NCBI GenBank assembly: GCA_902601785.1 | Contig: CACKOH010000001.1 | Location: 1-54,687, forward strand | Length of the DNA stretch: 54,687 bases | Direction of reading: 5' to 3' | DNA from: an uncultured Pelagibacteraceae bacterium | GTDB taxonomy: Bacteria; Pseudomonadota; Alphaproteobacteria; Pelagibacterales; Pelagibacteraceae | In this document: piece by piece, positions 1 to 54,687 of the stretch | Layout: each line of letters opens with the position of its first letter | Position numbering within the stretch: the first letter of the stretch is position 1 | Position numbers and translations under genes: made by a program | The notes under the pieces: model-generated | Database searches by the model: none | What the model saw: the letters and a program-made list of their open reading frames with translations, nothing else | Told to the model about the DNA's origin: nothing

Positions 1-678
1 AAATTCTAATTTTTCAACACCAAATCTGTCATCTTCATTTTGTGTTACAAATCTAAATGTAAGGTTGGCAGTTTTACCTAAAAGAGATTTAACTCTCATA
101 GGATCGTCTAAACCTGGAAGTTCTACTAAAATTCGGCTGTTACCCCTTTTTAAAATATTGGGTTCATTAGTTCCCACTTCGTCAACTCTTCTTCTAACAA
201 TTTCGATAGCTTGATCCTGAGAGGACGTTTTAAGATTTATAAGACCTTGTCTTGAAAAATTAATCTTTAGGTTAAGGCCGGTGTCTTCAATTTCTAACTG
301 ATGTGATTTAAATCTTGGATAATATGGATTAATTTCACTATTTTCATCTTCAAAAATTTCAATGACTTGTTGTTTGTTTTCATCTGAAACATTAAAAAAA
401 ATATTTTGTTTATCTATTTTTACATTATTAATTCTAATATCTTTGTCTTTGAAGAAATTTCTAATTGTAGTTGTTAGATTTTGTAATTTTTGTTCTATTA
501 CAGGCTCATTATCAATTTCAAGTAATAAGTAAGATCCACCCTGAAGATCTAGGCCTAAATTAATTTTTTTATCAAAAAAACTATCATCAAACTTAAACAA
601 ATTAGATGAAGCAATTAAAACAAATAATAAAGAAAAAATAGTTATAAAAACAATTCTTAACTTAGAAAAATAAAGCAC
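1..678 (-). CDS. secD: Protein translocase subunit SecD, N-terminal part (cut by window edge)
   Basis: SecD works with SecF in the inner membrane and uses the proton motive force to help exported proteins leave the SecYEG channel. The 226 visible codons show one N-terminal membrane segment (about residues 5-27), then the family motif LGLDLQGGSYLLLE and the start of the large periplasmic domain (P1 region, with RVDEVGTNEPN and ILVELPG). The rest lies beyond base 1. The start is GTG at 678: an in-frame TAA lies directly before it, so no earlier start is possible. It lies 14 bases after yajC, and yajC-secD(-secF) is a classical operon. Identity is very likely; total length cannot be judged. Confidence 0.95.
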   Translation of the reverse strand, partial: MLYFSKLRIVFITIFSLLFVLIASSNLFKFDDSFFDKKINLGLDLQGGSYLLLEIDNEPVIEQKLQNLTTTIRNFFKDKDIRINNVKIDKQNIFFNVSDENKQQVIEIFEDENSEINPYYPRFKSHQLEIEDTGLNLKINFSRQGLINLKTSSQDQAIEIVRRRVDEVGTNEPNILKRGNSRILVELPGLDDPMRVKSLLGKTANLTFRFVTQNEDDRFGVEKLEF

Positions 679-692
679 TTATCTAAAATTAT

Positions 693-980
693 TTATTTTT
701 TAACTTCTTGAGTAGTTTGAAGACTTTGAATACCAGTAGCTTTTACAATTTCAACTTTAATATTTTCAGCTATTTCTACTTCAACTTTATCATTATCTAT
801 AAGTCTCTCGACTGTACCAGTGATACCACCTGAAGTAATTACTTTGTCACCTCTTTTAAGGTTTTCAACCATAGCTTTATGTTCTTTTACTTTTTTTTGT
901 TGAGGTCTAATTAAGAAAAAATAAAAAATAACAAAGATTAAAATTAACGGTATAAATTGTCCTATTCCTGAACCTTCCAT
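693..980 (-). CDS. yajC: Preprotein translocase subunit YajC
   Basis: YajC is a small inner-membrane partner of SecDF. The 95-aa protein has one membrane helix (about residues 8-25) followed by the hallmark FFLIRPQQKK and the soluble segment LKRGDKVITSGGITGTV, all typical of YajC. Length is normal for the family. It stands just upstream of secD and 55 bases downstream of serS, with an AAGGAG-like ribosome binding site before its ATG. Function is as secure as family membership allows; YajC itself is dispensable in E. coli. Confidence 0.96.
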   Translation of the reverse strand: MEGSGIGQFIPLILIFVIFYFFLIRPQQKKVKEHKAMVENLKRGDKVITSGGITGTVERLIDNDKVEVEIAENIKVEIVKATGIQSLQTTQEVKK

Positions 981-1035
981 AATTCTCCTTCTAAATATTG
1001 TGAATATTTATACTATCTGTATCTCTAAAACAACT

Positions 1036-2295
1036 TTATTTCTGTGAAATTAATTCTAAATTATTCATATATTCTCTTAGAACTTTAGGAACAACAATCG
1101 ATCCGTCTTTTTGCTGATAATTTTCTAATACGGCTATTAAAGTCCTCCCAACAGCAAGACCACTTCCATTTAAAGTTCCGACAAAGACAGTTTCTTTATT
1201 TTTGTTTTTATACCTAGTTTTCATTCTTTGGGCCTGGAATGTTGAACAGGATGAACATGATGAAATTTCACGATACTTATTTTCTGATGGTAACCAAACT
1301 TCAATGTCATAAGTTTTCTCAGCACTGAAACCCATATCTCCAGAACATAAAATAACTTTCCTATAAGGTAGTTCTAATTTTTCAAGGATGTCTGTTGCAC
1401 AATTTGTCATTCTTTCTAATTCTTCTAAACAATTTTCTTTTTCAACAATGCTTACAAGTTCAACTTTATAAAATTGATGTTGTCTGATCATGCCTTTTGT
1501 ATCTTTACCATAGCTTCCTGCTTCTTTTCTAAAGCAAGGCGTTGATGCTACAAATCTCATTGGAAGATGATTTTGATCAACTATTTTGTCTTTCACAATA
1601 TTAGTTAAAATTACCTCCGCTGTGGGAATTAAAAATTTTCTATCTGATCCTTCTTCAAATTTAATTTCAAACTGATCATTTTCAAACTTAGGTAACTGTC
1701 CGGTTCCATACATTGTATTATCTGATGCAATTAAAGGAGGTGATATTTCTTGATAACCATTTTTATTTATATGAGTATCCAACATAAAGTTAGATAAGGC
1801 TCGCTCTAGTAAAGCTAAATGGTTTTTTACAAAAACAAATCTAGATCCAGTTGTTTTAGTCGCTAAGTCAAAATCTAGCATTCCTAGATTTTCACCAAGC
1901 TCATAGTGAGATTTAGGTTTAAAATCAAATTTTGGTATATTTCCTGACCTTAATAACTCTACGTTATCATTTTCATCTTTTCCGGTAGGGACATCAACGT
2001 GAGGAATATTGGGTATATTAGATAATAAACTATCTAACTCTGTTTTTATTTTTTTTTGTAAATCCATTATTTTATCTAATTCTAATGTAAGCTCTTTAGA
2101 TTTTTCAAATAAAGTTTCGTCTTTAGATTTTGAAATATTTTTTTTTTCTTTTTCAATAGCTTCTTTTTTTTGAATTAAATTTCTATTTTCCTCATCCAAA
2201 TCTTGCAATTTTTTAAAATCAATTTTAATAGATCTTTTTTTTAGGGCTTTTTCAAAACTAGGGAAATCTTTTCTAATTTCCTTTAAATTATGCAT
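1036..2295 (-). CDS. serS: Serine--tRNA ligase
   Basis: Charges tRNA-Ser (and tRNA-Sec where present) with serine in the cytosol. The 419-aa protein has the N-terminal antiparallel coiled-coil arm (about residues 25-100, rich in Lys/Glu/Leu) that grips the long variable arm of tRNA-Ser. The class II catalytic core follows: motif 2 around [21 protein letters not shown] (about 257-277) and motif 3 in [18 protein letters not shown] (about 373-390). It starts 8 bases inside the end of tatC, so the two are probably translationally coupled. A tatABC-serS order is common in Alphaproteobacteria. Confidence 0.98.
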
Positions 2296-3058
2296 CAGTT
2301 TTTTCTAAATTTTTGTTTTCTATAAATTTTACTGAAAATATTGATAATTCATATAAAATTAACAATGGTATTGCTAATCCTATTTGTGTAATTGGGTCAG
2401 GAGGAGTTAACAAAGCGGCAGCAGCAAAAATTATTACCACAACATACTTTCTTCTATCTTTTAAAAACTGGCTATCTACAATACCTATTCTTGCCAAAAG
2501 ACTTAACACAACAGGTAATTGAAAACTAATTCCAAAAGCAAAAATTAATTTCATAACTAAAGACAAGTATTCATTTACTTTTGCTTCCAATTGAATTGGC
2601 AAACTTGTTGATAAACCAGCACTCTCAAAAGATAAAAAGAACTTAATTGCTAGTGGCATAATCAAATAGTAAACCAACATACCTCCTAGAAAAAAAAGTA
2701 TAGGGGTAAGTATTAAGTAAGGTAAAATTGCAATTTTTTCATGCTTATATAAGCCTGGTGCAATAAACTTCCATATTTGCATTAATATAAACGGGCAGGT
2801 TACAAAAAATGCTGTAAAAAAAGATACTTTTAAATAAGTTAAAAATGTCTCTTGAAGTGCTGTAAAGATTAATCTTCTATCTGAACCGTCATCTTTTACA
2901 GCTTGTGCAAATGGGTCTACTAGAAAACCGTAAATATATTCAGCAAAAAAATAGCAGAAAATAAAAAATATAAATAAAAAAATAAAACTATGTATAAGTC
3001 TTTTTCTTAATTCAGTTAAATGACTAACAAAGCCACTATCTTTTTCATCATTATTCAT
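2288..3058 (-). CDS. tatC: Sec-independent protein translocase TatC
   Basis: Core of the twin-arginine translocase, which exports folded proteins; TatC with TatB recognises the RR signal peptide. The 256-aa protein opens with the conserved [10 protein letters not shown] (about residues 13-22), has six predicted membrane segments, and carries [10 protein letters not shown]-like (here [14 protein letters not shown]) and the [10 protein letters not shown] segment near 175-185. The ending [20 protein letters not shown] is characteristic. It overlaps tatB upstream and serS downstream by 8 bases each, so this is an operon. Confidence 0.98.
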
Positions 3059-3269
3059 CTTTTTTTGTTTCTTTTTTTACTTCGTCATTAATTTTTTCAT
3101 TATCAATTTCTAAATTAGAAACCTCGTTTTGAATATTGCTGACATATCTTTTTGCAGTGCCAATCCATGAACCTGCTTTTTTTAACATAACTGGAAAATC
3201 TTTGGGACCAAGAACAACTATAGCGATGGCAACAACTATCAATATCTCAAACCAACCAATAGTAGGCAT
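3051..3269 (-). CDS. tatB: Tat translocase subunit TatB (short)
   Basis: TatB partners TatC in the receptor complex for twin-arginine signal peptides. The 72-aa protein has one N-terminal membrane helix and the TatB hinge VVLGPKDFPVMLKKAGSWIGTAKR (residues 18-41), where the G-P and the amphipathic helix are diagnostic, then a charged tail. It is much shorter than most TatB proteins, which run to 100-200 residues with a long disordered tail. It overlaps tatC by 8 bases and follows tatA by 5. The gene order tatA-tatB-tatC supports the call over a second TatA. Confidence 0.9.
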   Translation of the reverse strand: MPTIGWFEILIVVAIAIVVLGPKDFPVMLKKAGSWIGTAKRYVSNIQNEVSNLEIDNEKINDEVKKETKKDE

Positions 3270-3274
3270 GTGAG

Positions 3275-3475
3275 TTATTCTTTGTTATTAGAGTCTTTAT
3301 TTTCGTCGGAAATATTTTTTGGCTCCGTATCGTCAGTTACATCTGACGCCATACCTTTTTTAAAGCTTTTAATACCTTTGGCAACATCTCCCATCAAACT
3401 AGAGATTTTACCTCGTCCAAATAATAAGACTACCAATATTACAACAACTGCTATTTGCCAAATTCCTATGCTCAT
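3275..3475 (-). CDS. tatA: Tat translocase subunit TatA
   Basis: TatA oligomerises to form the passage element of the twin-arginine pathway. The 66-aa protein has a short N-terminal membrane helix (about residues 5-20), the hinge [26 protein letters not shown] with its F-G hinge pair and amphipathic helix, and an acidic, polar tail. Length is normal for TatA. It is the first tat gene, 46 bases after scpB. The FGRGK hinge separates it from the neighbouring TatB, which has LGPKD. Confidence 0.95.
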
Positions 3476-3521
3476 AGAAACTTATAACCTTTTTATTATA
3501 AATTTAAAAGTTACTTTTTTG

Positions 3522-4223
3522 TTACTCTTTCTCTTCACTATCAAGAGTACTATTCAGCATCTCATCAATATCAGAATAAATATCTTCTTTTTTTTCGTCT
3601 TGCTTTTCTTTATAAAACTTACCTGTTCCAAAAATAGCGCTATCAACACTTGAGCTATCAATCATACCTGCTGCACCTAATTCTTCGATATTTGGAAGAT
3701 CTGATAGTTTTTGGATATTAAAATGACTTAAAAAATCATCTGTAGTTACATATTGAATAGGTCTACCAGGTACATCTTTTCTTCCCCCAGGTTTAACCCA
3801 ATTTAGCTCCATTAAAATATCAAGTGTATTTGTTCCAAAAGCTACACCTCTTATCTCCTCAATTTCAGCTCTTGTTACTGGTTGGTGATAAACAATTATG
3901 GCTAAAGTTTCGACCGCAGCTCTGGATAATTTTTTTTCAACAGTTTTTTCTTGAGACATAAGGTTTGCTAATTTCGGAGATGTTCTAAAAGACCACTTAT
4001 CTTTGATGCATACTAAATTTATTCCACGGTTAGAGTATTCTTGTTGTAATTTTTCTAATGATTTTGAAACATTTAATTTTTTTGAGAGTTTGCTTTCAAT
4101 AGTATCGATATCAAGTGGTTCAGCAGCAGCAAAAATTACTCCTTCTATCTCTTTCTCAATTTCAGTTAATTTTGAGGGAAACTTGACTACATTATCTTTA
4201 TTAATTTTCTGTTTTTTAATCAC
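3522..4223 (-). CDS. scpB: Segregation and condensation protein ScpB
   Basis: ScpB is the winged-helix kleisin partner of the Smc-ScpAB condensin, which compacts and helps segregate the chromosome. The 233-aa protein shows IEGVIFAAAEPLDI (about residues 27-40) and the signature LSRAAVETLAIIVYHQPVTRAEIEEIRGV (about 98-126), followed by GRKDVPGRPIQYVTTDDFLSHFNI. It starts 8 bases inside scpA. The C-terminal acidic tail (about 205-233) is of low complexity. Smc itself is not in this window. Confidence 0.96.
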   Translation of the reverse strand: MIKKQKINKDNVVKFPSKLTEIEKEIEGVIFAAAEPLDIDTIESKLSKKLNVSKSLEKLQQEYSNRGINLVCIKDKWSFRTSPKLANLMSQEKTVEKKLSRAAVETLAIIVYHQPVTRAEIEEIRGVAFGTNTLDILMELNWVKPGGRKDVPGRPIQYVTTDDFLSHFNIQKLSDLPNIEELGAAGMIDSSSVDSAIFGTGKFYKEKQDEKKEDIYSDIDEMLNSTLDSEEKE

Positions 4224-4959
4224 TTACTTCCTTTACATAAATATCATCAAATAGTTTTTCTTGTTTAATAGAAAGATCACCTTCTTTAGCAAGCTCGAGG
4301 GACCCAGCAAAGATTCCTGCTTTACCTGTTCTTTTGTATCTTGAACCAGATTTGAAATTTGCAGGGATTAATTCATCAAGTTTTTTCCAGTCAGCTAGTT
4401 TTCCAAAAAAATCTTTAATAGTTTTAATTCCATCTTCTGTGGTAAATACTGGTAATTTTGGAATGTTCATTCTTTGAAAATCTTTAGTCATAATAATAGT
4501 TGAATAGGTTTTTAAAAGTTCAAATAAACTTAAATTATATTCAGTGCTATAAATAGATCTGATATTTCCCTTCATCCCTCTTGTTCTTATTTCACGACCT
4601 AACCTTTTTCTTTTAAGCATTTGTTCAGAAAGTAAACGAATAAGTTCCAATTTTTTTAGTTGTAACTTCAATTTTTCTGCCACTTCTTGAACTTTAAATT
4701 CTTCCTCTGGGGTTCCTGGTAGTAATAACTTAGATTTTAAATAAGCAAGCCATGTTGCCATTAATAAATACTCCGAGGCTATTTCTAAATTTAAATCTTT
4801 TTCTTTTGTTATGTATTCATGAAATTGATCTGCTAGCTTTGTTATTGATATTTCTTCGAGATCAACTTTTTGAGCTTTCGCTAAATCTAAAAGAACATCT
4901 AATGGACCGTTATAGTTATTTATATCGACATTAAACAAAGCAGAATCAGACACAGACAT
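4216..4959 (-). CDS. scpA: Segregation and condensation protein ScpA (kleisin)
   Basis: Kleisin subunit that bridges the Smc heads in bacterial condensin. The 247-aa protein has the N-terminal family motif YNGPLDVLLDLAKAQKVDLEEISI (about residues 16-39) and the helical segment with YLLMATWLAYLKSKLLLP (about 65-82). The C-terminal winged-helix region contains IFAGSLELAKEGDLSIKQEKLFDDIYV. Length is usual. It overlaps scpB by 8 bases and begins 9 bases after the nagZ stop, in the alphaproteobacterial order nagZ-scpA-scpB-tat. Confidence 0.96.
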   Translation of the reverse strand: MSVSDSALFNVDINNYNGPLDVLLDLAKAQKVDLEEISITKLADQFHEYITKEKDLNLEIASEYLLMATWLAYLKSKLLLPGTPEEEFKVQEVAEKLKLQLKKLELIRLLSEQMLKRKRLGREIRTRGMKGNIRSIYSTEYNLSLFELLKTYSTIIMTKDFQRMNIPKLPVFTTEDGIKTIKDFFGKLADWKKLDELIPANFKSGSRYKRTGKAGIFAGSLELAKEGDLSIKQEKLFDDIYVKEVSD

Positions 4960-4968
4960 AACGAGATA

Positions 4969-5919
4969 TTAACTTAAATTCTTATAAAATAGTGATGTTT
5001 TTTTGATAATAAAATTATTTACTATTGGTGAATTTTCAGCAACAACCTTCATTTCATTGAAATTACCGTTACAATGTAAGGCTAGGTTGCATCCTGCTTC
5101 AAAACTTTTAATTGTATTAGTAATTAAGTCATATTTTAAACTCTTCATCGATAAGTCATCAGAAATCAAAACATTTTTAAATCCTATTTTTTTTCGAATA
5201 ATATTTATAATTTTTTTAGAATGAGTTGCAGTGTTAAGTGGATCAATTTTTTTATAAATAATGTGGGCAGTCATGGCGAATAAACTATCTTTATTTTTAA
5301 AAGGAAAGAAATCATTTTTAATAAGGTAATTGATGCTCTTATCTACAACTGGTGTAAAATTATGACTATCTACCTTTGCAAGTCCATGACCTGGGATGTG
5401 CTTGATTACTGTGCCTATTGAGTTTTGGTTAAATAAATCAATACAAATATCACCTACCTTTGAAACAATTTTCTTATTTTCTGAGAACGATCTATCACCA
5501 ATAATATTACTCGATCCCTTAATTCTAAGATCCAATACGGGTAGTGTATTAATATTTACACCTATTTGTTTGAGAAGATATGAAGATTTATCAATAAATA
5601 ATCTATAAATAATATTAAATTTTCTTTTGTCTTGGACATATAATTTTCCAAAATATTCGCCTGTCAAATTATCAAAGGTTATAATATTTTTTAACCTGTT
5701 CACTCTTCCTCCTTCTTGATCAATCAAAATAGGATAGTGGGGATCTTTGAATAGCTTTCTGATGCTATGAGTTAATAATTTAGTCTGGTTTATAGATTTA
5801 ATATTTCTTGAAAATAATATTATTCCCCAGGGTTTTTGTTTTCTTAAAAATTTTACTTCACCAGCTGTTAATTTTAGTGATTTAATACCAGTAATAAAGG
5901 CTTTTCTTTTACTTATCAT
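4969..5919 (-). CDS. nagZ: Beta-N-acetylhexosaminidase NagZ (GH3)
   Basis: Cytosolic glycosidase that removes N-acetylglucosamine from anhydromuropeptides during cell-wall recycling. The 316-aa protein is a single GH3 barrel. It shows DQEGGRVNRL (67-76), KHIPGHG (173-179), the NagZ-specific Asp-His dyad in KVDSH (D184, H186), and the nucleophile motif ISDDLSMKS with D254 the likely nucleophile. All key residues are present, so it should be active. It overlaps the upstream 87-aa gene by 11 bases and lies in the order argS-(stub)-nagZ-scpA. Confidence 0.95.
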   Translation of the reverse strand: MISKRKAFITGIKSLKLTAGEVKFLRKQKPWGIILFSRNIKSINQTKLLTHSIRKLFKDPHYPILIDQEGGRVNRLKNIITFDNLTGEYFGKLYVQDKRKFNIIYRLFIDKSSYLLKQIGVNINTLPVLDLRIKGSSNIIGDRSFSENKKIVSKVGDICIDLFNQNSIGTVIKHIPGHGLAKVDSHNFTPVVDKSINYLIKNDFFPFKNKDSLFAMTAHIIYKKIDPLNTATHSKKIINIIRKKIGFKNVLISDDLSMKSLKYDLITNTIKSFEAGCNLALHCNGNFNEMKVVAENSPIVNNFIIKKTSLFYKNLS

Positions 5920-6172
5920 TTTCTAAAAGTTTCCAGAAATTAAACTTTTTTTTCTTATCTTTATTTGTTTGTTTTACATACTCAATTATGTCTTGGGTAT
6001 CATTTTCTAATACAGGTAAGTTCTCAGAATACAGTTTTATCTTCTCGTCATTATTTTTAAAGGAACGATAAGAATTTTTTAAATTTTCATCAGAAAAATA
6101 GTATCTGCCAGTAAAAAAAATAAATACCAAAATAACTATTATAAAAATTAAATATTTGAATTCTTTTAACAT
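5909..6172 (-). CDS. Small single-pass membrane protein at the SPOR-protein locus
   Basis: Unrecognised by sequence. The 87-aa protein has one N-terminal membrane helix (about residues 6-24) and a short hydrophilic, lysine-rich tail ending in FNFWKLLENDK. In other Alphaproteobacteria the slot between argS and nagZ usually holds a larger membrane protein whose C-terminal SPOR domain binds septal peptidoglycan. Here a protein of the same membrane topology remains, but nothing long enough for a SPOR domain (about 70 residues) is left. It shares one base with the argS end and overlaps nagZ by 11, so it is embedded in the operon and probably expressed. That it is a reduced SPOR relic is inference from position only. 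Confidence 0.7.
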   Translation of the reverse strand: MLKEFKYLIFIIVILVFIFFTGRYYFSDENLKNSYRSFKNNDEKIKLYSENLPVLENDTQDIIEYVKQTNKDKKKKFNFWKLLENDK

Positions 6173-7902
6173 TACATTTTGGATGGGGTATCAACGCCAA
6201 CAATATCCATTCCAGTTTTTATTACATTAGAAATAACTTTTAAAAATACCAACTTATCTAACGGAACTTCTCTTTGTTCATTTATAAATCGTTTTTCTGG
6301 TTGTTGTTTTCCAAGATTCCAATATGAGTGAAATTCTGAAGCCAACTCATATAGATAAACAGGGATTCTATGTGGCTCAAGTTTTGTGCTGGATATATCA
6401 ACACATTTTGGCCATTCAGATAATTTTTTTAAAATTTTAATTTCATCCTCAGAATATTCAAAATTAAAATTATTAATTTCAATTTTTTTATTTAAATCTT
6501 TATTAATGTGTCTAAAAACAGATGAAATTCGTGCATAACAATATTGTACATAATATAATGGATTATCTTTTGACTTTTCTTTTACTGCATCAAAATCAAA
6601 ATCGAGTTCTGCATCACTGCTTCTGTTCAGCATAATAAATCGAGTAGCGTCTTTGCCAACTTCTTCTATAAGATCATCAACAGTAATATAGTCCCCTTTT
6701 CTTTTAGACATTTTAAAAGGTTTATTGTCTTTTATAAGTTTTACTAACTGACTTATTTTACAAATTAATTTATCTTTCTCTCCTGAAAGGGCTTCGACTG
6801 ATGATGAAATTCTTTTTATATACCCAGCATGATCTGCGCCTAGTATATTAATCAAATAATCAAATTTTCTATCCACTTTGTTTTTATGATAAGCAACATC
6901 ACTTGCAAAATATGTCCATGATCCATCTGATTTTTGGAGAGCACGATCTTTATCATCACCAAAATCTGTAGATTTAAACAATAATTGCTCACGTTCTACC
7001 CAATTATTATTGTCCTCGCCTTCCGGTGCTTTGATTTTACCTTTATAAACAAACTTATTTTTTTCTAAAAATTTAACAACTTTTTCAACTTCTTTATCTA
7101 AGACAATTTTTTTTTCACTTACAAAATTGTCGTGATTTATACCAAGACTATTAAGGTTGTTTTTAATTAGCAGCAATGCTTGTTCAATTGATAGTTCAGT
7201 TAGTTTCTCACTAATTTCATCATAATTATCAAAATTCAAATTCGAGTTAGAAGATATATTTTTTGCAAAATCTATTAAATAATCACCAGGATATAAATCA
7301 TCATTATCAGATGGAAAAGTTTCATTATGAGTTATTTCACGTATTCGAAAATATACTGATTTTGTAAAATTTATAATTTGATTGCCATAGTCATTTACAT
7401 AATATTCTTTGGTAACTTTATGATTATTGAATGTTAATATATTTGAAATAACATCACCAAGTATTGCCCCACGACAATGACCAACATGTAATGGTCCTGT
7501 TGGGTTCGCAGACACAAATTCCACAAGATAACTATTCTTTTTTTCTTTTTGATTTATTCCAAAAATTTCAGAATTGTCACTGATTTCTTTAGTAAAATTT
7601 GCCCAGAAAGATTTCTTAAACTTTATGTTAATAAAACCAGGCTTAGCAATAGTTATTGTTTCAATTAATTTATCTTTATCTTTTATTATAGGTGCAAGTT
7701 GTTCTGCTAGTTCAAGAGGTAGTTTATTATTAATTTTAGATAAAACCATTGCAACATTAGTTGAGATATCACAATTAAATTTTGGTGGAGGTATTTCTGC
7801 ACTTATTCCATTAAAATTATCAGGAATAATTATTTTATTATCTTTTTTAAGTTCGCTAAGTATCGATTTGATTTTTTCTAGATAAATTTCAAAAATATTC
7901 AT
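6172..7902 (-). CDS. argS: Arginine--tRNA ligase
   Basis: Class I synthetase that charges tRNA-Arg. The 576-aa protein has the N-terminal add-on domain, the HIGH-type motif in ANPTGPLHVGHCRGA (about residues 132-146), the KMSK-type loop KMSKRKGDYITVDDLIEEVG (about 396-415), and a C-terminal DALR anticodon-binding domain ending IVGVDTPSKM. Length is normal. It overlaps dgt upstream by 4 bases (ATGA) and the small membrane gene downstream by 1. A matching tRNA-Arg(TCT) is found elsewhere in the window. Confidence 0.98.
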   Translation of the reverse strand: MNIFEIYLEKIKSILSELKKDNKIIIPDNFNGISAEIPPPKFNCDISTNVAMVLSKINNKLPLELAEQLAPIIKDKDKLIETITIAKPGFINIKFKKSFWANFTKEISDNSEIFGINQKEKKNSYLVEFVSANPTGPLHVGHCRGAILGDVISNILTFNNHKVTKEYYVNDYGNQIINFTKSVYFRIREITHNETFPSDNDDLYPGDYLIDFAKNISSNSNLNFDNYDEISEKLTELSIEQALLLIKNNLNSLGINHDNFVSEKKIVLDKEVEKVVKFLEKNKFVYKGKIKAPEGEDNNNWVEREQLLFKSTDFGDDKDRALQKSDGSWTYFASDVAYHKNKVDRKFDYLINILGADHAGYIKRISSSVEALSGEKDKLICKISQLVKLIKDNKPFKMSKRKGDYITVDDLIEEVGKDATRFIMLNRSSDAELDFDFDAVKEKSKDNPLYYVQYCYARISSVFRHINKDLNKKIEINNFNFEYSEDEIKILKKLSEWPKCVDISSTKLEPHRIPVYLYELASEFHSYWNLGKQQPEKRFINEQREVPLDKLVFLKVISNVIKTGMDIVGVDTPSKM

Positions 7903-9017
7903 TTATTTGCATTATAAAGGTTGATTGCATAACGGTCAGTCATACCAGAAATAAAATCTGAGATAGCTCTGTATTTATCTTTAGTCAGTTGTTCTTTTGT
8001 AAGAAACTTTCTAGGTGAAGATTGAATTATATTGAATAATTTTTTTATAATTTTTTTACCTCTTTGATTTTTTCTTAAAACAGATTTATTATCATACATG
8101 TTAGATCTTAAAAATGATTTAATTTCTTTTTCTGAACTTTGGATATTTTTAGAGAAACAAACTATTAATTCTTTTGATTTTGCAATATCTTTAACAGATT
8201 TTATTTTTAATCTCTTTAAATTTTTTTGTGTATTACTTATTAAGTCTTTTATCATTATATCAATCGAGTCTCTTACTATTTGATTAATTGCAATTTTATA
8301 ATTTTTTTTGTTTATCTTTTTTTTATAATTTAAATAAATATTTTTAAGAAAATTAATCTCACATAGCTCTTCTAATTTAAAAAGATTTGCTTTAATTCCA
8401 TCTTGAATATCATGATTATTGTAAGCTATATCATCAGAAATAGCTGAAATTTGCGCTTCTAATGAGGGAAAAGTATTAAATTTAATTTTATTTTTAAAAA
8501 CTTTTGATCCAATAAGTTTATTTATTGTGGCCAATTCATTAATTGGTCCATTATGTTTCAAAAGTCCCTCTAAGGTTTCAATAGTAAGATTTAATCCTTT
8601 AAATTTTAAATATTTATTTTCTAAAAACATAACAATTCTTAAGGTTTGTAAATTATGATCAAAACCACCACGATTATCCATACATTCATGTAATGCATCC
8701 TCCCCAGCATGTCCAAACGGTGTATGGCCTAAGTCATGAGCAAGGCTTAGGGTTTCTGCCAAATCCTCATTTAGATCTAAATATTTTGAAATCGACCTTG
8801 CTATTTGGGCAACTTCAATTGAGTGAGTTATTCTAGTTCTAAAATGATCACCTTCAGTGTTTACGAAAACTTGCGTCTTGTGCTTTAGTCTTCTAAACGA
8901 GGCACTATGGATAATTCTATCTCTGTCTCTTTGAAAAGGTGATCGATACTTAGAGTTAGCTTCTTTATTAAGTCTACCTCTACTCTTAAATACGCCCAAC
9001 AAAGTGTCTTTTTTCAT
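7899..9017 (-). CDS. dgt: dGTPase-like HD-domain triphosphohydrolase
   Basis: Family that hydrolyses dGTP (and other dNTPs) to the nucleoside and triphosphate. The 372-aa protein has the N-terminal signature SPFQRDRDRIIHSASFRRLKHKTQVF (about residues 26-51), then HD-domain metal ligands in RTRITHSIEVAQIARS and LAHDLGHTPFGHAGEDAL, and a further Asp in ISDDIAYNNHDIQDG. These fit the dGTPase type 2 subfamily common in Alphaproteobacteria. It is the first gene of the minus-strand block and diverges from erpA across a 50-base gap. Substrate preference cannot be read from sequence. Confidence 0.93.
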   Translation of the reverse strand: MKKDTLLGVFKSRGRLNKEANSKYRSPFQRDRDRIIHSASFRRLKHKTQVFVNTEGDHFRTRITHSIEVAQIARSISKYLDLNEDLAETLSLAHDLGHTPFGHAGEDALHECMDNRGGFDHNLQTLRIVMFLENKYLKFKGLNLTIETLEGLLKHNGPINELATINKLIGSKVFKNKIKFNTFPSLEAQISAISDDIAYNNHDIQDGIKANLFKLEELCEINFLKNIYLNYKKKINKKNYKIAINQIVRDSIDIMIKDLISNTQKNLKRLKIKSVKDIAKSKELIVCFSKNIQSSEKEIKSFLRSNMYDNKSVLRKNQRGKKIIKKLFNIIQSSPRKFLTKEQLTKDKYRAISDFISGMTDRYAINLYNANK

Positions 9018-9067
9018 CCTTTAATTTAAATAATTAAGTATTATATTAGTAATATCAGTGTTCAGTC

Positions 9068-9385
9068 ATGATTAAAGAAATTAAATTTACGGATAAAGCG
9101 TTAAAACAAATAGAAAATTTATTGTCTAAAAAAGACGAAGGTTCTTTTTTTAGAATCGCTATTAAAGGTGGTGGTTGTTCTGGTTTTCAATATGAATTTA
9201 CTTTTGATAAATCAAAGCAAGCTGATGATCTAAATTATCAAAATATTTTAATTGATAAAGCCTCAGCTGACTTATTAAAAGGATCTGAAGTTGATTATGT
9301 ATCTGAATTAATTGGTGAGTCTTTTAAAATTTCCAACCCTCAAACAAAATCTTCTTGTGGGTGTGGAGTTTCATTCTCTCTTTAA
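9068..9385 (+). CDS. erpA: A-type iron-sulfur carrier (ErpA/IscA family)
   Basis: Delivers Fe-S clusters to apo-proteins. The 105-aa protein is a typical HesB/IscA-fold protein with the three cluster-binding cysteines: one in GGGCSGFQYEF (about residue 38) and two in the C-terminal SSCGCGVSF (about 99 and 101). It begins a plus-strand pair with xthA, diverging from dgt. This gene pairing next to dgt is common in Alphaproteobacteria. ErpA versus IscA cannot be decided firmly by sequence alone; the absence of isc genes nearby favours ErpA. Confidence 0.9.
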   Translation: MIKEIKFTDKALKQIENLLSKKDEGSFFRIAIKGGGCSGFQYEFTFDKSKQADDLNYQNILIDKASADLLKGSEVDYVSELIGESFKISNPQTKSSCGCGVSFSL

Positions 9386-10161
9386 TGCTCATCTCATCGT
9401 GGAATGTTAATTCTGTTAGAGCAAGAATAGAAAATATCAAAAGCTATCTACTAAAATATAAACCTGATATTTTAATGATGCAGGAAATTAAAACTGAGGA
9501 TATTAATTTCCCTTATAATGACTTTTCCTCAATGGATTATGAAAGTCATGTGTTTGGTCAAAAAAGCTATAACGGTGTGGCTATTATTTCAAAAAAAAAA
9601 CTAACCAATATCAAAACAGACTTAATTAAAGACAAATTAAAACAATCAAGAATTATTTCTGCTGAAGTTGAATATAAGAAAAAAACTATTCAATTAATAA
9701 ATATTTATACTCCAAATGGAAATCCAGTTGATACAGAAAAATATGATTATAAAAAAAATTGGATGGATCAATTAATCAAACAATTAAAATCCTTATCGAA
9801 GAAAAATTCTAACATAATTCTTGCTGGAGATTTTAATGTTATTCCTGCTGCAGAAGATGTTTATAATGTGAAAAGTTTCGAAGATGATGCTTTGTATCGA
9901 CTTGAAATAAGAAAAAAATTTAGAGAAATGCTAAATCTTGGATTTAGTGATGTTTATCGACATTTTAATGAAGATAAAGAAGGCTATACCTTTTGGGATT
10001 ATATGAGGGGTGCATGGCAAAAAAATAATGGAATGAGAATTGATCACTTTTTAGTATCAAGCTCAATAATTGATAATATTAAAGGTATCAATATAAATAA
10101 AGATCCTCGTGGAAGAGAAAAACCTTCAGATCACACTCCAATTGAGATTAACTTAGCTTAA
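9385..10161 (+). CDS. xthA: Exodeoxyribonuclease III
   Basis: AP endonuclease and 3'-5' exonuclease of base-excision repair. The 258-aa protein belongs to the exonuclease-endonuclease-phosphatase fold: SSWNVNSVRAR at the N-terminus, MQEIKTED with the metal-binding Glu, INIYTPNG, ILAGDFNVIP, RIDHFLV and SDHTPIEI at the C-terminus. I chose the ATG at 9385, whose A is the last base of the erpA stop (TAATG). The longer frame beginning at 9355 would add ten residues before the conserved N-terminus and run back into erpA. It ends tail-to-tail with the next gene, overlapping it by 9 bases. Confidence 0.96.
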   Translation: MLISSWNVNSVRARIENIKSYLLKYKPDILMMQEIKTEDINFPYNDFSSMDYESHVFGQKSYNGVAIISKKKLTNIKTDLIKDKLKQSRIISAEVEYKKKTIQLINIYTPNGNPVDTEKYDYKKNWMDQLIKQLKSLSKKNSNIILAGDFNVIPAAEDVYNVKSFEDDALYRLEIRKKFREMLNLGFSDVYRHFNEDKEGYTFWDYMRGAWQKNNGMRIDHFLVSSSIIDNIKGININKDPRGREKPSDHTPIEINLA

Positions 10162-11151
10162 AGATTTAATTTTATTAACCAATTCCTTGTTAATATTTCT
10201 TGGGCTTTTGTCTAATCTGTTTTTATGTCGTCTTTCACCTGGAAGTCTTACTTCTCCCATAGACTTCATTTTATCAAAGAATTCATCTGCATGTTTTTGC
10301 CAGTCTGATCCTGATGTTTTATCTGGACTAATTGCTAAAATAAATTCACCACCACTTGGAGGACCACCATCATTGTTATCTTTAGCAGCTGTTTCAAAAC
10401 TAAAATTATCACCAACGAGAGCTCCAGCTAATAATTCTACCATCATAGCAATTGCTGAACCTTTATAGCCACCGAAAGGAAGTAGTACTCCACCATCAGC
10501 TATTTGTCCTGGATCAGTAGTTTCTTTACCATCCTTTGTAAGTCCTGTTCCTTGTGGAACTTTGTGCCCTTCTCTTTTAGCAACTTGTACTTCCCCCATA
10601 GCCATTGAAGCGGTTGCCATATCATAAACTACAGGTGTCTTTCCAGGTCTGGGCCATGCAAATGAAATTGGATTTGTTCCAAAAAAAGGTTTAATTGCAC
10701 CAGCAGGTGCAACAGCAGGCTTATATGAAGTACATGCAAAAGCTACTAAACCATCTTCAGCTAATTTTTCTGTTTCAGGCCACATAGCAGCCATATGATG
10801 TGAATTATTTATTGCTAAGACAGCAACACCATTTTCTTTAGCAGCTTTACTTAATTCTGGTAAACTTTTATTTAATACCACAGGAGCTAAACAATTATTT
10901 CCTGCAACTTTAATTACAGATGGTGAAATTTTTTTAATCTCAGGTTTTCCTTTGCCATTTATTTTTCCACTTTTTAATCCTGAAACATAAGCCGGCAATC
11001 TAAATAAACCATGAGAAAGTGAACCATCTCTCTCTGCATTTGTAATTAATTCTGAAAGGATTGATGCAGTATCATCATCACATCCATTTGCTAAAAGAGT
11101 TTTTTTTGCTAAATTATTAATTTCGTCTAGGGTTAATGAAACAGTGTTCAT
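10153..11151 (-). CDS. LDH2/malate dehydrogenase family NAD(P)H oxidoreductase
   Basis: Member of the LDH2 family, unrelated to classical lactate dehydrogenase. It includes malate, ureidoglycolate and delta1-piperideine-2-carboxylate/pyrroline-2-carboxylate reductases. The 332-aa protein shows the family motif DGSLSHGLFRLPAY (about residues 36-49), the likely catalytic-His region NNSHHMAAMWP (about 116-126), FFGTNPISFAWP, DMATASMAMGEV and PFGGYKGSAIAMMVELL. The NNSHH...WP pattern leans towards the imino-acid reductase subgroup, but the substrate is uncertain. It shares one base with zur and is the last gene of znuC-znuB-zur, so it may be zinc-regulated. It overlaps xthA tail-to-tail by 9 bases. 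Confidence 0.88.
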   Translation of the reverse strand: MNTVSLTLDEINNLAKKTLLANGCDDDTASILSELITNAERDGSLSHGLFRLPAYVSGLKSGKINGKGKPEIKKISPSVIKVAGNNCLAPVVLNKSLPELSKAAKENGVAVLAINNSHHMAAMWPETEKLAEDGLVAFACTSYKPAVAPAGAIKPFFGTNPISFAWPRPGKTPVVYDMATASMAMGEVQVAKREGHKVPQGTGLTKDGKETTDPGQIADGGVLLPFGGYKGSAIAMMVELLAGALVGDNFSFETAAKDNNDGGPPSGGEFILAISPDKTSGSDWQKHADEFFDKMKSMGEVRLPGERRHKNRLDKSPRNINKELVNKIKSLS

Positions 11152-11549
11152 TATTTTGATTTACATTTCTTACATAAACCAAAAAATTCTAAATTATATT
11201 TACTGTATTTCATCCCCGCTTCATCAGCAAAGTTTGATAAATATTTTGACAGTTTAGTATTACTTATTTCAGAAACTTTTTCACAGCTTTCACATATTGA
11301 AAATGCTGTAGCCTTAGAAATTTGACAACTAGAATTCTGACATGCGATGAAAGCATTTCTACTTTCAATTTTATGGATTTTACCTATTTCAACTAATTTA
11401 TCTAATGCTCTATAAACTTGAAGAGGTGCATTAATACCTTTTTTCTGTACATTAAAAAGAATTGAATATGCTTTTAACGGCTCAGGAGATTTATCAATTA
11501 AATCAAAAATAATTTTTTGGTTTTTTGAAAGATTGTGTTGTTTTTCCAT
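11151..11549 (-). CDS. zur: Zinc uptake regulator, Fur family (Zur)
   Basis: Zn-dependent repressor of zinc uptake genes. The 132-aa protein has the Fur-family winged helix (about residues 10-65, including LKAYSILFNV and APLQVYRALDKLVEIGKIHKI) and a dimerisation domain with the structural zinc CxxC pairs: CESC (about 91-94) and CKKC at the C-terminus. It lies 14 bases after znuB and directly beside znuA, with two Zur-type boxes upstream of znuC, so the call Zur rather than Fur is well supported. It is probably autoregulated. Confidence 0.93.
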   Translation of the reverse strand: MEKQHNLSKNQKIIFDLIDKSPEPLKAYSILFNVQKKGINAPLQVYRALDKLVEIGKIHKIESRNAFIACQNSSCQISKATAFSICESCEKVSEISNTKLSKYLSNFADEAGMKYSKYNLEFFGLCKKCKSK

Positions 11550-11563
11550 TTTTAAATTTCCAC

Positions 11564-12367
11564 TTAGTTTTTTAATTTAATCGATTGTTTAATTTTAAAC
11601 AAAGATAATATGAACAATATCAACGCCGCTGCAATAATTGAGGGTCCAGAAGATGTATTAAATTCTAATGAAGAGTATAGTCCTAAGATAACTGATAATA
11701 AGCCACCAATTATCGAGAATAGAACCATTTTTTGAGGACTATCAGAGATATTTCTAGCCATTGCAGCAGGGATAATTAACATTCCTGTAATCAATAATAA
11801 TCCGACCATTTTGATAGAAATAGCAATGACCGCTGCCATTAATATTGTAAAAATAGCTTTTGCTCTATCAGGGTTTAATCCCTCTGCCTCAGCTAATTCA
11901 TAATTAACAGTTGATGCAAGTAAAGGTTTCCAAATTAATTTAAGTACTATTAAAATTAATGCTCCACCCGTCCAAATCACAAGTAAATCATCGGTAGTTA
12001 CCGCTAAAATATCACCAAATAATAAACCCATAATATCAAATCTTATAAATGTTAGAAAACCAATAACTACTAATCCAACAGCCAATGATGAATGAGCTAA
12101 AAGCCCCAACAATGCGTCACCTGGTAAATTAGTTCTTTTCTGAAGTTGGATTAATAATAAAGCAATTATTGATGAAATTAAAAACACTGAAATTGCAATG
12201 TTTAAATCAAGCGTATAAGCCATTGTAACGCCAAGCAAAGCTGAATGAGCAAGTGTATCTCCAAAATAAGACAATCTTCTCCATACAACAAAGCATCCTA
12301 GAGGACCAGTTACAAATGCAATTCCAATACCTGCAACTAGTGCTCTTATAAAAAAATCATCAAACAT
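11564..12367 (-). CDS. znuB: Zinc ABC transporter permease ZnuB
   Basis: Membrane subunit of the high-affinity zinc importer ZnuABC (ABC-3 family). The 267-aa protein has about eight hydrophobic segments and family motifs such as GPLGCFVVWRRLSYFGDTLAHSALLG (residues 21-46) and LLITGMLIIPAAMARNIS (about 192-209). It starts at the base after the znuC stop, so the two subunits are tightly coupled, and zur follows 14 bases later. Confidence 0.96.
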   Translation of the reverse strand: MFDDFFIRALVAGIGIAFVTGPLGCFVVWRRLSYFGDTLAHSALLGVTMAYTLDLNIAISVFLISSIIALLLIQLQKRTNLPGDALLGLLAHSSLAVGLVVIGFLTFIRFDIMGLLFGDILAVTTDDLLVIWTGGALILIVLKLIWKPLLASTVNYELAEAEGLNPDRAKAIFTILMAAVIAISIKMVGLLLITGMLIIPAAMARNISDSPQKMVLFSIIGGLLSVILGLYSSLEFNTSSGPSIIAAALILFILSLFKIKQSIKLKN

Positions 12368-13114
12368 TTAATTTTTCTTTATTTCCCCTTCATCGGAATG
12401 AATATGATCATGTTTATGCTCGTATGTTGTTAAAATTTGAGAAGCTTTTTCACCAAACAAAGCTTTATATTCATTATTTTTTGCTACATCTAAAGGTGAG
12501 CCTGAACAACAAACATGGCCATTTAAACAAACTACGTGATCAGTTGCTGTCATCACCATATGCAGATCATGAGAGATTAATAATATTCCACAATTTAAAG
12601 TATCAGATATTTTTTTAATTAATTCGTACAAAGCAATCTCACCTGTATAATCAACTCCCTGTACTGGTTCATCTAACACTAATAACTCTGGTTTTTTAGA
12701 AATTGCTCTTGCAATTAAAACTCTTTGAAATTCTCCACCAGATAAACTACCTAAATTTTTATTTTTAAGGTGAATTACACCTGTTAATGATAATGCTTCA
12801 TCAATAGCACTATCTTCGATAGTTTCTGTCAAAAGCATAAAATCATAAACTCTAATAGGTAAAGTCCAATCAATTGAAATTTTTTGAGGAACATAACCAA
12901 CTTTGGTTGTATATTTTTCAACACTGCCCTCAATATTTTTATAAATTCCTAAAGCAATTTTAGCAGTGGTACTTTTACCTGAACCATTTGGACCAATGAG
13001 GGTTACGATTTTACCCTTTTCAACCGTAAGAGAAACACCTTCCACTAACCATTTTTCGCTTTGGCGAAAACCAGCATTATTTAATTTGACTAAAATATTA
13101 TTATTAGAATTCAT
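12368..13114 (-). CDS. znuC: Zinc ABC transporter ATP-binding protein ZnuC
   Basis: ATPase of the zinc importer. The 248-aa protein has Walker A GPNGSGKST (about residues 40-48), Q-loop GYVPQ, signature LSGGEFQRVLIARAI (about 124-138), Walker B LLVLDEPVQGVD and the switch His in LLISHDLHMV. The tail TTYEHKHDHIHSDEGEIKKN is His-rich, a common feature of zinc transport ATPases, possibly for zinc sensing or storage. It is the first gene of the minus-strand zinc operon, facing znuA across the Zur boxes. Confidence 0.97.
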   Translation of the reverse strand: MNSNNNILVKLNNAGFRQSEKWLVEGVSLTVEKGKIVTLIGPNGSGKSTTAKIALGIYKNIEGSVEKYTTKVGYVPQKISIDWTLPIRVYDFMLLTETIEDSAIDEALSLTGVIHLKNKNLGSLSGGEFQRVLIARAISKKPELLVLDEPVQGVDYTGEIALYELIKKISDTLNCGILLISHDLHMVMTATDHVVCLNGHVCCSGSPLDVAKNNEYKALFGEKASQILTTYEHKHDHIHSDEGEIKKN

Positions 13115-13133
13115 TTAACCCTTGACTTGTAAA

Positions 13134-13166
13134 TGTTATATTATTACACAGTGTTATATTATAACA
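13134..13166. promoter_or_regulatory. Two Zur-type operator boxes between znuC and znuA
   Basis: The 71-base gap between the divergent znuC and znuA holds two copies of a 15-base palindrome. Bases 13152-13166 read TGTTATA-T-TATAACA, a perfect 7+1+7 palindrome; bases 13134-13148 differ from it at one position. Centres are 18 bases apart. The sequence matches the known proteobacterial Zur box core (TGTTATANTATAACA), and zur itself is in the adjacent operon. Two Zur dimers binding here could repress both znuA and znuCB-zur when zinc is sufficient. Confidence 0.92.
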
Positions 13167-13171
13167 ATCAA
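13143..13171 (-). promoter_or_regulatory. Candidate promoter of znuC-znuB-zur
   Basis: On the minus strand a TTGATT (-35, bases 13171-13166) and TGTAAT (-10, bases 13148-13143) are 17 bases apart. The -10 lies in the upstream Zur box and the spacer contains the other box, so bound Zur would cover the promoter. The implied transcript would have a leader of about 20 bases before the znuC ATG. This is a consensus match by eye in A+T-rich DNA, where chance matches are common; the overlap with the operators makes it more credible. Confidence 0.5.
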
Positions 13172-13185
13172 TTAATACTATATTT

Positions 13186-14202
13186 ATGAAAAACCTAAAA
13201 AAACTTCCAATAATCATATCCATTTTATCTTTATTTACTTTTTTTCTACCAGCCAATGCTGATATTAAAGTAGTTGCCTCAATTAAACCAATACATTCGT
13301 TAGCTAGTTACCTAATGAACGGAGTGACTAAACCTGATTTAATTGTAGATGGATATGCATCTCCACATGGCTTTGCAATGAAGCCATCTCATGCAAAGAT
13401 GTTACAAAATGCTGATTTAATTTTTTGGGTTGGTGAAGATTTAGAAAGTTTCCTTGAAAAACCATTAGGATCAATTGCTAAGAAAGCTGAAAAAATTGAA
13501 TTAATGCAAGTTAAGGGTCTTCAAATTTTAAAGTTTAGAGAAAGAAATATTTTTGATGATCACGACGATCATGGACATGACGATCATGGTAAAAAAGAAG
13601 ATCACGATGATCACGACCACGACTCACATGCTAAAAAAGATGGCCATGATGATCACGATGATCATGAAGGACATGACGATCATGAAGGACATGCACATGG
13701 TGAATTTGATCCACACATCTGGCTAGATCCTATTAATGCAAAAGTAATTTTATTTGAAATGTCTAAGCACTTAATTGAAAATGATCCTAAAAATGAGAAA
13801 ATTTATAGAGAAAATTTAAGTAAAGGTTACAAAGAAATTGATAAACTTACTAAAGATGTTTCATCTGAATTAAGTAATAGTGTTGCATCTATAGTCTTTC
13901 ATGATGCTTATCAGTATTTTGAAAAAAGATTTGGTGTAAATATATTGGGTGCGTTTACAGTTAATACAGATGTAATGCCTGGAGCTGAACAATTGGCAGA
14001 AATTAGAGAAGTAATCGAACACGATAAAGTTGCATGTGTATTTTCAGAACCACAATTTAATCCTGATATTATTAAAGCAGTTGCAAAGGATATGAACATA
14101 AAAACTGGTGTAGTTGATCCGTTAGGAGCAACATTAAATCCAGGTAAAGATTTGTATTTTTCTTTGATTAAAAATATGTCAGCATCATTTAGAGGTTGCT
14201 AA
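13186..14202 (+). CDS. znuA: Zinc-binding periplasmic protein ZnuA
   Basis: Captures Zn2+ in the periplasm for ZnuBC. The 338-aa protein has a signal peptide (residues 1-25, likely cut after PANA). It carries zinc-ligand motifs SPHGFAMKPSHA (H61), FDPHIWLDP (H177) and FHDAYQYFEKRFG, and a long His/Asp-rich loop at residues 126-171 with 15 His in 46 residues. Such a loop is typical of zinc rather than manganese binders. It ends in SFRGC, and the coding end plus downstream bases are duplicated at 14938-15002. It is divergent from znuC, with shared Zur boxes upstream. Confidence 0.97.
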   Translation: MKNLKKLPIIISILSLFTFFLPANADIKVVASIKPIHSLASYLMNGVTKPDLIVDGYASPHGFAMKPSHAKMLQNADLIFWVGEDLESFLEKPLGSIAKKAEKIELMQVKGLQILKFRERNIFDDHDDHGHDDHGKKEDHDDHDHDSHAKKDGHDDHDDHEGHDDHEGHAHGEFDPHIWLDPINAKVILFEMSKHLIENDPKNEKIYRENLSKGYKEIDKLTKDVSSELSNSVASIVFHDAYQYFEKRFGVNILGAFTVNTDVMPGAEQLAEIREVIEHDKVACVFSEPQFNPDIIKAVAKDMNIKTGVVDPLGATLNPGKDLYFSLIKNMSASFRGC

Positions 14203-14226
14203 TATTACTTCATATTTCTATATTAA
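14162..14226 (+). repeat. Direct repeat, copy A (znuA 3' end and downstream flank)
   Basis: A 65-base segment comprising the last 13 sense codons of znuA, its stop codon and about 24 bases downstream. It recurs at 14938-15002 with 59 of 65 positions identical and no gaps. The two copies are in the same orientation and bracket the DsbA/HCCA-isomerase gene. Confidence 0.9.
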
Positions 14227-14308
14227 ACACTTTAGGAATATTAATTAAAGCAATAAGATAAATATAATTTAATATTTTTCGGCTTGCAAAAAAAGTAACT
14301 CTAGACAA

Positions 14309-14902
14309 ATGAAAATTGAATATTATTTTAGTATCTTGTCTCCCTTTGCCTATCTGGGAGCTGATAGATTTACAAAAATAGTAAGCAAATATAATTTAGA
14401 GGTTATAGAAAAACCGCTTGATTTAGTTGGTGAAATTTTTCCAAATACTGGAGGATTGCCAGTTCCCAAAAGACACCCTGCTAGACAAAAATATAGACTT
14501 GTAGAGCTGACAAGAATTTCAAACAAACTAGGCCTACCAATTAATAAACAGCCAAAGTTTTTTCCACCAAAAGATCCACATTTAGCAGCAAAATTTTTAA
14601 TAGCCTCAAATAAAATGGGAAATAAACTTCATTTTGGAAATGAATGTTTAAAATATTTGTGGTCGATGGATAAAGATATTTCAGATCACAATATACTTCA
14701 GGAAATTTGTGAAAAATTAAATTTAAATTTTGAAGAGATGAAGAAATTAGCTTTAACTGATGATGTAAACTTGGAGTATCAAAAAAATTCCAAAGATGCG
14801 GTTGATAACGATGTATTTGGCTCTCCTTCGTATGTCTTAAATAATGAGATTTTTTGGGGTCAAGATCGATTAGATTATCTTGAAGATGCATTAAAAAAGT
14901 AA
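14309..14902 (+). CDS. DsbA-family / 2-hydroxychromene-2-carboxylate isomerase-like protein
   Basis: Thioredoxin-fold protein of the DsbA/GST-kappa type. The 197-aa protein begins with the family motif YYFSILSPFAYLGADRF (residues 5-21), where other members have SPWSYLG, and ends with DNDVFGSPSYVLNNEIFWGQDRLDYLEDAL, typical of HCCA isomerases. The CxxC of true DsbA is absent and there is no signal peptide, so it is a cytosolic glutathione-dependent isomerase or transferase rather than a disulfide oxidase. Substrate unknown; SAR11-like cells have no evident naphthalene pathway. It sits between two copies of a znuA-tail repeat, suggesting it was placed here by a rearrangement. Confidence 0.85.
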   Translation: MKIEYYFSILSPFAYLGADRFTKIVSKYNLEVIEKPLDLVGEIFPNTGGLPVPKRHPARQKYRLVELTRISNKLGLPINKQPKFFPPKDPHLAAKFLIASNKMGNKLHFGNECLKYLWSMDKDISDHNILQEICEKLNLNFEEMKKLALTDDVNLEYQKNSKDAVDNDVFGSPSYVLNNEIFWGQDRLDYLEDALKK

Positions 14903-14937
14903 TTTAAAATTGCAAATTTCATATATCTTTATTTTTA

Positions 14938-15002
14938 CTTTGATTAAAAATATGACAGATCCATTTAAAGGTTGCTAATATTATTTCATATTTCTATATT
15001 AA
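14938..15002 (+). pseudogene. Vestigial second znuA 3' end (direct repeat copy B)
   Basis: This segment repeats the end of znuA and its downstream flank. Read in the znuA frame it gives TLIKNMTDPFKGC and a stop at 14978-14980, against SLIKNMSASFRGC in znuA. The remaining bases after the stop match as well. Upstream the likeness fades within about 15 bases and no start or longer frame exists, so it is a relic, not a gene. It could be what is left of a second znuA copy, or of the original end after a gene insertion with duplication. Confidence 0.8.
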
Positions 15003-15020
15003 TTCGAGTAAGGATTATTA

Positions 15021-15359
15021 ATGTTATTTTTTTTATTAAAAGTTGTTGGTGCAGGTATTATAATTGCTTTTGCAAGCTGGTTAGCTGGTCAAAATCCAAA
15101 ACTAGCTGGATTTATTATAGCCTTACCTTTGGTATCCTTGATTGCGATCCTATTTTCGTATTACGAGCACAATGATACAGAGAAGACAATAATGTTTACA
15201 AAAAGTATTTTTATAGCAGTACCTGCTAGCTATTTATTTTTCTTACCATTCTTTTTTGCAAAATCTCTAAATATGAATTTTGCAATAATTTATGCTTCTG
15301 GACTGTTGTTGTTGGTAGTTGGCTATTTTATACATAAGTACATAGTAAATTTCATTTAA
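15021..15359 (+). CDS. Small four-helix membrane protein, DUF3147-like
   Basis: Function unknown. The 112-aa protein is almost wholly hydrophobic, with four likely membrane segments (about residues 3-21, 28-46, 62-82 and 88-109). The stretch KLAGFIIALPLVSLIAILFSYYE followed by NDTEKTI and a V-P-A-S-Y segment resembles the DUF3147 family of small inner-membrane proteins. The start ATG is preceded by AAGGATT. A longer overlapping frame in another phase is only a shadow. It stands 18 bases after the znuA-tail relic and 58 before the next small membrane gene. Confidence 0.75.
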   Translation: MLFFLLKVVGAGIIIAFASWLAGQNPKLAGFIIALPLVSLIAILFSYYEHNDTEKTIMFTKSIFIAVPASYLFFLPFFFAKSLNMNFAIIYASGLLLLVVGYFIHKYIVNFI

Positions 15360-15417
15360 AAGAGTAATTTTAACAAATCTTTAACATAAAAGTCATAAAC
15401 ACTAAGAAAGGATAATT

Positions 15418-15639
15418 ATGTTTATAAAAAAATATCTAAAATGGATTAGTACAGCTCTTGTTTTAACAGGAATATTATTAACTAATTTAAATATCTATCC
15501 TATCAATATTTACTTCCACGGTTTAGGAGTTGTTGGATGGACTATCGCTGGATTTGTTAGCAAAGATAAAGCGATACTAACTAATTTTGGACTACAAATA
15601 CCATTGTTCTTAATAGGAATTTATAAGATTATTATTTAG
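15418..15639 (+). CDS. Small two-helix membrane protein upstream of arsC
   Basis: Not recognised with confidence. The 73-aa protein has two or three hydrophobic segments (about residues 8-24, 31-46, 54-72) with the phrase FHGLGVVGWTIAGFVSKDKAIL in the middle, resembling a family of short uncharacterised alphaproteobacterial membrane proteins. A good ribosome binding site (AGAAAGGA) precedes its ATG. Its stop codon (TAG, ending at 15639) shares a base with the GTG start of arsC, so translation of the two is probably coupled. That coupling suggests a role connected to the arsenic genes, but nothing in the sequence proves it. Confidence 0.7.
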   Translation: MFIKKYLKWISTALVLTGILLTNLNIYPINIYFHGLGVVGWTIAGFVSKDKAILTNFGLQIPLFLIGIYKIII

Positions 15640-16073
15640 TGAAAAATATATTATTTGTTTGTACAGGAAACTCTGCAAGAAGTATCATAGCTGAGTCTTT
15701 AGTTAATAATAGATATAATGATAAATTCAAAGCCTATAGTGCTGGTAGTAATCCTTCTGGAGAAATTAACAAAGATATAAAACATTTTTTAAATAATAAA
15801 GGTTTCAATCTTCAAAACTACTCATCCAAAAATTTTAATGTTTTTGTTAAAGGAGAAATCAAAATTGATCATGTTATTACTGTATGTAATAATGCAAATA
15901 ATGAAGTATGTCCTATTTGGCCTAAGGAAAATCAAATCATACACTGGGATATTGAAGATCCAGTAACAAAACTAAATGATGCTAGTGAGGATAAAAAATT
16001 TAAGATAATTACTGATACTTTTAATAATATTGATAAAAGAATTAAAAATTGGATTCTAAATGAAAAATACTAA
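15639..16073 (+). CDS. arsC: Arsenate reductase, low-molecular-weight phosphatase (thioredoxin-coupled) type
   Basis: Reduces arsenate to arsenite in the cytosol. The 144-aa protein has the phosphatase-like P-loop VCTGNSARS (C8 to R14, CX5R) and two further cysteines, C83 and C91, in TVCNNANNEVCPIWP, matching the three-cysteine relay of this class. The later DPVT segment contains the catalytic Asp. The start is GTG at 15639, the only one that gives the full P-loop N-terminus, and it overlaps the preceding stop. It overlaps the aquaporin gene by 14 bases. Arsenite produced here could leave through that channel. Confidence 0.92.
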   Translation: MKNILFVCTGNSARSIIAESLVNNRYNDKFKAYSAGSNPSGEINKDIKHFLNNKGFNLQNYSSKNFNVFVKGEIKIDHVITVCNNANNEVCPIWPKENQIIHWDIEDPVTKLNDASEDKKFKIITDTFNNIDKRIKNWILNEKY

Positions 16074-16710
16074 CAAAATATTTTTAGGTGAATTTATTGG
16101 AAGTAGCTTTTTAGTAATGGTTATTGTCGGGTCTGGAATAATGGCTGAAAATCTCACAAATGATAATGCTTTGAGATTAACGGCTAATACACTCGCAACT
16201 GGTGCTGGCCTATTTGTCTTAATAACTGCTTTTGCAAATATTTCAGGTGCACATTTCAATCCTTTTGTGAGTTTAGCGATGTTTTTAAGAAAAAAAATCA
16301 ATGGAAAACTTCTCATCATATATATTCCTGCCCAAATACTTGGTTGTTTGCTAGGTGTTATGTTGGCTAATGTTTTTTTTGAACACGATATTCTTGAGTT
16401 ATCGACAAAAAATAGAGATGGTTTTCATATTTTCTTATCTGAAATAATTGCTACTTTTGGTTTAATTTTTATTATTTTTGCTACTCAAAAAGATGGCAAA
16501 ATAACAATAGCTGCTAGTGTTGCAACATATATCATGGCTGGTTATTGGTTTACATCATCAACATCTTTTGCAAATCCAGCTGTTGCAATAGCTAGAACTT
16601 TTACTGATTCTTTTACAGGAATTAATTATTTGAATACGCCTACATATATTTTAGCTGAATTTTTGGGGGCTCTTATAGCTGTATATTTTATTAAGAAATT
16701 AATTAAATAA
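16060..16710 (+). CDS. MIP-family channel (aquaporin / arsenite channel AqpS-like)
   Basis: Membrane channel of the aquaporin/aquaglyceroporin family. The 216-aa protein has six membrane segments and the two half-helix motifs: the first is SGAHFNPFVSLA (about residues 66-77), with NPF in place of the usual NPA, and the second is FANPAVAIARTF (about 168-179), with normal NPA and the selectivity-filter Arg. It overlaps arsC by 14 bases. In Sinorhizobium meliloti an aquaporin (AqpS) next to arsC replaces the arsenite pump, so the same arsenite-exit role is likely here. No arsR or arsB is seen nearby. Confidence 0.88.
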   Translation: MKNTNKIFLGEFIGSSFLVMVIVGSGIMAENLTNDNALRLTANTLATGAGLFVLITAFANISGAHFNPFVSLAMFLRKKINGKLLIIYIPAQILGCLLGVMLANVFFEHDILELSTKNRDGFHIFLSEIIATFGLIFIIFATQKDGKITIAASVATYIMAGYWFTSSTSFANPAVAIARTFTDSFTGINYLNTPTYILAEFLGALIAVYFIKKLIK

Positions 16711-16903
16711 ATACAACTTTATTGAGAAATAAAAAATATTTAAAAGTAGACACAAATATTAAATAGTTTACTAGTTGACGAATCCACCCCTTGATTCTCA
16801 AATTAGTTTATTCTTTTATAGAATTTTTTTTACTCTCACATTACATAGATCTTAAGTCATGAATCGATAGGAACCGAAAACAATAATATAAAGGAGAAAA
16901 AGA
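16711..16903. other. 193-base intergenic region before the PiT-like gene
   Basis: Non-coding gap between the aquaporin gene and the PiT-like permease. It holds a weak hairpin ATTCT-TTTAT-AGAAT (16810-16824) followed by a run of T, which could act as a terminator for the arsenic operon. It also holds a strong ribosome binding site AAAGGAGAAAAAG just before 16904. The leader after the hairpin is about 70 bases. I see no riboswitch that I recognise. Confidence 0.5.
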
Positions 16904-17869
16904 ATGGAAATGACTTTAATTTACACGGTTATAGGTTTTGCCCTTGCCGGTTATAGCGTAATCGCTAACGACTCAATTCAAACACTAGGTACATTTATAG
17001 CTTCAAAGAAGAAGTGGTTTAAATGGTATACACTTGCAGGATCTGCATCAGCTGTAATGATTTTTGCGTTAGCATGGGGATGGTATTCATATGATGGTGA
17101 TATTTCTTATGGAAGATTAACTAGAATACCTTATCAAGAAATTCAGTGGTATCATGCAGTAGCGCCTGCAATATTGCTATTATTAACAAGAATTGGAATA
17201 CCGGTATCTACTACTTTCTTAGTTCTTTCAGCATTTGCTTCAACAGTTGTGCTTGAAAAAATGCTATTAAAAAGTGTAGTTGGATATGGTTTAGCGGCAA
17301 TGGTCGCTTATATTGCTTGGATAGTAGTATCAAAATTTATCAATGAAAAATTAGATGAAGTTGATGAAAAATATATTGGCTTTTGGAGAAATGCTGTTTG
17401 GATTTCTTCAGGTTGGTTATGGTGGGTTTGGTTATCTCACGATGTAGCTAATATTGCAGTATATCTACCTAGACAGTTAGATTTAACATTACTTTTGATT
17501 GTAATGGCTTACTTCACTGCATTATTATTTTATATTTTCTACATTCAAGGTGGACCAATTCAGAAAGTTGTTTTGGAGAAGACTGGAACAAGATATGCAA
17601 GATCAGCTACAATTATTAACGTAATTTATGCTGGTGTCTTATTCTACTTTAAAGAACTTAATGATTTGCCTATGTCAACTACATGGGTTTTCGTTGGTTT
17701 ATTGTGCGGTAGAGAACTTGCGATTTCAACAATGAACAAAGAATATAAATTTAAGTATGTCTTCCCATTAATTGGTAAAGACTTTCTTAAAATGATCTTT
17801 GGATTAAGTGTTTCAGTTGGAATTGTTTTAGCAATCCACTACATAATTATTCCAAACAATTGGTTTTAA
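16904..17869 (+). CDS. PiT-superfamily (phosphate permease-like) membrane protein
   Basis: Likely inorganic anion permease of the PiT type, though substrate is unproven. The 321-aa protein shows the internal duplication typical of PiT. The first half has ANDSIQTLGTFIA (about residues 20-32) and GIPVSTTFLVLSAFAS (about 96-111); the second half has SHDVANIAVYLP (about 175-186) and LPMSTTWVFVGLLCGRELA (about 249-267). These correspond to the GANDVAN and PVSTTH repeats of PiT proteins. About nine membrane segments are present. It is shorter than many PiT transporters and lacks the large central loop. It follows an arsenate reductase/channel pair by 193 bases and has a strong ribosome binding site. 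Confidence 0.78.
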   Translation: MEMTLIYTVIGFALAGYSVIANDSIQTLGTFIASKKKWFKWYTLAGSASAVMIFALAWGWYSYDGDISYGRLTRIPYQEIQWYHAVAPAILLLLTRIGIPVSTTFLVLSAFASTVVLEKMLLKSVVGYGLAAMVAYIAWIVVSKFINEKLDEVDEKYIGFWRNAVWISSGWLWWVWLSHDVANIAVYLPRQLDLTLLLIVMAYFTALLFYIFYIQGGPIQKVVLEKTGTRYARSATIINVIYAGVLFYFKELNDLPMSTTWVFVGLLCGRELAISTMNKEYKFKYVFPLIGKDFLKMIFGLSVSVGIVLAIHYIIIPNNWF

Positions 17870-17880
17870 ATATATTTTGT

Positions 17881-17906
17881 GGTCGTGTTAATTATTTAAC
17901 ACGGCC
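17881..17906. terminator. Convergent-gene hairpin
   Basis: Between the convergent PiT-like and manC genes the sequence GGTCGTGTTAA-TTAT-TTAACACGGCC can fold into an 11-bp stem (one G-T pair). It includes the manC stop codon. There is no long T run on either side, so termination strength is uncertain, but the location is right for a bidirectional terminator. Confidence 0.5.
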
Positions 17907-19082
17907 ATAAACATCCTGAAATCTTACAATATCTGTCTCTTTTAAAATCGAACCTACTTGAGCTTCAATAATTTTTACTGGTTTTTTATATGGATTTTCT
18001 ATTCTATGAATTGATCCTAAAGGGATAAAGATAGTTTCATCAGGTTTCATTGTAAAATATTTCTTATTTAAAGTAATTTTAGGTTTACCTTGAGTAACTA
18101 CCCAGTGCTCAGCTCTATGATGATGTTTTTGAAGGCTTAATATACCTTTTGGTTTTACATATAATTCTTTTATTAGGAATTCCTTGCCATTAAATAGATT
18201 TACATAACTACCCCAAGGTCTATGAAATACATTCTTCTTTTTAAAATAATGTCTTTTATTTCGTCCATACATTTTGCAAATTTCTTTCCAAGATCCTAAA
18301 TCAGACCAAGGAATATCTAATTTGATAGCATTTATATCTTTAGTTTTTTCTAATATTGCATAGTCAAAAGACTTGGCTGTTGCCTTGGTAAATGCTTGTT
18401 TGTTTAAATAATACACATTACTTTTATATTTTGCTTTTGTTACAGCTTTATTACAGTTTCGATAAATATTTGGCTGGTATTTCTTAAAATTATTAATAAT
18501 TGAGTCCTTTCTCAAATAAAACATTCCAGAATTCCAATAACCTTTTTTACTAATTATTTGTTTAGCTTTGGCCTGTTTGGGCTTTTCGATAAATTTAGTT
18601 ACTTTAGTATTTTTTGTTAAAAAATAACCAAATTCACTGGAAGGCATCGTAGGTCTAATTCCAAAGATAAAGATATTATTATGAGTAAGTTTCTTTTGAT
18701 TTTTTTTAATAGCTTTATTAAATAACCCTACCTTCTCTATCAAATGATCAGCGGCCAAGAACATTAAAGGTTGTTCATTTGGAATATCTTTAATTAATGC
18801 CGTACTTAAAATAGCTGGTGCTGTGTTTCTTTTAGCTGGCTCTAAAACTATCTTGAATTTTTTTATTTTATGTTTTTTTAAATGTTGTTTAACTTGTCTT
18901 AAATACTTTGCATTTGTACTTATAATGGGTGCATCAAATATAGATGCTTTAACTCTCTCAAGAGTTTTGCCTAGTAAAGTCCAATTACCAAAATCAATAA
19001 ACTGTTTAGCTTGATGATTTTTAGAATTTGGCCAAAGTCGAGTTCCAGCACCTCCACATAAAATGACTGGACGAATTTTCAT
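17892..19082 (-). CDS. manC: Mannose-1-phosphate guanylyltransferase / mannose-6-phosphate isomerase (type II, short)
   Basis: Makes GDP-mannose from mannose-1-phosphate and GTP for surface polysaccharides; the C-terminal cupin of this family can also isomerise mannose-6-phosphate. The 396-aa protein starts with the nucleotidyltransferase motif VILCGGAGTRLWPNSK (residues 6-21). It has FIEKPK (about 162-167) and NSGMFYLRK, and ends in a cupin with RPWGSYVNLFNG and KHHHRAEHWVVTQG (about 323-336). It is some 70 residues shorter than typical type II enzymes, mostly in the middle. It starts at the base where ilvD ends. No other sugar-nucleotide genes are in the window. Confidence 0.88.
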   Translation of the reverse strand: MKIRPVILCGGAGTRLWPNSKNHQAKQFIDFGNWTLLGKTLERVKASIFDAPIISTNAKYLRQVKQHLKKHKIKKFKIVLEPAKRNTAPAILSTALIKDIPNEQPLMFLAADHLIEKVGLFNKAIKKNQKKLTHNNIFIFGIRPTMPSSEFGYFLTKNTKVTKFIEKPKQAKAKQIISKKGYWNSGMFYLRKDSIINNFKKYQPNIYRNCNKAVTKAKYKSNVYYLNKQAFTKATAKSFDYAILEKTKDINAIKLDIPWSDLGSWKEICKMYGRNKRHYFKKKNVFHRPWGSYVNLFNGKEFLIKELYVKPKGILSLQKHHHRAEHWVVTQGKPKITLNKKYFTMKPDETIFIPLGSIHRIENPYKKPVKIIEAQVGSILKETDIVRFQDVYGRVK

Positions 19083-20800
19083 TAAATCTCTGAATAATCC
19101 TTAACTTCTTTTTTCTTACCTGGGTGTGTTGGTGCACCTAAAAATGCTGGACCAACTGTTTGCGCATATTTCCATAAAGTACCAGATCCAAAATCAGATT
19201 TTCTAGCTCTCCATTTTCTTTTTCTAGAAGCTAATTCTTTTTTAGAAAGTCTGACATTGATAGTTCCTTTTTTGGCATCGATATCAATGATATCGCCATT
19301 ACGTAAAAGGCCTATAGGACCTCCTAGGGCAGCCTCAGGGCCCACATGACCAACACAGAAGCCTCTAGTAGCTCCAGAGAACCTTCCATCAGTTATAAGA
19401 GCTACTTTCTCCCCTTTTCCCTGTCCATAGATTGCACCTGTTGTAGATAACATTTCTCTCATTCCAGGACCCCCTACTGGTCCTTCGTATCTAATTATAA
19501 TTACATCACCATCATTATACTTTTTGCTTTGAACTGCTTTCATTGCACTTTCTTCGTTATCAAAACATCTTGCTTTTCCAGTAAATTGCAATTTAGCTAA
19601 TCCTGCAACTTTTACTATCGCTCCATCTGGAGCTAAGTTACCTTTTAAACCAACTACACCTCCTGTAGGTGATAATGGATCTTTATAAGATCTCATTACT
19701 TTTTGTTTAGGGTTAAATTTAATATTTTTTAAATTTTCTTTCATTGTTTTTCCTGTAACAGTCATACAATCACCGTGAATATAGCCACCTTCATACAAAG
19801 TTTTTAATAACATAGGAACACCTCCTGCTAACCACATATCTTTTGCAACATATTTTCCACCTGGTTTTAAATCAGCAAGATAAGGCGTTCTTTTAAAAAT
19901 TTTAGCAACATCCATTAAATCAAATTTTATTCCTGCTTCATTTGCAATTGCTGGTAAGTGTAATCCAGCATTAGTAGAACCACCTGTTGCGGCAACTATT
20001 GTTGCAGCATTTTCTAAAGCTTTTCTGGTTACAATATCTCTTGGCTTAATTTGTTTTTTTAAAAGTTGCATTACCATTTTGCCACTTTCTTTTGCATACT
20101 TATCTCTTTCTTCGTATGGAGCTGGAGTTCCAGCTGAGTATGGTAACGCTAATCCAATAGCCTCAGATACACAGGCCATAGTATTTGCAGTAAATTGACC
20201 TCCACAAGCACCAGCACTAGGACAAGCAACTAATTCTAATTTTCTTAGTTCTGCAGCTGTCATTTTACCTGATGAATGTTTTCCAACCGCTTCAAATACA
20301 TCTACAACTGTTACGTCTTTACCTTTATATTTTCCTGGAAGAATTGAACCTCCATAAATAAAAACACTTGGAACATTTAATCTAACCATCGACATCATTA
20401 AGCCTGGTAAAGATTTATCACATCCTGCAATACCCACTAATGCATCATAACAGTGTCCTCTGACTGTAAGCTCTGCTGAGTCTGCAATTACTTCTCTTGA
20501 GATTAAAGAAGATTTCATTCCCTCATGACCCATAGCAATTCCATCAGTAACAGTGATTGTACAAAATTCTCTTGGGGTTCCTCCATTTGATCTGACACCT
20601 TTTTTAACGGATTGAGCCTGTCGCATTAATGCTATGTTACAAGGAGCAGCCTCATTCCATGTTGAAACCACGCCAATAAAGGGTTTTGCTACATCTTTCT
20701 CAGTTTCACCCATAGCATAATAAAATGATCTATGAGGAGCTCTATCTGCTCCTAATGAAGTATGTCTGCTTGGAAGTTTCTTCTTGTTAAATTTTGCCAT
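19082..20800 (-). CDS. ilvD: Dihydroxy-acid dehydratase
   Basis: Third common step of valine and isoleucine synthesis: removes water from 2,3-dihydroxy acids to give 2-keto acids, using an Fe-S cluster. The 572-aa protein has [17 protein letters not shown] (about residues 122-138) and [20 protein letters not shown] (about 195-214), containing cluster cysteines, then [24 protein letters not shown] near the C-terminus. Length is normal. It lies between valS (sharing a base) and manC. The pairing with valS may reflect a common theme of valine supply. Confidence 0.97.
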
Positions 20801-23427
20801 TATATACCCTTTATTGTTATTGATATCTTATCAACATCATTCTTTAAATTATTATAATTAGTTTTTTCTTGTTCAACAATCTCTTTTGGTGCCCTATCTA
20901 CAAAACTTTTATTTTCTAGTCTTTGAGATATCTTATGCATCTCTTGTTCTAATCGTTCTTGTTTGCTAGTTAAATTTTCTTTTATTAACTTTAAATCAAC
21001 ATCTTTATCAAAATAGATCTTAAATAAATCACCTGATACAACCATTGTCGCAGCGGGTTTATCTAAATCATCACTTAAAATGTTATTTATTCGACCTAAT
21101 TTTTTAAGAATTATTTCATTTGAACTAATAAATTGCTTTTGATCTTTGTTAATATTGTTAATTGAGATGTCTATAAATGAACCAGGGCTTACATTTAGCT
21201 CATTTTTAAAGGATCTAAGCTCAGATATTATATTAATTATATTTTCTACCTGATCTGTGTGTGAGTCCTTAGTAGATTTTGCAGATATCCAATTTTTAAA
21301 CATTAAAAAGTCATTACCCTTATTATCAAATTTATTTTTTAGCCAAATTTCTTCAGTAACAAAGGGAATAAATGGATGTAATAAAACTAGTATTTGCTTG
21401 AATACGTAAGCTGAAACTCTCCTGACCTCTTCTTTAGCGTCCTCATCATCTGAAAAAAGAATTGTTTTAGAAAGCTCTAAGTACCAATCACAATAAGAAT
21501 GCCATGTAAATTGATAAGCATTTTTTGCAGCCTCATCAAATCTATAATCTTCTAAGTTTTTAACTATTTTATTAGTAGTTTCTGCTAACTCAGAATATAT
21601 CCATTTATTAATATTAACTTTTAATTCTGGAATTTGATCTGTATTTTTAAAATCACATTCATTGGTAATTAAAAAATTATTAGCATTCCATAGTTTATTT
21701 AAAAAGTTTCTATAACCTTTAACTCTATCTTCAGAAAGTTTAACATCGGTCCCTGGTGAAGCCATTGATAGAAGCGTAAATCTTAAAGCATCTGCACTAT
21801 ATTTTTCAATTAGATCTAAGGGATCAATAACATTTCCTTTTGATTTAGACATTTTTTGTCCTTTTTCATCTCTAACTAAAGCATGAACATAAATATCTTT
21901 AAAAGGTTCTTTGTTTAAAAATTCAGTTCCAAACATAATCATTCTTGCAACCCAAAAGAAAATAATATCAAAGCCTGTTACTAAAACCGATGTTGGATAA
22001 AACTTCTCAACAAATTTTTTATCATCGGGCCATCCAAGTGTTGCAAATGGCCAAAGGCCAGAAGAAAACCATGTATCTAGAACATCAGGATCTCTATTTA
22101 ATTCTACATCTTTACCATAATGTTTATTAGCTAATTGTTTTGCTTCATCTTCATTGTATGCAACAAAAATTTTTTCATCAGGTCCATACCAAGCAGGTAT
22201 TTGATGTCCCCACCAAAGTTGTCTTGAAATACACCATGGCTCAATATTATTCATCCACTGAAAATAAGTTTTTGACCAATTCTCAGGAAAGAAATTTGTT
22301 TTATTTGAATGTACAACTTCTTTAGCTTTAACTGATAATTTACCTGCATCAGCAAACCATTGTTCTGTTAGGAAAGGTTCAATTATTGAATTGGATCTAT
22401 CTCCATAAGGAACTTTATTTTTAATACTCTCTTCTTTTACAAAAAATTCTTTTTCTTTAAGCTCTTTTAAAATTTGTTTTCTTGCTTCAGAGCGATCAAG
22501 ACCTACGTAATATTTTGGAGCGTTTTCATTTATTTTTCCTGCTTCAGTAAAAATATTTATAATTTCCAGATTATTTCTTTGACCTACATCATAATCATTA
22601 AAGTCATGCGCTGGAGTTATTTTTAAAGCACCTGTTCCTTGTTCAGGATCTGCATAATCATCTTCTATAATTTTTATTTTTCTTCCAACAATTGGGATTG
22701 TAACAGTTTTACCAACATAAGATTTAAAACGATCATCTTTTGGATTTACAGCAATAGCAGTATCACCCAACATTGTTTCAGGTCTTGTTGTTGCAATTGT
22801 TATAAATTGATCCGTTCCATCAATTGGATATTTAATATAATAAATTTTTGAATTTACTTCTCTTTGATCAACTTCTAAATCTGAAATAGCTGTTTTTAAA
22901 ACTGTATCCCAATTTACTAATTTTTTATCCTTATAAATTAAACCTTTATTATATAGATCAACAAAAACCTTTATTACTGATTTTGATAAATTTTCATCCA
23001 TCGTGAAGGCATTTCTGGACCAATCACAGGAACAACCAAGTTTTTTCAATTGATTAATAATAATATCACCGTACTGGTCTTTCCATTCCCAAACTTTTTC
23101 AATAAATTTTTCTCTACCAATTTCATTTTTATCAATTTTTTCAGAACTAAGTTTTTTCTCAACTAAGGCTTGGGTAGCAATTCCTGCATGATCGGTTCCT
23201 GGTTGCCATAAGGTCTCATAATTATTCATTCGATGATAACGAACTAATAAATCTTGAATAGAATTATTTAGAGCATGGCCCATATGAAGACTGCCAGTTA
23301 CATTCGGTGGGGGTATTACAATTGAAAATTTTTTAGAATTCTCTTTAGGTTTAAAAAGATTATTTTTTTCCCAATAAGAATAAATTCTATCTTCAACATC
23401 AGAATGTATATATTTATCGTTACTCAT
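20800..23427 (-). CDS. valS: Valine--tRNA ligase
   Basis: Class I synthetase that charges tRNA-Val and edits mischarged threonine. The 875-aa protein has the HIGH motif in [15 protein letters not shown] (about residues 38-52), the editing (CP1) domain with [17 protein letters not shown] (about 214-230), the KMSKS motif in [14 protein letters not shown] (about 523-536), an anticodon-binding domain, and a C-terminal coiled coil (about 805-870). Complete and normal in length. It is the first gene of the valS-ilvD-manC run; the 125 bases upstream precede tRNA-Cys on the other strand. Confidence 0.98.
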
Positions 23428-23552
23428 GGATTTTAAAGTTTATAATTTAATAATCCAAATTAACAATAATCAATTTCTATCGTTATTTAATAGACTAATG
23501 AAAAATATTTAATATAAAAAGGCATCTGTAGCTATAAGTCAAAAAATAAGAT

Positions 23553-23626
23553 GGCAACGTGGCGGAATGGTTACGCAGAGGATTGCAAATCCTTGTATCC
23601 CGGTTCGATTCCGGGCGTTGCCTCCA
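23553..23626 (+). tRNA. tRNA-Cys (GCA)
   Basis: A full cloverleaf: acceptor stem GGCAACG pairing with CGTTGCC (23616-23622), anticodon arm around GGATT-GCA-AATCC with anticodon GCA, T arm with GGTTCGATTCC, and an encoded 3' CCA after discriminator T. It is followed after 49 bases by tRNA-Asn on the same strand, probably one transcript. Confidence 0.96.
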
Positions 23627-23675
23627 AAATAGATCTTGTTTTAGTTATAAAAAAAAGTAAGTTGCTTTTTTACAT

Positions 23676-23751
23676 TCCTCGGTAGCTCAGTTGGTAGAGC
23701 AGTTGACTGTTAATCAATTGGTCGCAGGTTCGAGTCCTGCCCGAGGAGCCA
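23676..23751 (+). tRNA. tRNA-Asn (GTT)
   Basis: Acceptor stem TCCTCGG pairs with CCGAGGA (23741-23747); the D arm has GTAGCTCAGTTGGTAGAGC, the anticodon loop CTGTTAA gives GTT, and the T arm contains GGTTCGAGTCC. Discriminator G and CCA are encoded. It forms a pair with the tRNA-Cys just upstream. Confidence 0.97.
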
Positions 23752-23823
23752 AAAAAGTTTCAGATTAAAAAAATATAATAGAAAATTATAAAATTTATTT
23801 ACGGGTCTTAACTAAATTTTATT

Positions 23824-24195
23824 TTATCCAGTCTTTGTAATTCCAACTGATGAAATCTGTAAAGATTTATTAAATTTTAATTTTTGATCAGCTGTTAACT
23901 CAGAATATAATTTTGTTAAAAAATTATAATTTACATTCATATGACCTTCTTGAGATTTTTCTAAATTAATTAAATATTCTGAAAAATCTTCAAAAAAATA
24001 ATTTATTGGAACCTTTAAATAATTTGATAATTGTAATAACCTAATTGAACTTACTCCGTTAGTACCTTTTTCATATTTTTGAATTTGTTGAAATGTTACG
24101 TTAATTGCTTTTGCCACCTTAGTCTGTGTCAAACCTAAAGCTAATCTTCTTAGCTTAAGCTTGTTGCCTAAGTGTTTGTTGAAATTATCTTCCAT
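23824..24195 (-). CDS. XRE-family DNA-binding regulator
   Basis: Small cytosolic transcription regulator of the Cro/CI type. The 123-aa protein has a helix-turn-helix at about residues 10-65: LKLRRLALGLTQTKVAKAI, then VTFQQIQKYEKGTNGVSSIRLLQLSNYLKVP and the family-typical YFFED. This arrangement is shared with alphaproteobacterial PraR-like regulators. The C-terminal half is short and polar. It lies 187 bases downstream of aapP and probably has its own promoter. A direct repeat in its upstream region may be its own operator. Targets unknown. Confidence 0.9.
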   Translation of the reverse strand: MEDNFNKHLGNKLKLRRLALGLTQTKVAKAINVTFQQIQKYEKGTNGVSSIRLLQLSNYLKVPINYFFEDFSEYLINLEKSQEGHMNVNYNFLTKLYSELTADQKLKFNKSLQISSVGITKTG

Positions 24196-24230
24196 TAAGA
24201 CCCCTCTTAATTAAATTTTAAAGTCTCATT

Positions 24231-24261
24231 CAACAGAATATTTAAATACCCTGCAACAGAA
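24231..24261. repeat. Pair of 8-base direct repeats upstream of the XRE gene
   Basis: CAACAGAA occurs at 24231-24238 and again at 24254-24261, same orientation, 23 bases apart (about two helical turns). On the XRE gene strand this is TTCTGTTG, ending 36 bases before its ATG. A TTGACA hexamer lies further upstream on the same strand (24309-24304). The layout suits an autoregulatory operator, but this is inference. Confidence 0.4.
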
Positions 24262-24382
24262 AAATTTTTATATTTCATTAGGTTTTTAGATAATTTTAAA
24301 ACTTGTCAAGCATAAGTTGATAATAAAAACATATATTAAGCTTGATTTATCGGATGAAAGATTAGTCTAGTATTTATGTTTT

Positions 24383-25117
24383 TTATAAAATTTGACTTAA
24401 AAATAGCTTAGTTCTCTCATTTTTAGGATTAGCAAAAAACTCTTTTGTATCAGCCTTTTCTACTATCTTTCCCTCGTCCATAAAAATCATGCTATCAGCA
24501 ACTTCTTTAGCAAATCCCATTTCATGTGTAACAACAATCATTGTCATACCTTGGTTTGCTAGGTTCACCATTACATCCAGAACTTCTTTAATCATTTCAG
24601 GGTCTAGTGCTGATGTTGGCTCATCAAATAACATAATTTTTGGCTCCATGCACAATGCTCTTGCAATTGCAACACGTTGTTGTTGTCCTCCGGAAAGTTG
24701 GCCCGGAAATTTCTGAGCTTGATCTAAAATTTGCACTCTCTCTAAATGTTTTAAAGCCAATTCTTCAGCTTCTTTTTTAGGCAATTTTTTAACCCATATA
24801 GGTGCTAGAGTGCAATTATCTAAAATAGATAAATGTGGAAATAAATTGAATTGTTGAAATACCATTCCAACTTCAGCTCTAACCTGCTCAATATTTTTAG
24901 TATCTTCTGAAATTTCTGTACCATCAACAATTATATTGCCTTCCTGATGTTCCTCCAGTCGGTTAATACATCTAATTAAAGTTGATTTACCTGATCCTGA
25001 TGGGCCACATACTACAATTTTCTCTTTAGGCATTACCTCAAGATTAATTCCACTTAAAACTTGAAAGTCACCAAACCACTTATTTACATCTTTGATTTGT
25101 ATAATTGCTTCAGACAT
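24383..25117 (-). CDS. aapP: General L-amino acid ABC transporter ATP-binding protein
   Basis: ATPase of a polar amino-acid importer. The 244-aa protein has Walker [13 protein letters not shown] (about residues 39-50), signature [35 protein letters not shown] (about 141-175) including Walker B, and the switch His in [14 protein letters not shown]. The phrases [11 protein letters not shown] and [13 protein letters not shown] match the glutamate/general amino-acid subfamily. It starts 3 bases after the aapM stop and is the last gene of aapJQMP. Confidence 0.95.
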
Positions 25118-25120
25118 TTA

Positions 25121-26392
25121 TTACCTATCAGTTTTATATTTGAGTTCTAAATTATAGCTATATTTACTCATTGCGTAACAAATAATCCAGAAAATTATCG
25201 CTGCAAAAACATATCCCTCCATTGCATAACCCAACCATTTTGGATTTGTTTTAGCCATTTGTAACATTCCAGCAAGTTCTGCTAAACCTACTACAAAGAT
25301 TAAGGGAGTATCTTTCACTAATGCTAAAAATGTATTTGCCATTCCTGGTATAACTAATTTTAATGCTTGAGGTAATATTACAAAAATATGCATTTTCCAA
25401 TAACCCATACCTAAAGACTTCGCTGCATCGTATTGGCCTCTAGGAAGAGCTTGAAGACCACCTCTGATAACCTCTGCAACATAGGCTGCTTCAAATAAAG
25501 AAATAGCAATGATTACTCTGACAAGCTTATCCATGAAAAAATCTTCAGGCAAAAACATTGGAAACATCACAGAAGACATAAACAAAACTGTAATTAAAGG
25601 AACACCTCTCCAAAACTCTATAAAACCAACTGATACATATTTTATTATTGGTAATTCAGTTCTTCTTCCCAAAGCAAGAGCCATACCTAAAGGAAAGCAA
25701 AAAATTAAACTAAAAAAAGAAACAATAAAAGTAAGTGATAGACCTCCCCATGCACCAGTTTCAACCCACTCTAAACCGAATTCACCACCAGATATTAAAT
25801 AATAAATCAATATAAAGGCAATGATAGGGTATATTACAACGTAATATAAGGTTAGAAGGTTTCTGTACTTTTGCGGAGTTATAAAACCAAAGAAAGCTAA
25901 AACAACTAAAAAAATAAATGCTAAGTTCACTCTCCAAATTTGTTCATTTGGATACATGCCATACATAAATCTTTTAAACCAAACTTTTATATAAGTCCAA
26001 CAAGCACCCGAACCTGTACATGCATCTTTTGAGTCACCTGAAATATTAGCATCCAAGATCATCCAACTCATTACAGGTGGTATTGCTTTAATAATTAAAA
26101 AAATAATTAGTAAAGTTAATGCTGCATTAAAATTGTTTGTATTAATATTTTTATTCAACCTATCTAGGTTTTTTATTCCTGAAAATTCAATCCTCATTAA
26201 ATGAAGACCAAACATTCCTAACAAAAAAGGTAAAATTATACTTATAATTGATGGTAAAAAATAAGTAATATTTAATTTTAAAAATGAGTTAAGAAATACG
26301 TCTAAAAGAGAAATTCCAACTAAAAAGGATCCTAAATATAAATTACTTTGTAGATTATCTTTTGAGGGATTTAATAAATTTAATGTGCTCAT
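25121..26392 (-). CDS. aapM: General L-amino acid ABC transporter permease (AapM type)
   Basis: One of two inner-membrane subunits of the amino-acid importer. The 423-aa protein has several N-terminal membrane helices, a long periplasmic segment, and a C-terminal transport domain with the ABC-contact loop VIRGGLQALPRGQYDAAKSLGMGYW (about residues 309-333) and VKDTPLIFVVGLAEL. The size and the WGGLSLTFIVSFFSLIFCFPLGMALALGRR segment fit AapM rather than the short HisM-like permeases. It shares one base with aapQ. Confidence 0.95.
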   Translation of the reverse strand: MSTLNLLNPSKDNLQSNLYLGSFLVGISLLDVFLNSFLKLNITYFLPSIISIILPFLLGMFGLHLMRIEFSGIKNLDRLNKNINTNNFNAALTLLIIFLIIKAIPPVMSWMILDANISGDSKDACTGSGACWTYIKVWFKRFMYGMYPNEQIWRVNLAFIFLVVLAFFGFITPQKYRNLLTLYYVVIYPIIAFILIYYLISGGEFGLEWVETGAWGGLSLTFIVSFFSLIFCFPLGMALALGRRTELPIIKYVSVGFIEFWRGVPLITVLFMSSVMFPMFLPEDFFMDKLVRVIIAISLFEAAYVAEVIRGGLQALPRGQYDAAKSLGMGYWKMHIFVILPQALKLVIPGMANTFLALVKDTPLIFVVGLAELAGMLQMAKTNPKWLGYAMEGYVFAAIIFWIICYAMSKYSYNLELKYKTDR

Positions 26393-27537
26393 TATTTTTC
26401 CACGATTGCGATTTTAGCGTTATACCAATTCATAAAAAATGAAATTGATAAACTTAAAGTTAAATATGTAAGCATTGTAATTGAAACAATCTCAATTGCC
26501 TTTCCTGTTTGCATCAATGCTGTACCAGCAAAAACCAAAACTAAATCAGGATATGCTATAGCAGCAGCTAATGATGAGTTTTTGGTTAAGTTTAAGTATT
26601 GATTAGTTGTTGGTGGAATTATTATCCTTAGTGCTTGAGGCATAATAATTAAATTTAAAACTTGTTTTCTATTTAAACCAATAGATGCGGCTGCTTCTCT
26701 TTGACCTTTTCCAACACCCTGAATACCCGCTCTTACACATTCAGCGACAAATGTTGCTGTATAAAGTGATAAAGCTATAACTAATGACAATAGTTCAGGC
26801 GGTATACTTAAACCACCTTCAAACTTAAATGATGTTTTTGCCAACTGTTTAAGTTCAGGTGTTTCATACCCTACACTAACTCCACCAAACAAAAATGTTA
26901 GAAGGGGTAATATAAAAAGAATAGCTATTGAAATATTTAAAACAGGTAAGTGTTTACCTTGGTTTTCTCTAAGTTTTTTAGCATGAGTTCTTACAAATAC
27001 TATTGCAACTATTGCAGCAATAACTGAATAAATAAAAATATCTAAATTTTCCCAAATCAAAGATGGTGTATAAAAACCTTTAATTGTTAAATATGATGCA
27101 CCAAAAATAGCTTCGGCATCTTGAGGTAATGGTAATGCTCTCAATGCTGCATAATACCAAAAGAAAATTTGTAAAAGTAGAGGTATGTTTCTAAAAAATT
27201 CAACATACCAGGCTGCTGTAGTTCTAATTAAGTAATTTGGTGAAAGTCTTGCAATACCAATTATAACTCCGATAATAGTACATATAATAATTCCTAAAAC
27301 CGAAACTAAAAGTGTATTTAAAAGACCTACTAGATATGCTCTCCCATAACTGTCTGAACCACTGTACTCGATTAATGAAAACTGTACATCAAATGAAGAC
27401 TCCTGAGTAAGAAATCCATATCCAAAGTCTATCCCTCTATTTTCCATATTAAGCTGAGCATTCATTGTAAAAAAACCAAAGATGAGAACTACAACAAATA
27501 AGGTTGCTAGTTGAGGAAGAATTTTTTTAAGCTTCAT
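26392..27537 (-). CDS. aapQ: General L-amino acid ABC transporter permease (AapQ type)
   Basis: Second membrane subunit of the amino-acid importer. The 381-aa protein has about eight helices, AYLVGLLNTLLVSVLGIIICTIIGVIIGIARLSPN (about residues 67-101), EFFRNIPLLLQIFFWYYA, and the coupling loop CVRAGIQGVGKGQREAAASIGLNR (about 267-290). It lies 74 bases after aapJ with a hairpin terminator between, so it is likely expressed at a lower level than the binding protein. Confidence 0.95.
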   Translation of the reverse strand: MKLKKILPQLATLFVVVLIFGFFTMNAQLNMENRGIDFGYGFLTQESSFDVQFSLIEYSGSDSYGRAYLVGLLNTLLVSVLGIIICTIIGVIIGIARLSPNYLIRTTAAWYVEFFRNIPLLLQIFFWYYAALRALPLPQDAEAIFGASYLTIKGFYTPSLIWENLDIFIYSVIAAIVAIVFVRTHAKKLRENQGKHLPVLNISIAILFILPLLTFLFGGVSVGYETPELKQLAKTSFKFEGGLSIPPELLSLVIALSLYTATFVAECVRAGIQGVGKGQREAAASIGLNRKQVLNLIIMPQALRIIIPPTTNQYLNLTKNSSLAAAIAYPDLVLVFAGTALMQTGKAIEIVSITMLTYLTLSLSISFFMNWYNAKIAIVEK

Positions 27538-27560
27538 TAAAAGCGAATATATTTAATATT

Positions 27561-27592
27561 AAAAAAAGGGCTAGATAAATCTAGCCCTTTTT
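27561..27592 (-). terminator. Hairpin terminator between aapJ and aapQ
   Basis: GGGCTAGA-TAAA-TCTAGCCC (27568-27587) forms a perfect 8-bp stem, extended by five A-T pairs, with a run of seven T on the minus strand directly after it. This is a textbook intrinsic terminator. Its place after the binding-protein gene and before the permeases suggests partial termination, giving more AapJ than permease. Confidence 0.9.
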
Positions 27593-27611
27593 AAAATTGT
27601 TTTAATTACAA

Positions 27612-28652
27612 TTATCTTGCAGGTGGAACGTATAAAATTCCGCCTTTAGTCCATAACTCGTTTGGACCTCTGTCTGGTAAAATTCCAGTATCAGCTATAT
27701 TTCTTTTATAACTTTCACCATAGTTACCAACCTGAGTGATAATTCTGTAACTCCAGTCATTATCAAGACCGAATGCAGCACCTAATTCACCTTCAGAACC
27801 AACTAATCTTTTGATTGCTGGATTATCTGAAGTTTTCATCATGTCAGCATTGCCTGAAGTAATTCCATACTCCTCAGCTTCGATCATAGTATTTAAAGAC
27901 CATCTTACGATATCTTCCCATACTGAGTCACCTTGTCTAACAACAGGGCCTAATGGCTCTTTTGAAATAGTTTCAGGTAACACGATGTGCTCATCTGGAT
28001 TAGACATTTTAGTTCTTTGTGCAGCTAAACCTGATTTATCAGTAGTGTAAGTATCACATCTACCAGCATCATAAGCAGCTACGACTTCATCAGCTTTTTC
28101 AAAAGCCACTGGCTCATAAGAAATTCCTCTAGAATTAAAGAAGTCTCTCATGTTTAACTCTGTTGTTGTACCAATATTTGTACAAGCTGAGATACCATTT
28201 TTGAATTGGTCTGTTGAAGTGATACCAGAGCTTTTTCTAACCATAAACCCTTGACCATCGTAGAAGTTTACTCCAACGAAAGTAAGTCCGATATCAGCAT
28301 CTCTAGAAAGAGTCCAAGTTGTGTTTCTTGATAAGATATCAATCTCACCAGAAGTTAAAGCTGTAAATCTTTCTTTAGCACTTAGTGGTGTGTATTTTAC
28401 TTTACTTGCATCACCTAGTACCGCAGCAGCTACTGCTCTACATACATCAACGTCAACACCAGTCCAATTTCCTGCAGCGTCAGCATTAGAAAATCCTGGA
28501 AGACCTTGAGATACTCCACATCTTACAAAACCCTTTTTTTGAGTGTTTTTAAGTGTCTTAGATTTTTTAGCAGCCATAGTTTCTGTTGTAAAAGTAAACA
28601 ACACAGCAACCATTGCTACTAAAGAAGTTAATTGTTTTAAGTGTTTAAACAT
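27612..28652 (-). CDS. aapJ: General L-amino acid ABC transporter substrate-binding protein
   Basis: Periplasmic receptor of the amino-acid importer. The 346-aa protein has a signal peptide (about residues 1-27, ending TMA-A), then family motifs GFVRCGVSQGLPGFS, GVDVDVCRAVAAAVLGD, RFTALTSGEIDILSRNTTWTLSRD (about 107-130) and a C-terminal NYGESYKRN. A good ribosome binding site (AAGGAAG) precedes the ATG. Two adjacent inverted repeats lie in the leader. In SAR11-type cells such binding proteins are among the most abundant proteins; that is background knowledge, not visible here. Confidence 0.96.
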   Translation of the reverse strand: MFKHLKQLTSLVAMVAVLFTFTTETMAAKKSKTLKNTQKKGFVRCGVSQGLPGFSNADAAGNWTGVDVDVCRAVAAAVLGDASKVKYTPLSAKERFTALTSGEIDILSRNTTWTLSRDADIGLTFVGVNFYDGQGFMVRKSSGITSTDQFKNGISACTNIGTTTELNMRDFFNSRGISYEPVAFEKADEVVAAYDAGRCDTYTTDKSGLAAQRTKMSNPDEHIVLPETISKEPLGPVVRQGDSVWEDIVRWSLNTMIEAEEYGITSGNADMMKTSDNPAIKRLVGSEGELGAAFGLDNDWSYRIITQVGNYGESYKRNIADTGILPDRGPNELWTKGGILYVPPAR

Positions 28653-28670
28653 TATTCTTCCTTTTGTTTT

Positions 28671-28707
28671 TTATTTGTTAACAAATAATTCAAAATTACT
28701 TTTGAAT
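28671..28707. promoter_or_regulatory. Two adjoining inverted repeats in the aapJ leader
   Basis: TTATTTGTTAACAAATAA (28671-28688) is a perfect 18-base palindrome. It is followed directly by ATTCAAAA-TTAC-TTTTGAAT (28688-28707), an 8-bp inverted repeat with a four-base spacer; the two share one A. They end 18 bases before the aapJ ATG. Further upstream on the minus strand TTGATG and TTAAAT, 17 bases apart, could be the promoter. The repeats may be a regulator site or fold in the mRNA leader; which is not known. Confidence 0.5.
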
Positions 28708-28782
28708 ATTCATAATTTAAGCATGTTAAATATTTACCATCAAGATAAATTTCTGCATAATTATGACCTAAAATGAACAAGA

Positions 28783-28859
28783 TGGCGCGCCCTGGAGGAT
28801 TCGAACCTCCGACCCTCGGTTTAGAAAACCGATGCTCTATCCAGCTGAGCTAAGGGCGC
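28783..28859 (-). tRNA. tRNA-Arg (TCT)
   Basis: Read on the minus strand: acceptor GCGCCCT pairs with AGGGCGC, D arm TAGCTCAGCTGGATAGAGC, anticodon stem TCGGT/ACCGA around loop TTTCTAA with anticodon TCT, T arm GGTTCGAATCC, discriminator G and encoded CCA. It reads AGA codons, which are frequent in this A+T-rich DNA. Confidence 0.97.
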
Positions 28860-28890
28860 TCAAATATTATCTTACTGTTATAATACTAAA

Positions 28891-30297
28891 TTAATATTTA
28901 AAAAGAAATTTTTTAGCTATTAATAACAAAGATAAAAATTCAACCCTTCCTATAATCATAAAAACAATGAGAAAATATTTAGTTAAAAAATGTAAGTTTT
29001 GAAAGTCAAAATCACTAATTCCATAAGCAGAAGAATTTACAGTATTCATTAAAGTTAATACCGCCAATTTAAATGAATTTTCAAACTCAATATTACTCAA
29101 TGACAATAAAACTGTTAAAGAGAAAAGAGAAATAACAAATATTAAAACAGTTAAGAAATATTTATTAATATCAGCTGTATCAAAATTGATTTTAGAAAAA
29201 ATAAGTTTATTCATAAATACTTTATTAGGTTTACTAAAAGAAAGAATTTGATTGATTGAATATTTAGAAAGAGAATAAATTTTTAAAAACCTTAATCCTG
29301 AACTGGTAGAGAAAAAAGAACCTCCAACTATTACTAATATTAAATAGATTAGGTTTAAATTTTTTTGCTCTACTTCTAGTGATAAACCAATATTCGAAAT
29401 ACTACTAACTAAATTTAAGAAGTTAAATGAAAAATTTTTATCATAACTAAAAAAAATAAAAAAAAAGCTTACCAATAATAAAAAATATAAAAATAAATGA
29501 ATATCCTCATAAAAAAAATTAATATTTTTTTTTCTTAAGAAAATTAAATTATAAATAAAAAAAATACTAAAGAAAGATATCAACATTAAAAGTGAGAAAA
29601 CAATTATTTGTGTATTTGTCAAAAGTATTGTTGAAAGTGCATTATCAGGTAAAAAACCTCCAGAGGAAATAGCTGTCATTGCTAAATTAAGCGAATTAAA
29701 TGTTCTAATACCAAAAATATTAAGAATTATAAAAATTAAAATTGTTAAACTTGAGTACAAAAGAAAAATTTTTATAGTTTGCTTTAAAATCTCAGAACTA
29801 CTGAAAGATAAAAAATTTGTTAATGATTTTTTTAAACTTTCATCGTAAATATCGATTAGAAAGATTATCGAAAACAAAAAGTATAATCCACCAATCCATT
29901 GAGTTGAGGATCTCCATAATATTAAACCTTGGTCTATATTTTTGATGTTATCAAAAATACTAAAACCAGTTGAAGTAAAACCAGATACAGATTCAAAAAT
30001 AGCGTTTAAAAAAGTTAAATTATAAATACTTAAATAAAATGGAATACATAAAACTAAAGGTATTAATATATATCCAAGTAGTACAGTTAAAATCTTCTCA
30101 AAAATTGAAGGTTTTTTTAAACTTGATTTTAAGTAATAAAAAAAAATTCCTATTAGACCTGAGATTAATAAACTTACGTAATAAGTATTTAGGTTAAGAT
30201 ATAAATTAAAATAATAAGAATAAATTATATTAAAAAATGAAAGTATTGAGACAAGTATAAAAAAAAAACTTAAATATTTAACTCTAAATAATGACAT
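28891..30297 (-). CDS. trkH: Potassium uptake channel subunit TrkH
   Basis: Membrane component of the Trk K+ uptake system, gated by TrkA. The 468-aa protein has about ten membrane helices and recognisable selectivity-filter segments of the TrkH/KtrB family: SVSGFTSTGFSIFD (about residues 103-116), TAISSGGFLPD (about 208-218), SSISNIGLSL and NTVNSSAYG. The TQWIGGLYFL segment is also typical. It is Phe/Ile/Leu-rich in line with the A+T bias. It starts 4 bases after the trkA stop and is the last gene of ntrY-ntrX-trkA-trkH. Confidence 0.93.
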   Translation of the reverse strand: MSLFRVKYLSFFFILVSILSFFNIIYSYYFNLYLNLNTYYVSLLISGLIGIFFYYLKSSLKKPSIFEKILTVLLGYILIPLVLCIPFYLSIYNLTFLNAIFESVSGFTSTGFSIFDNIKNIDQGLILWRSSTQWIGGLYFLFSIIFLIDIYDESLKKSLTNFLSFSSSEILKQTIKIFLLYSSLTILIFIILNIFGIRTFNSLNLAMTAISSGGFLPDNALSTILLTNTQIIVFSLLMLISFFSIFFIYNLIFLRKKNINFFYEDIHLFLYFLLLVSFFFIFFSYDKNFSFNFLNLVSSISNIGLSLEVEQKNLNLIYLILVIVGGSFFSTSSGLRFLKIYSLSKYSINQILSFSKPNKVFMNKLIFSKINFDTADINKYFLTVLIFVISLFSLTVLLSLSNIEFENSFKLAVLTLMNTVNSSAYGISDFDFQNLHFLTKYFLIVFMIIGRVEFLSLLLIAKKFLFKY

Positions 30298-30301
30298 TTA
30301 A

Positions 30302-31693
30302 TTAGATCGAACTAATTCTAAAAATATTTTCTACTACTGAAATTGAGTCTTTATTTGCCAAAAACACGACCTTATCTTCTTTTAAAAAAATAAAGTCTGA
30401 TCGAGGGATTATTATCTTATCTCCTCTTAAAACTGCACCAATTCTAACCTCCTCAGGTAAATTTGAATTCTTTAATTCTTTATTTATCAACTCCGAGGTC
30501 TCGATAATTTCAGCTTCAATTACTTCATATTCACCATTCATAATTGTGTAAGCTGTTTCTATGGTACCTTTATGCACATGTTTTAATATGCTTGAAACTG
30601 TATTCATTCTTGGATCTATTAAATCATCAATTTTAAGCGAGTCCTGTAGCAAAGAATAATTAGGTTTATTAACTAATGCCATGGTTCTTTTATCCTCAAT
30701 TTCTTTTTCATCTTTAGCGAATTTTTCAACAAGTACACTAACCATTAAATTATCTTCATCATCATTGGTTAAAGCAAGAACAGTTTCGGCTTCTTCTAAA
30801 TTAGCTTCAGCTAACACTTCTTCATCTAAGCCGTTGCCATTAATCACTATGGTATTATTTAATTCTGATGCAAGGAATTCTGCTCTCTCTTTATCTTTTT
30901 CAACAATTTTAACTCTCGCAGCATCTAACGTTTCCTCAATATTTTTTGCAAGATTAAAACCGATATTACCACCTCCAACAATTAGAATTTTTTTAGAAAC
31001 TTTTTCTGTGTGGCCAAAAGCTTCAAGCGTTTCAGCAGTTTGTGAAGAGTTAATAATTACATAAATTTTGTCATTTTTTTTAATATCATCCTCTTTTTTT
31101 GGAATTATAAATTTATCATCTCTTATAATTCCAATTACATTTGCATCTAAATTAGGATATTTTTTTGTTAAATCTTTAAGCTTAATATTGATTAGGCTGC
31201 AGCCGTCATTGATAAGTATTTCTAACAAGCGTATTTTATTATCTGCAAAAGGAACACTGTCTAAAGCTCCTGGAGCCTCCAATTTTCTTTGAATTGATTT
31301 TGCAATTTCAAGCTCTGGAGAGATAATCACATCAATTGGTAGGTTTTCTTTATTATAAACAGTTGTAAATTTAGGATTTAGATAATCTTGTGATCTTATT
31401 CTTGCAATTTTTTTTGGAATATTAAATATGGAAAATGCTATTTGACATATAACCATATTAATTTCATCATTTCTTGTAACAGCAATAATCATATCAGTTT
31501 CTGCTGCATTAGCTTTCTCAAGTATTGATGGATAAGTTGCCTTACCAACGATTGCTTTAACATCCAAAGCATCATCAATTTTTTGTATGTCTTCACTTGA
31601 TGTATCTATAACAGTTATGGAATGCCCTTGTTCGCTTAATTGTTTGGCGATTGTGAACCCCACTCTTCCTGCGCCACAGATAATTATATTCAT
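30302..31693 (-). CDS. trkA: Trk potassium system regulatory subunit TrkA
   Basis: Cytosolic NAD(H)-binding gate of the Trk channel. The 463-aa protein consists of two RCK units. Each has a Rossmann nucleotide-binding motif: MNIIICGAGRVGFTIAKQLSEQGH (residues 1-24) and ILIVGGGNIGFNLAKNIE (about 235-252). Each is followed by a TrkA-C domain. Its first base overlaps the ntrX stop and trkH follows after 4 bases. The ntrX-trkA linkage is conserved in many Alphaproteobacteria. Confidence 0.97.
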   Translation of the reverse strand: MNIIICGAGRVGFTIAKQLSEQGHSITVIDTSSEDIQKIDDALDVKAIVGKATYPSILEKANAAETDMIIAVTRNDEINMVICQIAFSIFNIPKKIARIRSQDYLNPKFTTVYNKENLPIDVIISPELEIAKSIQRKLEAPGALDSVPFADNKIRLLEILINDGCSLINIKLKDLTKKYPNLDANVIGIIRDDKFIIPKKEDDIKKNDKIYVIINSSQTAETLEAFGHTEKVSKKILIVGGGNIGFNLAKNIEETLDAARVKIVEKDKERAEFLASELNNTIVINGNGLDEEVLAEANLEEAETVLALTNDDEDNLMVSVLVEKFAKDEKEIEDKRTMALVNKPNYSLLQDSLKIDDLIDPRMNTVSSILKHVHKGTIETAYTIMNGEYEVIEAEIIETSELINKELKNSNLPEEVRIGAVLRGDKIIIPRSDFIFLKEDKVVFLANKDSISVVENIFRISSI

Positions 31694-33048
31694 TAATTAA
31701 ATTCTTTGATTCCTAAGCCTTTTAGTTTTCTATGTAGGGCGCTACGCTCCATACCCACAAAGCTTGCTGTTTTTGAAATATTTCCATTAAATTTTTTTAA
31801 TTGGATAGTTAAATACTCTTTTTCAAACTTTTCTCTAGCCTCTTTTAATGGCACAGATAGGCTATTTTCAGTAATATCATCATCAAAATTATTATTTTTT
31901 AGGGACTCTTTAATAATATTTGAAATTTTATCTTTTGAATCTGGTTGCAATATGGCTATTCTTTCAATTAAATTTCTTAGTTCTCTTACGTTACCGTGCC
32001 AATTATGATTTAAAATATAACTATTATTTTCATCTATATTTAATTCTTTAATATTATAATTTTCAGATATCTTTTTTGAAAAATAATTTATCAAAAGTGG
32101 AATATCAGAAATTCTTTGATTTAAAGGTTCAACATTAATTTCAAATACATTAATTCTATGAAACAAATCTTCTCTAAAATTACCTATTTCTATTTCTTTT
32201 TTTAGGTCTTTACTTGAAGAACATATTAACCTCACATCAACAGTAACATCATTGCTCCCATTTACTCTTTTAAATTTCTGATCAGTTAAAACTCGAAGTA
32301 TCTTTGATTGAATATCTAATGGAATTTCTGAAATTTGATCAATTAAAAGTGCACCACCATTAGCCTTCTCTAATGCTCCATACGATATAGATCCGTTTTC
32401 TTTTTCTTCACCAAATAACTCTAGCTCATATTTATTAGAGTCTAACAGAGCACCATTTAGTATTACAAAAGGATTTTTAGCTCTTTTTGAATTTTTATGA
32501 ATTTTTCTAGCTATCAATTCTTTACCTGATCCTGAAGGGCCGTTTATAAATACTCTACTCTCAGTAATAGATATTTTTTTAATCTGATCTTTTATATTTG
32601 TTATATTTTTACTGTTTCCTATAATTTCGTAAGATGAAAAAAGTTTGTTTTCATATTCTTTGTTCTCTTTTTTGAGATTATAATTTTCTACAGCTCTTTT
32701 AACAAAATTTAGTAATCTTTCACGATCGAATGGTTTTTCAATAAATTCAAACGCACCTTTGTGTAAAGACTTAACTGCCATTTCAATATTAGCATGTCCA
32801 GAAATTATAATTACTGGAACATCCTTATTCTTTGACTTAATGTGAGAAAGTAGCTCTAAACCGTCATTATCTCCTTTGTCTAACTTGACATCTAATATAG
32901 CGACATCAGGTAATTTTTTGTCAATCTCAGATAGGGCTTGATTGTAATTAGCCGCTAATCTAGTTTTATAACCTGAGTCTAATATTAGTTCGTTAATAAT
33001 ATTCCTTATATCTGCATTATCATCAACAATTAGGATTTCACTACTCAT
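31693..33048 (-). CDS. ntrX: Response regulator NtrX, with degenerate AAA+ domain
   Basis: Transcription regulator that receives phosphate from NtrY; in relatives it links nitrogen, redox and envelope control. The 451-aa protein has a receiver domain (residues 1-120, phospho-acceptor D53, K105), a central AAA+ domain with Walker A GPSGSGKE (170-177), and a Fis-type helix-turn-helix (about 405-447, with NGNISKTASFVGMERSALHRKL). The sigma-54 contact loop GAFTGA is missing: the region reads GEEKENGSISYGALEKA (213-229). Walker B is LLIDQ (234-238), with Gln where a catalytic Glu is expected. It therefore probably does not activate sigma-54 and may not hydrolyse ATP. Confidence 0.92.
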   Translation of the reverse strand: MSSEILIVDDNADIRNIINELILDSGYKTRLAANYNQALSEIDKKLPDVAILDVKLDKGDNDGLELLSHIKSKNKDVPVIIISGHANIEMAVKSLHKGAFEFIEKPFDRERLLNFVKRAVENYNLKKENKEYENKLFSSYEIIGNSKNITNIKDQIKKISITESRVFINGPSGSGKELIARKIHKNSKRAKNPFVILNGALLDSNKYELELFGEEKENGSISYGALEKANGGALLIDQISEIPLDIQSKILRVLTDQKFKRVNGSNDVTVDVRLICSSSKDLKKEIEIGNFREDLFHRINVFEINVEPLNQRISDIPLLINYFSKKISENYNIKELNIDENNSYILNHNWHGNVRELRNLIERIAILQPDSKDKISNIIKESLKNNNFDDDITENSLSVPLKEAREKFEKEYLTIQLKKFNGNISKTASFVGMERSALHRKLKGLGIKEFN

Positions 33049-33049
33049 A

Positions 33050-34831
33050 TTATTTTATAAAATTAATTTTAATTGTTGCTCCACTATCTTTTGGTATGAA
33101 TTCAATTTTACCATTATGATCATTTATAATTTTATTTACTATTGATAATCCTAAACCAGTACCATTTTTTTTGGTTGTAAAGTAAGGATTTAAAATATCT
33201 TTAATATTTTCATTAAGTTTTTCAAATCCTACGCCATTATCAGCAATAACTAGATTTATGTGGTCATCACTCTCTGTAAGTTCAATGGTGATTTTTTTAT
33301 TGAAATTACTTCCATTTTCAGCTTTTTGTTGAATACTTTCTATTGAGTTTTTAATTAAATTTAAAAATACTCTACTTATTTGTTCTCTATCACTATTTAA
33401 GATGATTTTATCTGCGTTGCTAGATAAATCTATTTTAATTGAACTATCTAATTCCTTTAATAATTTAATATTCTCTTTAAGTAAAATTACTATGTTGTTT
33501 TCTCTTAATGTAGGCTTTGGCATCCTTGCAAAATCAGAAAATTCATTTGCAAGTTTGCCAATTTGCTTAATCTGATTATTAATTATTTTTAAATTTTCTT
33601 TAAAATTCTCTGATTCTTTTTCTTGTAATAAATTTGAATATTTTTCATTTAATCTATCAATTGTTAATTGAATTGGTGTAAGAGGATTTCTTATTTCATG
33701 AGCTAATTTCCTTGCTATACTACTCCATGCTTCATGTCTTTCATTAATAATTAGTTTTTCCTGCTGACTTTTAAGTCGATCAATCATTAAATTAAAATTT
33801 TTATTTAATATCTCTAAATCCTTATCAGTTTTTACCTCTGGAACTTTTGCATCAAAATTTCCTTCACCAATTGAAGTTGAGGCGTAGATTAAATTATTAA
33901 TAGATCTAAAAAATCTTGATGAAAATCTAATAGCTATTGATATAGATACAAACAATAAAACACTCACAACTATAATGTATATGATTGCAAAAGATATTTT
34001 TATACCAGTGCTTTTTTCTTCTACTGTATAATAAAAATTAATTGCTTCCTGTGACTCATTTAAATAATTTGAAATTTCTTTATCCAAATATTTTACAACA
34101 TAAAGAAATCTGTCATTAAAATTTTGTAGCCTCATTATTGCTGCAGAAATATTTTCTGGAGCATTAATTATTTTTAAAGGTCTATCGTCATCCAAAACCA
34201 AATTAAGAGCTTTATCAACAGGAGGTACGAAAAACTGATTATTACTTAGTGTTGTAAATAAGAGTTTTTTATTTACATCAATTATATGAATTTCATCCAC
34301 ATCTCTTATTAATTTTTGAGTGCTTAAAAAACGTTTATATTCTTTTACATTATCATTTAAAAATTTTTTACTCTTATTTGTATCAAAAGCAATTAGTACA
34401 ATATCTGATTGAATTTTATTTCTTATTTCATTTACATAGCTTCTTGCTAGCTCATAGGAATTATTGACCACTGTAGTTACTTTTTTGTCAAAATATTTTT
34501 CAAGTGCAAAAGAAAATAGAAATAATGAAAAAATTGAAATTAAAACAGAGGGTATTAGTGTAAATAAAGCAAAGTAAGTAATATATTTTTTATTCGATTT
34601 TAAACCATCTTTATCAACATCATTTTTAATTGCTTTTTGAATTTCTGTAAAAATAAATAAGAATAGAGAAATTAATAAAATAATATTAAGGATTAATAAA
34701 TACTGTAAATTCTGATCATTTAATTCAATAAAGCCTTTGTCGATGAAAGTCAAAAAGGTTAAAAAACCTATCGATAATGTGATAGTAAATAATATTATTA
34801 GGTATATGTTTTTTTTAATAAATTCTGACAT
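33050..34831 (-). CDS. ntrY: Sensor histidine kinase NtrY (reduced, no PAS domain)
   Basis: Membrane sensor kinase paired with NtrX. The 593-aa protein has three N-terminal membrane segments (about residues 10-28, 43-62, 84-110), a periplasmic or sensor region (about 111-275), a fourth membrane segment (280-301), HAMP (about 303-355), HisKA with H378 in ARKLAHEIRNPLTPIQ, and a HATPase domain with NLIKNSIESI, ADNGVGFE and GTGLGLSIV. Classical NtrY is over 700 residues with a PAS domain between HAMP and HisKA; here only about ten residues separate them. It ends 2 bases before ntrX and faces ispDF. Confidence 0.93.
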   Translation of the reverse strand: MSEFIKKNIYLIILFTITLSIGFLTFLTFIDKGFIELNDQNLQYLLILNIILLISLFLFIFTEIQKAIKNDVDKDGLKSNKKYITYFALFTLIPSVLISIFSLFLFSFALEKYFDKKVTTVVNNSYELARSYVNEIRNKIQSDIVLIAFDTNKSKKFLNDNVKEYKRFLSTQKLIRDVDEIHIIDVNKKLLFTTLSNNQFFVPPVDKALNLVLDDDRPLKIINAPENISAAIMRLQNFNDRFLYVVKYLDKEISNYLNESQEAINFYYTVEEKSTGIKISFAIIYIIVVSVLLFVSISIAIRFSSRFFRSINNLIYASTSIGEGNFDAKVPEVKTDKDLEILNKNFNLMIDRLKSQQEKLIINERHEAWSSIARKLAHEIRNPLTPIQLTIDRLNEKYSNLLQEKESENFKENLKIINNQIKQIGKLANEFSDFARMPKPTLRENNIVILLKENIKLLKELDSSIKIDLSSNADKIILNSDREQISRVFLNLIKNSIESIQQKAENGSNFNKKITIELTESDDHINLVIADNGVGFEKLNENIKDILNPYFTTKKNGTGLGLSIVNKIINDHNGKIEFIPKDSGATIKINFIK

Positions 34832-34856
34832 TTGAGTAAAAAATTAGCACTATATA

Positions 34857-35957
34857 ATGAATAACTATTTTATAATACTAGCATCAGGACAAAGCAAAAG
34901 ATTTAATTCAAGCAAAACTAAGCAATACATTATCTATAAAAATAAGCCTCTTTTTGAACACTCTGTCGAAAAAGGTTTAACATCTAAATTATTTAAAAAA
35001 ATAATTTTAGTTGTGAATAATAAAAAACAAATCAATAAAAAATTTCCAGAAAATGTAATTATTTTGAAGGGAGGCAAAGAAAGATCAGACTCCTCTCTAA
35101 TAGGACTTAATTACATTAAAAAATTTAAACCATCAAATGTCTTGATCCATGATGCTGCAAGACCAAATTTTTCCATAAAACTTTTAAAAAATTTAGTTAG
35201 ATCCCTTAGCAAAAATAAGGCTGTTATTCCCATAATAAATACAAATGACTCTATTAAGTACAGAGTAAAAAAACAGTTATTTAATTTAAAACGTGAAAAT
35301 TCTTTTTCAACTCAAACCCCACAAGCTTTCAAATTTAATAATCTTTATAGACTAGCATTAAAACAAAAAGCTAAAATTCAAGATGAAGCAACATTATTTA
35401 TAGAGAATAATTTGAAAATTAAATTTGTTAAAGGTGAAAATTTAAATAGTAAAATTACTTATATAGAAGACATCAAAATTAATAAAACATTTGTTGGAAT
35501 AGGTTTTGATATTCATAGATTAATTAGTGGAAAAAAACTTTACTTAGGTGGTTTAAAAATACCTTTTCATTCAGGGTTAAAAGGTCATTCAGATGGAGAT
35601 GTTATAATTCATTCCATTATTGATGCTCTACTGGGTGCAATGAGAAAAAAAGACATAGGAACTTTATTTCCAGATAATAAAAAAAAATTTAAAAACATAA
35701 GATCTCCTAAAATGTTAAAACCAGTAATTCAGATAATGGATAAAAATCAATTCTATATCAATAACGTTGATATAAATTTAATATGTGAGCAACCCAAAGT
35801 CTCAAAATACAGAGATAAAATAATTAAATCCTTATCTAAATTATTAAACATTGATAGTTCATTAATAAATCTAAAAGGCAAAACTGTTGAAAAATTAGGA
35901 TTAATAGGAAAGGAAAAAGCAATTGCTTGCGAGGTAATTTGCTCAATTTCTCAATGA
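34857..35957 (+). CDS. ispDF: Bifunctional IspD/IspF isoprenoid enzyme
   Basis: Fused enzyme of the MEP pathway: the IspD half attaches CMP to methylerythritol phosphate and the IspF half makes the cyclodiphosphate. The 366-aa protein has an N-terminal cytidylyltransferase (about residues 1-210, ASGQSKRFNSSKTKQY, LIHDAARPN, TQTPQAF) and a C-terminal IspF domain (about 215-366). The IspF half has GIGFDIHRLISG, GHSDGDVIIHSIIDALLGA and DIGTLFPDN, with the metal-binding Asp/His present. This fusion is typical of Alphaproteobacteria. It overlaps pgpA (ATGA) and diverges from ntrY. Confidence 0.97.
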   Translation: MNNYFIILASGQSKRFNSSKTKQYIIYKNKPLFEHSVEKGLTSKLFKKIILVVNNKKQINKKFPENVIILKGGKERSDSSLIGLNYIKKFKPSNVLIHDAARPNFSIKLLKNLVRSLSKNKAVIPIINTNDSIKYRVKKQLFNLKRENSFSTQTPQAFKFNNLYRLALKQKAKIQDEATLFIENNLKIKFVKGENLNSKITYIEDIKINKTFVGIGFDIHRLISGKKLYLGGLKIPFHSGLKGHSDGDVIIHSIIDALLGAMRKKDIGTLFPDNKKKFKNIRSPKMLKPVIQIMDKNQFYINNVDINLICEQPKVSKYRDKIIKSLSKLLNIDSSLINLKGKTVEKLGLIGKEKAIACEVICSISQ

Positions 35958-36445
35958 AAAAAATTAACGTTTTAATATCTACTTTCTTTGGGTACGGATA
36001 TCTTACCAAAATGCCTGGCACTGTAGCGTCTCTAGTAACAACAATTTTTATTTATATTGCTTATGAATATCTAGGATACACTGATTTTAAATTTTCAATT
36101 ATCTTCTTTTTTATTATTTTTTTTTATTCATTTTATGCAGTGAAAGATAGTGAGAGTGAATTTGTAAATAAAGATCCAAGACAAATAGTAATTGATGAAG
36201 TTTTGGGCCAATCTATGCCGTTAATTTTACTCTTACATTTGAACCAAACTAATCAGATATCTATGCAGATAGAAATTTATTATATTATTTCTTTCTTTGT
36301 TTTTAGATTTTTTGACATCTTTAAGCCTTTTCCAGTAAGTTATTTTGATAAAAATTTTAAAAATTACTTTGGTATCGTTATGGATGATATTATGGCCGGA
36401 TTTTATACGATGTTGGTAATTTATCTAATAAGTCTTAAATTTTAA
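35954..36445 (+). CDS. pgpA: Phosphatidylglycerophosphatase A
   Basis: Removes phosphate from phosphatidylglycerophosphate to give phosphatidylglycerol. The 163-aa membrane protein has FFGYGYLTKMPGTVASL (about residues 11-27), the acidic catalytic region NKDPRQIVIDEVLGQ (about 71-85), FFVFRFFDIFKPFP and a final VMDDIMAGFYTMLV, all family hallmarks. I take the ATG at 35954, which overlaps the ispDF stop as ATGA; the frame extends upstream to a TTG at 35927, but that would lie inside ispDF. It shares one base with cinA. Confidence 0.94.
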   Translation: MKKINVLISTFFGYGYLTKMPGTVASLVTTIFIYIAYEYLGYTDFKFSIIFFFIIFFYSFYAVKDSESEFVNKDPRQIVIDEVLGQSMPLILLLHLNQTNQISMQIEIYYIISFFVFRFFDIFKPFPVSYFDKNFKNYFGIVMDDIMAGFYTMLVIYLISLKF

Positions 36446-36909
36446 TGAACATTAAACTTTTGCATAAAAAACTAATTCAAAAGAAATTGACTATTTCTGT
36501 TGCTGAATCTTGTACTGGAGGCCTTTTAGCTAGTAACTTAACAAAATTATCTAATGCATCTAAATACTTTCAAATAGGATTAACTACCTATTCTAACAAT
36601 GCGAAAATTAAAATTTTAAAAGTGAATAAAAAAATTATTGATAAATATGGTGCTGTAAGCCCAGAAACTTGTGAGGCAATGGTCAAAAATTTAGCAAAAA
36701 TTTCTAAAAGCAAAATTAATATCTCTATTACAGGAATTGCAGGACCCAATGGAGGAACAAAACTTAAACCAGTTGGATTAGTTTATATTGGGGTAAAAAA
36801 AAATAATAGAATATTAATTACTAAAAATATTTTTAAATATAAGGATAGAAACGGAATTCAAAAAGCTACAGTAGAATGTGCATTTCAAGTCTTAAATTCT
36901 ATAATATAA
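36445..36909 (+). CDS. pncC: CinA C-terminal domain protein (nicotinamide-nucleotide amidohydrolase PncC)
   Basis: Stand-alone CinA_C domain that in E. coli deamidates nicotinamide mononucleotide in NAD recycling. The 154-aa protein begins with VAESCTGGLLASNLT (about residues 19-33, catalytic Ser), and has YSNNAKIKIL and SITGIAGPNGGTKLKPVGLVYIG (about 94-116). It lacks the N-terminal MoCF domain of full CinA, which is normal for Alphaproteobacteria. Its start overlaps the pgpA stop (TAATG), the last gene of ispDF-pgpA-pncC. Confidence 0.93.
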   Translation: MNIKLLHKKLIQKKLTISVAESCTGGLLASNLTKLSNASKYFQIGLTTYSNNAKIKILKVNKKIIDKYGAVSPETCEAMVKNLAKISKSKINISITGIAGPNGGTKLKPVGLVYIGVKKNNRILITKNIFKYKDRNGIQKATVECAFQVLNSII

Positions 36910-37172
36910 ATTAATTAATAAATCATGACATAAAGTTGAAATTAATCCATTTTGAGAAAAATCACTCATAATGAACTTTAGTAATTTTTATTTATTTAAA
37001 CCAGAGCCATTTTGATCACATCTGCTATACGTTATTTTTTCCAGTAAAAAAAAACTGTGAAATTATGTAACATATTTTTTTTAATTAGCAGAAATAATAT
37101 AGGAGAAAAGTTTTTACACTAGTTGTGAATAGTGAATTTCCTTCACAGAACGAATTTTAAGTATTTAAATAT
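36910..37172. other. 263-base intergenic region before a gene of unknown function
   Basis: The longest plain gap in the window. No tRNA or open frame is seen. Near its end the inverted repeat TGTGAA-(12 bases)-TTCACA lies at 37124-37147, 25 bases before the ATG at 37173, and could be a regulator site. A purine-rich AGGAG at 37101 is not followed by a usable start codon. Confidence 0.4.
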
Positions 37173-37637
37173 ATGAAGGAAAAAAATACACAACTAATAA
37201 ATTACAGTAATATTTTAAAAAAAATAAAGTCAGATAGACTAATTCTTAAGCCAAATAATGATAAAAATTTAAAGCTTTTAGTCGGGAAGTTTGTAAATTT
37301 TACAAATGAGAGTTTGGAAAACCCAGAAGTTGGCGCTAGTATAAGATGGTTTTTAAAAAGTCACAAAAAAGTTAAAGTTTTCTCGTGTATAATGGATAAG
37401 TTTGTGGCAAATGAACCAATATATAAAGAATCAATAATTAAAGATTTGAGGGAATTTTCCTATAAAACTATTACTACAATAATCGATGAGTCAATTACAC
37501 GTAAATATCTAACAAATACTTTTAATGGTGGTAAAAAAATAAAATTACTTAAACCTAGTGAAGAATTGATAATTGATTTATTAAATTGGAATATCTTACG
37601 TTTTTCTAAAATTGATACAAATGAAATTTTTAAATAA
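37173..37637 (+). CDS. Protein of unknown function
   Basis: Not recognised. The 154-aa protein is soluble, lysine-rich and mostly helical in appearance, with no signal peptide or membrane segment. A central stretch ENPEVGASIRWFLKSHKKV and a C-terminal GGKKIKLLKPSEELIIDLLNW are the most distinctive. The latter, with a Gly-Lys turn and then a Pro-Ser-Glu helix, vaguely recalls the wing and last helix of MarR-type winged-helix proteins, but this is weak. It stands alone between pncC and the convergent hydratase gene, after a 263-base gap with a possible operator. Confidence 0.65.
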   Translation: MKEKNTQLINYSNILKKIKSDRLILKPNNDKNLKLLVGKFVNFTNESLENPEVGASIRWFLKSHKKVKVFSCIMDKFVANEPIYKESIIKDLREFSYKTITTIIDESITRKYLTNTFNGGKKIKLLKPSEELIIDLLNWNILRFSKIDTNEIFK

Positions 37638-37638
37638 G

Positions 37639-38424
37639 TTAAAAGTTCACTCTAACATTTCCTAAAGATTTAATATGGCCCAAAAACTTGTCACCTTTTT
37701 TGACAGGAACTATTGGTGTTGTAGTGCCAGTAGCAACAATTACATTTTTATTTAAGTGAATATTTTTTTTTTTAAGTTCTTTAAATAACCATAATAAAAC
37801 ATTTATTGGATTTCCAAGTACTTCATTGGTATGACCAGTATATATTTTTTTAGTATTTACATTTTTTAAAAATGTTTTTGAATTTAATGGAAAATTTCTT
37901 TTGAATTTAGTGTATTTTGAATTGACAACTGCAACATTCAAACCAAAGTCTACTACTGCGTAATTAACATCTTGGATTGTTCTAATATTTTGTCTAAAAC
38001 CTACAAGTTCAATAATTGGCATTGCACTCAAAATATTTTTTAATATATTTTTTTTATTAAGTTTTTTTATTCGAAAAATCTTTTTATCAATTTTGAATGC
38101 AACTTCTAGCTCTATACCTAGTAAATTTTTTGGTAATATTAACTTCGAATTATTTTTAAAATATTTTTCTTTAAAAATCTTTGAAAAAAAGGGTTGTTTA
38201 GCCTTTAACTTACTAATTATTTTAGAATTTGTTGCACCTACTTTAAAACCAATTGTATTCCAGCAAAGGCTATTCTCAGCTTTAATTCTTATTTGTTCGA
38301 TTAATTTATCATTGGTAATTAAGCTTTTTGGTAATCTCTCAATTACTTTATTATTTTTTCTGGCGTTAGAGAGCAAATTTGCAAATTTATTAGCTTTATT
38401 TATTTCATTATTAATTTTGCCCAT
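37639..38424 (-). CDS. 2-keto-4-pentenoate hydratase / oxalocrotonate decarboxylase-like protein
   Basis: Member of the fumarylacetoacetate-hydrolase superfamily, hydratase/decarboxylase branch. The 261-aa protein shows IGFKVGATN (about residues 57-65), the metal-binding LGIELEVAFKI (about 102-112, with Glu pair), IELVGFRQ and a C-terminal VIVATGTTTPIVPVKKGDKFLGHIKSLGNVRV. Substrate unknown; no aromatic-degradation genes accompany it. It is the last gene after the amide transporter and formamidase, 9 bases after the latter, so it is probably in the same transcript. It is unusually Lys/Asn-rich, in line with the base composition. Confidence 0.82.
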   Translation of the reverse strand: MGKINNEINKANKFANLLSNARKNNKVIERLPKSLITNDKLIEQIRIKAENSLCWNTIGFKVGATNSKIISKLKAKQPFFSKIFKEKYFKNNSKLILPKNLLGIELEVAFKIDKKIFRIKKLNKKNILKNILSAMPIIELVGFRQNIRTIQDVNYAVVDFGLNVAVVNSKYTKFKRNFPLNSKTFLKNVNTKKIYTGHTNEVLGNPINVLLWLFKELKKKNIHLNKNVIVATGTTTPIVPVKKGDKFLGHIKSLGNVRVNF

Positions 38425-38433
38425 TTTTCATAA

Positions 38434-39420
38434 TTATTTCAGATATTTTTTTTCTATACCTGCACCTACAGTATATTTTGGGTCAACAAAATTCCCAAGT
38501 CTTACTTTTCCAACCTGACTAAGTATCATGTATATATCCCATTGATCGAATTTAAAGTCTTTAGCCAACCATCTCACTAATTCTCTGTAAGCTATTCTGG
38601 TAGCATCTTCTAAAGGCCTAGTGCTTCCTATAGCCATCAGCATATTTTCTGTCTCTAATCTTGGCCATTCAATCGTATAGTTCTTAATTAAGTCAACCTT
38701 TATTGTTGTTGTAGTTGGATATTCAACTGCAACTCCACAAACTTCCCCATCACCCTGACAAGCGTGTGCATCACCAATAAATAATCTACCACCTGGACTT
38801 CTTACTGGTAAATAAGTAATACTACCTGGGCCCATATCTGGCAAATCCATATTACCCCCGTGATTATCGGGTGTTAGTGAATTTATAGAATCTATTTCTG
38901 GAGAACAACTCAAAGTACCAATGTGAGGTTTATAAGGTAAGGTTATTCTATCTGACCAGTAAACTTGTTTTTCATCCAAATTTATTTTTCTTACTTTTTC
39001 AGGTAAAGGATCATTTAGTGTTGCAGTATAACTTGTACCTGTCAAAGCTCCAAATTCTTCAATCATACAACAAGTTCCTAGAGGGTTTTCTCCTCTTGGA
39101 ACCATCTTGTCGATATATACTGCAATTGCATCACCCTTCTCTGCTCCTTCAATCATTATAGGACCATTTTGAGGATTTAGGAAAGGCATTTCTAATTTCT
39201 CAGACGGTTTATCACTTTCTTTCTGAATTTTACCTTCAAATGCATCTCTTGTCTCAACAACAACCGTATCACCTGGCTTAATACTCATTACAGGATCAGA
39301 GTAAGGTCCCATAGTATATTGATAGGTACCCTGAACTTTCTCTGTCAGATGATGAGTTTCTCCATCACTATTTTTACCAACACCTTTTGTCATCATTATT
39401 GAGTTTTTTAGCCAGTCCAT
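38434..39420 (-). CDS. fmdA: Formamidase/acetamidase family amidohydrolase
   Basis: FmdA/AmdA family enzymes split short amides such as formamide or acetamide into ammonia and the acid. The 328-aa protein has IKPGDTVVVETRDAFEG (about residues 47-63), NPQNGPIMIEGAEKGDAIAVYI, PHIGTLSCSPE and the metal-site region YLPVRSPGGRLFIGDAHACQGDGEVCG (about 203-229), all characteristic. It lacks a signal peptide, so acts in the cytosol. A strong AAAGGAG site precedes the ATG and it follows urtE by 17 bases. The transporter upstream probably supplies its substrate. Confidence 0.92.
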   Translation of the reverse strand: MDWLKNSIMMTKGVGKNSDGETHHLTEKVQGTYQYTMGPYSDPVMSIKPGDTVVVETRDAFEGKIQKESDKPSEKLEMPFLNPQNGPIMIEGAEKGDAIAVYIDKMVPRGENPLGTCCMIEEFGALTGTSYTATLNDPLPEKVRKINLDEKQVYWSDRITLPYKPHIGTLSCSPEIDSINSLTPDNHGGNMDLPDMGPGSITYLPVRSPGGRLFIGDAHACQGDGEVCGVAVEYPTTTTIKVDLIKNYTIEWPRLETENMLMAIGSTRPLEDATRIAYRELVRWLAKDFKFDQWDIYMILSQVGKVRLGNFVDPKYTVGAGIEKKYLK

Positions 39421-39437
39421 TTTTTCTCCTTTGTTAT

Positions 39438-40166
39438 TTATTTATGTAAACTTAGTAAACTTCTTGCTTTTTCAATTGAATTTAAATCTGATGATTTAAT
39501 TTTTTTGGATAACTTTCCTTTTTCAACTAATAAGCAATCAGAATTTAATTGACTAATTAATGAAATATTCTGTTCAACAACGATAAATGCTTTTTTTAAA
39601 TTCTTGGATAGATTTATTAAAGTTGATCCAATAAATTTAACAATAGAAGGCTGAATACCTTCAGCTGGCTCATCTAAGATAATTATATCTGGATCAAATA
39701 TCAAAGCTCTAGCTATAGCAAGCTGTTGCTGTTGACCTCCACTCAAAGATGATCCATTTGCATCTTTTTTTTCCTTTAATATTGGAAATAAATTATAAAT
39801 TTCCTGAAGTTTTACTTGAACATTAAGTTTTAAATTTTTTCGAGAATAAATTGGTAAAAGTATATTTTGCTCAACAGTCAAAGCACTAAATATTTCACGT
39901 CCTTGAGGAACATAACCTATACCTAGTTTTGATCTATAATCAGGAGAAACATCTGTAATATCCTCGTTTTTAAAGAATACTTTGCCAACTCTTGCATCGA
40001 TTAATCCCATTATACTTTTCATTAAAGTAGTCTTACCCATGCCGTTACTTCCTGTGATTGACAATATTTGACCTTCTTCAACTTCGAATGAAAAATCATT
40101 AACAATAATTGTGGAGCCATAACCAGATGACAAGTTTTCAATTTTTAATAAAGAATTTTTTTCCAT
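39438..40166 (-). CDS. urtE: Urea/short-chain amide ABC transporter ATP-binding protein (UrtE type)
   Basis: Second ATPase of a branched-chain-type (HAAT) importer. The 242-aa protein has Walker A GSNGMGKTTLMKSIMGL (about residues 38-54), signature LSGGQQQQLAIARAL and Walker B IIILDEPAEGIQPSIVKFIG (about 157-176). The phrase EPAEGIQPSI is characteristic of UrtE and amide-type LivF relatives, in place of the SxGLAP of true LivF. It shares one base with urtD. Substrate specificity lies in the binding protein. Confidence 0.9.
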   Translation of the reverse strand: MEKNSLLKIENLSSGYGSTIIVNDFSFEVEEGQILSITGSNGMGKTTLMKSIMGLIDARVGKVFFKNEDITDVSPDYRSKLGIGYVPQGREIFSALTVEQNILLPIYSRKNLKLNVQVKLQEIYNLFPILKEKKDANGSSLSGGQQQQLAIARALIFDPDIIILDEPAEGIQPSIVKFIGSTLINLSKNLKKAFIVVEQNISLISQLNSDCLLVEKGKLSKKIKSSDLNSIEKARSLLSLHK

Positions 40167-40864
40167 TAACTCAAACCTAAATAAACATCATTTACACCTT
40201 TGTCAGAAAGAACCTTGTCAACACTTCCTTCAATAAACATTTTACCTAAATGGAGTACAGAAACTTTAGTTGCAGTCTGTTTAACAAAATCCATATCATG
40301 ACCCACAACTACAAACGTAATGCCTTGTTTATTAAGATTTTTAACAATTTCTCCTGTAACTCTTGTTTCATCTACCGATAAACCTGCTGTAGGTTCGTCT
40401 AAAAATACTAAATCAGGTTTTGATATTGTAGATAAAGCAATATCAAGCCATTGTTTTTTTCCATGAGAGAGATCACCGGCAAGATTATTTTTTTCTTTCT
40501 CTAAAGAAAAATCATTTAATAAATCGTTAAGATTTAATGCATTTTTTTGATTATTAGCTAAAGATAAATTTTGCAAAACTGTCAATTCTGAAAAAATTGA
40601 AGGAGCTTGGAATTTGACACCCATTCCAAGATTAATTCTTTCATGCAGTTTTAATTTTTCAATATTTTTATCCTTATAAATAATAGATCCCTCATCAGGA
40701 TTGTGATAACCAATAATTAATTTAAAAAAAGTACTTTTCCCAGCTCCATTAGGACCAATTATAAACCTAACCTCTCCTTGGCTTACAGACAATGAAACTT
40801 TTTCAACAGCGGTAAACCCTCCAAATTTTTTCGTAACAGATAGTGTTTTTAAAATTACAGCCAT
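40166..40864 (-). CDS. urtD: Urea/short-chain amide ABC transporter ATP-binding protein (UrtD type)
   Basis: First ATPase of the importer. The 232-aa protein has Walker A GPNGAGKSTFFKLI (about residues 37-50) and the UrtD-type signature LSHGKKQWLDIALS with Walker B LVFLDEPTAGLS (about 153-164), then VVVGHDMDFV. The LSHGxKQW variant, rather than LSGGQ, is typical of urea and short-chain amide systems. It overlaps urtC by 10 bases. Confidence 0.9.
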   Translation of the reverse strand: MAVILKTLSVTKKFGGFTAVEKVSLSVSQGEVRFIIGPNGAGKSTFFKLIIGYHNPDEGSIIYKDKNIEKLKLHERINLGMGVKFQAPSIFSELTVLQNLSLANNQKNALNLNDLLNDFSLEKEKNNLAGDLSHGKKQWLDIALSTISKPDLVFLDEPTAGLSVDETRVTGEIVKNLNKQGITFVVVGHDMDFVKQTATKVSVLHLGKMFIEGSVDKVLSDKGVNDVYLGLS

Positions 40865-41850
40865 TTTATTTTCTCTGTTAATTTATTTTTCAACATTAAA
40901 ATAATTCCGTCTGGAAAAAACCTAGTACTAATTACTAATATTAAACCCATGACAATAATTGCGAATTGTTTTCCATTGATTGCTAAGGTTTGTGATAACC
41001 ATACAAAAAATATGCATCCTAGAAATACTGAGAAAAAATCTTTTTTCCCACTTGCAGCAACATATACAACTGGCAAAGCCGCCGATACTAGTCCCATTGA
41101 GTCTGGTGTGATGTATCCTCCCCAATTAGTATAAAGAATGCCACTTATTCCTGCTAATAACGAAGCAATAGTAAAAGCTATCAATTGAGTTTTTTGAACA
41201 TTGTGACCTAAACTGGAGACTCTTTCTCTATCTTCTTTAGTTGCAAGAAATACTAAACCTATTTTCGATTGTTTGAATTTATATAGTGAAATTAAAATTA
41301 TGATAGCAAGCAACAGAATAAAGTAATATTGAGTTACTCCCTCTAGCAACCCAAACTGTAAACTTTCAAAACCAATAGTAGGCATACCTTGCATACCATT
41401 AAACCCATTCAATCTAGCACTTCCAATTGCATATTCGGGTCCAGCTGTTTGCTGCATGAAAGTTTCTAATACAAGAGTTATCGCTAGTGTAACAATTCCA
41501 ATGAAAACATCGTATATACCACCATAAAAAAGGAAGTATCCTACAATCATACCGAAGATGCCAGTGATGATTAGCGATAAAACAACAGACCAAATGCTTA
41601 CACCTGCAATACCTAAAAAGTTAATACTTATTACTGAAAAACCATATCCTGCTAAACCAAAGAAAGCTGTTTGTCCAAAACTTAAAATTCCACCCATCCC
41701 CCAGATCACAGCAAGACCAAGAGAAATAAATGTCCAACACATAAAATAAGAAATATTATCTAGGTAATAACTATCTATAAAAATTGGTAACAATAATAAA
41801 ATTGAGAAAACAATGATTTCAAATTTTTTTTTTTTATAATTAGAAATCAT
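40855..41850 (-). CDS. urtC: Urea/short-chain amide ABC transporter permease (UrtC/LivM type)
   Basis: Membrane subunit of the importer. The 331-aa protein has eight or more hydrophobic segments and the motifs WGMGGILSFGQTAFFGLAGY (about residues 50-69) and the coupling-loop region FKQSKIGLVFLATKEDRERVSSLGHNV (about 187-213). The GMGGILSFGQ motif distinguishes urea/amide permeases from LivM, which has GxxGLLSLG. It ends 10 bases inside urtD and starts 2 bases after urtB. Confidence 0.92.
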   Translation of the reverse strand: MISNYKKKKFEIIVFSILLLLPIFIDSYYLDNISYFMCWTFISLGLAVIWGMGGILSFGQTAFFGLAGYGFSVISINFLGIAGVSIWSVVLSLIITGIFGMIVGYFLFYGGIYDVFIGIVTLAITLVLETFMQQTAGPEYAIGSARLNGFNGMQGMPTIGFESLQFGLLEGVTQYYFILLLAIIILISLYKFKQSKIGLVFLATKEDRERVSSLGHNVQKTQLIAFTIASLLAGISGILYTNWGGYITPDSMGLVSAALPVVYVAASGKKDFFSVFLGCIFFVWLSQTLAINGKQFAIIVMGLILVISTRFFPDGIILMLKNKLTEKIKWL

Positions 41851-41852
41851 TT

Positions 41853-42722
41853 TTATTTAGACCTCGTTTTTAAAATTAGACCACTAAAACCTTGGGGCAA
41901 ATATCTTATAATTAAAATAACAGCACAAAGTATTGCAATAAGACCTATTGTTGATTTGTAAAAGAAAGTTACTGAGGTTTGAACCATACCCAAAAATGCT
42001 GCAGCAGGAACTAATCCGACAAAAGGACTTGCACCAGCCGTCACTACTGTAATAAATGAGCTAACTATAAATGCCTGTCCTATACTTGGAACAATTGTCA
42101 TTGTGGGTGCATACAAGGCACCTGTAACACCTGCTAAACCAGCTCCAATAGCAAATGTTACAGTGTATACGTTTTGTACATTAACACCCATAGAGGAAGA
42201 TATATTGGGATTTTCGATTGTTGCTCTGGCCAGTGTACCAAAGCTAGTTTTCATAAAGAGATAGTATAGTAATACTAATATTAATAATGCAAATATAATT
42301 AAAAAAACACGATATTCAGAATAAGAAAATTCTCCTAATTTGAAATTTCCCATTGGAGTTTGTAATCCTTCATAAGATGGACCAAATATAACTAAGAAAG
42401 ATTGGGAAACTATTAAGCTAATACCCCATGTTGCTACAACAGAGTCTAATGGTCTGCCATATAAATATCTTATAATTAATTTTTCTAAAATTAATCCAAA
42501 GATTACAGTGATAATAACTCCAAAGACCATTGCTATAGGTAACGGTAGGTTGAAAACTTTTCCAGAAACTACCGTGCCATATGCACCCACAGTTATAAAC
42601 TCACCATGAGCAAGATTAATAATTTTCATCATACCAAAGATGACCGCTAACCCTATTGCAGCCAAAAGCAAGAATGCTAGTGAATCACCGAATTGATAAA
42701 AAATATTAAAAAGAAAAACCAT
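41853..42722 (-). CDS. urtB: Urea/short-chain amide ABC transporter permease (UrtB/LivH type)
   Basis: Partner membrane subunit. The 289-aa protein has about eight helices with AAIGLAVIFGMMKIINLAHGEFITVGAY (about residues 21-48), the family signature, and the coupling loop TSFGTLARATIENPNISSSMGVNV (about 158-181). It lies 61 bases after urtA, with a long stem-loop in that gap, and directly before urtC. Confidence 0.93.
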   Translation of the reverse strand: MVFLFNIFYQFGDSLAFLLLAAIGLAVIFGMMKIINLAHGEFITVGAYGTVVSGKVFNLPLPIAMVFGVIITVIFGLILEKLIIRYLYGRPLDSVVATWGISLIVSQSFLVIFGPSYEGLQTPMGNFKLGEFSYSEYRVFLIIFALLILVLLYYLFMKTSFGTLARATIENPNISSSMGVNVQNVYTVTFAIGAGLAGVTGALYAPTMTIVPSIGQAFIVSSFITVVTAGASPFVGLVPAAAFLGMVQTSVTFFYKSTIGLIAILCAVILIIRYLPQGFSGLILKTRSK

Positions 42723-42738
42723 CTATTAACATATATAA

Positions 42739-42773
42739 AACTCAGCGGTAATTTTTAAAATTACCGCTAAGTT
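42739..42773 (-). terminator. Long stem-loop between the amide-binding protein and permease genes
   Basis: AGCGGTAATTTT-T-AAAATTACCGCT (42744-42768) is a perfect 12+1+12 inverted repeat, and four more pairs beyond a single mismatch extend it to AACT/AGTT. On the minus strand a short T run follows (GTTTTATATA). It may act as a partial terminator or protect the 3' end of the binding-protein mRNA, as at aapJ. Confidence 0.75.
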
Positions 42774-42783
42774 ATTAGTATAA

Positions 42784-44016
42784 TTAACTTGGAGGATTAG
42801 ATGGAGTATACTGAGAGTAATCAGCTTTGTTAGCTAAATCACATCCAGACTCTCCCAACCAATAAGGCTTTATATCTTTCCATATTTTTGGAATTGACAC
42901 TTTGTGACCTTTTCCAACTTCAATAAGAAAAATAGTATGACTTCCATGATGGCTCTTTGGATCCATTGTAACTACACCAGAAGGACCATCCTGAGAAATT
43001 CCACTTTCTAAAGCCTCAACTACTTTCATAGTTTCTGTTGTTCCAGCTTTTTCAACTGCTTTTGCATAAATATAGATTGCATTGTATGCGTTAGCAGACT
43101 CCATGTTGATATATGGTTCATCTGGATATAATGCTCTAAAACGTTTCACGTAATCTTTACTCTTATCGTGAAATTCTCCAGATTTGATAACATCATGGAC
43201 CTCTTCAATATAGTTAACTGTTACATACATATTTTCTAATGCAGGCGGAGCAAATCTTTTATGCTCATAAGCTTGCCCAACATTGATAGAAGTTGCCATT
43301 GGTATTTTTAAACCTGCAGATGCTTGTTGCTCATAAAATGAAGCTTGTTTTGCTCCAACTAAAAGAGTCATTAAAACATCAGGTTTAGCTTTTTGAATCT
43401 TTTGAATTGTTTGACTGTATTGAGAAACATCTAATGGAATAAATTCTTCACCAACCATTGTTCCACCATTTTCTTTAACAATTTGTCTAACCCATTCAGC
43501 AGAAATTTGACCAAAGTTGTAATCAGCGGCGATTGTATAAACATTTTTTCCATACTTTTCCATCATCCATGGAACTAGAGTACTAAATTGTTGTTCAGGG
43601 ACTGCTCCTGTCATAAAGGTAGTTTTGCTACATACTCCACCTTCATACTGATTGTTGTAAAAATAAAGCATTTTATTTTTTTCCATAATTCCTCTTATGG
43701 ACTCTCTTGAAGCACTTGAAAAAGCTCCAAAAACAACATCTACTTTATCTTTTTTAATTAATCTTCTGGCAAATTCTTGAAAACGTCTGTTATCAGATTG
43801 TGTATCGTATCTGACTATTTCAAGTTTTTTTCCCAACACGCCACCATTAGCATTAATTTCTTTTACTGCTAATTCGTAAGCATGAATTTTAGGTACAACA
43901 GCTATTGCAAAGTTCCCTGTCTCATCCTCAAGTATTCCAAGCTTAATTGTGTCAGCCTTTACACTTGAAAAGATGAATAGAAAACTAGTAAGCATAAATA
44001 CTACTATTTTTTTCAT
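42784..44016 (-). CDS. urtA: Urea/short-chain amide ABC transporter substrate-binding protein
   Basis: Periplasmic receptor of the importer. The 410-aa protein has a signal peptide (residues 1-21, cut near VKA-D), then IKLGILEDETGNFA, AVKEINANGGVLGKKLEIVRYDTQSD (about 51-76), and the amide/urea-group feature YFYNNQYEGGVCSKTTFMTG (about 118-137). The C-terminal HHGSHTIFLIEVGKG and GESGCDLANK segments also fit the urea/short-chain amide (FmdD/UrtA) group and not leucine-binding proteins. An AAAAGGAG site precedes the ATG. It is the first gene of the run and diverges from the nitrilase gene. Confidence 0.88.
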   Translation of the reverse strand: MKKIVVFMLTSFLFIFSSVKADTIKLGILEDETGNFAIAVVPKIHAYELAVKEINANGGVLGKKLEIVRYDTQSDNRRFQEFARRLIKKDKVDVVFGAFSSASRESIRGIMEKNKMLYFYNNQYEGGVCSKTTFMTGAVPEQQFSTLVPWMMEKYGKNVYTIAADYNFGQISAEWVRQIVKENGGTMVGEEFIPLDVSQYSQTIQKIQKAKPDVLMTLLVGAKQASFYEQQASAGLKIPMATSINVGQAYEHKRFAPPALENMYVTVNYIEEVHDVIKSGEFHDKSKDYVKRFRALYPDEPYINMESANAYNAIYIYAKAVEKAGTTETMKVVEALESGISQDGPSGVVTMDPKSHHGSHTIFLIEVGKGHKVSIPKIWKDIKPYWLGESGCDLANKADYSQYTPSNPPS

Positions 44017-44085
44017 ATTTCTCCTTTTAAGTTTTTAAAGCTAAATCTAATAGGTTTTATTAAAAGCTGTATATATGAAAGGTTT

Positions 44086-44102
44086 CAGTAAAAAATTTAC
44101 TG
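44086..44102. promoter_or_regulatory. Inverted repeat in the urtA/nitrilase divergent promoter region
   Basis: CAGTAAA-AAA-TTTACTG is a perfect 7+3+7 inverted repeat about midway in the 133-base gap between the divergent urtA and nitrilase genes. Its position, 47 bases before the nitrilase ATG and 69 before that of urtA, suits a shared operator. The binding protein is unknown. Confidence 0.45.
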
Positions 44103-44149
44103 TAATTTTTGCAGTATATTTTTTTAATAAATTTATATTAATTTAAATT

Positions 44150-45880
44150 ATGAAATATAAAGCTGCAGCAATTCAGTATGAGCCAACACAGTTTAAAAAA
44201 GAATATAATATATCATCGCTATTAAAATTTTGTGAAGACGCTGCAAAAGCAGGATCGAAATTAATTGTTACACCTGAAATGGGTACAACTGGTTATTGTT
44301 TTTTAGACAGAGAAGAAATTAAACCTCTTGTTGAAAGTATACCAGGACCAACAACTGATAAATTTTATGAAATATCAAAAAAATATGATTGTTATATTGT
44401 AATTGGTTTTCCGGAAGTAGATAAGGAAACAAATTTATATTATAATTCAGCTGTTTTAATCGGTCCTGAAGGAATAATAGGTAAGCACAGGAAAAGTCAT
44501 TCATATATAGCTGAACCTAAATGGTCTGCACCTGGTCAAGAACATCTAGTCTACGATACTAAAATTGGCAAGATAGCAATTTTAATATGCATGGATATTC
44601 ATTTTATTGAAACTGCTAGATTGGTAGCTTTGCAAGATGCTGATATTATAATTCATATAAGTAATTGGTTATCAGAAAGAACACCTGGACCATATTGGAT
44701 AAGTAGAGCTTTTGAAAACTCAGCATATTTAATTGAAGGAAATAGATGGGGTCTTGAGAGAACAGTTCAATTTTCAGGAGGTAGCTGTATAATTAATCCT
44801 GATGGCAGTATTGCTTCTGTTATAGATAGTGGTGATGGCATTTGTTATGCTCAGATCGATATAGAGTGGGCAAGAAACAGAGAAGTTTTAGGTCAAAAGG
44901 TTTTTAATGACAGAAGACCAGAGATGTACATGAATCTGCCTACAGATCCATATTTATGGAACCCTATGGACTTTTTTGGTTTATATGGATTGAATCCTTT
45001 ACCTGTGGGAAAAAAATCAAAAGTAACGGTTGCTCAAATAAATAGCACCAATGAAATTGAGGATAATTTAAATAAAATTATTGATTTATCAGTCAATGCA
45101 AAAAAAGAAGGATCTGAATTGGTGGTGTTTCCTGAACTAGCTTTAACTGGTCATTTAAATAATTCTAAAAACGCTCAAACAATAGAAAGTCCAGTCATTA
45201 AAAAATTAATAGATTTTTCAAATATGAATAATTTATACATATGTTTTGGATTTGCTGAAAAAAAAGGTAAAGAATTTTATAATTCATCCATTTTAATTGG
45301 GCCTGAAGGAATACTTGGTGTTTACAGAAAAATCCATCTTAATGATAATGATCGTAAATGGGCAAGTGAAGGAAATGATTGGAAGTATTTTGATACTAAA
45401 ATAGGTAGAATAGGAATGCTAATTGGGTATGATGCAATATTTCCTGAGTCTGCTAGATGTTTAGGTTTATACGGATGTGACTTAGTATTGTGCTCTTCAG
45501 CTCAAGAAGGTATTTTTACCCACGGTCATTCAGGAACAAAAGTTAGACAAAATTATCCTATACCTACTGGTCCAGATCCAAATCACTGGAATCATTTCAG
45601 AATAAGAGGTGGTGAAAATAATATATTTTTTGTTTATTCAAATATTATAGACATAGAAAATAATTTTCATGGAAAAAGTGGAATTTTTGGACCTGATCCA
45701 TTTAAGTTTCCAAGACAAGAGTGTTTAATATCAGAAGGTGAGAATATAAATCATCTGGAAATTGATACAACAAATCTAGATACTAATTATCCTACGAATA
45801 TAGTTAGAGATAAATTTATGATGTCTATGAGGCAGCCCCAACACTACATTCCTTTAATAAAACATTCACAAAAAAAATAA
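44150..45880 (+). CDS. Tandem nitrilase-superfamily protein, second domain lacking catalytic Cys
   Basis: Carbon-nitrogen hydrolase family, with two complete nitrilase folds in one 576-aa chain. Domain 1 (about residues 1-255) keeps the full Glu-Lys-Cys triad: E43 in TPEMGTTGY, K115 in GKHRKSH, C147 in LICMD. Domain 2 (about 290-540) keeps E329 in FPELALTGH and K394 in YRKIHL, but has G426 in MLIGYDAIFPE where the nucleophile Cys belongs. Domain 1 should be an active amidase, nitrilase or carbamoylase; domain 2 is probably structural or regulatory. Being divergent from the amide transporter and near a formamidase, it probably acts on an imported amide or related compound. Exact substrate unknown. 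Confidence 0.9.
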   Translation: MKYKAAAIQYEPTQFKKEYNISSLLKFCEDAAKAGSKLIVTPEMGTTGYCFLDREEIKPLVESIPGPTTDKFYEISKKYDCYIVIGFPEVDKETNLYYNSAVLIGPEGIIGKHRKSHSYIAEPKWSAPGQEHLVYDTKIGKIAILICMDIHFIETARLVALQDADIIIHISNWLSERTPGPYWISRAFENSAYLIEGNRWGLERTVQFSGGSCIINPDGSIASVIDSGDGICYAQIDIEWARNREVLGQKVFNDRRPEMYMNLPTDPYLWNPMDFFGLYGLNPLPVGKKSKVTVAQINSTNEIEDNLNKIIDLSVNAKKEGSELVVFPELALTGHLNNSKNAQTIESPVIKKLIDFSNMNNLYICFGFAEKKGKEFYNSSILIGPEGILGVYRKIHLNDNDRKWASEGNDWKYFDTKIGRIGMLIGYDAIFPESARCLGLYGCDLVLCSSAQEGIFTHGHSGTKVRQNYPIPTGPDPNHWNHFRIRGGENNIFFVYSNIIDIENNFHGKSGIFGPDPFKFPRQECLISEGENINHLEIDTTNLDTNYPTNIVRDKFMMSMRQPQHYIPLIKHSQKK

Positions 45881-45896
45881 ATACATTATAGATTTT

Positions 45897-46337
45897 CTAT
45901 AAAATATCTTCAGCCTTTTTTTGAAAAGCATCTGCTATTTTATTTAGACCAAATTGGAAAGATTTTTCCATAATTAAATTTAAAAACTTATTTTTAATTT
46001 CAAAATCAACATCAAATTGAACTTCCGTATAATTTTCTTTTTGAGTAAATTTCCAATTATTTTGTAGATGTTTCAAAGGACCACCAATATTAGTAACATG
46101 TATTGAGTCGTTTTTTTTATCATAACGTACGTCACTTTTATAACTATCTACAAAAGGTTTTCTGCCAATAGTTAGATCTGCAATGATTGCTATCTCATCT
46201 TTTTTATCTTCACGCTCATAAACTTTAGAGTCAATACAAAAAGGAATAAATTCTGGGTATTTTTCAATATCCAAAACAAAATCTATTAACTTTTGTTTTT
46301 CTCTTTCAATGTGCCTTGTTACTGAGGCTTTAGGCAT
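45897..46337 (-). CDS. ratA: RatA/COQ10-type START-like protein
   Basis: Small lipid-binding-fold protein of the polyketide cyclase/COQ10 family; its relatives bind ubiquinone, and the E. coli homologue RatA is also reported to affect ribosome assembly. The 146-aa protein shows DIEKYPEFIPFCIDSKV (about residues 23-39), ADLTIGRKPF and GGPLKHLQNNWKF (about 84-96), typical of the family. It shares one base with lipA; a lipA-ratA pair is common in Alphaproteobacteria. Convergent with the nitrilase gene. Confidence 0.93.
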   Translation of the reverse strand: MPKASVTRHIEREKQKLIDFVLDIEKYPEFIPFCIDSKVYEREDKKDEIAIIADLTIGRKPFVDSYKSDVRYDKKNDSIHVTNIGGPLKHLQNNWKFTQKENYTEVQFDVDFEIKNKFLNLIMEKSFQFGLNKIADAFQKKAEDIL

Positions 46338-47266
46338 TAACTATTTTTTAATCTATTTTGTTGGAGTTTAGCAAAATCTTCGTCTGCATGATAAGATGAT
46401 CTTGTAAGTGGTGATGATGACACGAGTAAAAATCCTTTTGATTTTGCAATATTTTCTAACTCTTTAAATTCATCTGGGTGATAATATCTGTTTAGTGGAT
46501 GATGTTTTGGAGAAGGTTGTAAATATTGACCTATAGTAATAAAGTCTACATCCGCAGATCTTAAGTCATCCATAACTTGAATTAATTCATCTTTATCTTC
46601 ACCAAGTCCAACCATTAAACCAGATTTAGTAAAAACTTTTTTATTAATTTTTTTAACATTTTTTAAAAGTTCTAAAGATCCAAAATATCTCGCACCTGGT
46701 CGAACTTTTAAATAAAGACGTGGTACCGTTTCAATGTTGTGATTAAAAACATCTAAATCTGCCTCTAAAATTTTTTTATAAGCATCCCCTTTTCTTAAGA
46801 AATCTGGTGTTAAAACTTCTATCGAAGTTTTAGGATTTTTTTTACGAGTTGCATTTATTACTTCATAAAAATGATTTGACCCACCATCATCTAAATCATC
46901 TCTATCAACTGATGTTATGACTACATGCTTTAAATCTAATTTACTTACAGCATTTGAAATTTTGTAGGGTTCAAATAGATCTAATTTTTCTGGCTTACCC
47001 GTTTTTACATCACAAAAGGCACAAGCTCTTGTACAAGTGTCACCCATAATCATAAATGTTGCATGTCTTTTACTCCAACATTCAGTAATATTTGGACAAT
47101 TAGCCTCCTGACAAACAGTGACTAGATTATTTTGGTTAACAATTGTTTTTGTTAAAAAAAATTCTTTACTGTTGGATAATTTGGATCTGATCCAGTCAGG
47201 TTTTTTTTTGATTGGATTGACAGGTTTATTTACTTTTTCAGGATGTCTAATTTTTGTTTTCATCAT
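46337..47266 (-). CDS. lipA: Lipoyl synthase
   Basis: Radical-SAM enzyme that inserts two sulfurs into octanoyl-protein to make lipoyl groups for the pyruvate, 2-oxoglutarate and glycine-cleavage complexes. The 309-aa protein has the auxiliary cluster cysteines in [14 protein letters not shown] (about residues 51-64) and the radical-SAM motif [11 protein letters not shown] (about 78-88), then the family ending with a conserved RSSYHADE. The start overlaps ftsB by 20 bases; a second Met follows immediately, so the start is uncertain by one residue. No pdh genes lie between it and ftsB. Confidence 0.97.
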
Positions 47267-47555
47267 TTTTAATTATATAAATCGTCTCGCCTTGTTTGCC
47301 AAATAAAAATCGTTCTCTAATTAAAGTCTCAATATAGTCTAAATCTAAATTAGTACTTAATAGTGAATTTTTATGATCCATGTCCTCAATTTTGTTAATT
47401 AAGGTCAATTCCTCATTTTTCAAGTTGGACAAAAGTTCCTTTTTCTCAATATAAGAAAAAAGACCTCTTTCACCAGAAACAAGATTAAAACCAAAGTAAA
47501 GAATCAAAAAAAATGATATTAATAAAAAATAATTTCTTTTTATTAACCTCAACAT
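47247..47555 (-). CDS. ftsB: Septum formation initiator, FtsB/DivIC family
   Basis: Bitopic cell-division protein that forms a complex with FtsL and FtsQ. The 102-aa protein has one N-terminal membrane helix (about residues 8-26), then a coiled coil (about 36-66) and the family motif [22 protein letters not shown] (about 74-95). It shares one base with the eno end and overlaps lipA by 20. The eno-ftsB linkage is widespread in Proteobacteria. Confidence 0.9.
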
Positions 47556-48811
47556 TAATTGATTTTATTCATTCTCACTTTTTTTCCAAGTTCTTCTTCA
47601 ATACGAATTAATTGATTATATTTAGCTACTCTTTCAGATCTTGCTAATGATCCTGTCTTAATTTGATTTGAGTTGGTTCCAACTGCAAGATCCGCAATAA
47701 AAGTATCTTCACTATCACCAGATCGGTGAGATATTATAGTTTTATAACCAATAGTTTGAGCAAATTTGATCACATCCAGGGTTTCAGATACAGTTCCGAT
47801 TTGATTTAATTTAATCAAAATTGAATTTGAGGAAACATTTAAAAAACCTTTCTTAAGTCGTTCTAAATTTGTCACATAAAGATCATCCCCCACTATTTGA
47901 ACTTTGTTAATTGATCTCATCAATTTATTCCATGCAAGCCAATCATTTTCAGCAAAAGGGTCTTCGATGGATTTGATTTTATATTTTTTAATAATTTTCT
48001 GATATTCTTTTATAGATTTTTCAACGGATACGTAAGTTTTAGAATGAATTGAATATTTATTTTTTTTAAATAATTCATTTGCAGCTACATCCAAACAAAT
48101 TGAAACATCTCTGCCATTGATAAATCCAGATTTTTTTATCGCTGTCACAATTAAATCAAGAGCTTGGTTGTTACTACTGATCATGGGTGCAAAGCCACCT
48201 TCGTCTCCAACAGAAGTTGATAAACCTTTATCTTTTATTAATTTTGATAAATTTTTGATCACTATAAAGCATATTCTCATTGCTTCAGAAAAACTCTTAG
48301 CACGGTCAGGTCTGATCATGAATTCCTGAATTCTAAGACCATTGTTTGCATGAGCTCCACCATTAATAATATTCATTAAAGGATAAGGTAACTGAAAATT
48401 TTTCTTTATAAAAAAAGTTTTATACAAAGGTAATTTTTTAACTTTGGCTGAAAGTTTTTTTGCTGCCATTGAGACTGCAAGCATAGCATTTGCACCTAGA
48501 TTTATTTTTTGTCTTGTTCCATCTAGGTTTATTAATAAAGTATCAATCCGTTCTTGGTTATGAACACTCTGACCTTTTAATTTATTTGAAATTTTAGTGT
48601 TGACCAAATTGACAGCACTTAAAACACTTTTGCCTAAATAACGGTTATTATTTTTATCTCTTTTCTCAAATGCTTCATACGTTCCAGTTGATGCTCCTGA
48701 TGGACAAATAGCAGTTGCACTATTATTTTTTGTATAAACCTCAGCCTCTACAGTTGGATTTCCTCTACTGTCAAATACTTGACGGGCCTTTACTTTTAAA
48801 ATTTTACTCAC
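47555..48811 (-). CDS. eno: Enolase
   Basis: Glycolytic enzyme converting 2-phosphoglycerate to phosphoenolpyruvate. The 418-aa protein has RQVFDSRGNPTVEAEV (about residues 9-24), PSGASTGTYEAFE (with the substrate loop), GDEGGFAP (about 202-209), SIEDPFAENDW, VGDDLYVTN and the signature ILIKLNQIGTVSET (about 333-346) plus SHRSGDSED. Complete. It shares one base with kdsA; the PEP it makes is a substrate of KdsA. Confidence 0.98.
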   Translation of the reverse strand: MSKILKVKARQVFDSRGNPTVEAEVYTKNNSATAICPSGASTGTYEAFEKRDKNNNRYLGKSVLSAVNLVNTKISNKLKGQSVHNQERIDTLLINLDGTRQKINLGANAMLAVSMAAKKLSAKVKKLPLYKTFFIKKNFQLPYPLMNIINGGAHANNGLRIQEFMIRPDRAKSFSEAMRICFIVIKNLSKLIKDKGLSTSVGDEGGFAPMISSNNQALDLIVTAIKKSGFINGRDVSICLDVAANELFKKNKYSIHSKTYVSVEKSIKEYQKIIKKYKIKSIEDPFAENDWLAWNKLMRSINKVQIVGDDLYVTNLERLKKGFLNVSSNSILIKLNQIGTVSETLDVIKFAQTIGYKTIISHRSGDSEDTFIADLAVGTNSNQIKTGSLARSERVAKYNQLIRIEEELGKKVRMNKIN

Positions 48812-49635
48812 TATTTTTTTATTAATTTATCTATATCTGATAGTTGATGTAACAAATTTTCCAATTTATCTAATGGGACCATGTTAGGACCATCTGATGG
48901 TGCATTATCTGGATCTTGATGAGTTTCAATAAAAACTCCTGCAACACCCACGGCAACAGCAGCTCTAGCTAAATACTCCACAAACTCTCTTTGACCTCCT
49001 GATGAGTCTCCTTGCCCTCCTGGTTGTTGTACTGAATGGGTTGCATCAAAAATTACTGGATAACCATTCTTAGCCATAATAGGCAAAGATCTCATGTCAG
49101 AAACTAAAGTATTGTAACCAAAACTTGCACCTCTCTCGGTGACTAAAATATTTGTATTTCCATAATCTGAAATTTTTTTAGTGACATTAACCATGTCCCA
49201 TGGTGCTAAGAACTGTCCTTTTTTTACATTAATAATTTTATTTGTTTTAGCAGCAGCTATTAAAAGATCTGTCTGCCTGCATAAGAAAGCAGGAATTTGC
49301 AATATATCAACATGATCAGCTACTTCTGAACATTGATCAATATTATGAATGTCAGTTAAAATAGGAACATTTAATTCTTTTTTTATTTTATCAAAAACAG
49401 GTAAAGATGCTTCAAGTCCAGCTCCCCTTTTTCCTTTAAGGCTAGTTCGGTTAGCTTTATCAAAAGAAGTTTTGTAAATAAAGCCAAGTCCAAATTTTTT
49501 TGTAATTTCCTGAATTTTGCCAGCCATATCCATTGCATGCTGTTCGGTTTCAAGCTGACATGGTCCAGCAATAATACAAATTTTCTTATTATTGGAGATT
49601 TCTATATTTCCACAATTTACTTTTATAGTGCTCAT
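48811..49635 (-). CDS. kdsA: 3-deoxy-D-manno-octulosonate 8-phosphate synthase (metal-dependent type)
   Basis: Condenses PEP with arabinose-5-phosphate for the lipopolysaccharide sugar Kdo. The 274-aa protein has IIAGPCQLE (about residues 21-29): C26 lies where metal-dependent KdsA enzymes have their metal Cys, while metal-free ones such as that of E. coli have Asn. Further family motifs are [32 protein letters not shown] and [12 protein letters not shown]. It starts 4 bases inside pyrG. It implies a lipopolysaccharide-bearing outer membrane. Confidence 0.97.
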
Positions 49636-51248
49636 TTGTGATTTTTTGCTGCCTTGATAAATGAAGAGAATAAAGGATGAGGAGATAAAGGTCTAGATTT
49701 AAATTCTGGGTGAAACTGTACCCCAATAAACCATGGGTGATTTTTTAGTTCAATAATTTCTGGTAACTTATTATCAGGTGATAAACCTGAAAAAATCATA
49801 CCTTTTTTTTCAAATTTTTCTCTATAAGCAATATTCACTTCATATCTATGTCGGTGTCGTTCTTTAATTAATTTTGACTTATAAATTTTTCTTATTTTTG
49901 AGTTGTTTTGTAATTTAGCATCATAAGACCCTAGTCTCATAGTTCCACCAAGATCTTTATCTGTTCCCTTAATAGTTTTACCATCTTTAGACCATTCGTT
50001 TATTAATCCGATAATCGGAATACCTTTTTTATCAAATTCACTTGAAGTGGCATTTTTTAAGTTAAGTTGATTTCGAGCAAATTCAATAATTGCCATTTGC
50101 ATTCCATAACATATTCCAAGGAAAGGAATTTTGTTATTTCTGGCATGTTTTATAGCTTCTATTTTTCCATCAGTACCTCTTTTGCCAAATCCACCAGGTA
50201 TCAATATTCCAGAAATATTTTTTAGTTTTTTCTTAATTTCAGAAATTTTTAATTTTTCAGAGTCAATCCTGACTAAATTAACTTTAATTTTATTGTCTAT
50301 TCCACCATGAGTTAATGCTTCATCTAATGACTTATAAGCATCTTTAAGCTCAACATATTTTCCAATAATTGCAATATTTACTTCTTTTTTATTTCGTAAA
50401 ATTATTTTAATTATTTTTTTCCATGGGTTTAAATTTACTGGCTTTTTAGATTTTAATTTAAAATAATTTAAGACTTGAACATCTAATTTTTCTCTAAAAA
50501 AACTTATTGGGGCCTCATAAATTGTTTTGACATCAACAGTTTCTATTACATTTTTGATATCAACATTACAAAACAAAGAAATCTTTTTTCTATGCTCTAA
50601 TGGTATTGGTCTTTCAGATCTACAAATGATAATATCTGGCTGAATACCTATACTTCTTAACTCTTTTACAGAGTGTTGAGTTGGTTTTGTTTTTATCTCA
50701 TCTGATGCCTTTAAATAAGGAACTAATGTTAAATGAATAAATAAAGCATTATTCTTACCAACGTCGTTTGCAAATTGTCTTATTGCTTCGACAAATGGCA
50801 AACTTTCTATGTCACCAACTATCCCTCCAATTTCACAAATTACAAAGTCCTCTTTAGACGAGTCATTTTTAATAAATTGTTTTATGCGATCCGTAATATG
50901 TGGGATGACTTGAACAGTTTTTCCAAGATACTCACCCTTACGTTCCTTTTTTAGAACATCATTATAAATTTTTCCTGTAGTAATATTGTCTGATTTTTTT
51001 GCTGACACACCAGAAAATCGTTCATAGTGACCAAGGTCTAAATCTGTTTCAGCACCATCATCAGTTACATATACTTCACCATGCTGAAATGGACTCATTG
51101 TTCCAGGATCTACATTTAAATATGGATCTAATTTTCTGATCCTAACTTTAAAACCTCTTGACTGAAGTAGATATGCTAGTGATGCTGAGGATAAACCCTT
51201 TCCTAATGATGAGACCACGCCGCCTGTGACAAATATATATCGCGCCAT
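49632..51248 (-). CDS. pyrG: CTP synthase
   Basis: Makes CTP from UTP using glutamine. The 538-aa protein has the synthetase domain (residues 1-265; [46 protein letters not shown]) and a C-terminal class I glutamine amidotransferase (about 285-538). The latter has [12 protein letters not shown], the nucleophile in [12 protein letters not shown] (about 373-384) and [12 protein letters not shown]. All catalytic elements are present. It precedes kdsA, with which it overlaps, and follows secG. Confidence 0.98.
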
Positions 51249-51292
51249 GGAATTATCTTATAGCGAATAAAAAAGAGATTGAAAAGTGTTAA

Positions 51293-51592
51293 TTAATTAT
51301 TTTCAGGAATTGACGGAGTATCTTCTGTTTTTTCCTCTACCGTATCTAAAACTGAGCTAGTTGGTGTTAGTTCTGCTCTTGAGATAATTGTAAGCGCTAA
51401 GCTGCAAATGATAAATAAAGTTGCAACAATAGCAGTAGCTTTAGTCATGAAACTGCCAGCTGATCTTGATAACATAAAGTTTTCTTGTGAAACACCAATA
51501 CCTAATGCACCACCTTCAGATTTCTGTATTAAAACTAGTAATACCAAAATAACTGCAAGTATGATGTTAATTACTAATAATATAGTTTCCAT
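51293..51592 (-). CDS. secG: Preprotein translocase subunit SecG
   Basis: Small subunit of the SecYEG export channel. The 99-aa protein has two membrane helices (about residues 3-22 and 54-71) separated by the signature LIQKSEGGALGIG (about 21-33), then an acidic tail. Length and motif are typical. It follows tpiA by 6 bases and precedes pyrG by 44, the common order tpiA-secG-pyrG. Confidence 0.95.
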   Translation of the reverse strand: METILLVINIILAVILVLLVLIQKSEGGALGIGVSQENFMLSRSAGSFMTKATAIVATLFIICSLALTIISRAELTPTSSVLDTVEEKTEDTPSIPENN

Positions 51593-51598
51593 GGCGAT

Positions 51599-52339
51599 CT
51601 AATTAATGGTTTTTTTAATTATATCAATAAATTTCTTTGGATCTTGAGAAGCCCCACCTATTAAAAAACCATCAATGGTATTAATATTTTTCAATTGATT
51701 GATGTTGTCACTATTTACAGAGCCTCCATACAAAATTTTTGAAGGTTTTTTACCTAATTTTTTTTTAATAAATGATATAGATTTTATTAAGTCATTTTGC
51801 TTTGGAATTAATCCAGTACCAATCGACCAGACTGGTTCATAAGCAACAATTATATTTGATTTTTTTCGAATTGATTTTAGACCCATCTTAATTTGCTTAC
51901 CTAAAACCTGATTGGTTTTTTTATTTCTTTTCTCTTTTAATGTTTCCCCAATACAAAAAATAACTTTCAAATCAGATTTTAATGCGCTTTTAATTTTAGA
52001 ATTTATTTTTTTATTATCCTCACCTAATTGCCTATTCTCTGAGTGACCTAGTATAACATATTGTGCTCCAACACTTTTTAACATTTTAGAATTTATCTGA
52101 CCAGTGAACGCACCATATTTATCACTCTCGTGAGAATTTTGAGCACCAACTTCAATTTTTGTTTTTTTCAATTTATTAGATAAAGAATTAATTAAAGTAC
52201 TAGGTGGGCAATATATTAACTTTATTTTTTTTTGTTTTATAGTCTTAGAAAATTTAATTACTTTATCTAGTGATTTAAGTGCTTTTAAGTCACCAAACAT
52301 TTTCCAATTAGCTACAAAATACAGATATTTATTTGTCAT
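51599..52339 (-). CDS. tpiA: Triosephosphate isomerase
   Basis: Interconverts dihydroxyacetone phosphate and glyceraldehyde 3-phosphate. The 246-aa protein has NWKMFGD (about residues 11-17, catalytic Lys13), GAQNSHESDKYGAFTGQI, the His in ILGHSENRQ (about 95-103), the catalytic Glu in IVAYEPVWSIGTG (about 163-175) and the phosphate-binding GGSVNSDN. All active-site residues are present. It heads the tpiA-secG-pyrG-kdsA-eno-ftsB-lipA-ratA run and diverges from the PpiD-like gene. Confidence 0.97.
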   Translation of the reverse strand: MTNKYLYFVANWKMFGDLKALKSLDKVIKFSKTIKQKKIKLIYCPPSTLINSLSNKLKKTKIEVGAQNSHESDKYGAFTGQINSKMLKSVGAQYVILGHSENRQLGEDNKKINSKIKSALKSDLKVIFCIGETLKEKRNKKTNQVLGKQIKMGLKSIRKKSNIIVAYEPVWSIGTGLIPKQNDLIKSISFIKKKLGKKPSKILYGGSVNSDNINQLKNINTIDGFLIGGASQDPKKFIDIIKKTIN

Positions 52340-52395
52340 AATTGATTTTTTAATCTATAGATTTGTTTTTTACAGATCAATATATTATTGGCTTT

Positions 52396-53817
52396 ATGTT
52401 AGAAACTTTAAAAAATTTTGGCGGAAAAAAATTAGGTGGTTTGATCCTAATCATAGTAATTATTATTGCATTTGGTTTTGGTGGATTTGGTGGTGGCTTC
52501 AGCACAAATAATCAAAATAATATAGCAAAAATAAATAAAACAAATGTAACTACTCAAGATTTTATGGATTACGTGAATCAAAGTGGCATATCACTTGATG
52601 CTATCAGAACCAATTTGGATAATAATATAATCGAAGAATTATTATCAGGTTTGATTTCAACTACATTAATTGATCTCGAAGTAAAAGACTTTGCACTTTC
52701 AATCAGTGAGAGAACAATTCTTAAAACGATTAAAGAAAATAAAAATTTCCAAGACGAAAATGGTATATTTCAAAGAGTAAAATATGAAAAATTTTTACTA
52801 TCAAGTAACTTATCAGCACCAATGTTTGAATTGAAATTAAAAAATAGAGAATTACAAAAACATTTATTTGATATTATAGGTGCTGGAACAATAACACCTA
52901 ATTTCTTGATTGATAAAAAATATGAAGAAAATAACCAGATATTAAACATTGAATACTTCAATATGGAAGGACTTTATAAGAAGAAGAATGAGTATACAGA
53001 TCAAGATCTTGTAGTATTTATCAAAGAAAATGAAGACCAACTAAAAAGAGAGTATATAGATTTTAAATATGTTGTTTTAAATCCCAAAAATTTAATTGGA
53101 ATTGAGGAATTTAATCAAGAATTTTTTGATGAGGTTGATAAAATTGAAAATCAAATCTCAGAAGGAGCAGATTTTGAAACCATTTTAGAGAATATAAATG
53201 TCGAAGTTAAACAAATAATTGAATATACTCCAACTTCAGAGGCTAAAACTAGCGAAAGTTTAATTTATCAAAATAAGTCATCAAAATTAAACTTAATTGA
53301 AAATGGAGATAATTTCTTATTGTACAACATCAATAAAGAATACGATAAAAGTCCAAATTTAAATGACAGTAAAACTAAAGGTGAGCTTGTAGAGTTAATT
53401 TATCAAAAAGGAAAATTTGATTTCAACAGAAAAATTCTAGAAGAAATTCGAAATAAAGAATTCAATAATAGTAAATTTGAAGATTTAGGAAGTAATAATT
53501 TATTAAATGTAGAAATTAATACGATTAATGATGATTCAATGTTTGATATAAATTCAATTAAAATGCTTTATACATTGCCTTTAAATTCTTTCACTTTGAT
53601 TAATGATAAGGATAATAATATTTTTTTAGTTAAAATTGCAGATTCTAAGAAAAATTTTTTTAATAAATCTGATGAAGAATATGTTAAATTTGTAAAAAAT
53701 CAAAATACTGATAACAGGAAAAGTATTTTGCAATCTTATGATCAATTATTAAATAATAAATACCAAGTTAAAGTTAACCAAAAATCTGTTGATAGAGTTA
53801 AAAATTATTTCAAATGA
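52396..53817 (+). CDS. PpiD/SurA-like membrane-anchored foldase, reduced
   Basis: Likely periplasmic chaperone anchored by one N-terminal helix. The 473-aa protein starts MLETLKNFGGKKLGG, has a membrane segment at about residues 17-38, and an N-terminal SurA/PpiD-like chaperone region (VTTQDFMDYVNQ to ISERTILKTIKENKNFQDENGIF). I do not see the parvulin signature (HIL...A) of the catalytic domain and the protein is some 150 residues shorter than usual PpiD. It probably keeps only holdase activity. I use the ATG at 52396; the frame could reach a TTG at 52363. It overlaps trpE by 4 bases (ATGA). Confidence 0.85.
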   Translation: MLETLKNFGGKKLGGLILIIVIIIAFGFGGFGGGFSTNNQNNIAKINKTNVTTQDFMDYVNQSGISLDAIRTNLDNNIIEELLSGLISTTLIDLEVKDFALSISERTILKTIKENKNFQDENGIFQRVKYEKFLLSSNLSAPMFELKLKNRELQKHLFDIIGAGTITPNFLIDKKYEENNQILNIEYFNMEGLYKKKNEYTDQDLVVFIKENEDQLKREYIDFKYVVLNPKNLIGIEEFNQEFFDEVDKIENQISEGADFETILENINVEVKQIIEYTPTSEAKTSESLIYQNKSSKLNLIENGDNFLLYNINKEYDKSPNLNDSKTKGELVELIYQKGKFDFNRKILEEIRNKEFNNSKFEDLGSNNLLNVEINTINDDSMFDINSIKMLYTLPLNSFTLINDKDNNIFLVKIADSKKNFFNKSDEEYVKFVKNQNTDNRKSILQSYDQLLNNKYQVKVNQKSVDRVKNYFK

Positions 53818-54687
53818 TCATTAATCGAAGCTTCAAGGACTTCAAGTTTCGACATAGAAGCAAAAAAAATCAAATAATATATACGTCAAAAAAAGTTAAG
53901 AACGACGAAGAAATATTAAATTTAATCAATAATTTTTTAGAGGAAAAAAATAGTTTTATATTTGAGTCTGTTGAAAAAGGTAAAATCAAAGGTAGATACA
54001 CGATATTTGGGAAAAACCCTGATAAAATTTGGGAGTTTAATAATCAAAGCTCTTATCTAATCAAAAATAATAAAAAGGTAAAGCTGAAAGATAAACCAGA
54101 TCAATTAATAGAGAAAATAATTGAAGAGTTTAAATTTGAAACACCAAAGAATTTACCAAAAATATGCTCATTAATATCTGGATACTTTTCATACGATTCA
54201 ATTAGATATGTCGAAAAGATACCAAACAGTTGCAAAAATGATTTAAATATACCAGATGTTAGACTTCTACGTCCTAGAACATTAGTAATTCATGATAATT
54301 TAAAAAAAGAAATATTTTATATAAGTAATATTTTTAAAGATGAAAAAATAACTAACTATGAAAATAAATTTAATGAAATTAAATCTGATCTTTTTAAATT
54401 ATTAATTCAATCCTCAATAAAAAATTTAAATAAATCACATAAAGAAAAATTTAATAATATTAAAGTTAAATCCAACACTTCTAAAAGCAAATTTTTAAAT
54501 ATGGTTAATAAGGCAAAAAAATACATCAAAATTGGTGATATTTTTCAAGTGGTTTTAAGTCAAAGGTTTGAGGCTAAATTAACAAAAGAACCTATAGATA
54601 TTTATAAAAAATTAAGAGTGACTAACCCCTCTCCTTTCATGTTTTACTTTAATTTTAATGATTTCCAAATAATTGGTGCTAGTCCAG
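53814..54687 (+). CDS. trpE: Anthranilate synthase component I (partial, 3' end outside window)
   Basis: First step of tryptophan synthesis from chorismate. The 291 visible codons from ATG at 53814 show the N-terminal region and the family motifs GYFSYDSIRYVE and KAKKYIKIGDIFQVVLSQRF, then NPSPFMFYFNF and IIGASP at the window end. The start overlaps the preceding stop as ATGA, so it is coupled to the PpiD-like gene. That pairing is known in other Alphaproteobacteria. The catalytic C-terminal part is not in the window. Confidence 0.95.
   Translation, partial: MIINRSFKDFKFRHRSKKNQIIYTSKKVKNDEEILNLINNFLEEKNSFIFESVEKGKIKGRYTIFGKNPDKIWEFNNQSSYLIKNNKKVKLKDKPDQLIEKIIEEFKFETPKNLPKICSLISGYFSYDSIRYVEKIPNSCKNDLNIPDVRLLRPRTLVIHDNLKKEIFYISNIFKDEKITNYENKFNEIKSDLFKLLIQSSIKNLNKSHKEKFNNIKVKSNTSKSKFLNMVNKAKKYIKIGDIFQVVLSQRFEAKLTKEPIDIYKKLRVTNPSPFMFYFNFNDFQIIGASP

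Follow-up and report, generated by a model that had tools for sequence, protein, structure and literature searches.

Glutamine in place of the Walker B glutamate in the GAFTGA-less NtrX of a Pelagibacter subclade

Several regulators of the NtrC family have been described without the GAFTGA loop. According to excerpts of PMC10274813, the NtrC of Rhodobacter capsulatus lacks the motif, works together with sigma-70, and depends on ATP binding but not on hydrolysis. In the same excerpts, Caulobacter NtrC has no GAFTGA either, growth on ammonium depends on its Walker A Lys and Walker B Asp, and hydrolysis is apparently required. Replacement of the Walker B Glu has been studied in PspF, where, by the excerpted text of PMC4132715, E108 touches N64 when ATP is bound but not when ADP is. 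Replacing E108 by Gln (mutant E108Q) impaired ATPase activity, raised the ATP affinity 30-fold and gave a hexamer without nucleotide, while the N64 contact was kept in the apo, ATP and ADP forms (PMC4132715, same excerpts). For SAR11, the excerpted text of PMC13198564 gives four two-component systems and, as its two sigma factors, only sigma-70 and sigma-32.

We analysed the NtrX encoded in a 54,687-nucleotide stretch of Pelagibacteraceae DNA, the whole of which is called the window here. The protein keeps its ATP-binding residues and its catalytic Glu is gone. The change is real, well supported and specific to a lineage, and it lies in a branch of the NtrC family already known to be independent of sigma-54. 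What is new, to our knowledge and within the literature searched, is that the Walker B Glu was lost repeatedly, to a chemically narrow set of residues, from sites that are otherwise retained. None of the texts in that search, which took in excerpts and left most subscription papers outside its scope, describes a SAR11 NtrX without its Walker B Glu.

The ntrX locus and its ATP site

The locus has the gene order ntrY-ntrX-trkA-trkH, and its ntrX frame encodes a full-length NtrX with receiver, AAA+ and Fis-type helix-turn-helix (HTH) domains.

28891 to 30297, reverse strand: trkH-like gene, from gene order
30302 to 31693, reverse strand: trkA-like gene, next in the operon, from gene order
31693 to 33048, reverse strand: ntrX, NtrC-family response regulator of 451 aa (open reading frame, domain scan, sequence and structure matches)
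31720 to 31836, reverse strand: Fis-type HTH of NtrX, PF02954, residues 405-443 (1.9e-10)
32137 to 32625, reverse strand: AAA+ domain of NtrX, PF00158, residues 142-304 (156 bits)
32701 to 33036, reverse strand: receiver domain of NtrX, PF00072, residues 5-116 (3.9e-28)
33050 to 34831, reverse strand: ntrY, cognate histidine kinase (PF19312 N-terminus, HisKA, HATPase)

We take the genes at 30302 to 31693 and 28891 to 30297 to be trkA and trkH from their order. The ntrX stop shares one base with the start of the trkA-like gene, and the ntrY product keeps its HEIRNPL, DNGVGF and GTGLGLS boxes. The arrangement is conserved: ntrY precedes and trkA follows ntrX in all 44 named SAR11 loci, and trkH and ispDF are in place in most of them, with gaps at contig ends and trkH also gone in two (L248 and L262). 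The gene upstream of ntrY is presumably an ispDF-like fusion. It diverges from ntrY with 25 bases between the start codons (window 34831-34857), so the promoters must overlap or sit in coding sequence; the same divergent layout was seen again in many SAR11 loci.

The receiver retains D9, D10, the phospho-acceptor D53, S83 and K105, and D53 is found in 128 of the 130 rows of the order alignment, the remaining two being gaps. A phosphorylation site of SAR11 NtrX was obtained by Ser/Thr/Tyr phosphoproteomics, which has no bearing on D53 (PMC13198564, excerpts). The domain scan also detected the AAA lid. By sequence, the closest solved relative is Brucella NtrX 5m7n (phmmer E 1.3e-120, query 1-447). 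An AlphaFold model built from eight SAR11 NtrX (mean pLDDT 83, pTM 0.56) gave Brucella NtrX chains as its first six Foldseek matches (5m7o, 5m7p, 5m7n); whole-chain TM-scores of about 0.5 with large rmsd show that the match does not extend to the relative domain placement. The domain set, the nearest solved relative, the position between ntrY and trkA, the grouping in the tree and the GAFTGA-less L1 region all agree with assignment to NtrX.

Residues 211-242 of the protein read LFGEEKENGSISYGALEKANGGALLIDQISEI, and the nucleotide site is laid out as follows.

31984 to 31986, reverse strand: R355, sensor II arginine (GNVRELRN); 174/174 SAR11 rows
32155 to 32175, reverse strand: arginine-finger region R292...R298, with D294; R298 in 174/174 and R292 in 169/174 SAR11 rows
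32212 to 32214, reverse strand: S279, sensor I position; Asn in 21 and His in 9 of 30 GAFTGA activators
32335 to 32349, reverse strand: Walker B LLIDQ, residues 234-238; Q238 codon CAA at 32337-32335
32362 to 32412, reverse strand: L1 region GEEKENGSISYGALEKA, residues 213-229, no GAFTGA by sequence and alignment
32455 to 32457, reverse strand: N198, glutamate-switch Asn position; Asn in 35/35 Q-type SAR11 NtrX and 30/30 GAFTGA activators
32518 to 32541, reverse strand: Walker A GPSGSGKE, residues 170-177, with K176; Lys in 174/174 SAR11 rows

The open reading frame and the alignment bear out what the earlier note had read from this gene, namely a retained K176, no GAFTGA at 213-229, and LLIDQ with CAA as codon 238. 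The ATP-binding signature (Walker A Lys, Walker B Asp, arginine finger and sensor II Arg) is present in the window's NtrX, and K176, D237, R298 and R355 were invariant in all 174 SAR11 rows. We take N198 to be the equivalent of PspF N64, from alignment with GAFTGA activators. The features of a sigma-54 activator, that is, GAFTGA, the Walker B Glu and a sigma-54 in the cell, were all absent.

The last of these was assessed with PF04552, which gave no match in any of 197 family genomes (77 of high quality), the source draft included. Across the order none of 117 genomes had a match over the cut-off; weak matches below it occurred in three, in frames of 843-874 aa. In the class, 215 of 289 genomes carry the domain. 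The source genome has one PF00158 domain. PF00158 was found in 161 of the 197 family genomes and in 69 of the 77 high-quality ones. Among the matches listed, genomes of the window's genus with PF00158 have one match each, and second matches in other genera are weak (about 4e-7). Neither rpoN nor a second sigma-54-activator domain turned up in the source draft.

Separately, three draft genomes of the class without a PF04552 match carry a GAFTGA activator (G390, locus L200; G294, L325; G260, L328). They may reflect assembly gaps, or sigma-54 activators stranded without sigma-54.

Distribution of the loop and of the Walker B Glu

GAFTGA was found in none of the 293 sampled alphaproteobacterial NtrX rows, in genomes with and without rpoN alike, a figure affected by the prior exclusion of seven GAFTGA-bearing loci (L193-195, L198-201) as NtrC-type paralogues on the basis of their loop and 32-36% identity. 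A tree run after counting, with the loop columns left in, separated these seven paralogues and 30 GAFTGA activators from 97 NtrX rows by one branch (SH-aLRT 100). The 30 activators, chosen by PF00158 score from class genomes, served as a control, and all have GAFTGA, the Lys, the DE pair and N198. The class rows other than those of named records come from 43 rpoN-bearing entries and 40 in which rpoN was not found. Since the loop is missing from all 293 rows, also in rpoN-bearing genomes, its absence is a trait of the NtrX family. Brucella NtrX reportedly lacks it as well. For Caulobacter NtrX the same is already in print (PMC10274813, excerpts). The absence of GAFTGA in NtrX is therefore an old trait, and the sigma-54 part of the story is already known. 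The sensor I residue of SAR11 NtrX is Ser in 143 of 174 rows and Asn in four; outside SAR11, Asn was found in 17 of the 96 rows that keep the Lys and the Asp.

Position 238 varies within SAR11. The first family alignment, in which 109 NtrX among the matches listed were read besides the window's, gave E in 63, Q in 23, N in 23 and H in one row (n=110). All 20 NtrX read in a second family of the order, likewise among the matches listed, have E. The unique SAR11 sequences comprise 105 with E, 35 with Q, 23 with N and two with H (n=165). The suggestion that Q238 might be fixed across SAR11 thus fails. In a tree of 140 SAR11 rows with column 238 removed, three changes were needed: one from E to Q on the branch leading to a 24-row clade (SH-aLRT 100), one from Q to H, and the appearance of N in a 23-row group whose support of 51 makes two N origins possible. 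Within the window's genus, Q238 is fixed in a single subclade, the two unique H rows aside. Q- and E-type proteins within this one genus are about 70-79% identical to the window's protein. The source genome is a draft of 33 contigs and 87% complete, which might raise the thought that Q238 is a sequencing or assembly artefact. There is practically no chance of this, and we rejected it, because Q occurs in 35 unique SAR11 sequences, 13 of them from named public records (L222-L233, L235).

The class sample (83 rows plus 36 from named records) was partly chosen in both parts and favoured rpoN-minus and low-scoring genomes. Before the counts we dropped the window's own two entries (L001 and L002), the seven paralogues and nine duplicates (293 to 284 rows), and the 23 non-SAR11 rows without the Walker A Lys or the Walker B Asp were kept out of the 261-row tree and are reported apart. 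This tree required nine changes at position 238, eight of them between E and another residue. One parsimony reading has seven losses of E (two in SAR11 and five outside), together with a reversal to E and a change from Q to H. In the tree with the GAFTGA activators, the low-identity class rows L188, L190-L192 and L197 form long branches; they may be badly decayed NtrX. Outside SAR11, then, the Glu was lost about five times within the sample. The Lys, the Asp and R298 are kept in four rows without the Glu, L134 (N), L139 and L207 (H), and L293 (Q); the singletons L152 and L190 have also lost R298 and were excluded from the intact-site count. Wherever the Walker A Lys and the Walker B Asp are kept among the 261 rows, the Glu is replaced by Q, N or H only.

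We rejected the possibility that loss of the Glu follows loss of rpoN. Among the intact-site rows outside SAR11, a small sample in which the label 'no rpoN' rests on drafts and may in some cases reflect assembly gaps, the Glu is gone in one of 25 without rpoN and two of 33 with it (Fisher p = 1.0). No rpoN was found over the cut-off in the order, yet E is still present in the majority of the SAR11 NtrX sampled, so the missing RpoN does not explain Q238. The earlier note had stated that NtrX lost both the loop and the Glu, and had tied these losses to a missing RpoN. Loss of the Glu stands as a lineage event; loss of the loop in this lineage does not, given the 293 rows above. Likewise, its reading that sigma-54-type activation is absent and that the ATP-binding residues remain without the Glu is upheld, and the framing of both losses by RpoN is not borne out, the missing loop being common to the sampled NtrX of the class.

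Some loci depart further from the usual NtrX. L090 (G040:C1:945835-947362) comes from a genome of one contig given as 100% complete; its frame has 379 aa and matches NtrX only from query residue 73 on, so much of the receiver is missing from it. Of L095 (G062:C3) and L088 (G054:C18), one has NtrX split over two matches and the other carries one in-frame TAA; decay and sequencing errors are both possible there. In L185, L187 and L189, which belong to one class lineage (f10), KN replaces DE, so that the Walker B Asp is lost too, and changes also affect the arginine-finger and sensor II regions; two of these genomes carry a GAFTGA-bearing gene (L200, L201) on the contig of ntrX. Walker A is changed in some NtrX of L148-L161 and L183-L184, mostly small-genome class members (GPVGCDRAA in L150, for example), which suggests that nucleotide binding was lost in some lineages.

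Eight chosen genomes without NtrX, 94-97% complete and seven of them from the window's genus, contain ntrY in two cases and trkA in none, and both positive controls have both genes. Six near-complete genomes (G127, G162, G172, G188, G196 and G036) have no strong match to ntrX, ntrY or trkA. Contig gaps are the likely cause of these absences, with real loss of the region as the alternative, and we make no claim that ntrX was lost.

Selection on the AAA+ domain and the proposed role

The AAA+ domain is under continued purifying selection. In the Q clade, pN/pS is 0.095 for AAA+ and 0.081 for the receiver, a ratio of 1.16 over 163 pairs that are not independent. The ratios for two E-type groups, 1.46 (53 pairs) and 1.11 (10 pairs), bracket this value, and that of the N-type rows, 1.55 (33 pairs), is the highest of the four groups; these pairs are not independent either. 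Compared with E-type proteins of the same genus, pN/pS in the Q clade is somewhat higher in both domains (AAA+ 0.095 vs 0.064; receiver 0.081 vs 0.044). N198 is present in 35/35 Q-type, 102/105 E-type and 16/23 N-type SAR11 rows; in the other seven N-type rows it is replaced by D.

These data bear on neutral decay, by which sigma-54 work and hydrolysis were lost first, the Glu was no longer selected, Q, N and H represent drift, and the AAA+ domain serves as a scaffold or dimerisation module. E-type NtrX is already without GAFTGA and mostly without the sensor I Asn, and the Walker A Lys or the Walker B Asp is lost in 23 of 119 non-SAR11 rows, as such decay would have it. However, the neighbours K176, D237, R298 and R355 are unchanged in SAR11. 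The N at 238 persists over a 23-row clade with a summed branch length of 4.79 changes per column, although its invariance there is unremarkable, as 112 of the 440 columns are invariant in that clade. The replacements are also narrow: besides Q, the residues one base away from GAA or GAG (K, D, G, A and V) are unseen in the 261 rows, whereas N and H, which need two base changes, occur. The BLOSUM62-based chance of drawing only Q, N or H is 0.187 per event, giving 2.3e-4 for five events and 8e-6 for seven; the figure is post hoc, as the restricted alphabet was spotted before testing. On balance we consider neutral decay unlikely, without dismissing it.

Among the 23 rows that have lost the Walker A Lys or the Walker B Asp, 12 do not have E (nine N, one H, one S and one D). 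Because N and H also occur in these rows, the preference for them could reflect packing or a switch contact rather than ATP locking, and part of it may be structural.

Probably, NtrX is a sigma-70-type regulator that is controlled by phosphorylation and binds ATP but does not hydrolyse it productively, its AAA+ module being kept as a folded, ATP-binding domain. Alphaproteobacterial NtrX would have dropped sigma-54 remodelling long ago, along with GAFTGA and, usually, the sensor I Asn, and become a DNA-binding regulator controlled by its phospho-receiver at sigma-70-type promoters. The AAA+ domain would have stayed folded and able to bind ATP, consistent with the retained Walker A Lys, Walker B Asp, arginine fingers and sensor II Arg. 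In the window's subclade the catalytic Glu was swapped once for Gln. By analogy with PspF E108Q, this Gln should lower hydrolysis, raise the affinity for ATP and hold the Q238-N198 switch in an ATP-like state. ATP would then be a bound cofactor, and phosphorylation by NtrY the switch. For Pelagibacter NtrX we infer ATP binding, absent hydrolysis, sigma-70 promoters and switch locking; the literature searched, seen partly in excerpt, yielded no binding, ATPase or transcription data for SAR11 NtrX. The excerpts of PMC9223101, PMC4426382, PMC7240162, PMC7264223, PMC6211767 and PMC5892882 contain nothing on NtrX ATPase activity.

Several points weigh on this role. The N-type rows count against it, by their high AAA+/receiver ratio and by the D at 198 in seven of them, and so does Caulobacter NtrC, which has no GAFTGA and apparently still requires hydrolysis. 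PspF E108Q keeps a slow ATPase, so by the same analogy Q need not mean zero hydrolysis, which we count against the proposed role. The E-bearing NtrX of Brucella is said to be already without ATPase activity, and if so Q238 changes little. A slow but working ATPase, with another residue activating the water and with hydrolysis put to use at sigma-70 promoters, a mode proposed for Caulobacter NtrC, seems quite improbable to us. The arginine fingers are kept in the window's NtrX, and the GAFTGA-less Caulobacter protein depends on its Walker A Lys and Walker B Asp (PMC10274813, excerpts). Nevertheless, Q238 and S279 stand where all 30 GAFTGA activators have the Walker B Glu and, at sensor I, Asn or His.

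A broader proposal, which we advance tentatively and rate well below the ATP-binding regulator, is that alphaproteobacterial NtrX repeatedly became natural Walker B 'trap' proteins. The Glu would give way only to Q, N or H where the Lys and the Asp are kept, ATP would be a permanent tight cofactor with the glutamate switch engaged, and AAA+ assembly would be set by the ATP level, not by turnover. If NtrX does hold ATP as a cofactor and not as fuel, it would be a natural counterpart of the laboratory mutant made to freeze AAA+ activators. The Q/E split inside one genus also offers matched pairs with which to probe the purpose of the AAA+ domain in sigma-54-independent NtrC-family proteins.

Comparison with known systems

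Brucella abortus NtrX (5m7n, 5m7o, 5m7p) resembles the window's NtrX from end to end in its domains, lacks GAFTGA, and has the Walker A Lys and the Walker B Asp; going by entry titles, its structures include ATP- and ADP-bound forms (5m7n, 5m7p). It differs at the catalytic position, with E opposite Q238, so that the Walker B Glu kept there is gone in the window's protein. The sensor I residue is Ala in Brucella and Ser here.

PspF E108Q (4qnm, 4qos) carries the same Glu-to-Gln replacement and keeps the switch Asn, and its AAA+ fold is similar (TMt 0.83 with 4qnm). PspF has no receiver domain. The mutant is a man-made form of a GAFTGA-bearing sigma-54 activator, whereas the window's NtrX is natural and without GAFTGA.

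Rhodobacter capsulatus NtrC is a precedent among GAFTGA-less NtrC-family regulators, but it is an NtrC and not an NtrX. Both NtrX and NtrC of Caulobacter are without GAFTGA, as is the window's NtrX (PMC10274813, excerpts). The Caulobacter genome, however, carries other GAFTGA activators, while the window's source genome has its single PF00158 domain.
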